Source of the DNA: Microbacterium caowuchunii | GTDB taxonomy: Bacteria > Actinomycetota > Actinomycetes > Actinomycetales > Microbacteriaceae | Assembly: GCF_008727755.1 (NCBI RefSeq) | Contig: NZ_CP044231.1 | Span: 1,116,001 to 1,180,000, forward strand | Direction of reading: 5' to 3' | Length of the DNA: 64,000 nucleotides | Shown: piece by piece, positions 1 to 64,000 of the stretch | Numbering within the stretch: the first letter of the stretch is position 1 | How the letters are laid out: the number at the start of each line of letters is the position of its first letter | Made by a program: the position numbers and the translations under genes | The notes under the pieces: model-generated | Database searches by the model: none | What the model was told of the DNA's origin: nothing | The model's input: only the letters and a program-made list of their open reading frames with translations

Positions 1-291
1 GCCGAGGACCTCGACGGCGTATTCGAGACTTCCGACCACGGAGTCCGAGATGACCTGACCGGCGTTGCGCACGACGAACAGGTCGCCGAGCCCCTCGTCG
101 AAGATGATCTCCGCGGCGAGGCGCGAGTCCGAGCATCCGAACAGCGCAGCCCGCGGACGCTGTCCGCCGGCGAGTTCGTGCCGTCGCTCGACGTCCTGGC
201 GGGGGTGGCGCGGAGTGCCGGAGACGAAGCGGGCGTTCCCCTCGAGCATCTCCGCCCACACGCGGCGCGGGGTCAGCGAGGTGTCGGTCAC
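1..291 (-). CDS. Beta-class carbonic anhydrase, N-terminal part (runs off the window)
   Basis: Only the first 97 codons are present; the rest lies before base 1. The visible part contains the zinc-site motif GCSDSR (first Cys at about residue 53) and the following EIIFDEGLGDLFVVRNAG segment, both typical of beta carbonic anhydrases, which interconvert CO2 and bicarbonate in the cytoplasm. The start is taken as GTG at 291, which overlaps the TGA stop of the upstream DUF4245 gene (GTGA). It therefore reads as the last visible member of an xseA-xseB-DUF4245-carbonic anhydrase run on the minus strand. The remaining zinc ligands (His and second Cys) would lie outside the window, so catalytic completeness cannot be judged. 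Confidence 0.88.
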   Translation of the reverse strand, partial: MTDTSLTPRRVWAEMLEGNARFVSGTPRHPRQDVERRHELAGGQRPRAALFGCSDSRLAAEIIFDEGLGDLFVVRNAGQVISDSVVGSLEYAVEVLG

Positions 292-929
292 GGGGTCTCC
301 TTCGCGCGGATGGTGATCTGGTCGGTCAGACCGGCGGCCACGGTCGCGGCCGTCTCGGCATCCGCCGTGCCGTAAATCAGGATCTGGTCGGTTCCGGCCT
401 GGGTGCCCAGCGCATACGAGATGTTCCCCGCGCGGGCGGAGTCGCTGATGCGGTACTCGTCCCAGGTGATTCCATCGATGGTCACCGTGCCGTCGGGAAC
501 CTCTCCGGAAAGGGTGCGTGAGGCCCAGGACGGGTCGGGATCGAAGGCCTGCGACACCCGGATGAAGCTCGTGTCGTCGGGGACGTAGACCGCGGTGAAC
601 GCCTTGACGCTGTCGCCCTCCATCTTCGCGGCGTTGACCCGCCAGTCGTCGGGGACGTCGGGGGAGATCACGGTGCGGCCATAGACCTCGCCGAGTCCGG
701 CGGCCACCTCGGCCACGTCGATGTCGGGGGGCGTGGCGACGTCTCCGCGGGGAACGCCCAGGACGACCACCGCGACGACGGCGAGGGTGACCAGCAGCGC
801 GGCGATCAGGTTCCGGAAGGTCTGGCTGGAGCGATAGATGCGCGAGGACTCCGCCTTGCGGCTGGCGGTCTCGCTGGGCGTCTCGGGGCGCCCGAGCTCA
901 GCCACGACGCGCGGGGCACGGTTCGCCAT
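288..929 (-). CDS. DUF4245 family membrane-anchored protein
   Basis: A 213-residue protein with a basic cytoplasmic N-terminus, one hydrophobic segment at roughly residues 40-60 (IAALLVTLAVVAVVVLGV) and an exported C-terminal domain rich in Asp, Thr and Val. The pattern, including DDWRVN and the repeated beta-rich segments, matches the actinobacterial DUF4245 family, whose function is unknown. The ATG at 929 is chosen because it overlaps the xseB stop (TGATG), whereas the longer open frame would run far into xseB. The position between exonuclease VII and a carbonic anhydrase suggests co-transcription rather than shared function. Confidence 0.8.
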   Translation of the reverse strand: MANRAPRVVAELGRPETPSETASRKAESSRIYRSSQTFRNLIAALLVTLAVVAVVVLGVPRGDVATPPDIDVAEVAAGLGEVYGRTVISPDVPDDWRVNAAKMEGDSVKAFTAVYVPDDTSFIRVSQAFDPDPSWASRTLSGEVPDGTVTIDGITWDEYRISDSARAGNISYALGTQAGTDQILIYGTADAETAATVAAGLTDQITIRAKETP

Positions 930-1159
930 CAGGCGTCGCCCTCCACCGCGCTGCGGGCGGCGTCGAGGCGCCGTTTGGCCCCGAGCAGCCACTCCTCGCA
1001 GCGGGCGGCGAGGGCTTCCCCACGCTCCCAGAGAGCGAGGGAGTGTTCAAGCGTGGGCGAGCCTTGCTCGAGCTCCGCGACGACGGTCACGAGCTCGTCG
1101 CGGGCCTGTTCGAAGGACAGGGAGGCCACGTCGGCGGTGTTCTCCTGCGGCGCGGACAT
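929..1159 (-). CDS. xseB: Exodeoxyribonuclease VII small subunit
   Basis: A 76-residue protein, the usual length for XseB. It contains the family core [19 protein letters not shown] followed by [19 protein letters not shown], which forms the helical hairpin that binds the XseA subunit. Exonuclease VII degrades single-stranded DNA from both ends in the cytoplasm. The ATG at 1159 gives the canonical N-terminus; upstream in-frame codons would overlap xseA. The gene directly follows xseA with a short gap, so the two subunits are made from one transcript. Confidence 0.93.
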
Positions 1160-1169
1160 GGCTTCCATT

Positions 1170-2471
1170 CTAGGCGGGCTCCGACGCGTCGCCGGACGTC
1201 GCCTCGGACACCTCGCCGGCGGAACGGGCACCGAAGGAGCCGCGGCCCACGCTGACGACGACCTCCGTCCCGTCGGGGGCCTGGGCGGCATCCCGGATGA
1301 TCAGGCCACCCGACAGATGCGCGATCGCGTAACCGCGGGCGAGCGTCGCCCCGGGGGAGAGGGCGCGCAGGGAGGCGCGCAGCTCGGCGGTCTCGCGGGA
1401 GGCGCGGGCGAGTCGGCGCTCGAGGGTGTCGCGGCCTCGGGCGGCGAGGAGCTCGACTTCGTGTGAGCGGCGTTCGACGGTGGATTCGGGCGTGCGGAGC
1501 ACGGGCCGCGAGCGGAGCTGTTCGAGCTGGGCGATATCGTGCGACACCCGCATCGCAAGACGGGAGCCGAGCCGCGAGCGGAGCTGACGCACGAGCGCAC
1601 GCTGCTCCGAGACGTCCGGGACGACACGCTTGGCGGCATCCGTGGGCGTGGATGCCCGCAGGTCGGCGACGTCGTCGAGCAGCGGGTGGTCGTTCTCGTG
1701 ACCGATCGCGGAGACCACCGGGGTGGATGCGGCAGCCACCGCGCGCAGGAGGCGTTCGTCACTGAAACCCAGCAGATGCTGCGGGTCCCCGCCGCCGCGG
1801 GCGATGATGATCACGTCGACGTCCGGGTCCTCGTCGAGCGTCTTCAGCGCGGCGATCGTCTCCGGCACGCAGCGATCGCCCTGCACGGCGGCGTGCACCG
1901 TGCGGAACTCCACATGCGGCCAGCGCAGTTCGGCGTTGCGGTGCACGTCCTTCTCTGCGTCCGACCGCTCGCCCGTGATGAGCCCGATCACGTGCGGCAG
2001 GAACGGCAGGGGCTTCTTCCGCTCGGGGGAGAAGAGCCCCTCCGCGCGCAGTGCGGCACGCAACCGTTCCAGCCGTTCCAGCTGGTCGCCCAGCCCGGTG
2101 TGGCGCATCGCCGCGACCAGGACCGTGAAGTCCCCCGTCTTCACGAAGTAGTCGGACTTGACGCTCGCGATGACGCGGTCACCGATCTTGAGGTCGTCGG
2201 GGAGGCGCTGCACGGTCGAGGACCAGATGCGGAACCCGACGCTCGCGTCGGCGGTCAGGTCCTTGAGTCGCCCGTACACGTTGCCGCCGCGGACGTTCCA
2301 CGAGGTGATCTCGCCCTCGACCCACACCGAGCCCCATCCGGAGACGAATGCGCGGATGGTCTCGTTGAATCGGGCGACCGATGTGGGGGCGTCCTTCGTG
2401 GCCTCCCGGGGGTGCACGGAGTCGGCGGGCGGGGCCTGTCCGGGAACGGGATCCGGTGCAAACCTCGTCAT
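1170..2471 (-). CDS. xseA: Exodeoxyribonuclease VII large subunit
   Basis: A 433-residue protein close to the family norm. It has an N-terminal OB-fold ([20 protein letters not shown]), the catalytic-domain motifs [17 protein letters not shown] and [19 protein letters not shown], and a long C-terminal helical region that binds the XseB subunits. The ATG at 2471 is used; the open frame extends upstream but that part lies antisense to ispH. The gene is divergent from ispH, with only about 60 bp between the starts, so the two promoters must lie back to back. Confidence 0.95.
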
Positions 2472-2519
2472 GCGTTGTTCCTCACGTGAGCCATCGGCCG
2501 GTGTCCAGGGGTACGCCCG

Positions 2520-2525
2520 TAGAAT
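2520..2525 (+). promoter_or_regulatory. Leaderless -10 box for ispH
   Basis: TAGAAT ends six bases before the GTG start of ispH, so transcription should begin at or next to the start codon. No Shine-Dalgarno sequence lies between them. Confidence 0.6.
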
Positions 2526-2531
2526 CGGGGG

Positions 2532-3593
2532 GTGACCTCCACCGCTGTGCATCTGCCCGTTCCCCGAATCCCGGGGCGCCGCGGCCGCCTCCAGGATATC
2601 CCCGTGGTCGGACACAAGAAGGTCCTGCTCGCCGCTCCCCGGGGATACTGCGCGGGGGTGGACCGTGCCGTCGTCGCGGTCGAGAAAGCTCTGGACCGCT
2701 ATGGGGCACCCGTCTACGTGCGCAAGCAGATCGTGCACAACATCCACGTCGTCACCGAGCTCGAGGCCAAGGGGGCCGTCTTCGTCGACGAGGTCGATGA
2801 GGTGCCGGCCGGCGCCCACGTCGTCTTCAGCGCCCACGGGGTGTCGCCGGCCGTCGTCTCCGCCGCGGCCGACCGTGGCCTGCAGGCGATCGATGCGACC
2901 TGCCCGCTGGTCACGAAGGTGCACCGCGAGGCCGTCCGGTTCGCGCGGGACGATTTCCAGATCCTGCTGATCGGTCACCTGGGGCACGAAGAGGTGGAAG
3001 GCACCGCGGGCGAGGCGCCCGACCACGTCACGATCGTGAACTCACCCGCGGATGCCGACACCGTCGAGGTCCGCGATCCGGAGAAGGTCGTCTGGCTGTC
3101 GCAGACGACGTTGTCGGTCGACGAGACCATGGAGACGGTGCGCCGCCTGCGGCTGCGTTTCCCGCACCTGCAGGATCCGCCCTCGGACGACATCTGCTAC
3201 GCCACGCAGAACCGCCAGGTCGCGATCAAGAAGGTCGCTGTCGGCGCGGATCTCGTGATCGTGGTCGGATCGGCGAACTCGTCCAACAGCGTTCGGCTCG
3301 TCGAGGTCGCGCTGGAGCACGGAGCGAAGGCGGCCTATCGGGTCGACTACGCCGACGAGGTCCGCCAGGAATGGCTCGAGGGCGTCGAGACGGTGGGCGT
3401 CACGAGCGGGGCGTCGGTTCCGGAGGTGCTCGTCCAGGAGGTCCTGGAGGCGCTCTCGGATGCCGGATACCGCGACATCGAAGAGGTCCGCACGGCCGAA
3501 GAGGATCTGATCTTCTCCCTGCCGAAGGAACTCCGCCAGGACACCGCCGACCGTCGGGGCGGTCGCTCGACGACGGATCGGAGCGGCGCATGA
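2532..3593 (+). CDS. ispH: 4-hydroxy-3-methylbut-2-enyl diphosphate reductase
   Basis: IspH (LytB) catalyses the last step of the MEP isoprenoid pathway, reducing HMBPP to IPP and DMAPP with a [4Fe-4S] cluster. The three cluster cysteines are present in their usual contexts: PRGYCAG (C40), DATCPLV (C124) and DICYAT (C222). The His motifs HNIHVV, SAHGVSP and [10 protein letters not shown] and the SSNS substrate loop are also present. The length of 353 residues is normal for actinobacteria. It starts with GTG and ends in an ATGA overlap with the next gene. The last 30 residues are a hydrophilic tail without family motifs. Confidence 0.96.
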
Positions 3594-4174
3594 GTGACCC
3601 CACCGGCCAGCAGCGCCCCCGCCCGCAGTACGGCGAGTACGCGACGCCGGAGGAACAGCGCGCGCGCATCCGCCAGCCGGATCCGGCGTTCGCCGTGACG
3701 CCGGAGACGGTCCCGGCCGCCGCGGCCCCGGCATCCGTGCCGCCGACCGCGCCGGCCGGCCGCGCCAGCGCGGTGAAGGCCATGTCCGGGCCTCGCCTCG
3801 CCGACCGGATCATCACGTTCGGCCTGCTCGGTTACGGACTCTTCACGGTGCTGGGCTCCATCCCGGCGGCGACCGACTACGCCCAGTTCGCCTCGACCTT
3901 CCTCGGTGTCTTCGGGGTGGACCAGGAGCTGGCCGATCCGGCCGGCGCGCGGGGCTGGGGACTGGCCGCAGCGCTCGTCCTCGGCATCGGCTGGGTCGCC
4001 ACCTTCGGCCTGTCCTGGATGAGCGTGCGCGCCCGGCGGATCAGCTTCTGGATCCCTCTCGTCGGCGGGATCGTCTTCAACATGGTGTCCTCCGTTCTGC
4101 TCGTCGTGCCGCTGATGTCGGATCCGGCCGTCTGGTCCGCGCTGCAGGACGCGCTCACCGCGCAGGTCGGCTGA
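3590..4174 (+). CDS. DUF6264-like small membrane protein
   Basis: A 194-residue protein with a Pro/Arg/Ala-rich cytoplasmic N-terminus ([18 protein letters not shown]) and about three hydrophobic segments from residue 80 onward. The N-terminal motif and layout resemble the DUF6264 proteins common in Microbacteriaceae; the function is unknown. The ATG overlaps the ispH stop (ATGA), so translation is probably coupled. The family name is from memory and is less certain than the membrane topology. Confidence 0.75.
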
Positions 4175-4182
4175 TAACCGCG

Positions 4183-4734
4183 ATGCCTCGAGTCCTCGCG
4201 GTCTGCGCGGTGCACGAACTGCATCCGGACGCCGGGCCGGTCGGGGTGACCGGGATCGACAAGCGTCCTCTCGACGGACCCGTGCGCGTGGGCCCATACG
4301 GCGTCCGCGCGGACGTGCAGGCGAGTCGCAGGCATCACGGCGGACTGGACAAGGCCGTCTACGCCTATGCACAGGAGGACGCCGAGTTCTGGGAGCAGGA
4401 GCTGGGCCGCGCGGTCCCGCCCGGCCTGTTCGGCGAGAACCTGCGGACCGAGGGCATCGACGTGAACGCGGTCGTCGTGGGGGAGCAGTGGCAGGTGGGG
4501 GAGCGGCTGATCCTCGAGGTGACGTCGCCGCGCACCCCCTGTGCGACGTTCGCACGCTGGCTCGGCGCTCCGCATGAGCGCGGCTGGGTCAAGCGGTTCG
4601 CCGACGAGCGTCGGCTCGGCCCGTACTTCCGGGTCGTCCGTTCCGGCGACGCGCAGGCCGGCGACGAGATCGTCGTCCTCTCGCGTCCGGAGGCTGCGCC
4701 CACAATCCTGGACGTCTTCGCGGGCTGGTCCTGA
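4183..4734 (+). CDS. MOSC domain-containing protein
   Basis: A 183-residue protein covering a single MOSC domain, the fold found at the C-terminus of molybdenum-cofactor sulfurases and in YiiM/YuaD-like proteins. Supporting motifs are the early HHGGLDKAVYAYA segment, GLFGENLRTEG and the conserved cysteine in TSPRTPCATF. MOSC proteins handle sulfur on molybdopterin or reduce N-hydroxylated compounds; the actual substrate here cannot be told. It starts eight bases after the preceding stop and is followed by a strong bidirectional terminator. Confidence 0.88.
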   Translation: MPRVLAVCAVHELHPDAGPVGVTGIDKRPLDGPVRVGPYGVRADVQASRRHHGGLDKAVYAYAQEDAEFWEQELGRAVPPGLFGENLRTEGIDVNAVVVGEQWQVGERLILEVTSPRTPCATFARWLGAPHERGWVKRFADERRLGPYFRVVRSGDAQAGDEIVVLSRPEAAPTILDVFAGWS

Positions 4735-4738
4735 GAAC

Positions 4739-4771
4739 ACGGATGCCCCGGCCATCGGCCGGGGCATCCGT
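4739..4771. terminator. Bidirectional terminator between the MOSC gene and fba
   Basis: A perfect 15-bp stem (arms 4739-4753 and 4757-4771) with a 3-base loop lies between two convergent genes. The stem is very GC-rich and is not followed by a T-run on either strand. Confidence 0.85.
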
Positions 4772-4782
4772 CATCCGATCGG

Positions 4783-5814
<1,032 letters not shown>

Positions 5815-5994
5815 TGTCTGCTCCTTGCTCGATGCGTGGGGTTCTCCGCAACTCTAGCGAAGCGGCCCCGCCCGCAGCAGGTCCGGACCGCCTGAGCGGG
5901 GCTTTCCGGCTCCTGGAAATTCCGGGCCGGAAAGAATGGGGAAAACTTCGCCTGCGCCGCGCCGTGATCTCCTGTCTGCCTCTCGGAGCGTGGC

Positions 5995-6000
5995 TAGGCT
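5995..6000 (+). promoter_or_regulatory. Leaderless -10 box for glpX
   Basis: TAGGCT ends seven bases before the ATG of glpX; no ribosome binding site is visible. Confidence 0.55.
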
Positions 6001-6007
6001 GGCGGGC

Positions 6008-6997
6008 ATGGTGAGCCTTACCGCGGACATGAGTCCGCTGCATCCGGACCGGAACCTCGCACTCGAACTGGTCCGCGCGACCGAAGCGGCCGCGATCCGG
6101 TCGGTGCCCTTCATCGGCCGCGGTCGCAAGGAAGAGGCGGATGGCGCCGCCGTCGACGCCATGCGTGCGTTCCTGGACACCGTGAACTTCGACGGCGTCA
6201 TCGTGATCGGCGAGGGCGAGAAAGACAACGCGCCCATGCTCTTCAACGGAGAGCGTGTCGGAACCGGTCGCGGCCCGCAGTGCGACGTCGCGGTCGACCC
6301 GATCGACGGCACGTCCTTGACCGCCGCCGGGCGGAACAACGCCCTGTCCGTGATCGCCGTCTCCGACCGCGGCACGATGCTCGACGCCTCGACGGTCTTC
6401 TACATGGACAAACTCGTCACCGGTCCGGCCGGTGTCGGCGTCGTCGACATCCGCCTGCCCATCGGGGAGAACATCCGGCGTCTCGCTAAGGCGCTCGGCA
6501 AGCCCGTCGACGAGCTCGTCGTCTCGGTGCTCCACCGCGACCGCCACGACCGGCTGATCGAGGAGATCCGCGAAGCCGGCGCCGGTACCCGCCTGATGAG
6601 CGACGGCGACGTCGCCGGCGGGATCAACGCCGCGCGGCACAACGCCCGTACCGACATGTGCGTGGGCATCGGTGGCAGCCCGGAGGGCATCGTCACGGCG
6701 TGCGCGATCAAGGCGCTCGGCGGTCACATCCAGGGCCGTCTCGCGCCCCTGGACGACGATGAGAAGCAGCGCGGCATCGACGCCGGACTCAAGTTCGACG
6801 GCCACGTGTACGAGGCGGACGAGCTGGTCACCGGGAGCAACACGCTGTTCGTGGCCACGGGGGTCACGGACGGTCAGCTGGTTGCGGGCGTGCGTCGCGA
6901 AGGCGGGTACGTGTACACCGAGAGCGTGGTCCTCCGCGGTGCGTCGGGGACCCTCCGCCGCATCACGTCGGAGCACCTCACCTCGAAGTGGCTGTGA
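6008..6997 (+). CDS. glpX: Class II fructose-1,6-bisphosphatase
   Basis: A 329-residue GlpX-type phosphatase, the gluconeogenic enzyme of most actinobacteria. The metal-binding motifs IGEGEKDNAPM and VDPIDGT are intact, as are the later SDGDVAGGI and GGSPEG segments. The ATG at 6008 gives the usual N-terminus (LHPDRNLALELVRATEAAA); the open frame extends 24 codons upstream but lacks family similarity there. GTG at 6011 is a possible alternative start. Confidence 0.95.
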   Translation: MVSLTADMSPLHPDRNLALELVRATEAAAIRSVPFIGRGRKEEADGAAVDAMRAFLDTVNFDGVIVIGEGEKDNAPMLFNGERVGTGRGPQCDVAVDPIDGTSLTAAGRNNALSVIAVSDRGTMLDASTVFYMDKLVTGPAGVGVVDIRLPIGENIRRLAKALGKPVDELVVSVLHRDRHDRLIEEIREAGAGTRLMSDGDVAGGINAARHNARTDMCVGIGGSPEGIVTACAIKALGGHIQGRLAPLDDDEKQRGIDAGLKFDGHVYEADELVTGSNTLFVATGVTDGQLVAGVRREGGYVYTESVVLRGASGTLRRITSEHLTSKWL

Positions 6998-7118
6998 CCG
7001 GACACTGACCGGAACGGCGCCGCGTCGCCCCGGTCGTTCTCAGAGGGGTCTGGCACAATGGGGGCGTCGAGTCACCGTTGATGTCGATCTCATTCAGCGA
7101 GAACGAAAGGGATGAACG

Positions 7119-7337
7119 ATGTCCTCTCCAGCATCCGGCTCGAATCCGCCCACCGGCGCTCAGGCGGTCGTGGCGAACGCGGTCGTCTCGAACGATCCGG
7201 CGCGACGCCCGGATGTCCTCTTCCGGGTCCGCCGGGAAGAGGGACAGCAAACCAGTCCCTGGTGGATGATCGGCGCGTTCGTCGGTGTCTCCGCGATCGT
7301 GCTCGTGCTCTTCAGCTTCGTGCCCGGCGGGGCCTGA
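7119..7337 (+). CDS. Small single-pass membrane protein, unknown
   Basis: A 72-residue protein with a hydrophilic N-terminal half and one C-terminal hydrophobic helix (MIGAFVGVSAIVLVLFSFV). The ATG has a GAAAGGGA ribosome binding site eight bases upstream, and a CACAAT -10-like box lies about 60 bases before it. I recognise no family. The gene stands alone between glpX and the convergent rmuC. Confidence 0.7.
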   Translation: MSSPASGSNPPTGAQAVVANAVVSNDPARRPDVLFRVRREEGQQTSPWWMIGAFVGVSAIVLVLFSFVPGGA

Positions 7338-7380
7338 TCCGGTAGCTCCGAGCGCCGTCCCGCGGCGGACCGATCAGGCC
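7331..7380. terminator. Convergent terminator hairpin
   Basis: Arms 7331-7339 and 7372-7380 (GGCCTGATC / GATCAGGCC) pair perfectly, with further partial pairing inside. It overlaps the ends of the small membrane protein gene and of rmuC. Confidence 0.55.
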
Positions 7381-8684
7381 CGGGGATCCGACATGGTCGG
7401 TTCCGCGAGGGTTGTGGTGGGCGTGTCGGTCTCCTCCGCGGGGGAGTTTCCGTCGGTCGCCGCACGGACCGCGGAGAGCGCCGCGGTGAATTCCGGCGCG
7501 CTGAGCGCACGCGGGGACACCTCGACCAGCGCGGGCGCGGCGGTCGTGTCGAGCTTGGTCTCGTCGATGCCGGGGAAGCGTCGTGCGCTGACGAGCACGC
7601 GGGACTCGAGCGACCCGACGAACTTGTTGTAACCGTCCACGGTGCGCTGGATCCCCCGACGGAGCTCGTCCACGTGCCCGGCCAGGCCGCTCAGCCGTTC
7701 GTACAGCTGGGATCCGAGGGTGAACAGCTCCCGCGCCTCGTCGGACACCGCCTGCTGGGTCCACGTGTAGGCGACGGTCTTGAGCACCGCCCAGAGGTTC
7801 ACCGGTGAGGCGAGGGCGACCCGCTGGCGGAACGCGTGGTCGAGCAGCGCAGGGTCGTCGTCGAGGGCAGACGCCAGCAGCGACTCGATGGGGACGAAGC
7901 AGACCACGAACTCGGGACTGGTCTCCAGTCCGTGCCAGTACCGCTTCTTCGCCAGTGCGTCGATGTGCGCGCGGAGCGCCTTCACATGGCGTTCGCGGAG
8001 GGCGCGGCGTCGTGCGGCCTCTTCGCCCTGAGCCGACTCCGGGATCGCGCTCGCTTCGAGATAGGCGTCCAGAGGGACTTTCGCGTCGACCGCGATGGCC
8101 TTGCCGCCCGGCAACCGCACGATCATGTCCGGCCGTCCGGCACCGGCATCCGAGGTGATCGACGACTGCACGTCGAAGTCCACGTGCCGCGTGAGACCGG
8201 CCGCTTCGACGACGCGCCGCAGCTGCGTCTCACCCCAGACCCCACGGGTGCTGGAGGAGCGCAGGGCGCTGGAGAGGGATTCGGTCGTGGCCCGCAGCGC
8301 CTCGTCGGACTGCTGCGCGCGCCGCAGCTGCTCCGCAAGGGCGCCGTACTGGGCGTGCCGCTCGCGTTCGAGCTCGTCGACCTTCTGCTGCATCTGGGTC
8401 AGCGACTCACGCACGGGGGAGAGGGCCTGGAGGACGGACTGCTCGCGACGGTCGCGTTCGTCCCGGGCTCGTTGCTGAGCGCGGTCGCGTTCCACGAACT
8501 CGCGATACAGGTCGCCCTGACGTTCCAGCTCCGCGCGGGCGGCCGCGGCGGCGGACTCGGCGGCGGCCGCGCGCGCCGAGACGACGGAACGGGAGGCAGC
8601 GGCGCGGGAGTGCGCGGCGAACCATCCGAGTGCGGCGCCGACCAGGAGGCACAGCAGGGCGAGCGCGAGGGTCAGGAAGTCCAT
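7374..8684 (-). CDS. rmuC: DNA recombination protein RmuC
   Basis: A 436-residue RmuC-family protein. It has an N-terminal membrane anchor (residues about 3-22), a long Ala/Glu/Arg-rich coiled coil to about residue 130, and a nuclease-like core with the family signature GVWGETQLRRVVEAAGL and the DAKVPLDAYLEA motif. RmuC limits inversions at short inverted repeats, which is notable given the inverted repeats elsewhere in this window. A DnaQ-like exonuclease gene lies 34 or more bases upstream on the same strand, so they probably form a DNA-processing operon. Confidence 0.93.
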   Translation of the reverse strand: MDFLTLALALLCLLVGAALGWFAAHSRAAASRSVVSARAAAAESAAAAARAELERQGDLYREFVERDRAQQRARDERDRREQSVLQALSPVRESLTQMQQKVDELERERHAQYGALAEQLRRAQQSDEALRATTESLSSALRSSSTRGVWGETQLRRVVEAAGLTRHVDFDVQSSITSDAGAGRPDMIVRLPGGKAIAVDAKVPLDAYLEASAIPESAQGEEAARRRALRERHVKALRAHIDALAKKRYWHGLETSPEFVVCFVPIESLLASALDDDPALLDHAFRQRVALASPVNLWAVLKTVAYTWTQQAVSDEARELFTLGSQLYERLSGLAGHVDELRRGIQRTVDGYNKFVGSLESRVLVSARRFPGIDETKLDTTAAPALVEVSPRALSAPEFTAALSAVRAATDGNSPAEETDTPTTTLAEPTMSDPRA

Positions 8685-8718
8685 CCGGCCAGCATCGCGC
8701 AGACCACCGACATCCCGG

Positions 8719-9315
8719 TCACGCCGCGGCGGTCACGGCCAGTTCGGCGGGGGCGATCTCGCCGATCCGCACGCCGCTCAGCGTGGCGAGGTCCAGGATG
8801 GAGGTCGCGTCCCACCGGCGGGCCGCGTCGATCATGATGTGCGCCGAGGCCACGGCATCCGACGTCGCCTCGTGGTGCACGAGGTCGGTGAACCCGGCTG
8901 CGGCGGCCGCGATCGGCAGACGGTACGACGGCAACTGATAGGTGCGGCGGGCGACCTGGACGCTGCAGGCGTAGCGGTACGGCGGGCACGGATCGCCGGT
9001 CGCTTCGCACGCCCGGCGCAGCACGGCCATGTCGAATCCGGCGTTGTGCGCGACCAGCACGTCGTCTCCGGCGAAGGCCACGAGGTCCTGGAGCTGCTCG
9101 CTCCAGGTCTTCGCCGTCGCCACGTGGTGTTCCTCGATGCCGTGGATGCCGACGTTGATCTCGAAGAAGCGGTCGTGCCCCGCCGGCGGACGGATGAGCC
9201 ATCCGGCGGTCTCCACCACGCGTCCGTCACGGACCCGGGCCAGACCCACGCTGCAGGCGGACGCGCTGGAGGCGTTCGCCGTCTCGAAATCGATCGCGGT
9301 GAATTCCAATGGCAC
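8719..9315 (-). CDS. DEDDh 3'-5' exonuclease (DnaQ epsilon-like)
   Basis: A 198-residue exonuclease-domain protein. The acidic motifs are visible: FTAIDFETAN (Exo I, D and E), AHNAGFDMAVL (Exo II) and HEATSDAVASAH (Exo III, His and Asp). It probably trims 3' ends of DNA or RNA in the cytoplasm. Two GTG starts are possible: 9315 (used, with GGTGGAA upstream) or 9324, three codons longer. The last 40 residues extend beyond the nuclease core and contain a short helical segment like those that bind other replication or repair proteins; that role is a guess. Confidence 0.88.
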   Translation of the reverse strand: MPLEFTAIDFETANASSASACSVGLARVRDGRVVETAGWLIRPPAGHDRFFEINVGIHGIEEHHVATAKTWSEQLQDLVAFAGDDVLVAHNAGFDMAVLRRACEATGDPCPPYRYACSVQVARRTYQLPSYRLPIAAAAAGFTDLVHHEATSDAVASAHIMIDAARRWDATSILDLATLSGVRIGEIAPAELAVTAAA

Positions 9316-9380
9316 GATTTCCACCCTCGCCCGCCGCTTCCGGTTCCCGGCACAGGCGCGCCGATCGAGGGGCGGACACA

Positions 9381-9386
9381 TAGGGT
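9381..9386 (+). promoter_or_regulatory. Leaderless -10 box for the methyltransferase gene
   Basis: TAGGGT ends exactly six bases before the ATG at 9393; no ribosome binding site is visible. Confidence 0.55.
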
Positions 9387-9392
9387 CGGGGC

Positions 9393-10154
9393 ATGTCCTC
9401 CGACCATGAGATGTCCACGTCCTTCGGCCGCGAGGCGAGCGCCTACGAGCGCGGCCGCCCGGACTATCCGGCCGCTGCGGTGGCATGGCTGACCGCGCCG
9501 GCGCAGAGCGCCGGCCGGCGGCTGCGTGTCGCGGACGTGGGGGCGGGCACCGGCAAGCTGAGCCGCATCCTCGCCGCCGGGGGAGCCGACGTCGTCGCCG
9601 TCGATCCGGATGCGGACATGCTCGCCGCTCTCGCCGCCGCCGTTCCCGGCGTGCCGACCCTGGTGGGCACCGCGGAGCAGCTGCCGCTGGCCGATGACGA
9701 GTGCGACGCGGTCGTGCTCGGCCAGGCCTGGCACTGGGTGGATCCGGTGGCCGCGTCGCGCGAGGCGGGACGGGTGCTGAGGCCGGGCGGGGTGCTGGGG
9801 CTGATCTGGAACATCCGCGACGAGACCGTGCCGTGGGTGGCCCGTCTCACCGGGATCATGCACGGCAGCAACGCGGAGAAGATGCTCGCCGCCGGCGCTC
9901 CGCCGGTCGCGGAGCCGTTCCGAGGGCTCGAGACGGGCGACTGGTCGTGGTCGCGTCCCATGACGCGCGAGGACCTCTTGGCCATGGTGCGCTCCCGCAG
10001 TTACGTGATCACTGCGGACGCACCCGAGCGGGCGCGGATCGAGCGAGGCGTCGCCGACCTCTGCGACGAGATCGGCGCGGCCGGCGACGCGACCGTGGCG
10101 ATGCCGTACGTGACCCGGGCGTATCGGGCGGTGCTCCCCGGCCCGGCCATCTAG
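9393..10154 (+). CDS. Class I SAM-dependent methyltransferase
   Basis: A 253-residue protein with a Methyltransf_11-type Rossmann core. The SAM-binding motif is VADVGAGTGKLSRIL (about residues 47-61), followed by VVAVDPDADML, GTAEQLPLADDECDAVVLGQAWHW and the VLRPGGVLGLIWN segment. The substrate is unknown. The QAWHW motif and C-terminal region resemble methyltransferases acting on small molecules or trans-aconitate rather than on RNA. The stop codon TAG at 10152 is also the first half of the -10 box of ychF. Confidence 0.88.
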   Translation: MSSDHEMSTSFGREASAYERGRPDYPAAAVAWLTAPAQSAGRRLRVADVGAGTGKLSRILAAGGADVVAVDPDADMLAALAAAVPGVPTLVGTAEQLPLADDECDAVVLGQAWHWVDPVAASREAGRVLRPGGVLGLIWNIRDETVPWVARLTGIMHGSNAEKMLAAGAPPVAEPFRGLETGDWSWSRPMTREDLLAMVRSRSYVITADAPERARIERGVADLCDEIGAAGDATVAMPYVTRAYRAVLPGPAI

Positions 10155-10157
10155 ACT
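10152..10157 (+). promoter_or_regulatory. -10 box for ychF embedded in the preceding stop codon
   Basis: TAGACT ends eight bases before the GTG start of ychF. Its first three bases are the stop codon of the methyltransferase gene. Confidence 0.45.
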
Positions 10158-10165
10158 GGTCTCCC

Positions 10166-11239
10166 GTGGCTCTTACCATCGGAATCGTCGGTCTTCCCAA
10201 CGTCGGCAAGTCGACGCTCTTCAACGCGCTGACCAAGAACTCAGTGCTCGCCGCGAACTACCCGTTCGCCACGATCGAGCCGAACGTCGGGGTCGTGAAC
10301 CTGCCGGACCCGCGCCTCGACACGCTCGCCGAGATCTTCGGCAGCGAGCGGATCCTGCCCGCCGCGGTCTCGTTCGTCGACATCGCGGGCATCGTCCGCG
10401 GCGCCAGCGAGGGCGAAGGGCTGGGCAACAAGTTCCTCGCGAACATCCGGGAGGCGGATGCGATCGCTCAGGTCGTGCGCGGCTTCGCCGACTCCGACGT
10501 CGTGCACGTCGACGGCGCCGTCGACCCGAAGAACGACATGGAGACCATCAACGCAGAGCTCCAGCTCGCGGATCTCGAGACGCTCGAGCGGGCCATCGCC
10601 CGGTACGAGAAGGAGGTGCGCGGCAAGAAGCTCGACCCCTCCGTGCTCGAGGCGGCTGTGGCCGCGAAGGATGCGCTGGAGCGCGGGGTGCTGCTCTCGG
10701 CATCCGGCATCGATCTGGAGCCCATCAAGGAGCTCGGGCTGCTCACCGCCAAGCCCTTCATCTTCGTGTTCAACGTCGACGAGGCCGTGCTGACGGATCC
10801 CGCGCGGAAGGCCGAGCTGGAGGCGCTCGTCGCCCCTGCCAAGGCGGTGTTCCTGGACGCGAAGATCGAGTCCGAGCTGATCGACCTCGACCCGGAGGAT
10901 GCCGCCGAACTGCTCGCCTCGACGGGTCAGGAGGAGTCCGGTCTCGACCAGCTGGCCCGGATCGGGTTCGACACGCTGGGACTGCAGACCTACCTCACGG
11001 CCGGCCCGAAGGAGGCGCGCGCCTGGACGATCGGGAAGGGCTGGAAGGCTCCCCAGGCGGCCGGCGTCATCCACACCGACTTCGAGAAGGGCTTCATCAA
11101 GGCCGAGGTCATCTCGTTCGACGACCTGGTCGCCGCGGGCTCGGTGCAGGAGGCCCGCGCGCGCGGCAAGGCACGCCTCGAGGGCAAGGACTACGTCATG
11201 CAGGACGGCGACGTGGTGGAGTTCCGCTTCAACGTGTGA
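10166..11239 (+). CDS. ychF: Redox-regulated ATPase YchF (Obg-like)
   Basis: A 357-residue P-loop protein of the Obg/HflX class that hydrolyses ATP and binds ribosomes. Visible elements are G1 LPNVGKSTLFNAL, G3 DIAGIVRGASEGEGLGNKFL, the modified G4 FVFNVDE and a C-terminal TGS domain ending in DGDVVEFRFNV. The gene appears complete. It is unusual because its last 8-11 codons and stop recur three more times downstream (11762-11797, 13046-13072 and 13665-13688), which points to repeated integration at its 3' end. GTG start. Confidence 0.96.
   Translation: MALTIGIVGLPNVGKSTLFNALTKNSVLAANYPFATIEPNVGVVNLPDPRLDTLAEIFGSERILPAAVSFVDIAGIVRGASEGEGLGNKFLANIREADAIAQVVRGFADSDVVHVDGAVDPKNDMETINAELQLADLETLERAIARYEKEVRGKKLDPSVLEAAVAAKDALERGVLLSASGIDLEPIKELGLLTAKPFIFVFNVDEAVLTDPARKAELEALVAPAKAVFLDAKIESELIDLDPEDAAELLASTGQEESGLDQLARIGFDTLGLQTYLTAGPKEARAWTIGKGWKAPQAAGVIHTDFEKGFIKAEVISFDDLVAAGSVQEARARGKARLEGKDYVMQDGDVVEFRFNV
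11204..11239 (+). repeat. ychF-terminus repeat, copy 1 (within ychF)
   Basis: These 36 bases encode DGDVVEFRFNV plus stop TGA and are the genuine gene end. They match copy 2 over 36 bases except for three G/C third-base changes and the stop codon, and copy 3 over its last 27 bases except near the ends. Confidence 0.9.
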
Positions 11240-11317
11240 CGCCTCTGGCGGATCGACATAGCCTTGGCCGTGGGTCGGGGTGCAATGTCGGTTTATGGCC
11301 CGTGTGGAGTGTGATTG

Positions 11318-11692
11318 ATGATCCTCGGTGACGACATGGTGGCGCGGCGTGTGCTCGTGCGCGATGGGAAGCCTGCACGCGTGATCGTCCTGCGCCCGCG
11401 GCCATTCGACGATGCGGGCGCTGATTGGTATGTCGATGTTCGCTTGGTGGACGAAGACGATGAGGTGATCTGGTCCAGTCGAGTCGGCGGCGTCGATGCG
11501 GTCCAGGCGCTCACGCTCGCGTTGGTGCGAATAGGGGACACGCTTGCTGCCGAGCGCGCCGAGGGTCATGAGTTGACGTTCTTGGGGGACACGGAACTGG
11601 GGTTCCCCGTCACACTGCCATCGACGGACGGGAAGAACTCCACAGCGCAGGTGATGCTGTACCAGGTGGGTCCGGCAGCAGAACCCCGGTGA
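11318..11692 (+). CDS. Hypothetical protein (DUF6968-like) in the first ychF cassette
   Basis: A 124-residue protein with the pattern RPRPF followed by a WYVDVRLVDED segment and VGGVDAVQALTLALVRIGDTL, resembling the DUF6968 proteins; function unknown. That family name is from memory. ATG at 11318 is chosen because GGAG lies eight bases upstream; TTG at 11315 is also open. Codon use is less GC-biased than in the surrounding core genes, suggesting a foreign origin. It is the only gene between copies 1 and 2 of the ychF-end repeat and has its own terminator. Confidence 0.7.
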   Translation: MILGDDMVARRVLVRDGKPARVIVLRPRPFDDAGADWYVDVRLVDEDDEVIWSSRVGGVDAVQALTLALVRIGDTLAAERAEGHELTFLGDTELGFPVTLPSTDGKNSTAQVMLYQVGPAAEPR

Positions 11693-11706
11693 ACGTCAGT
11701 GGGCCC

Positions 11707-11734
11707 GGGTTCGGGCGCACGCGAACCCGCTTTT
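11707..11734 (+). terminator. Intrinsic terminator of the first cassette gene
   Basis: GGGTTCG (11707-11713) pairs with CGAACCC (11722-11728) and is followed by gcTTTT at 11729-11734. It is one of the few T-tailed terminators in the window. Confidence 0.75.
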
Positions 11735-11761
11735 CGATCGGACGACGGTACCTTCAAGCTC

Positions 11762-11797
11762 GACGGCGACGTGGTCGAGTTCCGGTTCAACGTCTAG
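11762..11797 (+). repeat. ychF-terminus repeat, copy 2
   Basis: Thirty-six bases encode exactly DGDVVEFRFNV and stop TAG. Compared with the real ychF end, the three internal differences are all silent (GTG/GTC, CGC/CGG, GTG/GTC), so this looks like the 3' end of another ychF allele rather than a decayed duplicate. No ychF body precedes it. Confidence 0.88.
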
Positions 11798-11809
11798 CCG
11801 CGCACCGAT

Positions 11810-12724
11810 TCAACCTCTGGAGTTGATGAGTTCCTCTGCGAACTCGGTCAGGAAGCAGTCGCCCCAGCGTCGGGCTGTGGGGGAGACGGTATCCAGATTG
11901 ATCACGCCGTGGACCATGCCATCCAGATGATGATGTCTCGTGAGCCTTCCCGCACGTTGCAGATGCTCGGCCAGCGCGAGCCCTTCGTCGCGGAGTGGGT
12001 CGTACTCGCTGGTGATGATCGTCGTCATCGGGGTCGCGAGGGGTGCGCGCCGTAGTGGGTCGAGTGTCGAGCTTCCACGTATTGCGGACGTCGGTGCCCA
12101 CTTTGACACGAACCACTCGAGATCCCGGGCGTCCAGGCCCCATCCTGTGCCCCAGCTTTCAACGCTGGGCATCGACAGAGTGAGGTCCACGTTGGGGTTG
12201 ACCATGAGAAGGCGATCGACGGCGATGTCCGGCGCCTCCGCTGCCGAGAAAGCTATGAGGGCTCCCGCAGAATCTCCGGCGAGGCCCAGGGGTTGATCGC
12301 TACCAATGCTGTGACGCACGGCAGCGAGGACGGTGCGGACGTCGTCGATGGCTGCGGGGAAGGGGTGCTCGGGCGCGCGTCGGTAATCGACAGCGACGAC
12401 GTCGATTCTCCCGAGGGCGGCGAGTCGTCGGCACGCGCGGTCGTGGGAGTCGAGGTCACCGAACACGAATGCGCCGCCGTGTACGTAGACACAGGTGGTG
12501 CGGGTCTTTTCGGCGTCGTGCCGGTAGACGCGGACAGGGACAGGAACGGCGTTTTCTGCAGCCAGCACCTCATCTCGAACCACGGAGATCTCGGGTCCTG
12601 CAGGACGGGATCTCTTCTCACGGGCCCGCGAAATCGACGGTGCGGCGTATTCCTGGCTTTGGATGCTGGCAAGCCAGTCCGCTAGCTCAGGATCGGCGAT
12701 CCTCGTCGTCGCCCCGGAGGTCAT
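11810..12724 (-). CDS. Alpha/beta hydrolase, hormone-sensitive-lipase family
   Basis: A 304-residue carboxylesterase-type hydrolase. The oxyanion-hole motif YVHGGAFVFGD, the nucleophile motif GDSAGAL, an acid in SEYDPLRDEG and the His in DGMVHGV are all present, so the triad looks intact. The natural substrate is unknown. ATG at 12724 is preferred (AGGTGGGGAG upstream), but ATG at 12751 or 12766 cannot be excluded. The stop lies 12 bases after the ychF-end copy 2, in opposite orientation. GC content and codon use look lower than in neighbouring core genes, in line with transfer. Confidence 0.85.
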   Translation of the reverse strand: MTSGATTRIADPELADWLASIQSQEYAAPSISRAREKRSRPAGPEISVVRDEVLAAENAVPVPVRVYRHDAEKTRTTCVYVHGGAFVFGDLDSHDRACRRLAALGRIDVVAVDYRRAPEHPFPAAIDDVRTVLAAVRHSIGSDQPLGLAGDSAGALIAFSAAEAPDIAVDRLLMVNPNVDLTLSMPSVESWGTGWGLDARDLEWFVSKWAPTSAIRGSSTLDPLRRAPLATPMTTIITSEYDPLRDEGLALAEHLQRAGRLTRHHHLDGMVHGVINLDTVSPTARRWGDCFLTEFAEELINSRG

Positions 12725-12786
12725 CGGTAGATCTCCCCACCTCGGTGTCATGAGTCCAGTGTGCAACTCTTGCAGATGTCCGAGAG

Positions 12787-13045
12787 TCAGCCCTCGGGAA
12801 CCGTGCCCACTTGCTTTGCCGGCACCCCGAGGACAACGGCATCCGCCGGTACGTCCGTCGTGACGACGGAACCCGCGCCCACCACGCGCCGTCGCCGATC
12901 GTCACTCCCGGCAACACCGTCACGTTGGCGCCGAACCATACGCCCCGTCCGATCACGACCCGGGCCGGGTGCAACTCCGCCCGTCGACTCGGCAGCATGT
13001 CGTGGTTCAAAGAGCCTGGCGCATGATGCTCATCGGTGACGGAAT
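12787..13045 (-). pseudogene. Remnant of a hexapeptide-repeat O-acetyltransferase (frameshifted, 5'-truncated)
   Basis: On the minus strand, residues HHAPGSLNHDMLPSRR and RGVWFGANVTVLPGVTIGDGA belong to a left-handed beta-helix acetyltransferase (maltose/nodulation acetyltransferase type). One base is then missing near 12890. After it, the +1 frame continues the protein perfectly with VVGAGSVVTTDVPADA and VVLGVPAKQVGTVPEG to the TGA at 12787-12789. The 5' half of the gene is absent: the coding similarity reaches the ychF-end copy 3 at 13046 and stops. It is thus cut by the repeat and broken by a frameshift, so it should be inactive. Confidence 0.85.
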
Positions 13046-13072
13046 GTCGTGGAGTTCCGCTTCAACGTGTAA
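13046..13072 (+). repeat. ychF-terminus repeat, copy 3
   Basis: Twenty-seven bases encode VVEFRFNV and stop TAA. They differ from ychF only in the first Val codon (GTC for GTG) and in the stop codon. The bases before it bear no similarity to ychF. Confidence 0.88.
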
Positions 13073-13577
13073 TCGGGTCGTCTGGAGTCGCTGGCTCGGT
13101 TAGCGCTGCGGCGTAGTTGCGCATCGAGCGCTGATATCGAGGCAATGCCTCGATTTGGGCCTCGATGGCTACCCGGAGCGCCTCATCTTTGCGGCCCGCG
13201 CTATGCAGCGCCAGAGCCAGCACGACACGAGGTGCCGAGCCTGTCGATTCGTGGGTCGGGGCGGCGCTCAAGACGGCGATGGCTTCATCGAGTCGGCCGA
13301 GGTTGCGCAGAGTGGATCCGTACTGCACCGCGAGTTGAGCATGCCGAGCGTCATCGAGGGTGAGTTCGAGCGCGCGCTCATACTCCGCGCCTGCCTCAGC
13401 CTCGAATCCCATCGAGTCGTACATGCTCGCGAGCTCGAATGCGCCCCGGCCGTCGCGCGCCGGGCACGCGTCAGCCAACTCCCGCATGGCCTTGACCCCT
13501 TCGTCGCGGCTGAGGGAGTCGAAGTTGGCCCAGAGGTCCGTGACGGAGGCTTCCCATTGTTTGAGGTCTGCCGGCAT
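13062..13577 (-). CDS. Tetratricopeptide-repeat protein
   Basis: A 171-residue protein built of helical repeats, with TPR-like stretches such as GAFELASMYDSMGFEAEAGAEYERAL and LAVQYGSTLRNLGRLDEAIAVL. Short soluble TPR proteins like this usually mediate protein contacts; the specific role is unknown. ATG at 13577 is chosen because the protein pattern begins there (MPADLKQWEASV). The stop codon TGA (13062-13064) is supplied by antisense sequence of ychF-end copy 3, so the native C-terminus may have been replaced at the junction. Confidence 0.75.
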   Translation of the reverse strand: MPADLKQWEASVTDLWANFDSLSRDEGVKAMRELADACPARDGRGAFELASMYDSMGFEAEAGAEYERALELTLDDARHAQLAVQYGSTLRNLGRLDEAIAVLSAAPTHESTGSAPRVVLALALHSAGRKDEALRVAIEAQIEALPRYQRSMRNYAAALTEPATPDDPITR

Positions 13578-13664
13578 GGAACCTAGTTTGTCAGGCAGCG
13601 ACCTCACGACGTCGGGACACAACTGGTGGGCATCGCTGGCAGAGGTTGCTCGGAACGTAACCCG

Positions 13665-13688
13665 GTCGAGTTCCGCTTCACCGTGTAG
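13665..13688 (+). repeat. ychF-terminus repeat, copy 4
   Basis: Twenty-four bases encode VEFRFTV and stop TAG, one amino-acid change (Asn to Thr) from the ychF end. It is the last copy and lies 15 bases before an 87-bp hairpin element. Confidence 0.8.
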
Positions 13689-13703
13689 CCCTGCTCTCCC
13701 TTC

Positions 13704-13790
13704 CCGCCGAACCACCCCTTTGTCGCCGAGCCACCCCTTTCGCGGGGGCGGCTAGAGGGGTGGGGCGGCGCGACAGGGGTGGGTCGGCGG
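13704..13790 (+). repeat. 87-bp imperfect hairpin element, copy 1
   Basis: An intergenic palindrome whose left arm contains two ACCACCCCTTT/GCCACCCCTTT blocks and whose right arm contains their complements (AGAGGGGTGGG, ACAGGGGTGGG). The outer ends CCGCCGA and TCGGCGG pair. A second copy in the same orientation lies at 14607-14693, so this is a dispersed repeat family rather than a single terminator. Confidence 0.8.
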
Positions 13791-13814
13791 ATGTGGCGGG
13801 TGGCGCGCCGGGCG

Positions 13815-14240
13815 TCAGGCGGAGGTAGCCAGGCGCATGCCCACCGACGGGTCGGTGTCGACGAAGCCGGTCTTCTCGTACAGTCGCCGTCCGGGCGGGT
13901 CCGCGATGAGGGTGATGTACGGATCCGGCGGAGCCACCGCGCGGATGCGTTCGATCAGCGCGTCCAACACCATGCGTCCCAGGCCTGCACCCTGGTGTTC
14001 CGGATGGGTCGCGATGTCCGCGATGTGGAAGTACCAGCCCCCGTCGCCGATCACGCGTCCCATCGCCACCACCCTCCCCGTGGTGCGCTCACGGACATGG
14101 CAGAAGAACCAGGTTCCGGTGATGGCGGCCGCACCCTGCTCGGCGGTCTTGGGTGAGAGCCCTGCGTCTGCGCGCAGCCTGAGGTACGCATCCACATCGG
14201 GTGCTCCGCAGATCAGTTCGTAGCGGTCGGGGAGAGCCAT
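13815..14240 (-). CDS. GNAT family N-acetyltransferase
   Basis: A 141-residue GNAT protein. The acetyl-CoA loop HPEHQGAGLGRMVLDAL (about residues 79-95), the preceding strand YFHIADIATHP and the C-terminal RRLYEKTGF motif are present. It acetylates a small molecule or protein amine; the substrate is unknown. The start is ATG at 14240, with AAGGAT positioned either as a weak ribosome site or as a -10 box six bases upstream. It lies between the two 87-bp hairpin elements. Confidence 0.88.
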   Translation of the reverse strand: MALPDRYELICGAPDVDAYLRLRADAGLSPKTAEQGAAAITGTWFFCHVRERTTGRVVAMGRVIGDGGWYFHIADIATHPEHQGAGLGRMVLDALIERIRAVAPPDPYITLIADPPGRRLYEKTGFVDTDPSVGMRLATSA

Positions 14241-14606
14241 GGATTCATCCTTCCAGCACCACGCCCGTGACGAACGGCGGCCATGCTCCCAGGTTGCTCG
14301 TCGAACCGCTGCTGGCTGCTCATGTGGCGCGCTCAGGGCGTTCCGACGCTGTGCGCGCTGGCGAATCCGCGCCCCGCTCCTGACGTTCGGGTCGCTCCTG
14401 CGCGCTGGTCGGGGGTCTGATCGTGCCGACCGTGGTTCTGCTCCTCATCGCGCGGGCGGGTCGATCAGTGGGATGGGTACGGACGGTCTCGTACGCGATG
14501 CTCGTGGGGTTGGCCGTCGTCGGCCTGGGCGCGGTGCTGTTCTCGGGAGGGTTCACCATCCCGCTCGTCCCCCACCCCACGTGCTGCCCCCCGCCCCCCT
14601 TCCCAC

Positions 14607-14693
14607 TCGCCGAACCACCCCGTTACCGCCCAGCCACCCCTTTCGCAGCGGCCACCAGAGGGATGGCTCGGCCCTACAGGGGTGGGTCGGCGA
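14607..14693 (+). repeat. 87-bp imperfect hairpin element, copy 2
   Basis: Same length, orientation and block order as the copy at 13704-13790, with the central AGCCACCCCTTTCGC block and the right-arm ACAGGGGTGGGTCGGCG preserved and most changes in the loop-proximal part. Outer ends TCGCCGA and TCGGCGA pair. Confidence 0.8.
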
Positions 14694-14699
14694 AACGAC

Positions 14700-14739
14700 G
14701 GGGGGACGGGGGGACGGGGGGACGGGGGGACGGGGGGAC
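14700..14739 (+). repeat. Five tandem copies of GGGGGGAC
   Basis: Perfect 8-bp repeat, five full units plus partial units on each side. It ends seven bases before the -10 box of the DUF2200 gene, so it fills the -35 region. The runs of six G could also form quadruplex structures. Confidence 0.9.
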
Positions 14740-14746
14740 GGGGGCG

Positions 14747-14752
14747 TAACCT
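14747..14752 (+). promoter_or_regulatory. Leaderless -10 box for the DUF2200 gene
   Basis: TAACCT ends six bases before the ATG at 14759; no ribosome binding site. The octamer repeat occupies the position of the -35 element. Confidence 0.55.
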
Positions 14753-14758
14753 GGGCGC

Positions 14759-15103
14759 ATGCACCGGATCTTCGGGATGCCCGTGGCATCGGTCTACCCG
14801 CTGTATGTGACCAAGCTCGCCAAGAAGGGTCGCACGCAGGAGGAGCTCGACGAGGTGATCGCGTGGCTCACGGGCTTCGACCGCGCTGAACTGCAGCGGC
14901 ACCTGGACGCGCAGACGACGTTCGCGGACTTCTTCGCAGCGGCCACCCTGAACCCCGCGGCGGACCGCATCACGGGCGTTATCTGCGGCATGCGCGTCGA
15001 GGAGATCGAAGATCCGCTCATGCAGAAGATCCGGTACCTCGACAAGCTCGTCGACGAGCTCGCCCGGGGAAAGGCGATGGAGAAAGTACTGCGCGGGGCG
15101 TGA
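14759..15103 (+). CDS. DUF2200 family protein
   Basis: A 114-residue protein matching the DUF2200 pattern: an N-terminal [15 protein letters not shown] block, a YDEV-like helix with [13 protein letters not shown], and the C-terminal [25 protein letters not shown]. The function is unknown; the family is small, soluble and widely but patchily distributed. No partner gene is evident. Expression may depend on the octamer repeat just upstream. Confidence 0.88.
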
Positions 15104-15218
15104 GCAGCGCCGTCCGCGGGGTGGCGGAACACGACCCGCGCCCGTCACACGGTGAACGGACCGGGCGTCATCTGTAGCAGGATGCTGTCGAGCTGTTCCG
15201 TACCCGAAAGGACCCCAC

Positions 15219-15683
15219 ATGACCTCCCTGCCGAGCGCATCCGCAGTCGTCCGCGTCGGACGCCTCGCCACCGCCGCCGGGACGCTTCTCCTCGCCGGGG
15301 GCACCGCGGCCTGGCTCACCGTCACGAAGCAGCTGCGCGAGGAGAAGATCACCGTGCCGGGCAACGCGCCGGCCCTCGCGGGCAAGCCGGTCCAGGGTCC
15401 GGCCACCGCCTACGTCGAGGCGCTCGTGATCAAGCGCAACGCCGAGCGGGGTGCGGGCGGGCGCACCTTCGCCGACATCAGCGACGCGCTGCGCAGTGTG
15501 GAGTCCGGCAGTGACGAGGAGCGCCGACTGCGCGGGCAGAGCTCCGCCCTCTCGACCGCCGCATCCCTCCGCACCTCGCTGATGACCTCGGTGCTCGCGT
15601 ACGGCGTGAGCGCGCTCGCGGCGGGGCTCGGTGCGCTCTTCCTGGTCTCCGGCACGACGCTTCGCCGCGCCGGCCGGAGCTGA
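15219..15683 (+). CDS. Hypothetical protein with two membrane helices
   Basis: A 154-residue protein with a hydrophobic segment near residues 14-34 (LATAAGTLLLAGGTAAWL), a soluble extracytoplasmic stretch of about 85 residues, and a second hydrophobic helix near 125-147. ATG at 15219 has GAAAGGA upstream. The layout (two helices around one exposed loop) and the KITVPGNAPALAGKPVQGP motif recur in actinobacterial proteins of unknown function. It probably stands alone between DUF2200 and a hydrolase gene. Confidence 0.7.
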   Translation: MTSLPSASAVVRVGRLATAAGTLLLAGGTAAWLTVTKQLREEKITVPGNAPALAGKPVQGPATAYVEALVIKRNAERGAGGRTFADISDALRSVESGSDEERRLRGQSSALSTAASLRTSLMTSVLAYGVSALAAGLGALFLVSGTTLRRAGRS

Positions 15684-15766
15684 GGACCGCCCGCCGGGGC
15701 GGATGGTGTCGGCGTAGCCTGGGAGGTGGAATCCCGCGCGTCCCACCATCCCGACGAGGAAGCACC

Positions 15767-16573
15767 GTGACCCCGACCCCACACCTCGAGCGCCGTGGCG
15801 CCGGCACGCCGGTGCTCTTCGTCCACGGCAACGGCGTCGACCATCGCTCGATGCTCGAGCTGGACGACGCGTTCGACGGCGCCGACTGGGAACGCGTCTA
15901 CCTCGACCTGCCCGGCTTCGGCCGGACGCCCCGGCTCGACGCGCCGGGCGGGCTGCCTGAGCTGGCCGACTGGCTCGACCGGATGACCGGTGAGCTCCTC
16001 GGCTCCACGCCCTTCGCCGTCGTGGGCTCGTCGCTCGGGGGTCTCCTGGCGCGCGAGCTCGCCGCGCGACGTCCCCATCAGTGCCTCGGCATCGCCCTTC
16101 TCGCTCCGGTCGTCGATCCGGTGCAGCAGAACCGGACGCTGCCGCCGTCCGTCGTGCTCGTCGAAAACGCCGCGCTCATCTCCGATCTGACGACGGAGGA
16201 CGCCGCCGCCTACGCGGAACTGGCGGTGGTGCAGTCCCCGGAGAACTGGGAACGATTCCGCCGCTCGGTGCTCCCCGGCCTGCGCGCCGCCGACATCCGG
16301 GCGATGGCTCACCTGGCGAAGGACTACGCCCTGCCCGCCCTGCCCGATGATCGGCTCGCCTCTCTGGAGCGGCCGGTGCTCATCGTCACCGGCCGACAGG
16401 ACGCCGTCGTCGGGTACCAGGATCAGTGGGCGCTCGCACAGCGCCTGCCCCGCGCCACCTATGCGGTGCTCGATCGCGCCGGCCACAACATCCAGATCGA
16501 CGCCCCGGATGCCGTGCACGACCTGGTCCGGCACTGGGCGGCGCAGGTCGCCGAACGCCCGGTCGCACGCTGA
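15767..16573 (+). CDS. Alpha/beta fold hydrolase
   Basis: A 268-residue hydrolase. The oxyanion strand LFVHGNGVDHRSM, the nucleophile elbow GSSLGG (Ser at about 89), the acid in TGRQDAVVGY and the catalytic His in RAGHNIQIDAPD are all in place. It is most like small-molecule esterases or C-C hydrolases; the substrate is unknown. GTG start preceded by GAGGAAG. The following yigZ gene begins 12 bases later, so they probably share a transcript. Confidence 0.88.
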   Translation: MTPTPHLERRGAGTPVLFVHGNGVDHRSMLELDDAFDGADWERVYLDLPGFGRTPRLDAPGGLPELADWLDRMTGELLGSTPFAVVGSSLGGLLARELAARRPHQCLGIALLAPVVDPVQQNRTLPPSVVLVENAALISDLTTEDAAAYAELAVVQSPENWERFRRSVLPGLRAADIRAMAHLAKDYALPALPDDRLASLERPVLIVTGRQDAVVGYQDQWALAQRLPRATYAVLDRAGHNIQIDAPDAVHDLVRHWAAQVAERPVAR

Positions 16574-16585
16574 GCCGCCGCATCC

Positions 16586-17251
16586 ATGCCCTTCACCCTC
16601 GCCGCACCCGTTCACAGCGAACAGGTCATCAAGAAGAGCCGCTTCCTCGGATGCGTGGAGCCGGTCACCGGGCGCGAGCAGGCCGTCGCGAGGGTCTCCG
16701 AACTGCGCGCCGAGCATCCGGGGGCCCGGCACGTCTGCTGGGCACTGATGGCCGGGGGACACTCCGCGGCGAACGACGACGGTGAACCGAGCGGGACGGC
16801 GGGCCGTCCGATGCTGGACGTGCTTCGGCACCAGGAGCTCGAGGGCGTGCTGGCGACCGTGGTCCGGTACTTCGGCGGCGTGAAGCTCGGCGCCGGCGGG
16901 CTCGTCCGCGCCTATACGGACTGCGTGGCCCAGGCGCTGCTGGGTGCCGAGCGGGTGCCCCTCATCCGGATGCGGACCCTTCGGGTCAGGGTGCCGTACG
17001 CGGTCGAGGGGGCGCTCCGGCGCGAGTTCGAGGCGCACGCTGCGACGCTGGAGGACGTGCGCCACGGCGGGGACGTGGAGCTCACGGTTCAGCTGCCCGA
17101 GGACCGGGCCGCCTCGCTGATGGCCCGCGTCGACGACCTGTCCCAGGGGCGTGCCGTGTGGGTGGCCGGGGGCCGAGGGACGGTGAGGTCCGGACCCGCG
17201 CGCTTCGGATGCGGCACGCGCGCCGGCACCCGCCCGGAGGGGACGCGGTGA
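16586..17251 (+). CDS. YigZ/IMPACT (UPF0029) family protein
   Basis: A 221-residue protein. The N-terminal domain carries the family signatures IKKSRFLGCVEPV and NDDGEPSGTAGRPML followed by VVRYFGGVKLGAGGLVRAY. A C-terminal ferredoxin-like DUF1949-type domain follows from about residue 125. The family is related to the eukaryotic translation regulator IMPACT and is thought to bind nucleic acid or ribosomes. The last 25 residues are an Arg/Gly-rich tail outside the family domains. Confidence 0.9.
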   Translation: MPFTLAAPVHSEQVIKKSRFLGCVEPVTGREQAVARVSELRAEHPGARHVCWALMAGGHSAANDDGEPSGTAGRPMLDVLRHQELEGVLATVVRYFGGVKLGAGGLVRAYTDCVAQALLGAERVPLIRMRTLRVRVPYAVEGALRREFEAHAATLEDVRHGGDVELTVQLPEDRAASLMARVDDLSQGRAVWVAGGRGTVRSGPARFGCGTRAGTRPEGTR

Positions 17252-17281
17252 GACGCCGCCCCCTCGTGCGACGATGGGGGA

Positions 17282-17971
17282 ATGCCCCTCCATCTGCTCA
17301 CCGGCGCCGGTTCCGGTATCGGAGCCGCGCTCGCCGCGCGGCTGCACGCCCGCGGTGACGACCTGGTCCTCCTCGCCCGGAACCCCGGCCGAGCGCGTGA
17401 GATGGAAGCCGCCTTCCCAGGCGCCCAGACAGTCGTCGCCGACCTCGCCACGCCGGGACGACTGTCGTGGGCACTGTCGAAGCAGCAGCTTCCGGCACGG
17501 ATCGATTCGCTCATCCACGTCGCCGGCGTCGTCGACCTCGGGCCGGTGGCGGATCTGCCGGCCGCGATCTGGGAATCGCAGCTCAGCGTGAACCTCGTCG
17601 GGCCGGCCGAGCTGACCCGGCTGCTCCTCCCGCTCGTGCGGATGTCGAAGGGACAGATCGTCTTCGTGAACTCCGGCGCAGGCCTCCGTGCGAATCCGGA
17701 ATGGGCGGCGTACGCGGCATCCAAGCACGGACTCAAGGCCCTCGCCGACGCGCTGCGCGCAGAAGAGGCACCCCACGGTGTGCGGGTGTCCTCCGTGTAC
17801 CCGGGGCGGACCGCCACCCCGATGCAGGCGCGTGTCCATCAGCAGGAGGGCAAGGAGTACGACGCCGCCGCGTTCATCGACGCGGATTCGGTCGCCACCA
17901 GCATCGTGACCGTGCTGGACCTGCCCCGCGACGCCCAGATCACCGACCTGTCGATCCGGCCGGGGGTCTGA
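17282..17971 (+). CDS. Short-chain dehydrogenase/reductase
   Basis: A 229-residue SDR. It has the dinucleotide-binding motif TGAGSGIGAALA near the N-terminus, VADLATP, the catalytic Ser in FVNSGAG and the YAASK active-site pair (Tyr and Lys). Arg in the LLARNPGRAREM stretch suggests NADP preference. The substrate is unknown. The bases GACGAT end six bases before the ATG, compatible with the leaderless promoter pattern of the window. Confidence 0.88.
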   Translation: MPLHLLTGAGSGIGAALAARLHARGDDLVLLARNPGRAREMEAAFPGAQTVVADLATPGRLSWALSKQQLPARIDSLIHVAGVVDLGPVADLPAAIWESQLSVNLVGPAELTRLLLPLVRMSKGQIVFVNSGAGLRANPEWAAYAASKHGLKALADALRAEEAPHGVRVSSVYPGRTATPMQARVHQQEGKEYDAAAFIDADSVATSIVTVLDLPRDAQITDLSIRPGV

Positions 17972-18069
17972 ACCGGACCGCAGCTCCTTGCGGCAACCCC
18001 TTCGGGCGGACCGGACGGCGCACTAGCGTGGGACCCACTTCATGGCTCTAGTACAACCGGAGGACCGAG

Positions 18070-18366
18070 ATGACCAAGACCAGTGACCGCCTCGTCGAGG
18101 GCGCCAAGACCGTGACCAAGATCGCCGGTGTCGCGAAGGCCGCTGAGGCCGCCAAGACCGTGACGCACCTCTCGGCTCCCGCGAAGGTAGGGCTGGGCAT
18201 CCTCGGCATCGTGCAGGTCGCGTTCGCGTTCCTCGCCTTCTGGGACCTCGCCTGGCGCGACGAGGACGACGTGCGCGGCCCGAAGCCGGCGTGGATCCCG
18301 GCGATCCTCGTGAACTGGATCGGCCCCGCGGCATACTTCCTCGTCGGCATCCGGCACCGTCGCTGA
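18070..18366 (+). CDS. PLDc_N-domain small membrane protein
   Basis: A 98-residue protein with an amphipathic Lys/Ala-rich N-terminus and two hydrophobic helices separated by a short loop with WRDEDDVRGPKPAW and ending IGPAAYFLVGIR. That loop-and-end pattern is the PLDc_N domain, the membrane anchor otherwise found before phospholipase D domains or alone in actinobacteria. GGAGGA lies seven bases before the ATG. The N-terminal 40 residues (EGAKTVTKIAGVAKAAEAAK) could lie along the membrane. Function unknown. Confidence 0.8.
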   Translation: MTKTSDRLVEGAKTVTKIAGVAKAAEAAKTVTHLSAPAKVGLGILGIVQVAFAFLAFWDLAWRDEDDVRGPKPAWIPAILVNWIGPAAYFLVGIRHRR

Positions 18367-18517
18367 CGCGCTGAGGGCGCTGCGTCGATGGCGGTGCTGA
18401 CGCGCTGACGCGCGGGGGATGCCGTGGCTGCGGTGCGCGGAGTTCGCGCGGTCCTGCGGGCCCGGGCGGCGGACCTCAGCCGGTGTTCCGCTGAGAATGC
18501 GGACGGCAGCGGGCTTA

Positions 18518-18523
18518 TACGCT
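18518..18523 (+). promoter_or_regulatory. Leaderless -10 box for the hydrolase-fold gene
   Basis: TACGCT ends six bases before the GTG at 18530; no ribosome binding site. Confidence 0.5.
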
Positions 18524-18529
18524 GGTTCG

Positions 18530-19306
18530 GTGACGAAGCTCGAGATCTTTGAACCCGACCGCCGCGCCATCCCGTACCTCGATCAGGGGGAGGGGTTCAC
18601 CGTGGTGCTCCTGCCCGCGGAGGGCTTGAACATCGCCTCCCTGGGGATGCTGGCCAGCGTCCTGGTCGAGGAGGGGTTCCGGGTGGTCCGCATCGGCAAC
18701 CGCCGCCCGTCCGGTGACGAGGCGCCGGTCACGATGCACGATCTGGCGCAGGACGTCGTCGAGGTGATGGACCGGATCGGCCTGCCCGCCGAATCCTGGG
18801 TCGGCGGGCATGGCTTCGGCGGTGCCGTCGCACGCACCGTGGCGCACGACCACGCGGGGCGGGTGAGCGGAGTCCTGCTCCTCGGCGTCGCGGCGGCCGG
18901 ACCGATGAGCGAGGACGCGACGCAGGCACTGCGTACCGCGTTCTCGGATACGGACGACGCCGACGGACTCGAGGCGATGCGCGTGCTGGCCGGGGACGCG
19001 GACGACCTCGAACTGGCGTGGCGGCTGTTCTCCGGCACCCGCGACCGTGCCGTGATGCCGATGCAGCGCGCGGCTCTGGCCGCGACGCCGGAGCAGGCGT
19101 GGGCGCCACTGCCCGCAGGCCTCCCGGTGCTCATCATCCAGGGATCGGACGACCAGGTGATGCCGCCCGCCAACGGCGACGCCCTGCGGGACCTGGCACC
19201 GGAGCGGGTGAGCTCGAGCCGCATCGAAGGGCACGGGCATCTGTTCGTGATGACCGACCCCGTCGAGACGGCCGGAGCGATCGAGGACTACCTGGGCTGG
19301 GACTGA
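18530..19306 (+). CDS. Alpha/beta hydrolase-fold protein with Gly at the nucleophile position
   Basis: A 258-residue protein with the alpha/beta hydrolase layout. The nucleophile elbow reads GHGFGG (residues 93-98) where GHSFGG would be expected, so the catalytic Ser is replaced by Gly95. The acid (IIQGSDDQVMPP) and the terminal His (EGHGHLF) remain. It may be a non-hydrolytic relative, or use another mechanism as some haloperoxidase-like proteins do. GTG at 18530 is chosen from the protein pattern and the upstream -10 box; the frame is open 37 codons earlier. Confidence 0.8.
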   Translation: MTKLEIFEPDRRAIPYLDQGEGFTVVLLPAEGLNIASLGMLASVLVEEGFRVVRIGNRRPSGDEAPVTMHDLAQDVVEVMDRIGLPAESWVGGHGFGGAVARTVAHDHAGRVSGVLLLGVAAAGPMSEDATQALRTAFSDTDDADGLEAMRVLAGDADDLELAWRLFSGTRDRAVMPMQRAALAATPEQAWAPLPAGLPVLIIQGSDDQVMPPANGDALRDLAPERVSSSRIEGHGHLFVMTDPVETAGAIEDYLGWD

Positions 19307-19358
19307 GCCTCCGACCCCGCTCCGGGGATCCCCACCGGACCGTGTCGCGTGCGCGGCC

Positions 19359-19364
19359 TAGGCT
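19359..19364 (+). promoter_or_regulatory. Leaderless -10 box for the first MmcQ/YjbR gene
   Basis: TAGGCT ends six bases before the ATG at 19371; no ribosome binding site. Confidence 0.6.
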
Positions 19365-19370
19365 GGCGCC

Positions 19371-19757
19371 ATGCCCGTTCTCGACGACGTCCGCCGCATC
19401 GCCGCTGGACTCCCCGGCAGCGAGGAGCGGGAGACGACGGGCGGAGCGGCGTGGTTCGTGCGCAACAAGCTGTACGCGTGGGAGTGCCATCCGTGGCCGA
19501 GCATCCCGGCCGACACGCGGGCGATCATCGCGGCCGAACTCGTCGTGGGTGTGAAGGTGGCCGATCGCGTCGACGCCCTGGCACTCGTCGAGATGCAGCC
19601 GGAGGTGTTCTTGCGCACGACGACCAGCTGGGGGGAGCCGAAGGTCGCCTTCCGGATGGCCGCGATCGACCAGGATCATCTCGCCGAGCTCGTCACCGAG
19701 GGATGGCGTGTGCAAGCGCCGAAGTATCTGCGCCGCGCCTTCGCGGCCGGAGGATGA
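19371..19757 (+). CDS. MmcQ/YjbR family DNA-binding-fold protein
   Basis: A 128-residue protein with the MmcQ/YjbR (CyaY-like fold) pattern: an N-terminal DDVRRIAAGLPGSEE helix, WFVRNKLYAWE strand pair, and VEMQPEVFLRTTTSWGEPKVAFRM followed by the C-terminal helix EGWRVQAPKYLRRAF. Family members bind DNA weakly or are of unknown role. A second family member lies at 25644-26054; the two share only the fold-level pattern, so they are not a recent duplication. Confidence 0.85.
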   Translation: MPVLDDVRRIAAGLPGSEERETTGGAAWFVRNKLYAWECHPWPSIPADTRAIIAAELVVGVKVADRVDALALVEMQPEVFLRTTTSWGEPKVAFRMAAIDQDHLAELVTEGWRVQAPKYLRRAFAAGG

Positions 19758-19783
19758 CCGCGGACGCTGCGTCCGCGCACGGA

Positions 19784-19789
19784 TAGTGT
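19784..19789 (+). promoter_or_regulatory. Leaderless -10 box for the metallopeptidase-like lipoprotein gene
   Basis: TAGTGT ends six bases before the ATG at 19796; no ribosome binding site. Confidence 0.55.
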
Positions 19790-19795
19790 GCACAG

Positions 19796-20623
19796 ATGTC
19801 CCGAACCGTCCCGTCCCGCATCGCCTCCGCGCTCGCCGGTGTCATCGCCCTGGTGATCGCCCTGTCCGGTTGCGCGCTCCTGGAGCAGGATCCGTCGAGC
19901 CCGGACGTGCCCCGCATCGAGCAGGACGAGGATCTCGGTGAACTCACCGTGTACGAGGTGGACACGGCCGGTGAGCTGGTGCCCGCGGCGGCCGGTCTCG
20001 ACGCGGAGGTGTGGGATCTCTTCCGCCGCGTCGTCACCCCCGCCTACGCCGCCGAGCGGATCCTCTGGTACAAGGTCGGTGACGACCCGGACTCCGACCT
20101 GCTCGCCTGGGTGGTGGAGAGCGAGGAGGATCCGGAGCTGTGGAATCTGGCGGTCAACCTGTCGGCTGCCGAGGACGAGGAGCTGCTGCTGCTGACGCTC
20201 ATCCACGAGTACGCCCATCTGTTGTCGATGGGGCCGGGGCAGACGGATGAGTCGGGCGATTGCCTCGCCCGGCCGGCGTCGGCCCCGTGCGCCGAGGACG
20301 GGGGGTACCTGGCCGCCTTCCATGCGCGCTTCTGGGCCTCCTACGGAGAGGAGGCGCCGGCCTATCAGGAGGCGGACGATGCGGTCACGGCCGCTTTCTA
20401 CGCCGACCACGAGGAGGACTTCGTCAGTGAGTACGCCGCGACGAACGTGGGCGAGGACTTCGCCGAGGTGTTCACCGCCTTCGTCGCGGAGCCCCGTCCG
20501 TCCGACCCCGGCGAAAGTCGCGTCGCGGCGAAGATCGCGTTCATGTGGGAGTGGCCGGAGCTGGTGGAGATCCGTGAGCGGCTGCGGTCGGAGTTCGGCG
20601 ACATCGTCTGGGTGGAGTTCTGA
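19796..20623 (+). CDS. Lipoprotein with a zinc-peptidase HEYAH motif
   Basis: A 275-residue exported lipoprotein. The signal peptide ends in the lipobox LSGC with Cys26. An Asp/Glu-rich region follows, then LIHEYAHLLS with the HExxH zinc motif (His137, Glu138, His141). A Glu in NVGEDFAEVF about 75 residues later is a good candidate for the third ligand, as in gluzincins. Two further cysteines (GDC and APC) flank a loop and may form a disulfide outside the membrane. It is probably a cell-surface metallopeptidase; substrate unknown. Confidence 0.8.
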   Translation: MSRTVPSRIASALAGVIALVIALSGCALLEQDPSSPDVPRIEQDEDLGELTVYEVDTAGELVPAAAGLDAEVWDLFRRVVTPAYAAERILWYKVGDDPDSDLLAWVVESEEDPELWNLAVNLSAAEDEELLLLTLIHEYAHLLSMGPGQTDESGDCLARPASAPCAEDGGYLAAFHARFWASYGEEAPAYQEADDAVTAAFYADHEEDFVSEYAATNVGEDFAEVFTAFVAEPRPSDPGESRVAAKIAFMWEWPELVEIRERLRSEFGDIVWVEF

Positions 20624-20743
20624 GCTCGCATCGCACCGACCGCCGCGGCGCGGTTCCCAGCCCGCGCAGCGGAAGCGCCCAGCCGGCGCATCAACGCCCC
20701 CTGCTAGCGTCACTTCCGGGGTAGGCGAGCAGGGGGGAGCGGC

Positions 20744-21517
20744 ATGAGCGATGTCCGTGCGGGGTTCGATACGACCGGAGACGACCGGACTCTCGGTCTC
20801 ACGCTCGGCGGCGGCGGTGCGTTCGGTGCCGCGCACGTGGGCGTGCTGCAGGTGCTCGAGGAACGCGGCATCCATCCCGGGATCGCCACGGGGACGAGTT
20901 CCGGTGCGCTGATCGCCGCCGCCTACGCCGCGGGGGTCGGCGCGGCGGAGATCGAGCGCGCCGTACGCGGCTTCCGGTGGAGCGCGATCGCGCGGTGGTC
21001 CTGGGCGCCGCGGTGGGGACTCCTGGACACGCGTGTCGTGACCGACGCGGTCGGCCGTGCGCTCGGAACGGACCCGTTGATCGAGGACCTGCCGCGACGC
21101 TTCGGCGCCTACGCCACGGACCTCCGGACGAGGCGGGGGGTGACGCTCGACCGGGGACCGTTGAGCGTCGCGCTGCGTTCCTCGATCGCTGTTCCCGGGC
21201 TCCTGCCGCCGGTGCGGGTGGACGGACGGCTGCTGGCGGACGGAGGGATGGTGGACAACGTTCCGGTCGCCGCGGCCCGCGAGCTCGGCGCCGAGCGCGT
21301 TATCGTCGTGCGCCTGCACGCGAAGTGGGAGAACGTCCGGATGATGCGCACCGTCACCCGGACCGCCGACCTCGTCGCCGACCCGTCCGTCATCCTCATC
21401 CAGCCGGAGATGGGCGGGATGGCGCAGTGGATGATGTCCGACGTGCCGCGGCTGATCGCCGAGGGCCGCCGAGCCGCGGTAGCCGCACTGGACGCCGCAG
21501 CCGTACGGGCGCGCTGA
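20744..21517 (+). CDS. Patatin-like phospholipase family protein
   Basis: A 257-residue patatin-type lipid acyl hydrolase. The glycine-rich oxyanion loop LGGGGAFGAAHVGVLQVL, the nucleophile GTSSGAL (second Ser of the GxSxG motif) and the dyad Asp in LLADGGMVDNVPV are all intact. It has no signal peptide or membrane helix, so it is likely a cytoplasmic enzyme acting on membrane lipid. A GGGGGGAG ribosome site precedes the ATG. It is convergent with the secreted protease gene. Confidence 0.9.
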   Translation: MSDVRAGFDTTGDDRTLGLTLGGGGAFGAAHVGVLQVLEERGIHPGIATGTSSGALIAAAYAAGVGAAEIERAVRGFRWSAIARWSWAPRWGLLDTRVVTDAVGRALGTDPLIEDLPRRFGAYATDLRTRRGVTLDRGPLSVALRSSIAVPGLLPPVRVDGRLLADGGMVDNVPVAAARELGAERVIVVRLHAKWENVRMMRTVTRTADLVADPSVILIQPEMGGMAQWMMSDVPRLIAEGRRAAVAALDAAAVRAR

Positions 21518-21529
21518 GGGGCCGAGACG

Positions 21530-21568
21530 CGAGCGGCGGCCCGCGCCCCTGGCGCGGACCGCCGCTCG
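21530..21568. terminator. Bidirectional terminator between the patatin and protease genes
   Basis: A long GC-rich stem pairs CGAGCGGCGG (from 21530) and CCGCGCC with GGCGCGG and CCGCCGCTCG around a 3-base loop at 21548-21550, between convergent genes. Confidence 0.8.
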
Positions 21569-21579
21569 GCTGGACGGAC

Positions 21580-23721
21580 CTACTTCTTCTTGCCGTTGCC
21601 GGTGTTCTTCACCCCCAGCGCGTATCCCGCGTCGAGGAACGCGAGGTCACCGCTGGGCAGGTTCGACACCAGCGTCGCGAAGTCCCGCTGGTTGCCGTTC
21701 GCGCACTTGGTGTTGAACCCCGGCTGGGAGATCGCGTCACCCTCGAGGCGGTAGACGTAGTTGCCCGCGCCGTCGCTGATCTCGAACGGCGAATCGACAC
21801 CGGGCGTCAGGTCGCAGGTCGCCACGATCTGCAACGTCCAGTTGTTGTCCTGGAGTCCGTTCGTCTCGACCCACTCGCCGTCGTCCGACGACACCGTGGC
21901 CGGGGCGCCGTTCACCGTCACGTCATCCACGAACCACCCGGTGTCGAGGTAAGCGGCATCCGTCGAGTACCGGAACTGCACGTCCGTGGCGCCCGCAGGA
22001 AGCTGCGCGGTGTAGTGCACGTACTCCGGCTCGTCCACGAAGTACTCGCCGCCCGAGGTGCCGGTCAATCCGTTGCCGGTGGGGTTGGCCCCGTGCGGGT
22101 CCTCATCGCTCGTGACGACCGTGCCCGCGTCGTCGACGAGCGGCACGGTGACCCACTCGCCGTCGACCAGAGCCTCCACGAACCCGTAGTCCCAGCCCTC
22201 CTCGATGAAGTGCCACGTCCAGAAGTCGAGGGAGCTCGCCGTCCCCGACACGTCCACGTCGAGCACGTTGTCCGCCTGGCTCTCGTAGCCCGCGTACCAC
22301 TGCGTGTCGCCGCTGTGGGGCACCACCTGGGTGGCGTCCTCGCCGTCGAGGTCGACCGTCACGGTCGGACCGGGGTTGCGGAACCGTTCCACCTGGATGC
22401 CGAAGGGGACCGCCACGGAGCTCTGCCCGTTCGTCCTCTTCTCCCACTTCGCCGGCGGCTGCGCGCCCTGGTTCGAGCCGCGCCCGCTCCAGAACAGGTC
22501 GTCGGCGATGTCGATCGTCCAGCTCGTGAACGCCGGATCCCCGAAGTCGGCCGCCTTGATGTCGAAGCGGTCGGAGTCCTCGTCGTCGAGGTACACGGCC
22601 ACGGCCCAGTCCTGGAAGAGCTCCTGCGCCGACCGGAGCCCGGCACCCGTCTGCCCGTTGAACGCGTCGATCGCGGCCTGCACGCCGTCCATGCCGTCCG
22701 CTTCGTTCTCGAAGATCAGCTTGATCAGCAGGTCGCCGCCCGCGCCGTCGTACTGCAGGTCGGGGGTGAAGGTTCCGTCGCCGTTCCCGCCCGCCTGCTC
22801 CCAGAGGTACTGGAAGTACGTGTACGCGGCACCGTAGTTCTGCAGGCCGCCCGCCCAGCGGGTCAGCGAGGTGTCCGCGTAGTAGACCTGGTGGTAGGTC
22901 AGGTGCGAACCGCCGATGTCGTAGCCGTTGAGGAACACGGCGAAGTCGGCGAGACCCTCGTCCACCCAGGACAGCTCGCCCGGGTCGCTGTAGTTGTGCA
23001 GCAGGTGCTCCAGCTCGTGCGCGATCACGCCTTCGTAGAGGGTCGGCTGGTCGTTCTCCGGGTCGTCGTCGTTCCATTCGGAGTCCGCGGGCCCCACCCG
23101 GTTCGCCCAGTCCATCGCGTCGATGACGATCACGTTCATGCCGGCCGAATCGACGTAGTCCGGGGCGAAGTACCCGGCGGTGTAGCTCGTCTCCGCACAG
23201 TCGTAGTAGTTCGCGTCCTGGACGTTGTAGACGACCATGACGAGGGAGTCGCTCGCGGGCTCTTCCGGGTCCGCGGCGTCCATGAGGCCGAAGTGCTCCT
23301 CGTCCACCGCCACGATCTGGTTCGAGAGCTGGTCGCCCATGTAATCGATCTGCGCCTGTGTGATCGTGTAGTCGTCCGCGCCGGCGTCGGCGCAGGGGAC
23401 GAACTCGTCCCCCGGCGTGGGGTCGAACGCCGGGTCGAGGCTCGAGACCCCGGTCGGCGCGCGGCCGTCGAGCGGTGTGCCCGCCGGAACGTAGATGTAG
23501 ACGGGCGTTCCGTCGGGCGTGGTGCCCCCGTATGCCTGGACGAAGTCCTGGTCATAGGTGCCGCCGGCCTCGCTGTCGTTGATCGGCAGGGTGATCGTGG
23601 GCTCTCCGGGGAGGTTCAGATGGTCATCGGCGACGGCCGGTGCGACGGATGTCGCGACCAGGGCCAGCGCGGCGGCGCTGATGAGCGCGGTGCCGGTCGC
23701 TGATCGTGGGAGGTTGAGCAC
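21580..23721 (-). CDS. Secreted M6-like (immune inhibitor A-type) metalloprotease
   Basis: A 713-residue secreted protein with a Sec signal peptide cleaved after SVAPAVA (about residue 31). The zinc motif is HELEH (235-239), and DEGLADF about 16 residues later supplies the likely third ligand (Glu255). Asp/Asn-rich loops suggest calcium binding. The C-terminal third has beta-sandwich-like segments such as DTGWFVDDVTVNG, as in M6 proteases. It ends in a Lys-rich tail (NGKKK). GTG at 23721 with AAGGA upstream gives the signal peptide; the frame is open far upstream but antisense to the ABC-F gene. Confidence 0.85.
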   Translation of the reverse strand: MLNLPRSATGTALISAAALALVATSVAPAVADDHLNLPGEPTITLPINDSEAGGTYDQDFVQAYGGTTPDGTPVYIYVPAGTPLDGRAPTGVSSLDPAFDPTPGDEFVPCADAGADDYTITQAQIDYMGDQLSNQIVAVDEEHFGLMDAADPEEPASDSLVMVVYNVQDANYYDCAETSYTAGYFAPDYVDSAGMNVIVIDAMDWANRVGPADSEWNDDDPENDQPTLYEGVIAHELEHLLHNYSDPGELSWVDEGLADFAVFLNGYDIGGSHLTYHQVYYADTSLTRWAGGLQNYGAAYTYFQYLWEQAGGNGDGTFTPDLQYDGAGGDLLIKLIFENEADGMDGVQAAIDAFNGQTGAGLRSAQELFQDWAVAVYLDDEDSDRFDIKAADFGDPAFTSWTIDIADDLFWSGRGSNQGAQPPAKWEKRTNGQSSVAVPFGIQVERFRNPGPTVTVDLDGEDATQVVPHSGDTQWYAGYESQADNVLDVDVSGTASSLDFWTWHFIEEGWDYGFVEALVDGEWVTVPLVDDAGTVVTSDEDPHGANPTGNGLTGTSGGEYFVDEPEYVHYTAQLPAGATDVQFRYSTDAAYLDTGWFVDDVTVNGAPATVSSDDGEWVETNGLQDNNWTLQIVATCDLTPGVDSPFEISDGAGNYVYRLEGDAISQPGFNTKCANGNQRDFATLVSNLPSGDLAFLDAGYALGVKNTGNGKKK

Positions 23722-23959
23722 GGTGGGGGATCCTTGTCTCTGTGGCGGCTCTCGCGCTCGAGACGGTCGGCCTGGGGGACGAGAGCCGGTCGTGCCGCAG
23801 GGCCGCCGCTTCGCAGCCCTCCGCTGAACCCGGTCATTCAAGCACCGCCGGACCGGGCTTGGGAAGATGCCGTGCGTACCGAGCGTCTCCGCACCGGGGG
23901 GCGTGGCCGGCGCCGGGTGCGCGGCAGGATCCGGTTCCGGTCGGTGGGAGGATGGACGG

Positions 23960-25624
23960 ATGACCGCAACACTCGTCGCCCAGGGACTCGCCGGCGGGTA
24001 CGGCCACCGCACGCTCTTCGACTCGCTGGATCTGACGGTCGCGCCGGGCGACGTCGTCGGGGTCGTCGGCGCGAACGGGGCGGGCAAGTCCACGCTGCTC
24101 CGCCTGCTCGCGGGGGTCGACGAACCGCAGAGCGGGTCCGTCACGCTCGCTCCGTCGGACGCGTTCGTCGGCTGGCTGCCCCAGGAGCACGAGCGCCGGG
24201 AAGGGGAGAGCGTCGCGGGGTACATCGCGCGCCGCACCGGGTGCGCCCAGGCGACCGCCGAGATGGACGCGGCCGCCACAGCGCTCGGCGATCCGTCCCT
24301 GGCAGCACCGGGGACGGATCCCGCGGACGTGTACTCCACGGCGCTCGACCGCTGGCTCGCCAGCGGTGCGGCCGACCTCGACGAGCGGCTGCCGGTGGTG
24401 CTGGCGGACCTCGGTCTCGACCTCGGCGGGACGCCGCCGGAGGAGGCCCTCATGTCCGGCCTCTCCGGCGGGCAGGCCGCCCGGGTCGGCCTCGCCGCCC
24501 TCCTGCTCTCGCGCTTCGACATCGTGCTCCTCGACGAACCGACCAACGACCTGGACCTCGACGGCCTCGAGCGGCTGGAGACGTTCGTCCGTGGGCTCCG
24601 CGGGGGAGTGGTGCTCGTCAGCCACGATCGTGAGTTCCTCGCCCGCTGCGTGACCCGCGTGCTGGAACTCGATCTGGTTCAGGGTGCCAACCGTGTGTTC
24701 GGGGGCGGCTACGACGCGTATCTCGAGGAGCGGGCCACGCTGCGCCGGCAGGCGCGCGAGAAGTACGACGAGTTCGCCGACAAGAAGGCCGACCTGGTCG
24801 GGCGCGCCCGCACGCAACGCGAGTGGTCCAGCCAGGGCGTGCGCAACGCGATGAAGAAGTCGCCCGACAACGACAAGATCCGGCGCAAGGCGTCGACCGA
24901 GTCGAGCGAGAAGCAGGCGCAGAAGGTGCGTCAGATGGAGAGCCGCATCGCGCGGCTCGAGGAGGTCGACGAGCCGCGCAAGGAGTGGCAGCTCCAGTTC
25001 ACGATCGGTCAAGCGCCGCGCTCGAGCTCCGTCGTCTCGACCCTCAGCGGCGCCGTGTTCCGGCAGGGGTCGTTCACTCTCGGGCCGGTGTCGCTGCAGG
25101 TGAACGCCGGGGAGCGGATCGGCATCACCGGACCGAACGGCGCGGGCAAATCCACCCTCCTCCGGGGACTGCTCGGCCGGCAGGATCCTGATGAGGGCAC
25201 GGCGAGTCTCGGTGCCAGCGTCCAGGTCGGCGAGGTCGATCAGGCCCGTTCGCTGCTGACCGGGTCCGGACCGCTGGCCGACGCGTTCGAGGCGCTCGTG
25301 CCCGACATGGCCTCCGGCGAGGTCCGGACCCTGCTGGCGAAGTTCGGTCTGAAAGCCGACCACGTGAACCGTCCGGTCGACGAGCTCTCTCCTGGCGAGC
25401 GCACGCGCGCCGGCCTCGCCCTCCTGCAGGCGCGAGGCGTCAACCTGCTCGTGCTCGACGAGCCCACCAACCACCTCGATCTTCCCGCGATCGAGCAGCT
25501 CGAGCAGGCCCTCGAGACCTACGACGGGACGCTCCTGCTGGTGACGCACGATCGGCGGATGCTGGCGACGGTCCGGACCGACCGCGATTGGCACGTCGAC
25601 GCGGGCCTCGTCACGGAGCTGTAG
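23960..25624 (+). CDS. ABC-F family ATP-binding protein
   Basis: A 554-residue protein with two ABC domains and no membrane segment. Domain 1 has Walker A GANGAGKST, signature LSGGQ and LLDEPTNDLDLDGL; domain 2 has GPNGAGKST, LSPGERTRAGL and LDEPTNHLDLPAI. The linker (about residues 230-345) is long and charged. ABC-F proteins act on ribosomes, either in translation control or in antibiotic protection. Nothing here decides between the two, although the long linker and variant second signature resemble resistance-type members. ATG at 23960 follows GGGAGGATGGACGG. Confidence 0.9.
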   Translation: MTATLVAQGLAGGYGHRTLFDSLDLTVAPGDVVGVVGANGAGKSTLLRLLAGVDEPQSGSVTLAPSDAFVGWLPQEHERREGESVAGYIARRTGCAQATAEMDAAATALGDPSLAAPGTDPADVYSTALDRWLASGAADLDERLPVVLADLGLDLGGTPPEEALMSGLSGGQAARVGLAALLLSRFDIVLLDEPTNDLDLDGLERLETFVRGLRGGVVLVSHDREFLARCVTRVLELDLVQGANRVFGGGYDAYLEERATLRRQAREKYDEFADKKADLVGRARTQREWSSQGVRNAMKKSPDNDKIRRKASTESSEKQAQKVRQMESRIARLEEVDEPRKEWQLQFTIGQAPRSSSVVSTLSGAVFRQGSFTLGPVSLQVNAGERIGITGPNGAGKSTLLRGLLGRQDPDEGTASLGASVQVGEVDQARSLLTGSGPLADAFEALVPDMASGEVRTLLAKFGLKADHVNRPVDELSPGERTRAGLALLQARGVNLLVLDEPTNHLDLPAIEQLEQALETYDGTLLLVTHDRRMLATVRTDRDWHVDAGLVTEL

Positions 25625-25643
25625 GCGACACCCCGGCACGCGT

Positions 25644-26054
25644 TCAGGCGGGCTGATCGCCCGGGGCCGGGTGCTCGCCCCGGTATGCCTCCGCCAGCCG
25701 GGTGGGCGCCCGGTCGAGCCACGCATCCACGATGAGCTCGCGCAGCTGCGGGACGTCGATCGCGTCGAGGCGGATCAGGACCGCGTCGTACCCGTCGAAG
25801 TGCGGGATGGTGAAGAACCGGTCCGGCTCGGACTCCACGAGCGCGATCTTGGTGAGCTCGTGGTCGACGCGCACCGCCGCGATCTCGCCCTCCGGGGCCG
25901 TATCACCGAGCGCGGCGCGATCGGTGCGGTTCAGCGGGCGCTCCCAGACGAACCCCCTGCCGTGCACGCGCCACATCCGGTTCCCCCACGCGGGCTTCAT
26001 CGTCACGTCCGGAAGGGACTCGGCGATCCGGACCACGTCGTCGAGCGTCGCCAT
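25644..26054 (-). CDS. MmcQ/YjbR family protein
   Basis: A 136-residue protein of the same fold family as the one at 19371, with the LDDVVRIAESLPDV helix, RMWRVHGRGFVWERPL, ALVESEPDRFFTIPHFDGYDAVLIRL and a C-terminal LIVDAWLDRAPTRLAEAY helix. This is the subclass with WGNRMWRV and a readable FDGYD motif. It is convergent with the ABC-F gene. The role is unknown. Confidence 0.85.
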   Translation of the reverse strand: MATLDDVVRIAESLPDVTMKPAWGNRMWRVHGRGFVWERPLNRTDRAALGDTAPEGEIAAVRVDHELTKIALVESEPDRFFTIPHFDGYDAVLIRLDAIDVPQLRELIVDAWLDRAPTRLAEAYRGEHPAPGDQPA

Positions 26055-26060
26055 GCGGCA

Positions 26061-26066
26061 AGGGTA
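26061..26066 (-). promoter_or_regulatory. Leaderless -10 box for the second MmcQ/YjbR gene
   Basis: On the minus strand TACCCT ends six bases before the ATG at 26054; no ribosome binding site. Confidence 0.5.
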
Positions 26067-26105
26067 GGCCCTGACGGCGGAATCCGACCACCCCTGCGCA
26101 CCGGC

Positions 26106-28273
<2,168 letters not shown>

Positions 28274-28350
28274 AGCGGGGGGCGGCCGTACCGCGGTCCC
28301 GTGCCCCCGGGACCGTATCGCTGCGCCGTGTCCCGTGCCAGGATGCACGC

Positions 28351-29166
28351 ATGCCGGAGTCGCCCGAGGTGCAGGCCGTCGTCGATTTCCTCGCGGAACG
28401 GATGCTGGGCGGGCGCATCCGATCGTTCGATGTGCGCGACCGTCGGGTCCGGAAGGCGGTCACCGCGGCGGACCCCGCGGGGGCGAGGGTGAACGGGGTG
28501 CTCCGGTTCGGCAAGTACATCGACATCGACGCCGGCCACAGCCATGTGGTGTGCAGTCTGGGACGGCACGGATGGGTGCTCTGGCATGATCTCCTGCCGA
28601 CGGAGCCCGACGGGCCGGAGGTGGTGGCGCGGCTCGCGATGGAGGACGGAGCCGGTTTCGACCTCGTGGACAGCGGGTCGTTCCGGTCGCTGGGGGTGTG
28701 GGTCGTGCCGGCTGTGTCGGACGTCCCGGGCGTCGCCAAGCTCGGCCCGGATCCCGCCGACGCCAGCTTCACGCGTGGGGACTTCGCGCGCGCGGTCCGG
28801 GGCCGTCGCAAGCAGGTCAAAGCGATCCTGCAGGAGCAGGAATCGCTGGCCGGCATCGGCAACGCCTACTCGGACGAGATCCTCCACGCCGCACGCATCG
28901 CGCCGACCGTCCATGCGTCGGCGCTGGACGACCGGACCCTGGACCGTCTCTACGCGGCCACCACCGGGGTCATCCGCCAGGCGGTCACCGCGCGCCGCAG
29001 CGTTCCGCTGGCGGACATGAAGGCGGCGAAGACAGCCGCGATGGCTGTACACGGACGCGGTGGCGAGGCATGCCCGGACTGTGGTGGAACGATCGCGGAC
29101 ATCGCCTTCGGCGGTACGGAAGCGCAGTACTGCCCGAGCTGTCAGGGTGGTATCCCGGAGAGGTAG
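28351..29166 (+). CDS. Fpg/Nei family DNA glycosylase
   Basis: A 271-residue base-excision repair glycosylase/lyase. The mature N-terminus PESPEV supplies the catalytic Pro and Glu. The H2TH region contains QEQESLAGIGNAYSDEILHAARI, and a C-terminal zinc finger is formed by CPDCGG and YCPSC. The MPESPEV start (rather than MPELPEV) and overall length are closer to the actinobacterial Nei-like branch than to MutM. Substrate preference cannot be read from sequence. CAGGAT ends six bases before the ATG. Confidence 0.9.
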   Translation: MPESPEVQAVVDFLAERMLGGRIRSFDVRDRRVRKAVTAADPAGARVNGVLRFGKYIDIDAGHSHVVCSLGRHGWVLWHDLLPTEPDGPEVVARLAMEDGAGFDLVDSGSFRSLGVWVVPAVSDVPGVAKLGPDPADASFTRGDFARAVRGRRKQVKAILQEQESLAGIGNAYSDEILHAARIAPTVHASALDDRTLDRLYAATTGVIRQAVTARRSVPLADMKAAKTAAMAVHGRGGEACPDCGGTIADIAFGGTEAQYCPSCQGGIPER

Positions 29167-29188
29167 CCACCCGACCGAGAGGCCACCG

Positions 29189-29602
29189 ATGACCGCATCC
29201 GTCCGCCCGTTCCGTACCCCGGCCCTCGGGGACACGCCCTACATCCACGGCGTGGTGCTGCCGGAGGCCGGCCGGATGGTGGTGCTCGCGGGCCTGTCGC
29301 CGATCGACGCGGAGGGTGCGCTGCTGCATCCGGGGGATGTGACCGGGCAGCTGGAACGAGTGGTGGAGCTCGCCTCGGCGGCTCTGGCCGAGGCCGGCGG
29401 GGAGCTCTCCGACGTCATCCGGGCGCGCATCTCCGTCGCGACCGCGGACCGGGGTGAGCTGTTCGCGGCATGGACGGCGTTCGCGCGCCTGCTGGCGGGC
29501 GTCGACGTCGCCGCCACGCTCGTCGGGGTCACGGTGCTCGCCTATCCCGGGCAACTGGTCGAGGTCGAGTTCGACGCCTTCCTGCCGCCGGAAGGCGGCT
29601 GA
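29189..29602 (+). CDS. RidA/YjgF family protein
   Basis: A 137-residue Rid-superfamily protein with VLAGLSPIDAEG, DVTGQLERVVELASAALAEAG and VRARISVA-type strands; the C-terminus VLAYPGQLVEVEFDAFLP is typical. RidA members hydrolyse reactive enamine/imine intermediates. The key Arg of true RidA (IRTRVYV-type) appears as IRARISVA, so deaminase activity is plausible but not certain. The ATG lies 23 bases after the glycosylase stop with GAGAGG upstream. Confidence 0.8.
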   Translation: MTASVRPFRTPALGDTPYIHGVVLPEAGRMVVLAGLSPIDAEGALLHPGDVTGQLERVVELASAALAEAGGELSDVIRARISVATADRGELFAAWTAFARLLAGVDVAATLVGVTVLAYPGQLVEVEFDAFLPPEGG

Positions 29603-29628
29603 GCGGCCTCCCGGGCGGGCTGCCGCCG

Positions 29629-29976
29629 CTATCTGCCCTGGCGCTTCTTGTACGGCTTCGGCTGGCCCTTCACCACCGGAGTGCGTCCTTTTCCCTTGGA
29701 TGCCTTGGCCTTGCCCCCGGCCGGCACGACCGGCTTGGCAGGGGGTGCCGGGGCTGCGGCGATCTGCTCCCTCGCCTCGTCGAGCAGCAGCGTCCCGGCG
29801 GGTGTCAGGCGCGTCTTGCCGCCCTCGCGGGCGAAGAGCGGGTGGCCGACCTGAGCCTCCAGCTTCTCGATCGCGGAGTAGAGCGACGCGAGGGGGATGC
29901 CGAGGGCATCGGCCGCACGCGGGAAGTGCAACTCCTCGGCGGCGACGACGAACCGCTTGAGCAGGGTGATGTTCAC
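29629..29976 (-). CDS. LysR-type HTH domain with a basic tail and no effector domain
   Basis: A 115-residue protein. Residues 1-65 are a LysR-type winged helix (LLKRFVVAAEELHFPRAADALGIPLASLYSAIEKLE, then GHPLFAREGGKTRLTPAG). Instead of the usual 200-residue effector domain there is a short helix (LLLDEAREQIAAA) and a Pro/Lys/Gly-rich tail ending KPYKKRQGR. GTG at 29976 has GGAAGG upstream. It could be a constitutive DNA-binding or nucleoid-associated protein; I see no frameshift that would restore a full LysR protein. Confidence 0.82.
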   Translation of the reverse strand: MNITLLKRFVVAAEELHFPRAADALGIPLASLYSAIEKLEAQVGHPLFAREGGKTRLTPAGTLLLDEAREQIAAAPAPPAKPVVPAGGKAKASKGKGRTPVVKGQPKPYKKRQGR

Positions 29977-30197
29977 AGGTGCCTTCCTTCGGTCCGCGCG
30001 CTGCGGCCGGGAGAGGATCCCGAGGAGCTGCGCCGCCCCGGGAGCGTCCGCGGGCCGGGTCCATTGTCTCAGGGTGCGCCTGCGTATGCCGCGTGCCGGA
30101 TCGCCGGGTGCGAGTCGGGCGAGGGGCAGGGGACCTCCAGCCCTAGTGGACCTCCGACCGGTGGCAAAGGGTGGCAGCAACAGAAAGGTGCCCACCG

Positions 30198-30743
30198 ATG
30201 ACTGATCCCGACTACTCCCTGCTCGTCGCCTCGTACGACGACCAGGAGTCCGCGCAGACCGATTTCACGGCCATGAAGGCGGAGGACGACCTGCGGGTCG
30301 TCGCGGCGATCGTGCTCTCGCGCGATCCGGACGGAAAGGTCACCGTGCACGAGCACGGGGGGAGGATCGTCGCGTATGGCACGGGCATCGGTGCGGTCGC
30401 GGGCCTGGTCGTCGGGCTCTTCGCGGCGCCTCTCCTGGCCTCGGGCGTCATCGTCGCCGGTCTGACGACGGCTCTCGGCGCGGGTCTGGGTGCCGGCCTC
30501 GCCGAGATCGAGAAGCGATCCGAGGAGCGGGGCATCGGCGTCGACGCCGAGGAATGGCTTCCCGCCGGGTCGTCCGCCATCGTCGCGGTCGTCGACGACG
30601 TCTACCTCGACCGCGTCGACAAGGCCTTCGCGGGAGCAACCAGGAACGTGGCGAAAGCCCTCGACAAGGGCGACTACGACGCCGTGGTCAAGGCGGTCAA
30701 CAAGGGGGATGAGAAGATCGTGGATGCCATCGTCTCGTCCTGA
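30198..30743 (+). CDS. DUF1269 family membrane-associated protein
   Basis: A 181-residue protein. An N-terminal domain ends near VHEHGGRIVAYGTG, followed by a Gly/Ala-rich hydrophobic stretch (GAVAGLVVGLFAAPLLASGVIVAGL and more) resembling a glycine zipper. A C-terminal domain contains LPAGSSAIVAVVDD. This is the DUF1269 pattern, seen in stress-associated proteins that sit at membranes. The tail repeats an ALDKGDYDAVVKAVNKGD unit. GAAAGG precedes the ATG. Confidence 0.82.
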   Translation: MTDPDYSLLVASYDDQESAQTDFTAMKAEDDLRVVAAIVLSRDPDGKVTVHEHGGRIVAYGTGIGAVAGLVVGLFAAPLLASGVIVAGLTTALGAGLGAGLAEIEKRSEERGIGVDAEEWLPAGSSAIVAVVDDVYLDRVDKAFAGATRNVAKALDKGDYDAVVKAVNKGDEKIVDAIVSS

Positions 30744-30773
30744 TCGTCCGTCCCGGCCGGCGCGTTCACCGGC

Positions 30774-30989
30774 TCAGGCTGCGCCGGAGTCGATCGGGAT
30801 CAGGCTGAGGGGGACGCCGGGGGAGACCAGCAGATAGGTCGTTCGGGGCGCACCCTCACCCACGTTGACCCGCAGCCAGCCACCGCCGGACGAGGTCAGC
30901 GCGGACTCGATCTCCTGTTGCAGATCGGCGAGCTCACGTCCGCTGACGGAGTAGTCGCGCCCCCCGTAGACGAGGTCGATGCGCTTCAC
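30774..30989 (-). CDS. Small hypothetical protein coupled to the DUF7882-like gene
   Basis: A 71-residue protein with a beta-rich N-terminus (KRIDLVYGGRDYSVSG), a helix (RELADLQQEIESAL) and a C-terminal strand region. GTG at 30989 overlaps the stop of the upstream gene (GTGA), so the two are translated together. I recognise no named family. The small size and pairing suggest an accessory subunit or a partner of the DUF7882-like protein. Confidence 0.7.
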   Translation of the reverse strand: MKRIDLVYGGRDYSVSGRELADLQQEIESALTSSGGGWLRVNVGEGAPRTTYLLVSPGVPLSLIPIDSGAA

Positions 30990-31312
30990 GAGAGGGTCTC
31001 CGTTCCTGAGGTCTGCGGGGGAGGCTCCGGGACGACGTACAGCCCGTTGGGTCCGTTCGCGGTGTAGCTCAGCGCCTCCAGCCACGCCTTGTTGAGCAGC
31101 GGCCGCCGACTTCCGTGGAATTTGAAGATGATGACCGAGCGCGGATGCAGCCAGATCGTCGTCCTGCCGTCGCCGATGCTCGCGTCGTCCTTCCACGTGA
31201 AGGTGAAGGATTCACCGCGGCGCAGTTTGGCGGTGATCACGCGTTCCAGGTGCGCGAGCAGACGGTCGTCGAAATCCACTCTGAGCTGCTGTTCGAAAAG
31301 GAACTTGCCCAC
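30986..31312 (-). CDS. DUF7882-like small protein
   Basis: A 108-residue protein with the pattern MGKFLFEQQLRVDFDDRLL, AKLRRGESFTFTW, TTIWLHPRSVIIFKFHGSRRP and LEALSYTANGPNGLYVVPEP. This highly conserved actinobacterial family (I recall it as DUF7882, sometimes mislabelled as a DNA ligase) has no known function. GTG start at 31312 with GAGGAGG upstream. Confidence 0.75.
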   Translation of the reverse strand: MGKFLFEQQLRVDFDDRLLAHLERVITAKLRRGESFTFTWKDDASIGDGRTTIWLHPRSVIIFKFHGSRRPLLNKAWLEALSYTANGPNGLYVVPEPPPQTSGTETLS

Positions 31313-31497
31313 CGGGCCTCCTCGCTCGTCCGCTCCGGATCAAGCTGCCGGAGTTCCCGGAGTGCGCCCGCTGACCCAAACGGTCCCGTTACGTTCGGGC
31401 GCGTGCGAAACATCCGCGTCCTCCTCGAAGGTCGCCCATCGGACCGCCGGATGTCAAGGGTCTGTGTCCGGGGCAGCACAGCCGAGAGGGTGTCCGC

Positions 31498-31836
31498 GTG
31501 AAACACATCGTCTACGCAGAGAAGCCCCATCTGATGGGGGATGACGCAGCGGATGCGCTCATGGAGTATGCCCGTGCGCTCGCCGACGCCGGTCGGAGCG
31601 ATGTCGTCACGCTTCGTGCTCTCGACGAACACGGCAGCCTGGTCGATGTGACCTTCCTGCTCACGCCCAGCACGCCCCTGCTCACCCGGACCACCAATTC
31701 TGAGATCGACGGGCCCGACAATGCTGCCGTGGTGGAGGAGCTGGGGCGCCTGGCGTCCCGACTCATGCACCCGCCCGAGACGCAACCCGAGGAGGCACCG
31801 GCGCCGCAGGCGGATCGCTGGGAGACCCGCCAGTGA
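31498..31836 (+). CDS. Hypothetical protein
   Basis: A 112-residue acidic protein with helices (DDAADALMEYARALADAG) and beta segments (SDVVTLRALDEHGSLVDVTFLLTPSTPL), ending in a Pro/Glu/Gln-rich disordered tail. GTG start preceded by GAGAGG. I recognise no family; the alternating pattern suggests a small globular domain. Confidence 0.65.
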   Translation: MKHIVYAEKPHLMGDDAADALMEYARALADAGRSDVVTLRALDEHGSLVDVTFLLTPSTPLLTRTTNSEIDGPDNAAVVEELGRLASRLMHPPETQPEEAPAPQADRWETRQ

Positions 31837-31896
31837 CTCCGTTGTCACCGGCGGGCTGCCTCAAGGCGGAGTCCTCCTGCCCGCTCGAGGGAGTAC

Positions 31897-32148
31897 TCAC
31901 GATCGCATCCCGGTGAGCACGTCACGCACGGCGTCGAAGGCGAAGGTCAGACTCTCGAACCGGGCCGGGGGGCGCCTCTCGTGCACCCACACCACCTCGA
32001 CGTGACCGTCGACGCGTTCGAGGTAGGCGATCAGCCTACGGGCGTCGTTCTCCGGCACGCTGGCGTCGCACACGCACCAGGCCCCGGGGCCGACGCCGAT
32101 CAACTGGGTGTGCTGCTCGGCCGCGCGAGAGCGGCGATCGTTCGACAC
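31897..32148 (-). CDS. Hypothetical protein
   Basis: An 83-residue protein with [44 protein letters not shown]. The long frame on this strand is open further upstream, but GTG at 32148 is preferred because GGAGGGAGG lies just before it and the upstream part is antisense to the ctaD leader. The CVCD pair is the only notable feature. I recognise no family. Confidence 0.65.
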
Positions 32149-32395
32149 ACGGGCCTCCCTCCTGCATCGCGACGCTGAGACCGCGAGGAGATTGTCGGAA
32201 ACGATCGGCTCGCGGGGATGGGGGTTGACTTCCGAGGAGCTCGCGATGCCCCCGTGCTCGTCCCTCGGTCCGCACGCGGACCGCATACCTCCTCCGGCGC
32301 CGCGGAGCAAGCCCGTATCGGTGCGGCATCCCCGCTCATTACGGTGCCGCACGAGGCCACGGGTCGACGGGCTCGGGTCTGCGAGAGGGGACGAA

Positions 32396-34186
32396 ATGAC
32401 CGCACCGGACGCCGGCTCGGGAGGCACGTCGGAGATGACCCGCACCATGCCGCCACGGCAGGCGGCGCTGCTGAGCTCGACGCGCGTCGAGCAGAAGGGC
32501 AACCTGCTCGTCCGCTGGCTGACGTCCACCGATCACAAGACGATCGGGTACATGTACATCATCGCCGCGTTGGTGTTCTTCCTCTTCGGCGGCGTCCTCG
32601 CCCTCATCATCCGGTCGGAGCTGTTCGAGCCGGGGATGCAGATCGTCCCGACGAAGGAGCAGTACAACCAGCTGTTCACGATGCACGGCACGATCATGCT
32701 GCTGATGTTCGCGACGCCGCTGTTCGCAGGGTTCGCGAACGCCATCATGCCTCTGCAGATCGGGGCGCCGGACGTCGCGTTCCCGCGCCTGAACGCGCTG
32801 TCCTTCTGGCTCTTCCTGTTCGGTTCCCTCATCGCGGTAGCGGGATACCTGACGCCGGAAGGGGCTGCGGGCTTCGGCTGGACCGCGTACCAGCCCCTGG
32901 CGAGCTTCACCTTCACCCCGAGCGTGGGCGGCAACTTCTGGATGCTGGGCCTCGGGATGAGCGGTTTCGGGACGATCCTCGGTGCGGTGAACTTCATCAC
33001 CACGATCATCACGATGCGCGCTCCCGGCATGACGATGTGGCGGATGCCGATCTTCACCTGGAACACCCTCGTGACCGGCATCCTGATCCTGCTCGCGTTC
33101 CCGGTGCTGGCAGCGGCCCTGTTCGCTGCGGCCGCGGACCGGGTACTGGGTGCGCACATCTACGACCCGCAGAACGGTGGCGTGCTGCTCTGGCAGCACC
33201 TGTTCTGGTTCTTCGGTCACCCCGAGGTGTACATCATCGCGCTGCCGTTCTTCGGTATCGTCTCGGAGATCTTCCCGGTGTTCAGCCGCAAGCCGATCTT
33301 CGGGTACAAGACCCTGGTCTATGCGACGATCGCGATCGCCGTCCTCTCGGTGGCGGTCTGGGCGCATCACATGTACGCGACCGGCGCGGTGCTCCTGCCG
33401 TTCTTCGCCCTGATGACGATGCTGATCGCGGTGCCGACAGGGGTGAAGATCTTCAACTGGATCGGCACGCTCTGGCGAGGGTCCGTGACCTTCGAGCCCC
33501 CGATGGTGTTCGCGCTCGGGTTCCTGGTCTCGTTCGTCTTCGGTGGTCTGACCGGCGTCATCCTCGCGTCGCCTCCGCTGGACTTCCACGTGACCGACTC
33601 GTACTTCGTGGTCGCGCACTTCCACTACGTCGTGTTCGGCACGGTGGTGTTCGCGATGTTCGCCGGGTTCTACTTCTGGTGGCCGAAGTGGACGGGACGG
33701 ATGCTGAACGAGCGCCTCGGCTACATCCATTTCTGGCTGCTGTTCATCGGCTTCCACATGACGTTCCTCATCCAGCACTGGCTGGGTGCGGACGGTATGC
33801 CGCGTCGCTATGCCACGTACTCGGCCGAGGACGGATGGACGTGGCAGAACCAGGTGTCCACCTTCGGGTCGATGATCCTGGCGGCGTCGATGATCCCGTT
33901 CCTGCTGAACGTCTGGATCACTGCCCGGAAGGCCCCGAAGATCACGGTGAACGACCCGTGGGGTTACGGGGCGTCGCTCGAGTGGGCGACGTCCTGCCCG
34001 CCGCCGCGGCACAACTTCACCTCGATCCCGCGCATCCGGAGCGAGCGCCCCGCCTTCGACATGAACCACCCGGAAGCGGGCGTCCCGTTCGGGGTGGGGC
34101 CGGCCAAGGACGCTCCGCAGACCGCGGTGGACAACGACGGGCCGCAGACCGCGGACGACGGCAGTACGGGCTCGGGCCGCACCTGA
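32396..34186 (+). CDS. ctaD: Cytochrome c oxidase subunit I, orphan copy
   Basis: A 596-residue aa3-type oxidase subunit I with about 12 membrane helices. The heme and copper ligands are in their usual contexts: [31 protein letters not shown] and HFHYVVFG. Subunits II-IV and the assembly genes are absent from the flanks, where actinobacterial main copies have ctaC or ctaF nearby. The C-terminal 40 residues are hydrophilic with two PQTA(V/D)D units. ATG at 32396 has GAGAGG upstream; a second Met lies 16 codons later. It is followed by a strong terminator, so it is a monocistronic extra copy. Confidence 0.93.
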
Positions 34187-34189
34187 CAG

Positions 34190-34233
34190 CGCTGCGGGTC
34201 ACCCAGGGTCGCGGCCCTCGGTGACCCGCAGCG
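34190..34233. terminator. Bidirectional terminator between ctaD and the catalase gene
   Basis: A perfect 14-bp stem, CGCTGCGGGTCACC (34190-34203) with its complement at 34220-34233, between convergent genes. Confidence 0.85.
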
Positions 34234-34241
34234 GGGGAGCG

Positions 34242-35189
34242 CTACATCCGGCCGAAGGTGGCCTCGATGTCCGCCATCTCCATCTCAGCCGTCGCCTCGA
34301 TCAGCGCACGCAGCTCGGGGTCCGCGCCCGGCGCGAACTCCTCGAACCGCTCCGGTGCGATCGTCATCGGCACGCCCTCCGGCGCCTGCTGGCTCGCGTC
34401 GAGCTGCGTGCCGTCGTTCGAGGGGGACATGCCCTGGAAGATCTTGCCGGCCTCGGAGAGGTTGGTGAGATCGAACGAGTACTGCTTGCTCTGCAGCCCC
34501 ATCTCGACCAGCCGAGCGACCTCGGGGAACTTCTCCGCGTTGGTCTTCGGGATCGGCAGCGCCGTGCGCCAGTTGACCCCGAGCGTCTCCAGAGCCTTGG
34601 CGTAGGCGTTCTCGTGCGCCTGGTCTCGGACGATGAGATAGGAGATCGTGCTGCGCGCCGTCTTGTTGTCCGTCATCTCGTACAGGCGGCATTTCTGCAG
34701 GCGCCCCGTGGACTCGAGCATCAGGTTGTAGAGCAGGTCGAGGACGAGGTTCCCGGAGTTGTAGACGTAGCTGCCCAGCCACGGGTTCCCGGCCGCGTCC
34801 ACGGGGAGTGCGCCCTGGGCGCCGACGAGATAGTGGTGGATGTTGCTCTCGTGGGTCGCGATCTCCAGCGGAGTGGCGCCACCGGAGCCCGGCTTGTCGA
34901 CCGGGTCCGTCGGCTTGCCGTTGTAGCGCGGCGAGCCGTCGAGGAGGCGGGCGATGGTCGTCCCGATGAGCTCGACGTGGCTGATCTCCTCGGTGCCGAT
35001 GCCCTGGATGAGGTCCTTGTAGGGCTTGGCGGAGGGGCCGCGGAAGTTGATGCTCTGGAAGAGGTACTGCATCATCGTCCGCATCTCGCCGAACTGTCCG
35101 CCCAGGCCCTCCTGGAGCGCGTTCGCGGCTGCCGGATCCGGCTCGTCCTGCTCGATTTCGTTGATGAGCTGCTGGACGTGGAAGTACAT
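34242..35189 (-). CDS. Manganese catalase
   Basis: A 315-residue non-haem catalase with a ferritin-like four-helix bundle. Candidate Mn ligands are the Glu in GGQFGEMRTMM, the Glu and His in GTEEISHVELIG, the Glu in LMLESTGRL and the His in RDQAHENAY. It decomposes hydrogen peroxide using a dimanganese centre. ATG at 35189 has AGGAGA upstream. It lies 89 bases downstream of the last gene of a manganese-type importer on the same strand, which would supply its metal. Confidence 0.94.
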   Translation of the reverse strand: MYFHVQQLINEIEQDEPDPAAANALQEGLGGQFGEMRTMMQYLFQSINFRGPSAKPYKDLIQGIGTEEISHVELIGTTIARLLDGSPRYNGKPTDPVDKPGSGGATPLEIATHESNIHHYLVGAQGALPVDAAGNPWLGSYVYNSGNLVLDLLYNLMLESTGRLQKCRLYEMTDNKTARSTISYLIVRDQAHENAYAKALETLGVNWRTALPIPKTNAEKFPEVARLVEMGLQSKQYSFDLTNLSEAGKIFQGMSPSNDGTQLDASQQAPEGVPMTIAPERFEEFAPGADPELRALIEATAEMEMADIEATFGRM

Positions 35190-35278
35190 GTCGTCTCCTC
35201 TGATCGACGGGGGGAGTCCCCAGAATCGTTCAGTGGATCCCTTCCGCGCAGGTGCTCGACCGGCGCGGTATCGGGAGG

Positions 35279-36139
35279 CTAGACTCCCTCCCTCGACCGG
35301 CGGCGCAGGCGCTTGCCGATCACCCCTTGGCGGGGGCTGAACAGGTAGACGAGAGCGAAGACCACGCCCTGGACGAGCACCACGAGGCCGCCCGATGAGG
35401 CATCCACCCAGTAGCTGAGGTAGATCCCGAGGACGGAGCACGTGGCGGAGATCACGGGCGCGATGATCAGCATCCGTCCGAATCGATCCGTCAGCAGGTA
35501 CGCCGTGGCGCCGGGGATGATGAGCATCGCGACCACGAGCACCACCCCCACCACCTGCAGGGCGACCACCGCGGTGAGTGCGAGGACGCCGAGGAGCAGC
35601 GCACTCAGCATCCGCGGCGACAGACCCATCGCGAAGGCGTGCGTGGGATCGAACGCGTACAGCGTCAGGTCCCGCCGCTTCACGAGCAGCACGGCGAAGG
35701 CCACCGCGGCGAGGATGCCCATCTGCAGCAGGTCTGCGGGGGAGACCCCGAGGATGTTGCCGAAGATGATGTGGTTCAGGTCGGTCTGGCTGGGGGTCAC
35801 CGAGATGAGCACGAGGCCGAGGGCGAAGAGCGTCGTGAAGACGATGCCGATCGCGGCATCCTCCTTCACCCGGCTCGTCCCCGTGACGAGGCCGATGAGC
35901 GCCACGGCGAGCACCCCGAAGACGAGGGCGCCGATCGCGAACGGCGCCCCCAGGGCGTAGGCGATGACCACGCCAGGCAGGACCGCATGCGAGACGGCGT
36001 CCCCCATCAGCGACCAGCCGATCAGCACCAGCCAGCAGGAGAGGAGGGCGCAGACCACGGCGGCGATCACCGTGGCGGCGAGGGCGCGCTGCATGAACTC
36101 GTACTGCAACGGCTCGAGGAGGAGATCGAGGATGCTCAT
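35279..36139 (-). CDS. Metal ABC transporter permease
   Basis: A 286-residue permease of the ZnuB/MntB (ABC-3) family with eight or so membrane helices. The GDAVSHAVLPGVVIAY, DLNHIIFGNILG and GVVLVVAMLIIPGATAYLLT motifs are those of this family. It forms the channel of the importer encoded with the two upstream genes; the ATG overlaps the ATPase stop (ATGA). The metal is probably manganese, judged from the binding protein. Confidence 0.93.
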   Translation of the reverse strand: MSILDLLLEPLQYEFMQRALAATVIAAVVCALLSCWLVLIGWSLMGDAVSHAVLPGVVIAYALGAPFAIGALVFGVLAVALIGLVTGTSRVKEDAAIGIVFTTLFALGLVLISVTPSQTDLNHIIFGNILGVSPADLLQMGILAAVAFAVLLVKRRDLTLYAFDPTHAFAMGLSPRMLSALLLGVLALTAVVALQVVGVVLVVAMLIIPGATAYLLTDRFGRMLIIAPVISATCSVLGIYLSYWVDASSGGLVVLVQGVVFALVYLFSPRQGVIGKRLRRRSREGV

Positions 36140-36876
36140 GCGGACTCCTCTCTGCCGAGCACGTCGAGACCGAACGCCCGCGCGAGGTTCGCGGGATCGA
36201 GCGCCTCCGCCACGGCGCCCTGGAACACCACGCGGCGCAGGAGCAGGATCGCCTCGTCGGCGAGCTGCGGCAGCGCATGCAGATCGTGGGTGGAGACGAG
36301 GACGGCGCGACCGTCGTCGGCGAGTTCGCGCAGCAGCCGGGAGATCGTCGCCTCGGAGCGCAGATCGACGCCGGCGAACGGCTCGTCGAGCAGGAGCACG
36401 CGCGCGTCCTGAGCGATCCCGCGGGCGACGAAGGCGCGTTTGCGCTGGCCGCCGGAGAGCTGTCCGATCTGCCGGTCCGCGAAGTCGGTGAGCTCGACGC
36501 GCTCGAGTGCCTCCGCGACCGCCGCCCGATCCGCTGCGCGCGGGCGACGGGTGGGTCCCAGCCCGCCGTACCGGCCCATCATCACGACATCCCAGACCGA
36601 TACCGGGAACGCCCAGTCCACGTCCTCACTCTGCGGGACGTAGCCCACCGCGCCACCCTTCCGGGCAGCGGTCGGCGTGCGGCCTTCCACCAGCACGCGG
36701 CCCTCCTGCGGGCGCAGCATCCCGATGACGGTCTTGAACAGCGTGGACTTCCCCGATCCGTTCATCCCGATGAGGCCCGTCACCCGCCCCGGCTCGACGC
36801 GCAGCGAGACCTGCTCGAGTGCCGTCACGTCGCCGTAGCGGACCGTGACGCCCTGCACATCGATCGCCGCGGTCAT
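36136..36876 (-). CDS. Metal ABC transporter ATP-binding protein
   Basis: A 246-residue ABC ATPase with Walker A GMNGSGKSTL, Q-loop YVPQSEDVDW, signature LSGGQRKRAFVA, Walker B VLLLDEPFAGVD and the switch His in VLVSTHD. It powers the importer. The stop overlaps the permease start, and its own start overlaps the binding-protein stop. Confidence 0.94.
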   Translation of the reverse strand: MTAAIDVQGVTVRYGDVTALEQVSLRVEPGRVTGLIGMNGSGKSTLFKTVIGMLRPQEGRVLVEGRTPTAARKGGAVGYVPQSEDVDWAFPVSVWDVVMMGRYGGLGPTRRPRAADRAAVAEALERVELTDFADRQIGQLSGGQRKRAFVARGIAQDARVLLLDEPFAGVDLRSEATISRLLRELADDGRAVLVSTHDLHALPQLADEAILLLRRVVFQGAVAEALDPANLARAFGLDVLGREESA

Positions 36877-37799
36877 CGTCGTCCGGTCAGCGCGGCGATG
36901 ATCGTGTCGGTGTCGTACCGGATGAGGTCGAGGTAGGTGGGGACGGGACCGTCCGCCTCGGAGAGCGAGTCGACGTAGAGCACGCCGCCGAAGTCGGCAT
37001 CCGTCGCATCCACCACCTGCTGAATGGGCTTGTCGGACACGGTGGACTCGCAGAACACGGCGGGTACGCGGTTCTCGTCCACGTATTCGATCACCGCGGC
37101 GATCTGCTGCGGCGTCGCCTGCTGCTCGGCGTTGACCGGCCAGATGTACACCTCGGTGAGGCCGGCATCGCGGGCGAGGTAGGAGAACGCACCTTCGCAG
37201 GTGACGAGCGCGCGTTCGTTGTCCGGGAGCGTCTCCAGCTCCGCGACCAGTTCGTCCTGGATCGCCTGCAGCTCCTGCTGGTAGGCGGTGCCGTTGGCGG
37301 CGAAGTCGTCCGCGTGCTCCGGGTCGAGCTCGCTGAAGGCATCCACCATGTTGTCCACGTAGATCTGCACGTTCGCCGGGCTCATCCAGGCGTGCGGGTT
37401 GGGCTTTCCGGTGTAGGCGTCAGCGGCGATGTCGATCGGCTCGACACCATCGGAGACGACCACGTGCGGGACATCCACCGTCTCCACGAACTGGGAGAAC
37501 CACAGCTCGAGGTCCAGGCCGTTGTCGAGCATGAGGTCGGCGCCCGCGGCCCTGCGGATGTCTCCCGGCGTCGGCTCGTAGCCGTGGATCTCCGCGCCCG
37601 CCTTGGTGATGGATTCGACCACGAGGTGGTCGCCGGCGACGTTCTGGGCGATGTCCGCAAGCACCGTGAACGTCGTCAGCACGACCGGACGCTCGTCATC
37701 CGAGGCGGAGGAGACGGAGGACGCGCATCCGGTCAGGAGCAGGGAGCTCAGTCCCAGTCCCACCGCCGCAGGCCACGGGAAGGTGGAGGACTTCGGCAT
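36873..37799 (-). CDS. Metal ABC transporter substrate-binding lipoprotein, manganese type
   Basis: A 308-residue cluster A-I binding protein with lipobox LLTGC (Cys25). The metal ligands can be assigned as His72 (AEIHGYEPTPGD), His136 (KPNPHAWMS), Glu202 (TCEGAFSY) and Asp277 (YVDSLSE). A His-His-Glu-Asp set with no His-rich loop is the manganese/iron pattern (PsaA, MntC), not the zinc pattern (ZnuA). The promoter region carries metal-operator-like dyads. The catalase downstream adds support for manganese. Confidence 0.92.
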   Translation of the reverse strand: MPKSSTFPWPAAVGLGLSSLLLTGCASSVSSASDDERPVVLTTFTVLADIAQNVAGDHLVVESITKAGAEIHGYEPTPGDIRRAAGADLMLDNGLDLELWFSQFVETVDVPHVVVSDGVEPIDIAADAYTGKPNPHAWMSPANVQIYVDNMVDAFSELDPEHADDFAANGTAYQQELQAIQDELVAELETLPDNERALVTCEGAFSYLARDAGLTEVYIWPVNAEQQATPQQIAAVIEYVDENRVPAVFCESTVSDKPIQQVVDATDADFGGVLYVDSLSEADGPVPTYLDLIRYDTDTIIAALTGRR

Positions 37800-37830
37800 A
37801 CCGAAAACCTATAGTTTCGGTTTGCCGAAA
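37800..37830. promoter_or_regulatory. Metal-repressor operator upstream of the importer
   Basis: Three TTTCGG/CCGAAA half-sites occur in a row. CCGAAA (37801-37806) and TTTCGG (37815-37820) face each other, and TTTCGG with CCGAAA (37825-37830) form a perfect dyad around TTTG. The second dyad lies between the -35 and -10 boxes, a repression position. A DtxR/MntR-type regulator is the likely ligand, from general knowledge of such promoters. Confidence 0.75.
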
Positions 37831-37834
37831 ACAA
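37806..37834 (-). promoter_or_regulatory. Leaderless promoter of the manganese importer operon
   Basis: On the minus strand TTGTTT (37834-37829), a 17-base spacer and TAGGTT (37811-37806) are followed after six bases by the ATG. Transcription should start at or beside the start codon. Confidence 0.65.
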
Positions 37835-37941
37835 GCGCCGGCGGGGTGATCTTCCGCCTCGCGGAAGTCCCTCGCGCGGCGCAGGAGACGGCGGCGGCAG
37901 GGCTCGCGAGCCCAGGGGGAAGGGCCCGCGTGCCGGGAGCG

Positions 37942-38445
37942 CTACACCGCGGTGGCGAGGGCCGTGAGCTCGGCGCCCACGAGGCGTTGCGTCGTCCATT
38001 CGCTCATCGGCACCGCGCCGATGCTGCGGTAGAACGCGATGGACGGTGCGTTCCAGTCCAGGACCGTCCACTCCAGGCGGCTGTACCCGCGTTCGACGCA
38101 CACTTCGGCGAGCGAGGCGATCAGCGCCTTGCCGTAACCCCGTCCGCGCTGGTCCTCGTCGACGAACAGGTCTTCCAGCCAGATGCCGTGCCGACCCGTC
38201 CAGGTCGAGTAGGTGAGGAACCAGATCGCGATGCCCACGATCACGCCGTCGCGTTCGACGACGTGCGCGAAGGCGCGCGGCTCCGCGCCGAAGAGGGTCT
38301 CGGCGATCGCCTCCGCGGTGTTCTCGACCGCATCCGGTTCCCGCTCGTACACGGCGAGGGCCGTGATGCAGGCGAGGATGCCGTTCTGGTCTCCGGGGCG
38401 GGCGACGCGGAGAACTGCGTCGTCGGTCAGGGTGCGTGCGATCAC
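37942..38445 (-). CDS. GNAT family N-acetyltransferase (diamine/SSAT-like)
   Basis: A 167-residue GNAT enzyme. WLEDLFVDEDQRGRGYGKALIASLAEV is the acetyl-CoA binding core, preceded by IVGIAIWFLTYSTWTGRHGI and followed by LEWTVLDWNAPSIAFYRSIGA. The STWTGRHGIWLEDLFV pattern is that of spermidine/diamine acetyltransferases. GTG at 38445 is the likely start, with a -10 box six bases upstream. Confidence 0.88.
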   Translation of the reverse strand: MIARTLTDDAVLRVARPGDQNGILACITALAVYEREPDAVENTAEAIAETLFGAEPRAFAHVVERDGVIVGIAIWFLTYSTWTGRHGIWLEDLFVDEDQRGRGYGKALIASLAEVCVERGYSRLEWTVLDWNAPSIAFYRSIGAVPMSEWTTQRLVGAELTALATAV

Positions 38446-38451
38446 GCTGTC

Positions 38452-38457
38452 ACCCTA
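38452..38457 (-). promoter_or_regulatory. Leaderless -10 box for the diamine acetyltransferase-like gene
   Basis: On the minus strand TAGGGT ends six bases before the GTG at 38445; no ribosome binding site. Confidence 0.55.
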
Positions 38458-38537
38458 TCGCCGTCCCCCGAGCCGCTCGGCCGCGGGAAGTAGGCCGGAA
38501 AGCGCGCGGGGCGGAGCCGGGCGGGCGCGTCCGGGCA

Positions 38538-38543
38538 TAGCAT
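38538..38543 (+). promoter_or_regulatory. Leaderless -10 box for the small Cys-rich peptide gene
   Basis: TAGCAT ends six bases before the ATG at 38550; no ribosome binding site. Confidence 0.55.
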
Positions 38544-38549
38544 GGCGGC

Positions 38550-38669
38550 ATGACTACCTCGCAGCCCATCCAGCTCCAGCCCGCCCCCGCCGAAGGGGAG
38601 AGCGTCCTTCCCGTCATCGCCGAGAGCACGGGCGGATGCTGCGGCGGCACCGCCTGCGGCGGCAACTGA
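38550..38669 (+). CDS. 39-residue peptide with C-terminal Cys/Gly motif
   Basis: The peptide has a polar, Gln/Pro-rich N-terminus, a middle SVLPVIAEST and the C-terminus GGCCGGTACGGN with Cys30, Cys31 and Cys36. The gene has a leaderless -10 box at exactly the spacing used elsewhere in this window and a strong terminator 15 bases after its stop, which argues that it is real. The CC-x4-C cluster could bind metal, carry a modification or sense cysteine supply by stalling. No modification enzyme or cysteine-biosynthesis gene is adjacent. I do not recognise a family. Confidence 0.65.
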   Translation: MTTSQPIQLQPAPAEGESVLPVIAESTGGCCGGTACGGN

Positions 38670-38684
38670 CCCCGTAGCGAGAGT

Positions 38685-38724
38685 CCTCGCGCGTCCTCGG
38701 ACCGGTGGTCCACGACGCGCGAGG
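38685..38724. terminator. Terminator after the Cys-rich peptide gene
   Basis: An 11-bp perfect stem, CCTCGCGCGTC (38685-38695) with GACGCGCGAGG (38714-38724). It separates the peptide gene from the convergent DJ-1 family gene. Confidence 0.75.
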
Positions 38725-38750
38725 TCCGCGCCGCGCGGCACTGTCGTCGA

Positions 38751-39299
38751 TCAGGCGGTCTGGCCCGCGTGGCGTCCTTCTGCGACCTCTTCGATGACCT
38801 TCGCGTTGAAGGCGGGGAGGTCGTCCGGCGTGCGGCTGGACACGAGTCCCTCGTCCACGACGACCTCTTCGTCCACCCAGGTGGCGCCGGCGTTGACGAG
38901 ATCCGTCTTGAGGCTCGGGTAGCTGGTCAGGGTGCGGCCCTCGACCACCCCTGCCTCGATGAGGGTCCATGCGGCGTGGCAGATCGCGCCGACCGGTTTG
39001 TGCTGCGCGAAGAACTCCTTGGCGAAGGCGACGGCCGCTTCGTCCATCCGCAGGTGGTCGGCGTTGACCACGCCGCCCGGGAGCACCAGGGCGTCGTAGT
39101 CGTCCGCGACCGCTTCGGCGGTCACGACGTCGACATCGTGCAGATGGCCGTCCTTGCCCTCGATCCGCCCGCTCGACGGAGCGACCATGACGGGTGTGGC
39201 ACCCGCCAGGCGCACCGCGTCCCACGGGGACCGGAGCTCGCTGTCTTCGTAGCCGTGGGTTGCCAGGAAAGCGATCTTCTTGTCGGTGAGGTCGGTCAT
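38751..39299 (-). CDS. DJ-1/PfpI family protein (YhbO-type)
   Basis: A 182-residue protein of the type 1 glutamine amidotransferase-like fold. The conserved Cys lies in the elbow GAICHAAW, with a preceding DYDALVLPGGVVNADHLRMDE segment, and the acid equivalent near the N-terminus in HGYEDSEL. YhbO-type members act on glyoxal-damaged molecules or as stress chaperones. ATG at 39299 is used; three more upstream codons are open. Confidence 0.9.
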   Translation of the reverse strand: MTDLTDKKIAFLATHGYEDSELRSPWDAVRLAGATPVMVAPSSGRIEGKDGHLHDVDVVTAEAVADDYDALVLPGGVVNADHLRMDEAAVAFAKEFFAQHKPVGAICHAAWTLIEAGVVEGRTLTSYPSLKTDLVNAGATWVDEEVVVDEGLVSSRTPDDLPAFNAKVIEEVAEGRHAGQTA

Positions 39300-39306
39300 G
39301 ACCGCC

Positions 39307-39312
39307 ACGTTA
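39307..39312 (-). promoter_or_regulatory. Leaderless -10 box for the DJ-1 family gene
   Basis: On the minus strand TAACGT ends seven bases before the ATG at 39299; no ribosome binding site. Confidence 0.45.
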
Positions 39313-39363
39313 TGCGACGGTCACGACCGCGGCTGCGGGATTGACAGTCCCGGTGCCCCTCGG

Positions 39364-40869
39364 TCAGTGCGCCATGGGCAGTTCGTCGGGACCGTCGGCC
39401 GGCTTCTTGATGAGGATCGCGCCGAGGATCGTCGGGATGGCGACGATGCCGGCGAACAGGAACGCGTTGCGTGCCCCGGCCGCCCAGGCGGCCTGCTCCG
39501 TGGCGGCGCCCGCGACGAACCCGGCGTTCATGATCGTGATCATGACCGCGATCCCGGCCGCGCCGGCCACCTGCTGGACCGTGCTCACGATCGCGCTGCC
39601 GTGCGAGTAGAAGCGCGGCTCCAGGGAGCCCAGTGACGCCGTGAACAGCGGGGTGAAGGACATCGCGAGGCCCAGCGACAGCACGGTCTGCAGGGCCAGG
39701 AGCTCCCAGACCGGGGTGTCGGCGGTCAGCGTGGTGAGCAGCCACAGCACCACCACGACGATGATCGACCCGGGGAGCAGGGTGATCCGCGGTCCGCGCC
39801 AGTCGTAGATGCGACCGATCACGGGACCGGCCAGACCCATGAGCACGGATCCGGGCAGCACGATGAGGCCGGTCTCCAGCGGGCTGAGACCCATCGCGTT
39901 CTGTGCGAACAGCGGGAGCACCGTCAGCGTGCCGAAGAACGCGAGGGACATGACGGCGAAGTGGGCGACCGAGATCGAGAAGTTCGCGGAACGGAACACG
40001 CGCAGATCCAGCAGCGCGTCGTCCCGCTTCTGCAGGGAGAGCTGACGCCAGACGAACAGGGCGAGCGAGACGATGCCGACGGAGAGCGAGATCCACAGCG
40101 TCATGGTGGCGAGCGTGGACGCGGCGGCCTCGGCGGCCGCGCCTCCGCCGTGCGAGGAGCCGCCGCCGATCTGGCTGAGACCGTACACGACGCCACCGAA
40201 ACCGAAGGCGGACAGCACGATCGACAGGGCGTCCACCCGCGCCTTCCGCAGCGTGCCGACGTTGTGGATCCAGCGCGCACCGACCGCGAGTGCGACCACG
40301 GCGATGGGAAGCACGACGCCGAAGATCCAGCGCCAGCTGAACGTGTCCAGGATGAAACCGGAGAGCGTCGGGCCGATCGCGGGGGCGAGCGCCATCACGA
40401 TGCTGATCCGGCCCATCATCCGTCCGCGTGAACGCGGCGCCACCAGGGTCATCACGGTCGTCATGAGCAGCGGCATCATGATCGCCGTGCCGGAGGCCTG
40501 GACGACTCGGGCGACCAGCAGCACCTCGAAGCCGGGCGCCAGGAACGCGATGAGCGTTCCCCCGGTGAACAGCGACATCGCCAGGACGAACACCGCACGC
40601 GTGGTGAGGCGCTGCAGGAGGAACCCGGTGATGGGGATGATGACGGCCATCGTCAGCATGAACGCGGTCGTCAGCCACTGGGCGAGGACCGCGTCGATGC
40701 TCAGATCCGTGATGAGGTGCGGGATCGCGACGCCCATCGTGGTCTCGTTGAGGATCGCGACGAACGCGGCGGCGAGCAGCAACCAGATGACCCGGTCGTC
40801 GTTGCGGGGGACCGGATTCGAGGATGTGTGGACCGGGACGGAACCGGTCATGACGGCATCGGCGGGCAC
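39364..40869 (-). CDS. MFS multidrug exporter, DHA2 (14-helix) family
   Basis: A 501-residue major facilitator with 14 predicted helices. Motif C of drug antiporters is visible as APAIGPTLSGFILD, motif A-like as RRGRMMGR, and the first helix contains AILNETTMGVAIPHL. It is a proton-coupled exporter of unknown substrate. GTG at 40869 is the start, with AAGGAGA upstream. No TetR or MarR regulator adjoins it. Confidence 0.9.
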   Translation of the reverse strand: MPADAVMTGSVPVHTSSNPVPRNDDRVIWLLLAAAFVAILNETTMGVAIPHLITDLSIDAVLAQWLTTAFMLTMAVIIPITGFLLQRLTTRAVFVLAMSLFTGGTLIAFLAPGFEVLLVARVVQASGTAIMMPLLMTTVMTLVAPRSRGRMMGRISIVMALAPAIGPTLSGFILDTFSWRWIFGVVLPIAVVALAVGARWIHNVGTLRKARVDALSIVLSAFGFGGVVYGLSQIGGGSSHGGGAAAEAAASTLATMTLWISLSVGIVSLALFVWRQLSLQKRDDALLDLRVFRSANFSISVAHFAVMSLAFFGTLTVLPLFAQNAMGLSPLETGLIVLPGSVLMGLAGPVIGRIYDWRGPRITLLPGSIIVVVVLWLLTTLTADTPVWELLALQTVLSLGLAMSFTPLFTASLGSLEPRFYSHGSAIVSTVQQVAGAAGIAVMITIMNAGFVAGAATEQAAWAAGARNAFLFAGIVAIPTILGAILIKKPADGPDELPMAH

Positions 40870-40995
40870 GTCGTCTCCTTGTCAGGGGTGGGGGACGGGG
40901 ATGGCTGCCGAGACCGGCGAACGAGGAACGCAACGGACGGTGTGGCCGCAGTATTCCCGATCCGGCGGAACGATCCGGCCAGGCGAGGGAAAACG

Positions 40996-41040
40996 CACGA
41001 CGCCGCATCCGGAACGGACACGGCGTCGTGAAGGTCAGGG
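40996..41040. terminator. Hairpin downstream of the 64-residue protein gene
   Basis: Arms CACGACGCCG (40996-41005) and CGGCGTCGTG (41031-41040) pair perfectly around a 25-base loop, between the minus-strand small gene and the start of the exporter. Confidence 0.6.
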
Positions 41041-41065
41041 CAGAAGGGGCGGGAGCGCCCCGGTG

Positions 41066-41260
41066 TCACTTCTCGTGGCGGTGGTGCTTCTCCGGCGCTC
41101 CGGGCCACTCCTCGGAACCGATCGGGTCGGTCGGCTCAGGTTCGCTGATCTGCTGGAAGACGATCTCGTCGGGCGTGATCAGTGAGTCGATGTCCTGCTT
41201 CTTCAGATCCTCGAGGGCCTCATTGCGCAGGGGGTCGTTGTTTTCCGGCGTCGACGTCAT
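41066..41260 (-). CDS. 64-residue acidic hypothetical protein
   Basis: A small hydrophilic protein with helices (NEALEDLKKQDIDSLITPDEI) and a C-terminus that switches from acidic (EPEPTDPIGSEE) to His-rich (HHRHEK). The gene has a leaderless -10 box (TATTGT) at the standard spacing and a hairpin after its stop, so it is probably real. Divergent from an ABC exporter with only 51 bp between starts. Function unknown. Confidence 0.72.
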   Translation of the reverse strand: MTSTPENNDPLRNEALEDLKKQDIDSLITPDEIVFQQISEPEPTDPIGSEEWPGAPEKHHRHEK

Positions 41261-41266
41261 GCCCCC

Positions 41267-41272
41267 ACAATA
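41267..41272 (-). promoter_or_regulatory. Leaderless -10 box for the 64-residue protein gene
   Basis: On the minus strand TATTGT ends six bases before the ATG at 41260; no ribosome binding site. Confidence 0.6.
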
Positions 41273-41299
41273 GCGAGGTCCACCCCTCTCGGGCGGATC

Positions 41300-41305
41300 T
41301 AGGCT
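41300..41305 (+). promoter_or_regulatory. Leaderless -10 box for the ABC exporter gene
   Basis: TAGGCT ends six bases before the GTG at 41312; no ribosome binding site. Confidence 0.6.
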
Positions 41306-41311
41306 GATCGG

Positions 41312-43207
41312 GTGAGCATGCCGGCCGGAGGTCACCGTCCCCCCGCGTTCCGACGCGGGGACGCGTCGGCGCAGCGGGCCGAGAACGCACGCGCCCCTCG
41401 CATCGACGACCTCGGGCGGCGCGTCGCGGCGCTCTTCCGGCCGTACCGCACCCGGCTGGCGCTCACGGCGGGGCTCGTCGTCCTCGGCGCCGCGATCGCC
41501 GTCATCCCGCCCCTCATCGTGCAGCGCGTCTTCGACGACGCCCTGTTCCCCGTCGGCGGGGGATCGGCGGACGTCCCCCTGCTCGCCCGGCTGGTCGGCA
41601 TCATGATCGCCCTGTTCTTCTTCTCCGCGGGACTGCAGGTGCTCCAGACGTGGTTGACCTCGACGGTCGGCAACAACGTCACGGGCGATCTCCGGGTGCG
41701 CCTGTTCGAGCACCTCCAGGCCATGGAGCTCGGGTTCTTCACCCGCACGAAGACCGGAGCGATCCAGTCCCGGCTGCAGAACGACGTGGGCGCGGTCTCG
41801 GACGTGCTGACCAATACCGTGACGAGCATCCTGGGCAACACGGTGACGGTGATGGCCTCGCTCGTCGCCATGATCCTGATCGACTGGCGCCTGACCCTCA
41901 TCGCCGTGTTCATGATGCCGATCCTCGCTCTCATCCAGCGGCGGGTGGGACAGGTGCGCGCGCGGATCGCGGGCCAGACCCAGGAATCCCTCTCCGAGCT
42001 GTCCGCCATCACCCAGGAGAGCCTCAGCGTCTCGGGGATCCTGCTGTCGAAGTCCTTCAACCGTCAGGGGGACGAGTCGCGGCGGTACCGGGCCGAGAAC
42101 GTGACGCAGGTGCGCCTGCAGGTGCGTCAGGCGATGAGCGGTCAGGGGTTCTTCGCGGTCGTCGGGGTCATCGTCGCCAGCGTCCCCGCGGTCATCTACC
42201 TCGTCTCCGGGCTCTTCCTCGCCGGCGGCGTCGACGACACGATCACCGCGGGCACGATCGTCGCCTTCACGACCGTCCAGGCCCGTCTGCTCCAGCCCCT
42301 CATGGGACTCATGCGGGTGGCCCTGGACCTGCAGACATCGGCCGCGGTGTTCTCCCGCATCTTCGAGTACCTCGACCTGCGCCCGGCGATCACCGACCGC
42401 GAAGGGGCGATGGACGTCGCCGATGCCCCCGGTCCGCTCGGCCGCGTGGAGCTGCGCGACGTGTCGTTCCGCTACCCGGGGGCGCCGGCGGACTCGCGCC
42501 CGACGCTGGACGGGGTGTCGTTCACCGCCCAGCCGGGGGAGCACATCGCCCTGGTGGGCCCGAGCGGCGCGGGCAAGACGACCGTGCTGTACCTCGTCCC
42601 GCGCATGTACGAAGCGGATGCGGGCGCCGTACTGTTCGCCGGTGCGGATGTCCGTGACCTGACCGTGGCCTCGATCGTGGACCGTGTCGGCATCGTCTCC
42701 CAGGAGACCTACCTGTTCCACGCCTCGGTGCGCGAGAACCTGCGTTACGCCAAGCCGGACGCGGATGAGGAGGAGATCGTCGCAGCCTGCCGCGCCGCCA
42801 ACATCCACCACGTCATCGAGCAGTTCGAGCACGGCTACGACACGATCGTGGGCGAGCGCGGCTATCGGCTCTCCGGCGGCGAGAAGCAGCGGATCGCGAT
42901 CGCTCGCGTGCTGCTGAAGGACCCTCCGGTGCTGCTGCTGGATGAGGCGACCTCGGCGCTGGACACCGTCTCGGAGCGGCTGGTGCAGGCGGCGCTCGAC
43001 ACGGCCGCGCGCGGCCGCACGACCATCACCGTCGCGCACCGTCTGTCGACCGTCATCGGCGCGGACGCCATCCACGTCCTGGAGGGCGGCCGCATCGTCG
43101 AGAGCGGCACCCACCGCGAGCTCCTCGCCGCGGGCGGGCTCTACGCGGACCTGGCCGCCGAGCAGCTCGCGTCGGCACGCGTCGCCGCCGATGAGGCGGA
43201 GCTCTGA
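41312..43207 (+). CDS. ABC exporter half-transporter (fused permease and ATPase)
   Basis: A 631-residue protein with a six-helix type I exporter domain (about residues 45-340) and an ATPase domain (about 380-620). Walker A is GPSGAGKTTV, the signature LSGGEKQRIAIA, Walker B VLLLDEATSALD and the switch His VAHRLS. It would work as a homodimer exporting lipids, peptides or drugs. The N-terminal 40 residues are an Arg/Ala-rich cytoplasmic stretch. Confidence 0.93.
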   Translation: MSMPAGGHRPPAFRRGDASAQRAENARAPRIDDLGRRVAALFRPYRTRLALTAGLVVLGAAIAVIPPLIVQRVFDDALFPVGGGSADVPLLARLVGIMIALFFFSAGLQVLQTWLTSTVGNNVTGDLRVRLFEHLQAMELGFFTRTKTGAIQSRLQNDVGAVSDVLTNTVTSILGNTVTVMASLVAMILIDWRLTLIAVFMMPILALIQRRVGQVRARIAGQTQESLSELSAITQESLSVSGILLSKSFNRQGDESRRYRAENVTQVRLQVRQAMSGQGFFAVVGVIVASVPAVIYLVSGLFLAGGVDDTITAGTIVAFTTVQARLLQPLMGLMRVALDLQTSAAVFSRIFEYLDLRPAITDREGAMDVADAPGPLGRVELRDVSFRYPGAPADSRPTLDGVSFTAQPGEHIALVGPSGAGKTTVLYLVPRMYEADAGAVLFAGADVRDLTVASIVDRVGIVSQETYLFHASVRENLRYAKPDADEEEIVAACRAANIHHVIEQFEHGYDTIVGERGYRLSGGEKQRIAIARVLLKDPPVLLLDEATSALDTVSERLVQAALDTAARGRTTITVAHRLSTVIGADAIHVLEGGRIVESGTHRELLAAGGLYADLAAEQLASARVAADEAEL

Positions 43208-43229
43208 CCCGGCGGACCGGAACGCGGTC

Positions 43230-44195
43230 TCACCACAGGCGCGCGGCCGCCAGGAGCGGCAGGGCGTCCGCAGGCACGTCCGCGCGTACGGCCTGAGGGT
43301 GCTCCCACAGGGTGCGGGCGAACACCCCGACCGCGCGGCGGTACGCGTCGTCCGGATGGGACGCGGCGATCCGGGCGAGCCGGGGCACGTCCATCCGCAG
43401 CATCTGGCCGATCCGTGCGCGCGCGGCGCGGGGGTGATCGGTGCCGTCGAGCACGCGCAGGCCTTCGTCCATGGCGTCCAGGCAGTCGCGGAGCACGTCC
43501 AAGCGCTCCTCGTGCTGTGTGATCGAGGAGCCGTCGGCTCGTTCGCGCCACTGCACGATGACATCCGGGATGACGTCGAAGCGGCGGGCGCGGGCGTACA
43601 TCAGCTGCGCGACGATCTGGTCCTCGTACAGACGGCCCTCGGGGAACCGGAGGCCCGCGTGCTCCCAGAACGCGGTGCGGCTCACCTTCGACCAGGCCAC
43701 GACGTTGGCGGTGGCGTCCGGGTGCTCGTCGATCGTGAGGCCGCGGCGTTCGGGCGCGGTCGCGGCCGACACCCACGGCTGCACGGCACCGGCCACGTAT
43801 CCGCCGGTCCCGTCCGGGCGCAGCCGGGTGTACGCGCCCGCGACGAAATCGCTGCCGGATTCGTCCAGCACCTGCACCATGCGTGCGAGCGCCGTCGGGA
43901 GCAGGACGTCGTCGGCATCCAGGAAGGCGACGAAAGGCGTCGTCACCGACGCGAGACCTGCGTTGCGGGCGGCGCCGAGACCCCTGCGCCGGTCCTGCCG
44001 GATCACCCGGAAACGCGGGTCGGCGGCGGCCGCCGCCTCGAACAGCGTGCCGGTCTCGTCCGTGGAGGCGTCGTCGACGAGCATCGCCTCCCACCCGGTG
44101 AGGGTCTGCGCGCGGAGGGAGTCGAGAGCCTCGCCCGCCCAGGCGGCGACATCGAAGCCGGGGACGATGACGGTGACGAGGGCGGGGGAGCTCAT
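43230..44195 (-). CDS. Family 2 glycosyltransferase
   Basis: A 321-residue GT-A fold transferase. Visible are VTVIVPGFDVAAWAGEALDSL, the GWEAMLVDDASTDETG nucleotide-sugar region, GLGAARNAGL and the DxD-type metal site AFLDADDVL, with a C-terminal basic region. Donor and acceptor are unknown. The ATG at 44195 overlaps the stop of the cysteine desulfurase gene (ATGA), so it is the last gene of the nad operon although its biochemistry has no evident link to NAD. Confidence 0.88.
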   Translation of the reverse strand: MSSPALVTVIVPGFDVAAWAGEALDSLRAQTLTGWEAMLVDDASTDETGTLFEAAAAADPRFRVIRQDRRRGLGAARNAGLASVTTPFVAFLDADDVLLPTALARMVQVLDESGSDFVAGAYTRLRPDGTGGYVAGAVQPWVSAATAPERRGLTIDEHPDATANVVAWSKVSRTAFWEHAGLRFPEGRLYEDQIVAQLMYARARRFDVIPDVIVQWRERADGSSITQHEERLDVLRDCLDAMDEGLRVLDGTDHPRAARARIGQMLRMDVPRLARIAASHPDDAYRRAVGVFARTLWEHPQAVRADVPADALPLLAAARLW

Positions 44196-45337
44196 GCGCC
44201 TGATTGTAGGACGGTCACGGCGGCGGCGACCGCGTCCGCGACGTCGTCCAGGGCGGCGTCCAGATCGTGCGGGAACGTGAAGCGCACGGCCGTCTGCGCG
44301 AGGGCGGCATCGATCCCCACCGCGGTGAGCACGTGCGAGGGCTCGTCGCTGCCGGCGGCGCACGCCGAGCCGCTGGAGGAGACGACGCCGCGCCGTTCCA
44401 GTTCCAGCAGGACCGCCTCCCCGGAGGTGCCCGCGAAGGTGAAGCTCGCCGTGCCGGGCAGGCGCATGGTGGGGTGCCCGGTCAGGCGGGCGGAGGGGAC
44501 CCGGGCGAGGACCCGCTCGACGAACGCGTCGCGGAGGACGGCCACGCGGCGGGCGGACTCGACCCGCTCGGCCTCGGCGAGCTCCAGGGCGACAGCGAGT
44601 CCCACGGCGCCCGCGACGTTCTCGGTGCCGCTGCGGCGGCCGCGTTCCTGCCCTCCGCCGTGCAGGAGCGGCTCCAGGGGGATGCGTCCGCGCACGGCCA
44701 CCGCCCCGACGCCCTTGGGAGCGCCGAGCTTGTGCCCGGCGATGGTGAGCGCGTCGGCCCCGAGATCCGTCAGCGGCAGCCAGCCCGCCGCCTGCACGGC
44801 ATCGACGTGCAGCGGCACGCGACGGGCCCTGGCGTGCGCCGCGATGGCGCGGACGTCCTGTACCGTCCCGATCTCGTTGTTGGCGTACCCGACGCTGATC
44901 AGAGCGGTGTCCTCGCGGAGCGCCGCGGACACGGCCTCCGGATCCACCGTGCCGGTCCCGTCGACGGGGACGACGCTCGCCTCGAAGCCGTGCACCCGCT
45001 CCAGGGCGGCGACCGATCCGAGGATGGACTCGTGCTCGATCGGCGTCGTGATCACGTGCCGTGCGCCCCGGCCGAGCAGCGCGGCCACGGCGATGCCCTT
45101 CACCGCCAGGTTGTTGCCCTCCGTGCCGCCGGAGGTGAAGACGACGTCGCCGGTGCGGAAACCGAGGACCGCGGCCACGCGGGCCCGGGCGTCGGCGAGG
45201 GCGTGCGCCGCCTGCTCGCCGATCTCGTGGTGGCTGGAGGGATTGCCGTAGACCTGGGTCCAGTACGGCAGCATCGCCTCCAGCACCTCGGGCCGCACGG
45301 CGGTCGTCGCGGCGTTGTCGAAATAGCGCAGGGCCAT
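44192..45337 (-). CDS. Cysteine desulfurase (NifS/IscS-like) of the nad operon
   Basis: A 381-residue PLP enzyme that takes sulfur from cysteine. The PLP lysine is in TIAGHKLGAPKG, the active-site cysteine in SSGSACAAGSDEP and the His in IEHESIL. It sits one base after nadC, in the operon that also makes the Fe-S enzyme NadA, so its likely task is sulfur supply for the NadA cluster. Start ATG at 45337. Confidence 0.92.
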   Translation of the reverse strand: MALRYFDNAATTAVRPEVLEAMLPYWTQVYGNPSSHHEIGEQAAHALADARARVAAVLGFRTGDVVFTSGGTEGNNLAVKGIAVAALLGRGARHVITTPIEHESILGSVAALERVHGFEASVVPVDGTGTVDPEAVSAALREDTALISVGYANNEIGTVQDVRAIAAHARARRVPLHVDAVQAAGWLPLTDLGADALTIAGHKLGAPKGVGAVAVRGRIPLEPLLHGGGQERGRRSGTENVAGAVGLAVALELAEAERVESARRVAVLRDAFVERVLARVPSARLTGHPTMRLPGTASFTFAGTSGEAVLLELERRGVVSSSGSACAAGSDEPSHVLTAVGIDAALAQTAVRFTFPHDLDAALDDVADAVAAAVTVLQSGA

Positions 45338-45338
45338 G

Positions 45339-46205
45339 TCAGGCCACGTCGGGGAGCGCCACCCGGACGTCGAGCCCGAGGTCCAGTCCCCGCGCCGCGT
45401 GGGTGAGCGCGCCGACCGAGATGACGTCCACGCCCGTCTCCGCGATCCGGCGCACCGTGTCCAGGTTCACGCCCCCGGACGCGTCGATCATGGCCCGTCC
45501 GGCGATCTGCTCGACGCCGCGGCGCAGGTCATCGAGGGAGAAGTTGTCGAGCATGATCGTGTCCACGCCCGCCGCCAGCACGGCCTCGATCTGGTCGAGC
45601 CGGTCGACCTCCACCTCCACGTGGGTGGTGTGCGGCAGGCGGGCGATCGCCGCTTCGAGGGCCTGGGTCACCGAGAGCCCGGATGCGGTGAGCACCGCCA
45701 GATGGTTGTCCTTGGCCATCACGGCATCCGAGAGCGAGAACCGATGGTTGTGCCCGCCGCCGGAGACGACGGCGTGGCGTTCGAACGCGCGCAGCCCCGG
45801 GGTGGTCTTGCGCGTGTCCGCGATCCGTGCGCCGGTGTGCGCGACCTCGGCGACGTACGCGGCGGTGAGCGTGGCGATGCCGGACATCCGCTGCACGAAG
45901 TTGAGTCCGACGCGTTCCGCGGTGAGGACGGACCGTGCGGGGCCGTCCACGACGGCGAGCCGGTCACCCGCGGCGAAGCGGTCGCCGTCGTCCACCAGGA
46001 CGTCGACGCGCACGTCGGGGTCGACGAGCCGGAACGCGGCCGCGAAGACCTCGCCGCCGGAGAAGACGCCCGGTTCCCGGGCGATCAGCTCGGCGCTCGC
46101 GAGCGCTGCGGCCGGGATGAGCGATGCGCTCGTCAGGTCGCCCCAGGGGGCGTCCTCCTCGAGGGCGGATGCGACGACACGGTCGATGGTGGCACGGGTC
46201 AGCAT
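45339..46205 (-). CDS. nadC: Nicotinate-nucleotide pyrophosphorylase (quinolinate PRTase)
   Basis: A 288-residue enzyme converting quinolinate and PRPP to nicotinate mononucleotide, the third step of de novo NAD synthesis. Recognisable parts are the N-terminal EDAPWGDLTSASLIP, the Arg/Lys-rich quinolinate site (DTRKTTPGLRAFER), HVEVEVDRLDQ and the C-terminal ISVGALTHAARGLDLGLDV. It overlaps the end of nadB by 7 bases. Confidence 0.95.
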   Translation of the reverse strand: MLTRATIDRVVASALEEDAPWGDLTSASLIPAAALASAELIAREPGVFSGGEVFAAAFRLVDPDVRVDVLVDDGDRFAAGDRLAVVDGPARSVLTAERVGLNFVQRMSGIATLTAAYVAEVAHTGARIADTRKTTPGLRAFERHAVVSGGGHNHRFSLSDAVMAKDNHLAVLTASGLSVTQALEAAIARLPHTTHVEVEVDRLDQIEAVLAAGVDTIMLDNFSLDDLRRGVEQIAGRAMIDASGGVNLDTVRRIAETGVDVISVGALTHAARGLDLGLDVRVALPDVA

Positions 46206-47716
46206 GCGGTTGCCTCCTGCATCTCCGGAACGGACGGGGTCTCATCACGCCGGACGTGGGCGCCGACCGACCCGCGGCGGCGGCGGGCCGCGGCGACGAC
46301 CTCGACGGCGACGCGCAGCAGATTGGCGTCCTCGCGGGCGGCGACGTCGACCGGCCGGTCGGTGCCGGAGCGGGACCAGGCGGCGAGGACGGCAGTGGCG
46401 CGGGCGAGGCCGGACTCGTCCCGGACGAGACCGGCGTGGTCCCACATGAGCTGCTGCAGCGCCGCCCGGGTGAACGGGGGAGCGTCCGGCGCGGACGGTT
46501 CGACGGCGGCGAGCGGGGTGCCGGCGGCAGGGCCGGCCCAGGGGGTGCCCGCATCCGCGAGCACGGCGTCGCCCACCCGTGCGCCGAACACGGCCCCCTC
46601 CAGCAGCGAGTTCGAGGCGAGGCGGTTGGCGCCGTGCACGCCGGTGCGGGCCGTCTCGCCGACGGCGTAGAGCCGGGGCACCGTCGTCCGGCCGGCGAGG
46701 TCGGTGCTGACTCCGCCCATCATGTAGTGCGCCGCGGGTGTGACCGGGACGGGTTCCCGCGACCAGTCGAGGCCGCGCGAGCGGAGGACCGCGTCGATGG
46801 TGGGGAACCGCGCGGCCAGGAAGGCGGCCGTGTCCGGTGCGCCGAGGCCCGTCGCGTCCAGGACGACGGGGCCGTCCTGCTCGGCGATGGCACGCGCCAC
46901 GACGTCCCGTGGGGCGAGCTCCCCGTCCGGGTGGGCGTCGAGCGCGAAGCGCCGGCCATCCGCATCCCGGAGGACGGCGCCCTCCCCGCGGACCGCTTCG
47001 GAGATCAGGAAGGGGGCGCCCACGGCGAGCACGGTCGGGTGGAACTGGACGAACTCGAGGTCCGCGACGGCGGCTCCGGCGCGGAGGGCGGCGGCGATGC
47101 CGTCGCCGGTGGCCACCGCGGGGTTCGTGGTGTGCGGGTACAGCCGCCCGGCGCCACCGGTGGCGAGCACGACCGCGTCCGCGGTGATCGTGCGCCGTGC
47201 GCCCGACACGAGCACCTCGACTCCCGCGGCGTGGCCGTCCACGAGGACGACGTCGAGGAGGAAGGCGTGCTCCAGGACGGTGACCGTGCTCCGCTCGAGC
47301 GCGTCGAGCAGGGTCCGCTCGATCGCGGCGCCGGTGGCGTCTCCGCCCGCGTGCAGGATGCGGGGGTGCGAGTGCGCCCCCTCGAGTCCCCGGCGCAGGT
47401 TCCCGTCGTCGTCGCGGTCGAACGGGACGCCGGCCTCGATCAGGTCACGGATGCGGGCGGGGCCCTCCTCCACCAGGATGCGGGCCGCCGCCGGGTCGGC
47501 GAGGCCCGCCCCCGCGGTGAGTGTGTCGGCGAGATGCGCCGCGGTGGTGTCGGACGCCGTCAGCACCCCGGCGATGCCGCCCTGGGCGGACCGGGTGGCG
47601 GTCTCGTCGAGATCGCCCTTCGTCACCAGGGTCACCTCCGCGCCGTTTCTCTCGGCGCGGAGGGCGGCGGTGAGGCCGGCGATGCCGCTGCCGACGACCA
47701 CCACGTGCCTGGTCAC
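46199..47716 (-). CDS. nadB: L-aspartate oxidase
   Basis: A 505-residue flavoprotein that oxidises aspartate to iminoaspartate, the first step of NAD synthesis. The FAD motif VVVVGSGIAGLTAALRAER starts the protein; RSAQGGIAG, LHAGGDATGAAIERTLLD, HPTVLA and GANRLASNSLLEGAVFG are succinate dehydrogenase/NadB-family signatures. GTG at 47716 overlaps the nadA stop (GTGA). Confidence 0.95.
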   Translation of the reverse strand: MTRHVVVVGSGIAGLTAALRAERNGAEVTLVTKGDLDETATRSAQGGIAGVLTASDTTAAHLADTLTAGAGLADPAAARILVEEGPARIRDLIEAGVPFDRDDDGNLRRGLEGAHSHPRILHAGGDATGAAIERTLLDALERSTVTVLEHAFLLDVVLVDGHAAGVEVLVSGARRTITADAVVLATGGAGRLYPHTTNPAVATGDGIAAALRAGAAVADLEFVQFHPTVLAVGAPFLISEAVRGEGAVLRDADGRRFALDAHPDGELAPRDVVARAIAEQDGPVVLDATGLGAPDTAAFLAARFPTIDAVLRSRGLDWSREPVPVTPAAHYMMGGVSTDLAGRTTVPRLYAVGETARTGVHGANRLASNSLLEGAVFGARVGDAVLADAGTPWAGPAAGTPLAAVEPSAPDAPPFTRAALQQLMWDHAGLVRDESGLARATAVLAAWSRSGTDRPVDVAAREDANLLRVAVEVVAAARRRRGSVGAHVRRDETPSVPEMQEATAC

Positions 47717-49041
47717 GCGGGCGCCCCGGCGGGCTTTGCCGCCAGCATCCGCTCCAGCGCGACGCGGGCCGGGTCCGCGACGGACGAGGGGACCGTGATG
47801 CGGTTGAGCACCGTGCCGGCCACGAGGGCCTCGAGCACCCACGCCAGGTACCCGGGATGGATGCGGTACATCGTGGAGCAGGGGCAGACGACCGGGTCGA
47901 GGCAGAAGATCTCGTGCTGGGGGTGCTCCGCCGCGAGGCGCTGGACCAGGTTGATCTCGGTGCCGATCGCGAAGGTCGTCGGCTCCGTGGCCGCCGCGAT
48001 GGCCTTCCGGATGAAGTCGGTGGAGCCGGCCGAGTCAGCCGCGTCGACGACGTCCATGGGGCACTCCGGGTGCACGATCACCTCGACGCCCGGGTGCTCG
48101 GCGCGCGCCTGGGTGATCTGGTCGACCGTGAACCGGCGGTGCACGGAGCAGAACCCGTGCCAGAGGATCACGCGCGAGTCGCGCAGGGTCGCCTCGTCGG
48201 TTCCGCCGTAGGGCCGGGTGGGGTTCCACATGGGCATCTGCTCGAGCGGCACGCCCATCGCCTTGGCGGTGTTGCGGCCCAGGTGCTGGTCGGGGAAGAA
48301 GAGCACCCGACGCCCACGGGCGAACGCCCACTCCAGGACCGTGCGCGCGTTCGAGGAGGTGCAGACGATGCCGCCGTGGCGCCCGACGAAGCCCTTGATC
48401 GCGGCGGACGAGTTCATGTAGGTGACCGGGATGACCGGGAGGAGCCCGTCCGCATCCGGGGTGTCCATGTCACCGAAGACGTCTTCCAGGGTCTCCCAGC
48501 ACTCCTCGACCTGGTCGATGCTGGCCATGTCCGCCATCGAGCAGCCGGCGGCGAGGTTCGGCAGGATCACGGCCTGGTCCGCTCCGGAGAGGAGGTCGGC
48601 GGTCTCCGCCATGAAGTGCACGCCGCAGAAGACGATCGCCTCGGCGTCGGGGCGGGACTTCGCAGCGTTGGCCAGCTGGAAGGAGTCGCCCACATAGTCC
48701 GCGTGCCGGACGACCTCCTCGCGCTGGTAGAAGTGCCCCAGCACGACGACGCGGTCCCCGAGCGTCTGCTTCGCCGCACGGATGCGGGCATCCAGCTCCT
48801 CGTCCGACGCGTCGCGGTACTCCTGGGGGAGCTGCGGCTGGCGGGGCGCGCCGGTGGGGATGACGTCGCCCATCGATGCGCCGGGGCCGTAGCCGGGGCG
48901 TGCGTCGAAGTCCCAGGGGCCCGCGGCGAGGTCCGTGTTGCAGGTCGAACCGGTGCCCGATCCGGCGACGATCGCCTGGATCTCGTGATCGACCGAGGGA
49001 TCGATCGGCCGGGGCTGCAGGGTCAGCGAGACAGTGCTCAT
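47713..49041 (-). CDS. nadA: Quinolinate synthase
   Basis: A 442-residue [4Fe-4S] enzyme that condenses iminoaspartate with DHAP to quinolinate. Cluster-type cysteine contexts include AAGCSMADM, HPECPMD and VCPCSTMYRI, and the YQREEVVRHADYVGDS substrate motif is intact. The N-terminal ~75 residues form an actinobacterial extension containing no cluster motif. ATG at 49041 overlaps the stop of the regulator gene (ATGA). Confidence 0.95.
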   Translation of the reverse strand: MSTVSLTLQPRPIDPSVDHEIQAIVAGSGTGSTCNTDLAAGPWDFDARPGYGPGASMGDVIPTGAPRQPQLPQEYRDASDEELDARIRAAKQTLGDRVVVLGHFYQREEVVRHADYVGDSFQLANAAKSRPDAEAIVFCGVHFMAETADLLSGADQAVILPNLAAGCSMADMASIDQVEECWETLEDVFGDMDTPDADGLLPVIPVTYMNSSAAIKGFVGRHGGIVCTSSNARTVLEWAFARGRRVLFFPDQHLGRNTAKAMGVPLEQMPMWNPTRPYGGTDEATLRDSRVILWHGFCSVHRRFTVDQITQARAEHPGVEVIVHPECPMDVVDAADSAGSTDFIRKAIAAATEPTTFAIGTEINLVQRLAAEHPQHEIFCLDPVVCPCSTMYRIHPGYLAWVLEALVAGTVLNRITVPSSVADPARVALERMLAAKPAGAPA

Positions 49042-49799
49042 GTCGTGCTCGATTCGTGCGTGGATGAGGTGGCGGCGAGGGGGCCGCGGTCGGCCAGCTC
49101 GACGTCCCGGTGCGGACGGTACAGACGTGCCGGACGGTGGCTGCCGGTGCGGAAGGAGTCGGTGCGCACGAGGGTCCCGGAGTTCTCGACCTGACGGCGG
49201 AAGTTCGCCGGGTCGAGGCGTCTGCCGAGGATCGCCTCGTAGACCTCGCGCAGTTCCGCCAGGGTGAAGGTGTCGGCCATGAGCCCGTGCGCCACCCTGC
49301 TGTAGCCCGCCTTGTTGCGCAGGCGCCACAGGGCGTAGTCGACGATCTGATTGTGGTCGAAGGCGAGCGTGGGCAGATCGTTGACCTCGAACCAGGCGAC
49401 GTTCTCCGGCGCATCTCCGCCGGAGGCATGGGCGGCGACCTGCGCGTCGACCTCGTCCGCGCGCAGCAGTGCCCAGTACACGATCGAGACGACCCGGGTG
49501 GGGGAGCGGGCGACGTCGCCGAACGCGTAGAGCTGTTCCAGGTAGCTCGGCGTCAGCCCGGTGGTCTCGGCGAGCGTGCGGGAGGCGGCGTCGTCGAGGT
49601 TCTCGGCGATGTCGAGCCAACCGCCCGGCAGCGCCCACAGGCCGTCGTAGGGGTCGCGGGTGCGGCGGACGAGCGGCAGTACCAGTCTCGGGCAGTCCGC
49701 GGCATCGCGGCGGAGGCTGAAGATGACGGTGGACACGGCGACCCGCGTGACGTCGGACTCGACGTCGGGGGCGGAGGCGGGGATTCGGGTTCGTGTCAT
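49038..49799 (-). CDS. nrtR: NrtR-type Nudix transcriptional regulator of NAD synthesis
   Basis: A 253-residue protein. The N-terminal part is a Nudix-like domain (LPLVRRTRDPYDGLWALPGGWLD, then SRTLAETTGL); the C-terminal part is a winged helix with LREVYEAILGRRLDPANFRRQVENSG. That two-domain build is NrtR, which binds ADP-ribose or related nucleotides and represses NAD genes. The Nudix box lacks the full GX5EX7REUXEEXGU acid set (SRTLAETTG in place of REL-EE-G), as expected for a sensor rather than a hydrolase. It heads the nadABC operon and a near-perfect palindrome lies eight bases upstream. Confidence 0.9.
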   Translation of the reverse strand: MTRTRIPASAPDVESDVTRVAVSTVIFSLRRDAADCPRLVLPLVRRTRDPYDGLWALPGGWLDIAENLDDAASRTLAETTGLTPSYLEQLYAFGDVARSPTRVVSIVYWALLRADEVDAQVAAHASGGDAPENVAWFEVNDLPTLAFDHNQIVDYALWRLRNKAGYSRVAHGLMADTFTLAELREVYEAILGRRLDPANFRRQVENSGTLVRTDSFRTGSHRPARLYRPHRDVELADRGPLAATSSTHESSTT

Positions 49800-49807
49800 C
49801 GTGACTC

Positions 49808-49826
49808 TAAGTTCGACTCGATCTTA
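49808..49826. promoter_or_regulatory. Candidate NrtR operator
   Basis: A 19-bp near-perfect palindrome, TAAGTTCGACTCGATCTTA, with only one non-matching pair besides the centre. It starts eight bases before the nrtR ATG, and the minus-strand TAAGAT within it could be the -10 box, so binding would block the whole operon. Confidence 0.75.
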
Positions 49827-49914
49827 ATGTCACCCTGACCAGAACCGCAACCGGGGTCCCGCGCCCCGGCGGGGCTCCAGGCCGGGCCCGTACGCTGAAC
49901 GGAGGAGGACGGGA

Positions 49915-51096
49915 ATGATCGCGATCGCGCTGGACGTAGTGTGCGTGCTGGCGCTGGTGCTCGCCCTGGTACAGGGGATCCGTCGCGGGCTACTGGCGAG
50001 TCTCGGTGCGATCGCCGGACTCGCCCTGGGCGGTCTCGCGGCGTGGTGGCTGGTGCCCGTGGTCGGTCGACTCGTGCAGGCGCCGGAGTGGCGGGGCTGG
50101 GCCATCCTCGGCGTCGTCGCCGTGCTGCTGTTCGGCGGCGCGGCGCTCGGCGGTGCCGTGGGCTCGACTCTGCGCCGGGGTGCGGACCGCATCCGCCTGA
50201 AATGGCTCGACCGCGCGCTGGGTGCGGTCGTGAACGTCGGCGTCGTGGGTCTCGCCCTCTCGCTCGTCGGGCAGTCCGTCGCCGCCACCGGTATGCCGGT
50301 GGTCTCGGAGGCGGTGGGGTCGTCCACCGTGCTCCGCACGATCGACTCGGTGACGCCCCGCCCCGTCGACGAGGCGCTCGCGCAGGTGCGCGCGATCGTC
50401 ATCGACGACGGCCTCCCGCGGCTCGGGGAGCTCTTCGACGCGCTGCCGTCCGTCACCGCGTCGCCGCCGGTCGACCTGGCGGATCCCGCCCTCAGCGGGG
50501 CCGCCCAGTCCGTCGCCCGCATCGCCGGGACCGCTTACTCCTGCGGGCGCAGCCTGACCGGTACCGGGTTCGTCGTCGCCCCGGACCGCGTCGTCACCAA
50601 TGCGCACGTGGTCGCCGGTGTCGCGGCCCCCGTCGTGGAGCTGCCCGGTCGCATCGCACAGGAGGGACGCGTGGTGTACTTCGACGCGGGGACCGACCTC
50701 GCCGTCATCGCCGTGGACGGCCTGGATGCGGGAGCCCTCGCGGTGGGGGAGAACCTGCCGCTGGGCGGATCGGGTGTCGTGCAGGGATATCCCTACGGCG
50801 GACCCTTCACGATGGGGTCGGCGTCGGTGCTCTCCGTCGGCGTCGTGCCCGTGCCGGACATCTACGATTCTGCGTCCGCGCTCCGCGAGGTGTACGCGCT
50901 GGCCGCGGACGTGCGCCCCGGAAATTCCGGGGGTCCGCTCCTGGACGCCGCCGGCGACGTCGTGGGGGTCGTGTTCGCCCGTGCCGACGACGGCACGGAG
51001 GTGGGGTACGCCATGACGACAGCTCCGCTGCGACCGGTGGTGGATGCCGCGCCCACCCTTTCCGAGAGCGTGCCCACCGGATCCTGCGTGGACTGA
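49915..51096 (+). CDS. MarP-like membrane serine protease (CvpA domain plus trypsin-like domain)
   Basis: A 393-residue protein. The first 130 residues are a CvpA-type four-helix membrane domain. A periplasmic-side trypsin-like domain follows with His (VVTNAHVVAG), Asp (AGTDLAVIAVDG) and Ser (RPGNSGGPLLDA), so the catalytic triad is complete. Two cysteines (SCGRS and the C-terminal GSCVD) may pair. The architecture is that of MarP of mycobacteria, which protects against acid and oxidative stress. GGAGGAGG precedes the ATG. Confidence 0.93.
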   Translation: MIAIALDVVCVLALVLALVQGIRRGLLASLGAIAGLALGGLAAWWLVPVVGRLVQAPEWRGWAILGVVAVLLFGGAALGGAVGSTLRRGADRIRLKWLDRALGAVVNVGVVGLALSLVGQSVAATGMPVVSEAVGSSTVLRTIDSVTPRPVDEALAQVRAIVIDDGLPRLGELFDALPSVTASPPVDLADPALSGAAQSVARIAGTAYSCGRSLTGTGFVVAPDRVVTNAHVVAGVAAPVVELPGRIAQEGRVVYFDAGTDLAVIAVDGLDAGALAVGENLPLGGSGVVQGYPYGGPFTMGSASVLSVGVVPVPDIYDSASALREVYALAADVRPGNSGGPLLDAAGDVVGVVFARADDGTEVGYAMTTAPLRPVVDAAPTLSESVPTGSCVD

Positions 51097-51119
51097 TCGC
51101 GTTCGGACACCCCGGCGGC

Positions 51120-51125
51120 TATGCT
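51120..51125 (+). promoter_or_regulatory. -10 box for the glycine riboswitch-gcv operon
   Basis: TATGCT lies about 35 bases before the first riboswitch aptamer. No clear -35 element is visible. Confidence 0.5.
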
Positions 51126-51154
51126 GGGCGCCACACGTGAACATCGGCCCCACG

Positions 51155-51352
51155 ATCGTTGCGGGAGAGCCTCGGCAGTTTCTGTGCCGGGCACCGAAGG
51201 AGCAAGCCTCCCCGCCAATCTCTCAGGTACGCGTACCGCCGCGGTCGGGCCACTCTGGAAAGCGATCCTCCGGGATCCGCCGACGGTGAAAACCGCAGCA
51301 TCCGTTCGCCCGGATCATGCGGTGAAACTCTCAGGCCGATGACAGAGGGGGA
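51155..51352 (+). ncRNA. Tandem glycine riboswitch (gcvT motif)
   Basis: Two glycine aptamers in series lead the gcv operon. Aptamer 1 contains GCGGGAGAGC, GCACCGAAGGAGCAAGCC and ATCTCTCAGGTA (about 51161-51230). Aptamer 2 contains CACTCTGGAAAGC, CGACGGTGAAAA and AAACTCTCAGGCC, followed by GATGACAGAGGGGGAG (about 51251-51352). The segment after it reaches the gcvT start in 44 bases. In known examples glycine binding turns on the cleavage system; no clear terminator is visible, so control may act on translation. Confidence 0.93.
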
Positions 51353-51396
51353 GTTCTACAGGCATCCGCCTGCCCGCACCTATCCGGGGAGAACTC

Positions 51397-52584
51397 ATGA
51401 CCGAACTCCGTTACACCCCGCTTCGCGAACGCCATGAGCAACGCGGCGCGGCCTTCACCGACTTCGGCGGCTGGATGATGCCGGTGCGGTACTCCTCGGA
51501 CCTCGCCGAGCATCACGCCGTGCGCGACGCTGCCGGGCTCTTCGACATCTCGCACATGGGCGAGTTCCTCGTCACCGGTGCGGATGCGGCATCCTTCCTG
51601 GACTACGCGCTCGCCGGCCGCATCTCGACGATGCGGGTGGGCAAGGCGAAGTACTCGCTGGTCCTCACCGAGGACGGGGGTGTCGTCGACGACGTCATCG
51701 TGTACCGCATCGCGGACGACCGGTTCCTCGTGATCGCCAACGCGGGCAACCGCGACGCCGTCGCGACGGCGTTCGCGGAACGGGCGCAGCGTTCACCGGT
51801 CGCGGCCACTTTCCGGGAGAGCTCGGACGCGGACGGCGGGGCGACCTCGTTCGCGCACATCCCCGGCGTGTCCGGGATCGCCGTCGTCGAGGATGTCTCC
51901 GATCAGTTCGCCCTGATCGCCGTGCAGGGACCGCGCGCCCGCGCCGTGCTGGAGGCGACCCCAGGACTGGACGGGTTCGAACCGGCGCTCGCGGAACTCG
52001 GCTCCTACGCCTGGGCGAGCGCGGGCTTCGACGGCGAGCGGGTGCTCGTCGCCCGCACCGGGTACACCGGCGAGGACGGCTTCGAGCTGATGGTCCCCGA
52101 TCGCCGGGCGGTCGCCTTGTGGGACGCCCTCCTCACGGCGGGAGAGCCGCTCGGCCTCGTACCGGCCGGCCTCGCGGCCCGCGACACCCTGCGACTGGAA
52201 GCGGGCATGCCCCTCTACGGGCACGAACTCGGCCGCGGGATCCGGCCGGCGCAGGCGGGGCTCGGTCGCACCGTCGCGGCGGACAAGGACGATTTCGTCG
52301 GCAAGGACGCCACCGAGCCCGCCGCGGACGCCCCCGTGCTCGTCGGACTCGTGGCAGAGGGGCGGCGCGCCGGCCGCGCCGGCTACGCGGTGGTCGACGC
52401 CGACGGCACGCCCGTGGGCGAGATCACCAGCGGTGCCCTGAGCCCGACCCTCGGGCACCCCATCGCCATGGCGTACGTCCGTCCCGACCTGGCCGAGCCC
52501 GGCACCGAACTCGCGATCGACGTGCGAGGCACCCGCATCCCCACCACCGTCACCGCACTGCCTTTCTACCGGAGGAAGAAATGA
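51397..52584 (+). CDS. gcvT: Glycine cleavage system aminomethyltransferase (T protein)
   Basis: A 395-residue protein that transfers the methylene carbon of the H-protein-bound intermediate to tetrahydrofolate, releasing ammonia. Motifs include [34 protein letters not shown] and the C-terminal [21 protein letters not shown]. It is the first gene after the riboswitch, and its TGA overlaps the gcvH ATG. Confidence 0.95.
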
Positions 52585-52964
52585 CCGATCTCAGCGCTCT
52601 CTCGTACACGGCCGAGCACGAATGGGTGCGCATCGACGGCACCGTCGCGACCTTCGGCATCACGGACTTCGCCGCCGAGAAGCTCGGCGACGTCGTGTTC
52701 GTCGATCTCCCGGCGGCGGACTCCGAACTCGCCGCCGGAACGGTCTGCGGGGAGATCGAATCCACCAAGTCGGTGGGCGAGCTCTACGCGCCGCTGTCCG
52801 GCCGGGTCATCGAGGTCAACGGCGACGTCGACGCCGACCCCTCGATCGTCAACGCGGACCCGTACGGGGCGGGATGGCTCGTCAAGGTGGACCTCGGCGA
52901 CGTCCAGCCCACGGGCCTCCTGGACCGCGCCGCGTACGTCGCACTCACCGGGGAGGACGCGTGA
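52581..52964 (+). CDS. gcvH: Glycine cleavage system H protein
   Basis: A 127-residue lipoyl carrier. The lipoylated lysine is Lys63 in [16 protein letters not shown], and the framing segments [10 protein letters not shown] and [14 protein letters not shown] are typical. It shuttles the aminomethyl group between the P and T proteins. GGAGGAAG precedes the ATG inside the end of gcvT; the stop overlaps gcvP (GTGA). Confidence 0.96.
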
Positions 52965-55840
52965 GCGCCCGCTTCGCCGACCGGCACATCGGCACGGACG
53001 CCGCCGCGCAGGCGGTCATGCTCGACGCGCTCGGATACGACAGCGTCGACGCCCTCGTCGCGCAGGCGGTCCCCGCATCCATCCACACGACGCCCCGGGC
53101 GACCAGCGACGTGCCGCCGGCCGCCACCGAGGCCGAAGCGCTCGCCGAGCTCCGGGAACTGGCCGCCGCGAACCGTCCCGCGACGTCGCTGATCGGTCTC
53201 GGTTACTACGGGACCCACACCCCCTCGGTGATCAGCCGGAACGTCTTCGAGAACCCGTCCTGGTACACGGCGTACACGCCCTACCAGCCGGAGATCTCGC
53301 AGGGCCGGCTCGAGGCGCTCATCAACTTCCAGACGATGGTGACCGACCTCACCGGGCTGGCCACCGCGAACGCGTCCATGCTCGACGAGCCGACCGCCGT
53401 GGTGGAGGGCATGCTGCTCGCCCGCCGTGCAGCCACGTCCCGCTCCGACGTCTTCGTCGTCGACGCCGACGCACTGCCGCAGACCAAGGCGCTCCTGCGG
53501 CACCGCGCGGCCGCGGTCGGTGTGGAGCTCCGTGAGGTGGCACTCGCGGATGCCGGGCTCCCGGCGGACACCGAGGCGTTCGGGGTCTTCGTGCAGTACC
53601 CGGCCGCATCCGGGCGGGTCTGGGACCCGTCCGTCGTGATCGCGCAGGTGCAGGAGCAGGCGGGAGTCGCGGTCGTCGCCGCCGACCTGCTGGCGCTGAC
53701 GCTGCTGCGCTCGCCGGGATCGCTGGGTGCGGATATCGCCGTCGGCACGACGCAGCGATTCGGCGTGCCGCTCGGCTTCGGCGGGCCGCACGCGGGCTAC
53801 CTCGCGGTGCGCCGCGGTCTGGAACGTCAGATGCCCGGCCGGCTGGTCGGCGTCTCCCAGGACGCCAGCGGGCATCCGGCCTACCGGCTCGCGCTGCAGA
53901 CCCGTGAACAGCACATCCGCCGGGAGAAGGCCACCTCGAACATCTGCACCGCGCAGGTGCTGCTGGCCGTGATGGCCGCGATGTATGCCGTCTACCACGG
54001 CGCGGAAGGCCTCCGCGCGATCGCGGAGGGCGTCTCCCGCAAGGCCGAGGCGCTCGCCGCGGAACTGCGCGCGTACGGGCTGACGGTGCGGCACGACGCG
54101 TTCTTCGACACCATCCGCGTGGTCGTCCCGGGGACCGCGGAGCGCATCGTCGAGCGGGCTCGGGCGCGTGGCTACCAGCTGTTCTGGGCGGATGCGGCGA
54201 CCGTCGGGATCTCGGTGGACGAGACGACGACGGACGCCGACCTCTCTGCGGTGGTGGCGGCGTTCGGCGGCTCGGAGACCGGCGAGGGCGAGCCGCGGCT
54301 GGACTCCGCCGGCGCTCCCGTGCTCGCCGGGGTCGCCCCGACGCTTCGCCGGGAGGACGAGTATCTGACGCATCCGGTGTTCCGGGAGCATCGCTCCGAG
54401 ACCGCCATGATGCGGTACCTGAAGACGCTCGCCGACCGCGACTACGCCCTCGACCGGGGCATGATCCCGCTCGGCTCGTGCACGATGAAGCTGAACGCGG
54501 CCACCGAGATGGCGGCGGTGTCCTGGCCCGAGTTCTCCCGCGTGCATCCCTTCGCCCCCGAGGCGGATGTGCACGGCTACCTCGCCATGATCGAGCAGCT
54601 CGAGACGTGGCTGGCCGAGGTCACCGGGTACGACGCGGTCTCGGTGCAGCCGAACGCGGGGTCCCAGGGCGAGCTCGCCGGGCTCCTCGCGATCCGCGGA
54701 TACCACCGTGCGAACGGCGAGACCGAACGCACCGTCTGCCTCATCCCGTCGTCCGCGCACGGGACGAACGCGGCATCGGCGGTGCTCGCCGGGATGCGGG
54801 TCGTGGTCGTCGCCTGCGACGAGGCGGGGAACGTCGACCTGGGCGACCTCCGGGCGAAGATCGCCGCGCACGCGGCATCCCTCGCCGCCCTCATGATCAC
54901 CTACCCGTCCACGCACGGGGTGTACGAGCACGACGTGCTGGAGATCACCCAGGCCGTGCACGATGCCGGCGGACAGGTGTACATCGACGGCGCCAACCTC
55001 AACGCCCTGCTCGGGGTCGCCCGGTTCGGCGACCTCGGCGGCGACGTGTCCCACCTGAACCTGCACAAGACCTTCGCCATCCCGCACGGCGGGGGCGGGC
55101 CGGGCGTCGGACCGGTCGGGGCCAAGGCGCATCTCGCGCCCTACCTGCCCTCGCATCCCTTCGCGCAGCGCGCCGATCACGCGGGCGGTCACATCTTCGA
55201 CGGCGGGCCCATCGCCGGTGCGCCCTACGGGTCGGCGTCCATCCTGCCGATCTCGTGGGCCTACGTGCGGATGATGGGTCTCGAGGGCCTGCGCGAGGCG
55301 ACCGGTGCCGCCGTGCTGTCGGCGAACTACATCGCGTTCCGGCTGCGGGAGCACTACCCGGTGCTGTACGCCGGAGAGGCGGGGCTCGTCGCGCACGAGT
55401 GCATCCTGGATCTGCGGCCCCTCCGGGAGGAGACCGGGATCACCGTCGACGACGTGGCCAAGCGCCTGATCGACTACGGCTTCCACGCGCCCACCATGTC
55501 GTTCCCGGTCGCGGGCACGCTCATGGTCGAGCCGACCGAGTCCGAGGACCTGCCCGAGATCGAGCGGTTCATCGAGGCGATGATCCAGATCAAGGCGGAG
55601 GCCCTGGCCGTTGCCGCCGGGCGCTGGCCGGCCGACGACAACCCGCTCGTGCACGCGCCGCACACGGCGCAGTCCGTCGTGGCGGGGGAGTGGCCGCATC
55701 CGTACACGCGCGAGGAGGCCGTCTACCCGGTGCCCTCGCTCGTGCGCACCAAGTACTGGCCCCCGGTGCGCCGGATCGACAACGCCTACGGGGACCGCAA
55801 CCTCGTGTGCGCCTGCCCGCCGCCCGAGGCCTTCGCCTGA
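52961..55840 (+). CDS. gcvP: Glycine dehydrogenase (decarboxylating), P protein
   Basis: A 959-residue PLP enzyme with fused alpha and beta halves. The PLP lysine is in [17 protein letters not shown], and other family segments are FRRRHIGT-like ([11 protein letters not shown]), [28 protein letters not shown] and [10 protein letters not shown]. It decarboxylates glycine and loads the H protein. GTG start. The operon lacks its own lpd gene, which is usual because the E3 subunit is shared. Confidence 0.96.
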
Positions 55841-55902
55841 CCCGCGGCCCCGCCCCGCGTCCCGGTCTCGGACCGTGCACCCGGGTCTCGGGCCGTGTTC
55901 TT

Positions 55903-55977
55903 CCCGCGAGACTGCATAGTCAGCACGAGACTGCGTCTGGTTACGTCTGTTTCGTGGTTTGCGTGCAGTCTCGCGGG
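55903..55977 (+). repeat. 75-bp inverted-repeat element, copy A
   Basis: The element begins CCCGCGAGACTGCA and ends with the exact complement TGCAGTCTCGCGGG, a 14-bp perfect terminal inverted repeat. The interior carries GCACGAGACTGCG and TTTCGTGG, giving a second, inner pairing. Copy B at 57151-57225 has the same length in the opposite orientation with about eight differences. Confidence 0.85.
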
Positions 55978-56021
55978 AGGGGTGCGGGGGGACGGGCGGG
56001 GGACGAGCGGGGGCGTGCGGG

Positions 56022-57008
56022 TCAGCGGTGCGGGGCGCCCAGCATCGACTGCAGCGTGTAGAGCGGGGTCGTCTGCGCAGGTCGGACGCAGGGCACTCCG
56101 GCCGCGCGCAGGATCCGATCCAGCTGCCAGGGATCCCGCAGCTCGGTCCAACCCCAGCGCGCGAAGCCGGCCACGCCGCGCCGGATGCGGTCTTCCCGAC
56201 GCTTCTCCCGCCGCACCACCTCTGCCGGGGTGCCGTAGCGCCCGTCGTACTTGAGCGCTCCGTCGGCCTCGCCCACCACCGCGCAGGACGGCCACGCGAA
56301 GTCGGCCCGGTCCACCGTGCCGTCGTCCGCGACGAACCCCGCCTGCAGGACCGGATCCTCGAAACCGAGCCACTCGATCGCGGCGCGGCTGATCGACTCG
56401 AGCGTCGTCTCCGCGAGCGCCGTCGCCCGGTGCAGCGCCCATCGGGCGTTCCGACGGCCACGGCTCGAGGCGCCCAGTTCGTTGTGCGCGACGAGCGCCT
56501 CGACCGTGAGCGTGTCCGCGGCGCGCAGCGCGGCATCCGCCACGGCCAATCCGTATGCCGGATGCCGCAGACGGGCGATGCCGACGACCGTCTCGGCCAG
56601 ACCCGTGAGCAGCAGGCCGTCCACGGGCTCGATGTCCGCGGGCGCCGCCGAGGTGTGCACGCGCAGACCGCGATTCTCCCGGGACGTGCCCTGAGTGCTC
56701 CGCAGCACGTGGACGGCACCGGGGTCGCCGATGATCGGGAGTCCGCGGAGGGCGGCCGCGGACTCGTGGGAGAACACCGCATCCGGCACGGTCAGGGCGA
56801 CCGCGTGCACGCGCGTGAGGTAACGCTCCCACGGCGTGGTGGCGGCCCACGTAGCGGTCGGCGCGTACACGCCGCGGCGGATGCGGATCAGCTCACCGCG
56901 TCGGAGGGCGAGGTCGGGGCGCGGCACGTCGTCCCGGCCGATGAGCGGCACGGGGCTCGGGACCAGCGCGGGGACGGTGTGCGGATGCAACGGGATGGGG
57001 TGCGGCAT
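56022..57008 (-). CDS. AbiEi-like antitoxin/PD-(D/E)xK nuclease-fold protein
   Basis: A 328-residue protein. The first 100 residues (LIRIRRGVYAPTATW, SHESAAALRGLPI) match the winged-helix region of type IV toxin-antitoxin AbiEi proteins. The C-terminal part carries ETTLESISR, RADFAW and GEADGALKYD, a spacing of acidic residues (Glu204, Asp236, Glu247 or Asp249, Lys253) suggesting a restriction-nuclease-like core as in DUF559/VSR-type proteins. No AbiEii nucleotidyltransferase lies alongside. It is enclosed by two inverted 75-bp elements. Confidence 0.78.
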   Translation of the reverse strand: MPHPIPLHPHTVPALVPSPVPLIGRDDVPRPDLALRRGELIRIRRGVYAPTATWAATTPWERYLTRVHAVALTVPDAVFSHESAAALRGLPIIGDPGAVHVLRSTQGTSRENRGLRVHTSAAPADIEPVDGLLLTGLAETVVGIARLRHPAYGLAVADAALRAADTLTVEALVAHNELGASSRGRRNARWALHRATALAETTLESISRAAIEWLGFEDPVLQAGFVADDGTVDRADFAWPSCAVVGEADGALKYDGRYGTPAEVVRREKRREDRIRRGVAGFARWGWTELRDPWQLDRILRAAGVPCVRPAQTTPLYTLQSMLGAPHR

Positions 57009-57103
57009 TCGCCGATGCTGCGCCGGTCGACGGTCCGTGCGCGTGTCGTTCCCCTCGTCGGTGGATGCCGGCCCGCCCCACCCGGCCTGTGCAGGAGACG
57101 ATC

Positions 57104-57150
57104 CGCCCCGCCCCGCCCCCGCCCCCGCCCCGCCCGCCCCGCCCGCCCCA
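57104..57150 (-). other. G-rich tract, possible quadruplex
   Basis: The plus strand is a run of C with isolated G; the minus strand therefore contains many GGGG runs. It abuts copy B of the 75-bp element on the side facing the AbiEi-like gene. A similar G-rich run abuts copy A (55974-56020) on its inner side. Confidence 0.5.
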
Positions 57151-57225
57151 CCCGCGAGACTGCACGCACGCCACGAGACGGATGTAACCAGCCGCAGTCT
57201 CGTGCCGGCTATGCAGTCTCGCGGG
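57151..57225 (-). repeat. 75-bp inverted-repeat element, copy B
   Basis: Same element as copy A, read on the minus strand, with the same perfect 14-bp terminal inverted repeat. Outside it, TTCTTT precedes the CCCGCGAG end on the minus strand, as TTCTT does in copy A, so the similarity extends a few bases outward. Confidence 0.85.
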
Positions 57226-57245
57226 AAAGAAGACCGGGGACGGGG

Positions 57246-58061
57246 CTAGAACACGTCGGGGAAGAGCGAGGCGGCGAGGGGATAGCCCACGAACGCCAGC
57301 ACGTCGATGATCGTGTGCGCCAGCACGAGCGGCATCACGCGGCCCCAGCGGCGGTAGCACCAGCCGAACACGATCCCCATCACGACGTTGCCGATCACCG
57401 AACCGATGCCCTGGTACGCGTGATAGGCCCCGCGCAGGGCGGCGGTGGTCAGGATGATCGTCCACCAGCCCCAGCCGAGGCGGCGCAGCCGGTCGAAGAG
57501 GTATCCGACGAACACCACCTCTTCGATGAGTCCCGCCCGCACCGCCGCGAGCACGAGGAGCGGAACGGTGTACCAGGCGGCGTCGAGCGGCGAGGCGACG
57601 ACCCCCACAGTGATCCCGAGCAGCCGCCCGGCGACGTACAGGGCGAGCCCCGGCACGCCGATCACCAGCACCAGGAGCACGCCGCGGCCGAGGTCGCCGC
57701 CGAATCGGCGGAAGTCGAGGCCCAGTCGGCGCAGCGCGTTGGAGCCCGGCTCCCAGAGCAGGTACACCACGAGGGCCACGAGGGCGAGGGAGAAGAACAC
57801 GGAGAGGAACTGGTACAGCGCGTCCCAGAGGGCCGCGGAGTCCCGGCTGGGGTTCAGCTGCGTCTGCTGGCTGCTGACCGGCTGTCCCTCTTCGAGCGAC
57901 CGCTGCACCGTCCGGATGAACGACAGCACCGAGTAGAGGGCCGACTGGCCGACCGACACCGCCAGCACGAGCCAGATCTCCCACCGCACGCGCGTGCGGG
58001 CTGGCCCGGTCACAGGGGAGGGGTCGAACACGCCGAAAGGGCGGGGCGCGGACGTCGTCAC
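57246..58061 (-). CDS. CPBP family intramembrane metalloprotease
   Basis: A 271-residue membrane protein with about eight helices. The catalytic motifs are intact: EEVVFVGYLFDRL (motif 1, EExxxR-like with Arg nearby), RGAYHAYQG (motif 2 His) and HTIIDVLAF (motif 3). These CAAX-protease-related enzymes cleave within membranes; the substrate is unknown. GTG start at 58061, with CAGGCT ending six bases upstream. Confidence 0.9.
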   Translation of the reverse strand: MTTSAPRPFGVFDPSPVTGPARTRVRWEIWLVLAVSVGQSALYSVLSFIRTVQRSLEEGQPVSSQQTQLNPSRDSAALWDALYQFLSVFFSLALVALVVYLLWEPGSNALRRLGLDFRRFGGDLGRGVLLVLVIGVPGLALYVAGRLLGITVGVVASPLDAAWYTVPLLVLAAVRAGLIEEVVFVGYLFDRLRRLGWGWWTIILTTAALRGAYHAYQGIGSVIGNVVMGIVFGWCYRRWGRVMPLVLAHTIIDVLAFVGYPLAASLFPDVF

Positions 58062-58185
58062 CCCGTCAGCCTGCCATAGCGCATGGGGCGGCCGAGCGGG
58101 ACGAGGGATCGTTCAGGGGGAGCGCATAGGGTGTCGGAGGCCTTCCGGACGGAAGGCCGCGCGAGCGGGGTACCGAGGAGGACGG

Positions 58186-60087
58186 ATGCGGGTGCGCACG
58201 AGAGCAGCGGCGATCGTGCTGGCGGCGACCCTCGCCGTGGGTCTCGCGGCCTGCGTTCCCGAGCACGTCGACCGGGTCGTCCCGGGCACGGAGCTCACCA
58301 TCGCCCAGACCGCCCCCGTGACGTCCCTCAACCCCGCGGTCCTCGGACAGGACACCGCCGCCGACGCGGGTCTGGCCGCCCTCACCGGCGCCGGGTTCTG
58401 GCGCCAGGATGCGGGTGGGGAGAGGGTCGCGCAGCCCGAGTTCGGTCGCGTTCACGTAGACGGCGAGGACCCGCTCACCCTGACCTACACGATCAACCGT
58501 GACGTGCGATGGTCCGACGGCGTACCGGTCGACGCCGCGGACCTCCTCCTGGCGTGGGCGGCCGGCACCACGCACCGCACGGGCGGAGGTACGGACGCCG
58601 ACGGCCTGCCGCGGACGCGCTGGGGGACCGGCGCCGGGGTCGGCTGGGGTCTGGACCTCGTCAGCCGGGTGCCCAGGATCAGCGCCGACCGCCGCAGCAT
58701 CACCCTGGTCTTCGATTCGCCGGTGGCGGATGCCGAGACGCTCTTCGACGTTCCCGCGGTACCCGCGCACGGCGTCACGATGCTCGGACGCCCGGGTGAG
58801 GCGGAAGACCCCGAGGCGGCGAAGTCCGCGTTCCTCGTCGCCGTCCAGGACGGCGACCTGGACTGGCTCGCACCCGTCTCCCGCGCCTTCCGGGAGGACT
58901 ACGCCCTCGACGGCGATCTGCCCGAGACCGCCCGCGTCACCACCGGGCCGTACGTCATCGACGACATCGACGAGGAGGGGACGGAGGTGACCCTGCGCGT
59001 CAACACCGACTTCGCCTGGGGGCCGTCCCCGGTGGCCGAGCGCCTCACCATCCGCGCCGTCGCGGATCCGCGGGAGCGCGTCCGCGCGGTCGTCTCGGGC
59101 GAGGTGGACATCGCCGCGTCCGCGGCCACGGAGGAGCTGGTGGGCATCGCCGCGCGGGCGGGGGGACACTCCGTCGACGTCGGAACCGGGTTCGAGCACA
59201 TCGACCTGCAGACCGCCGGGGGAGGCGTGTTCGACCCCGCCGCGTACGGCGGCGACGTGGCAACGGCGCAGGCGGTCCGCGAGGCCTTCCTCGCCACCGT
59301 CCCCCGCGCCGCGCTGCTGGCCGAACTCGTGGCACCCCTGGCCCCGGATGCGGAACCGCGCGACTCCGCGGTCCGCGCGCCGTCGCCGGTGGCGCCCGAT
59401 GCGGGAGAGGACGCCGACGACACGGCCGGCGCGGCATCCGACCGCGCGGATCCGGCCGACCCGTTGCGCACGGGGGAACCGGACATCGACCGAGCCGTGC
59501 GTCTCCTGGCGGACGCCAAGGTGGTCGACCCCGTCGTGCGGATTCTGGTGCCGTCCGGTGACCCGCGCCGTGCGGCGGCGGCGGAGACCATCGCCGACTC
59601 CGCGGCCGAGGCCGGCATCACGGTCGAGGCGGTCGTGCGCTCGGAGTGGACCACGGTGCTCACCGATCGGCCCGAGGACTACGACGCGGCGGTCTTCGCC
59701 TGGGATGCCGACCCCTCCGCGCCGATCGCCCTGGCCGCCGGATTCCACACCGCCGCCGCGCAGAACGCCTACGGCTGGTCCGACGACCGGGTGGATGCCC
59801 TGGTTTCGGCGCTCGGCGCGGAGCGGGATGAGACCCGGCGTGCCGAGCTGCTCGCCGAGCTCGACGCGGCCGTCGCGGACCAGGCCTGGACCGTCCCGCT
59901 GTTCGATCTGCCGGTGCTCACCGTGTGGTCGGATGCGGTCGAAGGGGTTCCCGCGTCGTCCACCGCCGATGCGGTCCTGCGCGGTTACCCGGCCTGGTCG
60001 CTCGCGGGAGGCGCGGGTGCGGCCGCCCTGCCCGCTGCTGGCGGGACCGGGTATCCGGCGCGTTGGGACTCGGTTTCAGAGCGATGA
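58186..60087 (+). CDS. Family 5 (peptide-type) substrate-binding lipoprotein, stand-alone
   Basis: A 633-residue exported lipoprotein with lipobox GLAAC (Cys23). It has the SBP family 5 pattern: TSLNPAV, LTYTINRDVRWSDGVPVDAADLLLAW, an RITTGPYVI-like segment (RVTTGPYVIDD) and a C-terminal lobe. An Asp/Ala-rich insertion (about residues 395-430) sits between the lobes. GAGGAGG precedes the ATG. No permease or ATPase accompanies it, so it either shares the neighbouring peptide importer or has a non-transport role. Confidence 0.9.
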   Translation: MRVRTRAAAIVLAATLAVGLAACVPEHVDRVVPGTELTIAQTAPVTSLNPAVLGQDTAADAGLAALTGAGFWRQDAGGERVAQPEFGRVHVDGEDPLTLTYTINRDVRWSDGVPVDAADLLLAWAAGTTHRTGGGTDADGLPRTRWGTGAGVGWGLDLVSRVPRISADRRSITLVFDSPVADAETLFDVPAVPAHGVTMLGRPGEAEDPEAAKSAFLVAVQDGDLDWLAPVSRAFREDYALDGDLPETARVTTGPYVIDDIDEEGTEVTLRVNTDFAWGPSPVAERLTIRAVADPRERVRAVVSGEVDIAASAATEELVGIAARAGGHSVDVGTGFEHIDLQTAGGGVFDPAAYGGDVATAQAVREAFLATVPRAALLAELVAPLAPDAEPRDSAVRAPSPVAPDAGEDADDTAGAASDRADPADPLRTGEPDIDRAVRLLADAKVVDPVVRILVPSGDPRRAAAAETIADSAAEAGITVEAVVRSEWTTVLTDRPEDYDAAVFAWDADPSAPIALAAGFHTAAAQNAYGWSDDRVDALVSALGAERDETRRAELLAELDAAVADQAWTVPLFDLPVLTVWSDAVEGVPASSTADAVLRGYPAWSLAGGAGAAALPAAGGTGYPARWDSVSER

Positions 60088-60171
60088 GCAGCGTGTCGGC
60101 GCCGATCCTGAGCAATGTGCTCGATGTGGCCCGCCCGGCATAAAAGGTATGTAACTATTCCATCAACCGTT

Positions 60172-60200
60172 TTGACCATGGCGAATCGCGAGCCTATCGT
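60172..60200 (+). promoter_or_regulatory. Promoter of the peptide ABC operon
   Basis: TTGACC (60172-60177), a 17-base spacer and TATCGT (60195-60200) form the best housekeeping-sigma promoter in the window. The leader of about 60 bases carries a Shine-Dalgarno AGGAGGA before the GTG. Confidence 0.8.
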
Positions 60201-60268
60201 TCTCGTATCCGCGACATGACGACGACTCGTCTCGTCATGCTCGCACCACCCCTTGCACAGGAGGAATA

Positions 60269-61879
60269 GTGAAGCGCAGCAAAATCGCTCTCTCGAGCGT
60301 CGCGCTCGCCGGCGTGGGGGCTCTTGCTCTCGCCGGTTGCGCGAGCGGCGGGTCCGCCGAACCGACCGGCGACGCCGGCGCGGTCATCACGGCCAACGGT
60401 TCCGAGCCGCAGAACCCGTTGATCCCCACCAACACCAACGAGACCGGTGGCGGAAAGATCATCGATGAGATCTTCGCCGGCCTCATCTACTACGACGCCG
60501 AGGGCGAGCCCGTCAACGACGTCGCCGAAGAGATCGAGGTCGTCGACCCGCAGAACCTCAAGGTCACCCTCAAGGAGGGCCAGAAGTTCACGAACGGCGA
60601 AGAGGTCACTGCCGACAACTTCATCAACGCGTGGAACTACGGCGCGCTGCTGTCGAACGAGCAGCTCTCCAGCTACTTCTTCGAGGACATCGAGGGCTTC
60701 AGCTGGGACGAGGACTCGGAGCTCACCGGCCTCGAGCAGATCGATGAATACACGTTCACGATCGCGCTGAACAAGCCGGCGTCGGACTTCGCGCTGCGTC
60801 TCGGCTACTCCGCCTTCTACCCGCTGCCCGACGTCGCGTTCGAGGACATGGACGCGTTCGGCGAGAGCCCCATCGGTAACGGCCCGTACAAGCTGGCCTC
60901 CGACGACGCCTGGAAGCACGACGTCGAGATCAACCTCGTCAAGAACGAGGACTACACCGGCGGCCGTGAAGCGCAGAACGCCGGGCTCGACATCATCTTC
61001 TACGCCTCGCAGGATGCGGCGTACGCCGACCTGCTCGCCGGCAACCTGGACGTCCTCGACGCCATCCCGGACTCCGCACTGGCGACCTACGAGTCGGACC
61101 TCGGCGAGCGTGCCGTGAACCAGCCGGCCGCGATCTTCCAGTCCTTCACCATCCCGGAGCGCCTCGCGCACTTCTCGGGTGAAGAGGGTCAGCTGCGTCG
61201 TCAGGCGCTGTCGATGGCCATCAACCGTCCGGAGATCACCGAGACGATCTTCCAGGGCACCCGCACCCCCGCCAGCGACTTCACCTCCCCGGTCATCGCC
61301 GGCTGGTCGGACGACCTGACCGGTGCCGAGGTCCTGGAGTACGACCCGGAGAAGGCGAAGGAGCTGTGGGCCCAGGCCGACGCCATCTCGCCGTGGACCG
61401 GTTCGTTCCAGATCGCGTACAACTCCGACGGTGGACACCAGTCCTGGGTCGACGCGGTCACGAACTCGATCAAGAACACGCTCGGCATCGACGCGTCCGG
61501 AGCCCCGTACGTCGACTTCGCCTCGCTGCGCACCGACGTCACGACCGACGTCATCCAGACCGCGTTCCGCACCGGATGGCAGGCCGACTACCCGGGTCTG
61601 TACAACTTCCTGGGACCGCTCTACGCGACCAACGCGGGCTCGAACGACGGTGACTACTCGAACCCCGAGTTCGACACGCTGCTGAACGAGGGCATCTCGA
61701 GCACCGATCTCGGTGACGCGAACGCCAAGTTCCAGGCGGCTCAGGAGATCCTGCTGCAGGACCTCCCGGCCACCCCGCTCTGGTACTCGAACGTCAACGG
61801 CGGCTTCGCCGACACCGTCGACAACGTCGAGTTCGGCTGGAACTCGGTTCCGCTCTACTACGCGATCACCAAGGGCTGA
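60269..61879 (+). CDS. Peptide ABC transporter substrate-binding lipoprotein
   Basis: A 536-residue OppA/DppA-type binding protein with lipobox ALAGC (Cys24). The family 5 motifs GSEPQNPLIPTNTNE, KFTNGEEVTADNFINAWNYG, SPIGNGPYKL and the C-terminal LPLWYSN-like stretch (ATPLWYSNVNGG) are present. Codons are strongly biased to preferred C-ending forms, as in highly expressed genes. GTG start with AGGAGGA. It is the first gene of the operon and is followed by a stable hairpin. Confidence 0.95.
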   Translation: MKRSKIALSSVALAGVGALALAGCASGGSAEPTGDAGAVITANGSEPQNPLIPTNTNETGGGKIIDEIFAGLIYYDAEGEPVNDVAEEIEVVDPQNLKVTLKEGQKFTNGEEVTADNFINAWNYGALLSNEQLSSYFFEDIEGFSWDEDSELTGLEQIDEYTFTIALNKPASDFALRLGYSAFYPLPDVAFEDMDAFGESPIGNGPYKLASDDAWKHDVEINLVKNEDYTGGREAQNAGLDIIFYASQDAAYADLLAGNLDVLDAIPDSALATYESDLGERAVNQPAAIFQSFTIPERLAHFSGEEGQLRRQALSMAINRPEITETIFQGTRTPASDFTSPVIAGWSDDLTGAEVLEYDPEKAKELWAQADAISPWTGSFQIAYNSDGGHQSWVDAVTNSIKNTLGIDASGAPYVDFASLRTDVTTDVIQTAFRTGWQADYPGLYNFLGPLYATNAGSNDGDYSNPEFDTLLNEGISSTDLGDANAKFQAAQEILLQDLPATPLWYSNVNGGFADTVDNVEFGWNSVPLYYAITKG

Positions 61880-61895
61880 TCCCGAAGTATCGCAC

Positions 61896-61930
61896 CCGCG
61901 AGGCGGTGACGATCAGTCACCGCCTCGCGG
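61896..61930 (+). terminator. 15-bp hairpin between binding-protein and permease genes
   Basis: Perfect arms 61896-61910 and 61916-61930 with a 5-base loop. It has no T-run, so it is more likely a partial terminator or an mRNA-stabilising hairpin that raises the level of the binding protein relative to the membrane subunits. Confidence 0.75.
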
Positions 61931-62038
61931 CTTGTCCATGTAAAGCTCGCGTCCGCGTCGAACACACGGCACGATGCTCTCAACGGATACCCGCCCGCGC
62001 CAACGCGTGGAGGGATCCCGTAATCGGAGGGAGTGAGG

Positions 62039-62968
62039 ATGCTCGGATACATCCTCAGACGCATCCTGCAGTTGATCCCCGTTTTCCTGGGGTCGACGCT
62101 GCTCATCTATTTCCTGGTGTTCGCCATGCCCGGCAACCCCATCCTCGGCCTGTTCGGCGACAAGACCCCGAGCCCGGCGATCCTGGCAGCGCTCGAGGCG
62201 CAGTACCACCTGGACCAGCCGTTCATCGTCCAGTACTTCTACTACCTCCTGGGCATCTTCCAGGGCGACATGGGCGTCACGTTCTCGGGTCAGTCGGTCA
62301 ACGACGTCCTGGGGCGCACGCTGCCGGTCACCGGGCGCCTCGCCGTCATGGCGATCGCGATCGAGTTCGTGCTGTCGATCATCATCGGTACCGTCTCGGC
62401 GCTGCGTAAGGGCAAGATCTTCGACAACGTGTCGCTCGTGATCTCGCTGGTGTTCGTCGCCATCCCGATCTTCGTCCTCGCCTTCCTGGCGCAGTACTTC
62501 CTGGCGATCCAGCTGGGCTGGTTCAAGCCCACGGTGGGGTCCCAGAACGACTGGGGCGATCTGTGGCTCCCGGCCCTCGTCCTCGGCGTCAGTCTCTACG
62601 CGACGAGTATGCGGCTCATGCGCGGCTCGGTCATCGACACGCTCAACCAGGACTGGGTGCGCACCGCCTACAGCAAGGGCCTGTCCCGGCGACGGGTCAT
62701 CCCGGTGCACGTGCTGCGAAACTCCCTCATCCCGGTGATCACGAACTCCGCCACGAACTTCGGCGTGCTGCTGGTCGGCGCCACGGTGACGGAGGCGATC
62801 TTCAACGTGCCGGGGGTGGGCAACACCCTCTTCCAGGCGACACTGCGTCACGAAGGCCCGACCATCGTGTCGTTCGTCACCGTGTTCGTCATCCTGTACG
62901 TGCTGGTCAACCTGGTCATCGACCTGCTCTACGGTCTGCTCGACCCGAGGATCCGCTATGTCAAGTAA
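62039..62968 (+). CDS. Peptide ABC transporter permease, DppB/OppB type
   Basis: A 309-residue permease with six helices. The EAA-loop region is VRTAYSKGLSRRRVIPVHVLRNSLIPVI, and LVGATVTEAIFNVPGVGNTLF is typical of the DppB branch. ATG at 62039 is chosen because GGAGG lies eight bases upstream; GTG at 62033 is too close to that site. It overlaps the next gene by 11 bases. Confidence 0.94.
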   Translation: MLGYILRRILQLIPVFLGSTLLIYFLVFAMPGNPILGLFGDKTPSPAILAALEAQYHLDQPFIVQYFYYLLGIFQGDMGVTFSGQSVNDVLGRTLPVTGRLAVMAIAIEFVLSIIIGTVSALRKGKIFDNVSLVISLVFVAIPIFVLAFLAQYFLAIQLGWFKPTVGSQNDWGDLWLPALVLGVSLYATSMRLMRGSVIDTLNQDWVRTAYSKGLSRRRVIPVHVLRNSLIPVITNSATNFGVLLVGATVTEAIFNVPGVGNTLFQATLRHEGPTIVSFVTVFVILYVLVNLVIDLLYGLLDPRIRYVK

Positions 62969-63905
62969 TTCCGAACTGCCCACGCACTTCGTCGCCCCCG
63001 TCAAGGAGGCCGTCGTCACGGTCGACGCCGTCAAGGTGGACGCCAAGCCGGCGAGCCTCTGGGGCGACGCCTGGCGCGACCTCCGCAAGCGCCCGACGTT
63101 CTGGTTGTCGGTGCTCATCGTGTTCGTCGTGCTGCTCATGGCGGTCTTCCCGACGCTGTTCACCCTCACCCCGCCCAACAGCGACTGCCAGCTCGCGAAC
63201 AGCAACGGGGGCCCGGCCGCCGGGCACCCGCTCGGCTACACGTTCCAGGGCTGCGACATCTGGGCCCGCATCGTCTGGGGCACGCGCACGTCGCTGGCCG
63301 TCGGTCTGATGGCCACCCTCATCGGTTCCACGATCGGACTGATCATGGGCGCCCTCGCCGGTTTCTACGGCGGATGGCTGGACTCGGTGCTCTCCCGCAT
63401 CGGCGACATGTTCTTCGCGATCCCCTACATCCTGGCCGCCGTGGTCGTGATGAGCGTGTTCGCGAACTACCGGAACGTCTTCACTCTGGCCCTGGCCATC
63501 GGTGGCTTCGCGTGGGCCTCGACCGCCCGCGTCGTGCGAGCCGAGGTACTCCGGGTCAGACAGGCGGACTTCGTGACGGCATCGCGTGCCCTCGGGCAGT
63601 CGCGCTTCCAGACCCTGCTCTCGCACGTCATCCCGAATGCCATCGCCCCGCTGCTGGTGGTCTCCACCCTCAGCCTGGCCGCCGCGATCGTCGCCGAGGC
63701 GACCCTGGCGTTCCTGGGCGTGGGTCTCGGATCGAGCACCATGTCCTGGGGGGCGGACATCAGCCAGGCGCAGCAGTCCCTGCGCGTCGCGCCGATGGCC
63801 CTCATCTACCCGTCGATCGCGCTGACCATCACGGTCCTCGCGTTCATCCTGCTGGGCGAACTCATCCGTGACGCCCTCGACCCGAGAGCGAGGGCACGCC
63901 GATGA
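62958..63905 (+). CDS. Peptide ABC transporter permease, DppC/OppC type
   Basis: A 315-residue permease. After a 45-residue cytoplasmic N-terminus comes a first helix, a loop containing two cysteines (NSDCQLAN and FQGCDIW), and five more helices with the EAA motif FVTASRALGQSRFQTLLSHVIPNAIAPLLV. ATEATLAFLGVG-like segment (AEATLAFLGVGLG) is DppC-typical. It pairs with the preceding permease. The two loop cysteines could form an external disulfide. Confidence 0.94.
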   Translation: MSSNSELPTHFVAPVKEAVVTVDAVKVDAKPASLWGDAWRDLRKRPTFWLSVLIVFVVLLMAVFPTLFTLTPPNSDCQLANSNGGPAAGHPLGYTFQGCDIWARIVWGTRTSLAVGLMATLIGSTIGLIMGALAGFYGGWLDSVLSRIGDMFFAIPYILAAVVVMSVFANYRNVFTLALAIGGFAWASTARVVRAEVLRVRQADFVTASRALGQSRFQTLLSHVIPNAIAPLLVVSTLSLAAAIVAEATLAFLGVGLGSSTMSWGADISQAQQSLRVAPMALIYPSIALTITVLAFILLGELIRDALDPRARARR

Positions 63906-64000
63906 GTGGCACCGCCGCACAGCCGCTGCTGAGCATCCGCAACCTGCGTGTCGCCTTCGACACGCAGGAGGGCAGCCGTGAGGTCCTGCACGGAGTGAAC
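63902..64000 (+). CDS. Peptide ABC transporter ATP-binding protein, start only
   Basis: The first 33 codons are present, with LLSIRNLRVAFDTQEGS and the beginning of the strand before Walker A (VLHGVN). The start matches DppD/OppD ATPases. ATG overlaps the permease stop (ATGA). The rest lies beyond the window. Confidence 0.85.
   Translation, partial: MSGTAAQPLLSIRNLRVAFDTQEGSREVLHGVN

Follow-up and report, generated by a model that had tools for sequence, protein, structure and literature searches.

In many actinobacteria, small exchangeable cassettes are stacked behind the housekeeping gene ychF, whose 3′ end is probably targeted for attachment by a family of large serine recombinases; the repeated copies of this gene end would mark where mobile cassettes join one another in a tandem array. 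The four copies present in the analysed stretch of the Microbacterium caowuchunii chromosome (64,000 nt, hereafter the window) are one case of a larger system. The site and its sharp limits, host-to-host exchange of cassettes, empty sites, a bias towards silent changes and recombinase genes adjoining the site can all be read directly in the sequences. The system was not found in literature searches of open-licence PMC.

The ychF array of M. caowuchunii

A whole-genome search of M. caowuchunii detected a single full YchF, together with two weaker matches that are partial only and 39-40% identical. The first-pass annotation had reported that the end of this gene recurs in the same orientation, which was confirmed by a weight-matrix scan of both strands of the whole window, where sites were detected only at 11216, 11774, 13049 and 13665, all on the + strand, and by a pattern search allowing up to two mismatches, which found four places in the complete, one-contig 3.26-Mb genome, all within 2.5 kb. 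The reversed pattern gave no match in the same genome, and a 21-base core gave none in shuffled versions of the window. In keeping with the hotspot model, which unrelated locations would have refuted, the copies are not scattered and all four lie at ychF. The features of the array are as follows.

10166-11239, + strand: ychF (Pfam PF06071 and PF01926); its last codons make up the right half of the attachment site in the chromosome
11190-11239, + strand: site 1, the ychF junction; left half ychF coding, right half 11216-11239 GTGGAGTTCCGCTTCAACGTGTGA, matrix score 40.8
11216-11773, + strand: cassette 1, 558 bp, the interval between sites 1 and 2
11315-11692, + strand: DUF6968 gene of cassette 1 (PF22302, E 9.9e-12)
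11748-11797, + strand: site 2; ychF-like left half ctcgacggcgacgtg, score 5.7; right half 11774-11797, score 40.3
11774-13048, + strand: cassette 2, 1275 bp, the interval between sites 2 and 3
11810-12766, − strand: esterase of cassette 2 (PF07859, E 3.2e-45)
12687-13010, − strand: hexapeptide-acetyltransferase remnant of cassette 2 (PF00132, E 2.2e-7)
13023-13072, + strand: site 3; cassette-type left half, score 20.4; right half 13049-13072, score 42.6
13049-13664, + strand: cassette 3, 616 bp, containing the TPR gene
13062-13715, − strand: TPR gene of cassette 3, as the listed ORF (PF12688, E 5.3e-28)
13639-13688, + strand: site 4, the distal one; left half of cassette type gcagaggttgctcggaacgtaacccg, score 4.9; right half 13665-13688, score 33.3

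The repeat unit is longer than first described, since a 26-bp left half precedes each copy of the ychF end; the low left score of site 4 arises because this half is apparently shifted by one base. The right halves of sites 1 to 3 translate as VEFRFNV-stop and that of site 4, with one replacement, as VEFRFTV-stop. Copy 2, which can be aligned with ychF across 36 bases, shows three silent G/C swaps, as originally noted, and has another stop codon. Codon differences of the extra right halves are predominantly silent (265, against 92 replacements), in favour of the first-pass interpretation. Atypical codon use in the intervening genes was likewise borne out, GC3 being 0.71-0.76 in the DUF6968, esterase, hexapeptide-remnant and TPR genes and 0.82-0.93 in five measured neighbours.

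Homology of the TPR gene stops near 13594, and its true start is therefore probably near 13579. DNA homologous to the TPR cassette occurs in eight other loci; it begins at a site in four of these, adjoining ychF directly in L062 and lying in mid-array in L051, L203 and L220. The recombinase content of the M. caowuchunii genome comprises XerC, XerD and one resolvase-like fragment of ∼50 residues only, so that the array in the window lacks its enzyme. Three features, namely the 26-bp left half, a spread far past the Microbacteriaceae and a large serine recombinase as the likely enzyme, extend the picture beyond the first-pass annotation.

The site and the exchange of cassettes between hosts

A profile built from 200 cassette and 70 ychF junctions places sharp limits on the site at −26 and +23, with a left half unrelated to ychF (−26 to −1) followed by the right half GTGGAGTTCCGSTTYAACGTNTRR (VEFRFNV-stop). 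In cassette-type sites, but not in the ychF junction, the arms CGGAAC/GTTCCG flank a central GT that is almost invariant. Variants of the site end in FRFNV, FRFNN or FRFSN. Across 94 loci, chosen mostly for multiple copies and also used to train the weight matrices, 355 sites lie on the array strand and one on the opposite strand. Pairs of sites sharing a left half are identical to about −4 (n = 15) and pairs sharing a right half from about +3 (n = 48), and the crossover therefore falls within the spacer that holds the GT; the position obtained by comparison, about −4 to +5, is compatible with either a 2-bp or a 6-8-bp exchange.

At least 46 of the 295 Microbacterium genomes contain arrays, and other families have them as well. 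Among Microbacterium species the copies are co-located and number from 1 to about 11, which is the presence/absence variation expected of a hotspot. Intervals between sites (n = 236) have a median of 1181.5 bp. Cargo consists of single accessory genes, including toxin-antitoxin and acetyltransferase genes (Pfam and PADLOC scans of 107 proteins, namely 110 of the 227 cluster representatives less three likely spurious ORFs). A point against the model is that in Nocardia farcinica ychF ends in VEFRHS-stop, unlike the site, and the sites begin 5.3 kb further on. Three loci (L194, L087, and L222) hold longer second ychF ends. The 50-base site consensus had no match among phage records and one among plasmids.

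Whole-cassette matches number 59 (directed) and involve 34 of 232 cassettes, two loci that repeat others (L082 repeats L073, L144 repeats L043) being left out of these counts. A Microbacterium cassette (L045) is 99.85% identical over 1313 bp to one of N. farcinica (L241), whereas the ychF genes of the two hosts are only 76.7% identical; L042 and L247, the latter from another family, share a cassette at 99.2% identity and ychF at 74.7%. Cassettes exchanged between distant hosts have their ends at the sites. Empty sites are also found, as the flank beyond the last site of L072 sits 37-86 bp after ychF in four single-copy loci. Both the empty sites and the exchange of whole cassettes between unrelated hosts support the original view of an att-like hotspot at which incoming DNA brings a replacement ychF end and leaves the older end distal.

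The same comparisons bear on two other explanations. Repeated homologous recombination, the alternative offered in the first-pass annotation, or duplication of pieces that chance to end in ychF ends would account for the ychF-like left half seen at some sites (copy 2 in the window) and for the longer second ychF ends, but leaves unexplained why a left half that does not derive from ychF should be so well defined, and why there are breakpoints that fall within the same few bases across many hosts, as well as cassettes that are nearly identical where host ychF is only 75% identical; this reading is already disfavoured and is highly improbable. It is also very unlikely that many independent prophages or other large elements integrated at ychF and each decayed to ∼1 kb. 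Full elements with an integrase and a site are known (L226, L230, L233, and L237), but the cargo is single accessory genes, and near-identical cassettes of 0.8-3.8 kb stand intact in unrelated hosts, which argues that the cassettes move as such.

The candidate recombinase and the proposed insertion cycle

The enzyme that inserts the cassettes would probably be a serine recombinase of PF00239 plus PF07508 make-up, the gene for which can lie directly beside the site. Twelve viral contigs match the ychF end; five of them contain a cassette-type site, and in all five the start of a recombinase gene adjoins it. In a search of 398 genomes of the family with the recombinase protein only, a site was found 25-43 bp from the start in six of the seven best loci; of these six, one (G608) was itself among the query rows, and in another (G550) the distance is 10 or 43 bp depending on the start codon chosen. 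The fifth-best recombinase (G603) has no site nearby, and none of the 23 next-best loci fetched after the top seven has a site near the recombinase. When viral sequences were searched with the recombinase, six of 70 loci had a site, five of them being query rows and the sole new positive, L252, having a diverged right half. Against this enzyme, only two of the 94 array loci encode a full-length serine recombinase (L226 and L204), and L122 contains a weak fragment; PF00239 matches in 10 genomes included none at the array coordinates. A site-like stretch beside the serine recombinases of L242 and L243, which represent the same element, was discarded (left score −7).

A tyrosine recombinase, whether of a phage, of an integrative element or the host XerC/XerD, could instead move the cassettes, with serine recombinases merely using the same attachment site. 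ychF is indeed also a tyrosine-integrase target, viral L229/L232 and L240 having a ychF-end segment with an integrase of 250-258 aa starting 60-90 bp further on and L237 a tyrosine integrase on the opposite side of its site; moreover, inverted arms around an 8-bp spacer would suit such an enzyme, and both XerC and XerD are present in M. caowuchunii. However, no tyrosine recombinase was detected in the 94 array loci with tblastn and a profile of 31 enzymes, which is blind to serine recombinases, and the L229/L240 integrase type was found in none of 34 array genomes at E 1e-10, in a search run without a positive control. Among the matches listed, the array genomes have no family of non-Xer tyrosine recombinase in common. 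The dif-like sequence ATAATGCACATTATGTCAR, which occurs once per genome in six of six genomes, bears no resemblance to the cassette site. Movement by a tyrosine recombinase is therefore considered unlikely.

We infer from these patterns that the serine recombinase moves the cassettes, working in trans on those that lack a recombinase gene, that a circle is the intermediate and that each insertion renews the target. A cassette would consist of a right half that is a complete ychF 3′ end, the cargo, and the 26-bp arm that forms the left half, such that its circular form would carry a joined site of ∼50 bp. Recombination at the central GT of ychF, or close to it, would place the cassette right half behind the ychF body, thereby restoring the reading frame and stop codon, while the displaced older ychF end would come to lie distal to the cassette left half. 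The new junction would again pair the left half of ychF with a right half that encodes the ychF end, which would renew the target and let the next cassette enter there; integrase-less cassettes would enter at ychF in trans and push older cassettes outward. Textbook serine integrases are described as not recombining attL with attP (PMC3783163), and repeated entry at one target therefore needs the proposed equivalence of sites. A tentative extension is that the system may be a serine-recombinase analogue of the integron, in which the coding constraint of ychF would make insertion and excision reversible without a directionality factor. Since every right half must encode the ychF end, attB would no longer differ from attL, nor attP from attR, so that the recombinase alone could both insert and excise cassettes at ychF.

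Relation to known systems and significance

The staphylococcal and Enterococcus cassette chromosomes (SCC/ECC) employ Ccr large serine recombinases at the rlmH 3′ end, and the ychF system would work likewise, with integron-like arrays in addition. Cassette-type sites share with SCC/ECC ∼50-bp repeats with an inverted repeat in the attR/circle form. In contrast to SCC/ECC, the target is the ychF 3′ end rather than that of rlmH, the hosts are Actinomycetes rather than Firmicutes, and the units, ∼1.2 kb long at the median, lack a recombinase, whereas SCC/ECC are large islands carrying ccr. Nor are the recombinases CcrA, CcrB or CcrC, their NCBIfam scores being 28-55, 60-68 and 40-48 bits against cut-offs of 700, 900 and 900, respectively.

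Phage serine integrases of the TP901-1 type and others, with attB in a host gene, resemble the candidates in domain make-up and in having, next to the integrase gene, a ∼50-bp site centred on a dinucleotide; relatives by sequence whose structures have been solved include 9iu2 and TP901-1 integrase. Unlike in phage systems, the right half of the element has to encode the end of the host gene, which would make attB and attL look alike, and integrase-free units of ∼1 kb accumulate at ychF. Pneumococcal prophages have a site in the ychF neighbourhood, upstream of ychF and of different sequence (PMC8637289, PMC10383233). This neighbourhood is thus phage-used there too, but the description of that site in these two sources includes no cassette array.

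The arrays also resemble integrons and integrase-less cassette clusters (CALINs), the latter paralleled by the many ychF arrays without an enzyme. Small, single-gene cassettes stand in tandem with one site each in one orientation, carry toxin-antitoxin and acetyltransferase cargo and enter beside a fixed site. It is nonetheless scarcely credible that these are genuine integrons whose attC sites fold and whose integrase has been lost or lies elsewhere. The sites are conserved in sequence and of a double-strand type rather than recognized by fold, arm pairing showing no covariation beyond that of shuffled pairs (z −0.46 and −0.32), and a host gene end serves as the fixed site. No IntI-type tyrosine integrase was found beside it in the 94 array loci, a serine recombinase is the likely enzyme, and cassette genes point both ways (316 + and 230 − among 546 ORF calls). 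The IntegronFinder 2.0 report gives no complete integron in Actinobacteria (PMC9024848).

The ychF arrays would thus represent integron-like gene trading in bacteria that this account reports to be without complete integrons, through a common array of ∼1-kb cassettes at one fixed gene that passes between orders. A searchable site and a candidate enzyme make actinobacterial cassette capture directly testable, and compact integrase tools may come from the ychF-array recombinases. The system also raises the mechanistic question of whether a coding constraint on a half-site can abolish the directionality of a serine integrase. If the proposal is true, the host reading frame would make of a unidirectional phage integrase a reversible platform for trading cassettes that renews itself and is shared across the Actinomycetes.

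The ychF array in the window

The first-pass annotation had proposed that the ychF 3′ end recurs three times downstream of the gene, and this was borne out by weight-matrix scoring, which gave four sites in the window, and by the complete genome, in which the ychF-end pattern occurs four times, always at the ychF array:

10166-11239, ychF, with three extra 3′-end copies downstream
11216, site
11774, site
13049, site
13665, site

The atypical codon use described between the copies likewise held, GC3 being 0.71-0.76 in the intervening genes versus 0.82-0.93. DNA homologous to the TPR cassette was found in 8 other loci; it begins directly at the ychF junction in one (L062) and at an internal site in three (L051, L203, and L220), and the other four have no site at its start. 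Distal to the array, a 94-nt direct repeat (13696-13789 and 14599-14692; 81%) rich in ACCCCTTT flanks a GNAT gene.

Site structure and position of exchange

Across 270 seed sites (200 cassette and 70 ychF junction), conservation spans positions -26 to +23 and ends sharply there. The left half of cassette sites approximates CAGAGGTTGGTCCGTGCCGGAACGTG and the right half is GTGGAGTTCCGSTTYAACGTNTRR, with arms CGGAAC at -9 to -4 and GTTCCG at +5 to +10 about a central GT at 0/+1 (99% and 97%); no arm covariation was detected in the sites. A matrix scan of 94 loci (1.39 Mb) gave 355 sites on the array strand versus 1 on the opposite strand, the matrices having been trained on these same loci, most of which were picked for multiple copies. 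Some sites are doubled at a distance of exactly 23 bp (L042 12553/12576, L051 5235/5258, L052 3421/3444, L054 3246/3269, and L247 2184/2207), the second copy often being GTCGCGTTCCGCYTCAACRTCTG.

When sites were picked by the left half alone (n = 157, versus 7 on the control strand), those right halves that showed any likeness (109 distinct ones) carried 265 silent versus 92 replacement codon differences, the silent share expected for random single changes of the consensus being 19%. The stop codon is retained in 92 of the 109, and further ychF-like ends (VEFRFNN* and VEFRFSN*) occur among the sites. Because of this silent excess, the kept stop and the variant ends, the right halves appear to be ychF ends that were once functional.

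Identity between flanks with the same left but a different right side (n = 15, of which three to four pairs involve L222 and appear spurious) lasts to about -4, and between flanks sharing the right side (n = 48) it begins at about +3; in both sets it is near background from about -4 to +3. These limits thus place the exchange, as judged from sequence, within the GT-containing spacer, and fit serine or tyrosine chemistry equally.

Cassette exchange, cargo, and distribution

Intervals between sites have a median of 1181.5 bp (n = 236), and 34 of 232 cassettes match another locus (59 directed pairs; ≥90% of length, ≥80% identity). A cassette at L045 5621-6934 is 99.85% identical to one in Nocardia farcinica (L241), the ychF genes being 76.7% identical; corresponding values are 99.2% and 74.7% for L042 12553-14057 and L247, from another family, and 99.3% and 75.5% for L042 and L050. 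Empty sites were also found: the flank beyond the last site of L072 lies 37-86 bp after ychF in L035, L019, L078, and L033 (73-77% identity).

Cargo scans, which took in 107 of 227 clusters, detected GNAT acetyltransferases, AAA_33, TetR, MerR, SnoaL, Abi_2, and McrBC with Pfam, and AbiD, AriA, and others, mostly single cases, with PADLOC. The biggest cluster, with 15 members, comprises a HigA/HigB-like pair whose upstream region is conserved. A HigB/HigA-like cassette head of ∼0.6 kb with a conserved gcgttattgacg..gcgttata..GTG start (L042 9901, L047 2907, L064 2258, L124 16803, and others) forms two sequence families across many arrays.

The ychF-end pattern is present in 276 of 295 genomes of the genus, and at least 46, counted by eye, carry two or more co-located copies, a lower bound made up of 38 of 42 genomes listed again, the window's genome and seven more among the matches listed. 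The largest array (genome G026) has 11 co-located matches across 40 kb. In the family the pattern occurs in 319 of 398 genomes, with co-located copies in at least 20 of 85 sampled genera (by eye). Among 80 named ychF loci, 12 have clear extra downstream copies, including those of Demequina, Arthrobacter castelli, Kocuria marina, Cryobacterium, and Brevibacterium, and about ten more have weak matches, all lacking the left half; upstream and reverse-strand controls gave 0 matches in 80 of 80. The phylum search found two or more matches in six of 396 genomes, every one inside the class, and the four fetched from outside the family all contain sites. In Nocardia farcinica NCTC 11134, whose own ychF ends VEFRHS*, the good sites number at least four and start 5.3 kb beyond that gene.

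Candidate recombinase and insertion model

Twelve contigs of the viral collection carry a ychF end, and five of these (L230, L231, L233, L235, and L237) have a cassette-type site, in each case right beside the point where a serine recombinase of ∼450 aa (PF00239 and PF07508) starts. Among 70 viral relatives, 6, five of which were part of the query, have a site, always 35-56 bp from the start. A recombinase-alignment search of the 398 family genomes yielded 69 matches at 1e-60; of 30 loci fetched, six of the best seven (G608, G383, G328, G370, G434, and G550) have a site 25-43 bp from the recombinase start, G608 belonging to the query and the G550 distance being 10 or 43 bp. No site lies near the recombinase in the other one of these seven (G603) or beside it in the remaining 23. 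In G618 a truncated recombinase lies, by coordinates alone, 48 bp from a site. Full-length serine recombinases are rare in the arrays (2 of 94 loci), and the window's genome has no match at 1e-60 and one PF00239 fragment of ∼50 residues; most arrays, the window's included, are thus without their enzyme. Related serine recombinases directly follow the ychF stop in Schaalia (L111 11096-12643, frame interrupted), whose ychF ends ..TSKK*, and in Corynebacterium (L151 11105-11254, truncated).

ychF is also an attachment site for tyrosine-integrase phages. In phage contigs L229 (8563-9398), L232, and L240 (6894-7736) a ychF 3′-end segment is followed within ∼60-90 bp by a tyrosine integrase of 250-258 aa; viral contigs L234 and L238 start inside ychF and L236 contains the entire gene. 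DNA resembling the tyrosine recombinase of L237 (66-68% identity) occurs shortly after ychF in Blastococcus, Modestobacter, and Amycolatopsis (L120, L132, and L135), and in Nocardioides such DNA lies 4 kb past ychF (L127 15359-15879). A second, longer ychF 3′ piece is found kilobases downstream at L194 8077, L096 6340, L087 16750-16904, and L222 3026-3167, as if larger elements had inserted. None of the 94 array loci contains a tyrosine recombinase.

The array layout matches that of the SCC/ECC elements, in which serine recombinases act at the end of a housekeeping gene, with 50-bp repeats and with inverted repeats present in attR and in the circular form (PMC6222049). The ychF-site enzymes are not Ccr. 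The arrays also look similar to integrons, but neither the integrase nor the folded site by which integrons are recognized is found. Searches of the open-licence PMC literature found no paper on ychF cassettes.

Upon entry of a cassette at ychF, its right half would take the place of the last ychF codons and the old codons would end up distal. Because the new junction would keep the ychF left half together with a ychF-coding right half, it could act as a target again. In textbook serine integrases (PMC3783163), integration and excision are not one factor-free reaction; if the ychF junction serves again, the two would be a single reaction requiring no directionality factor.
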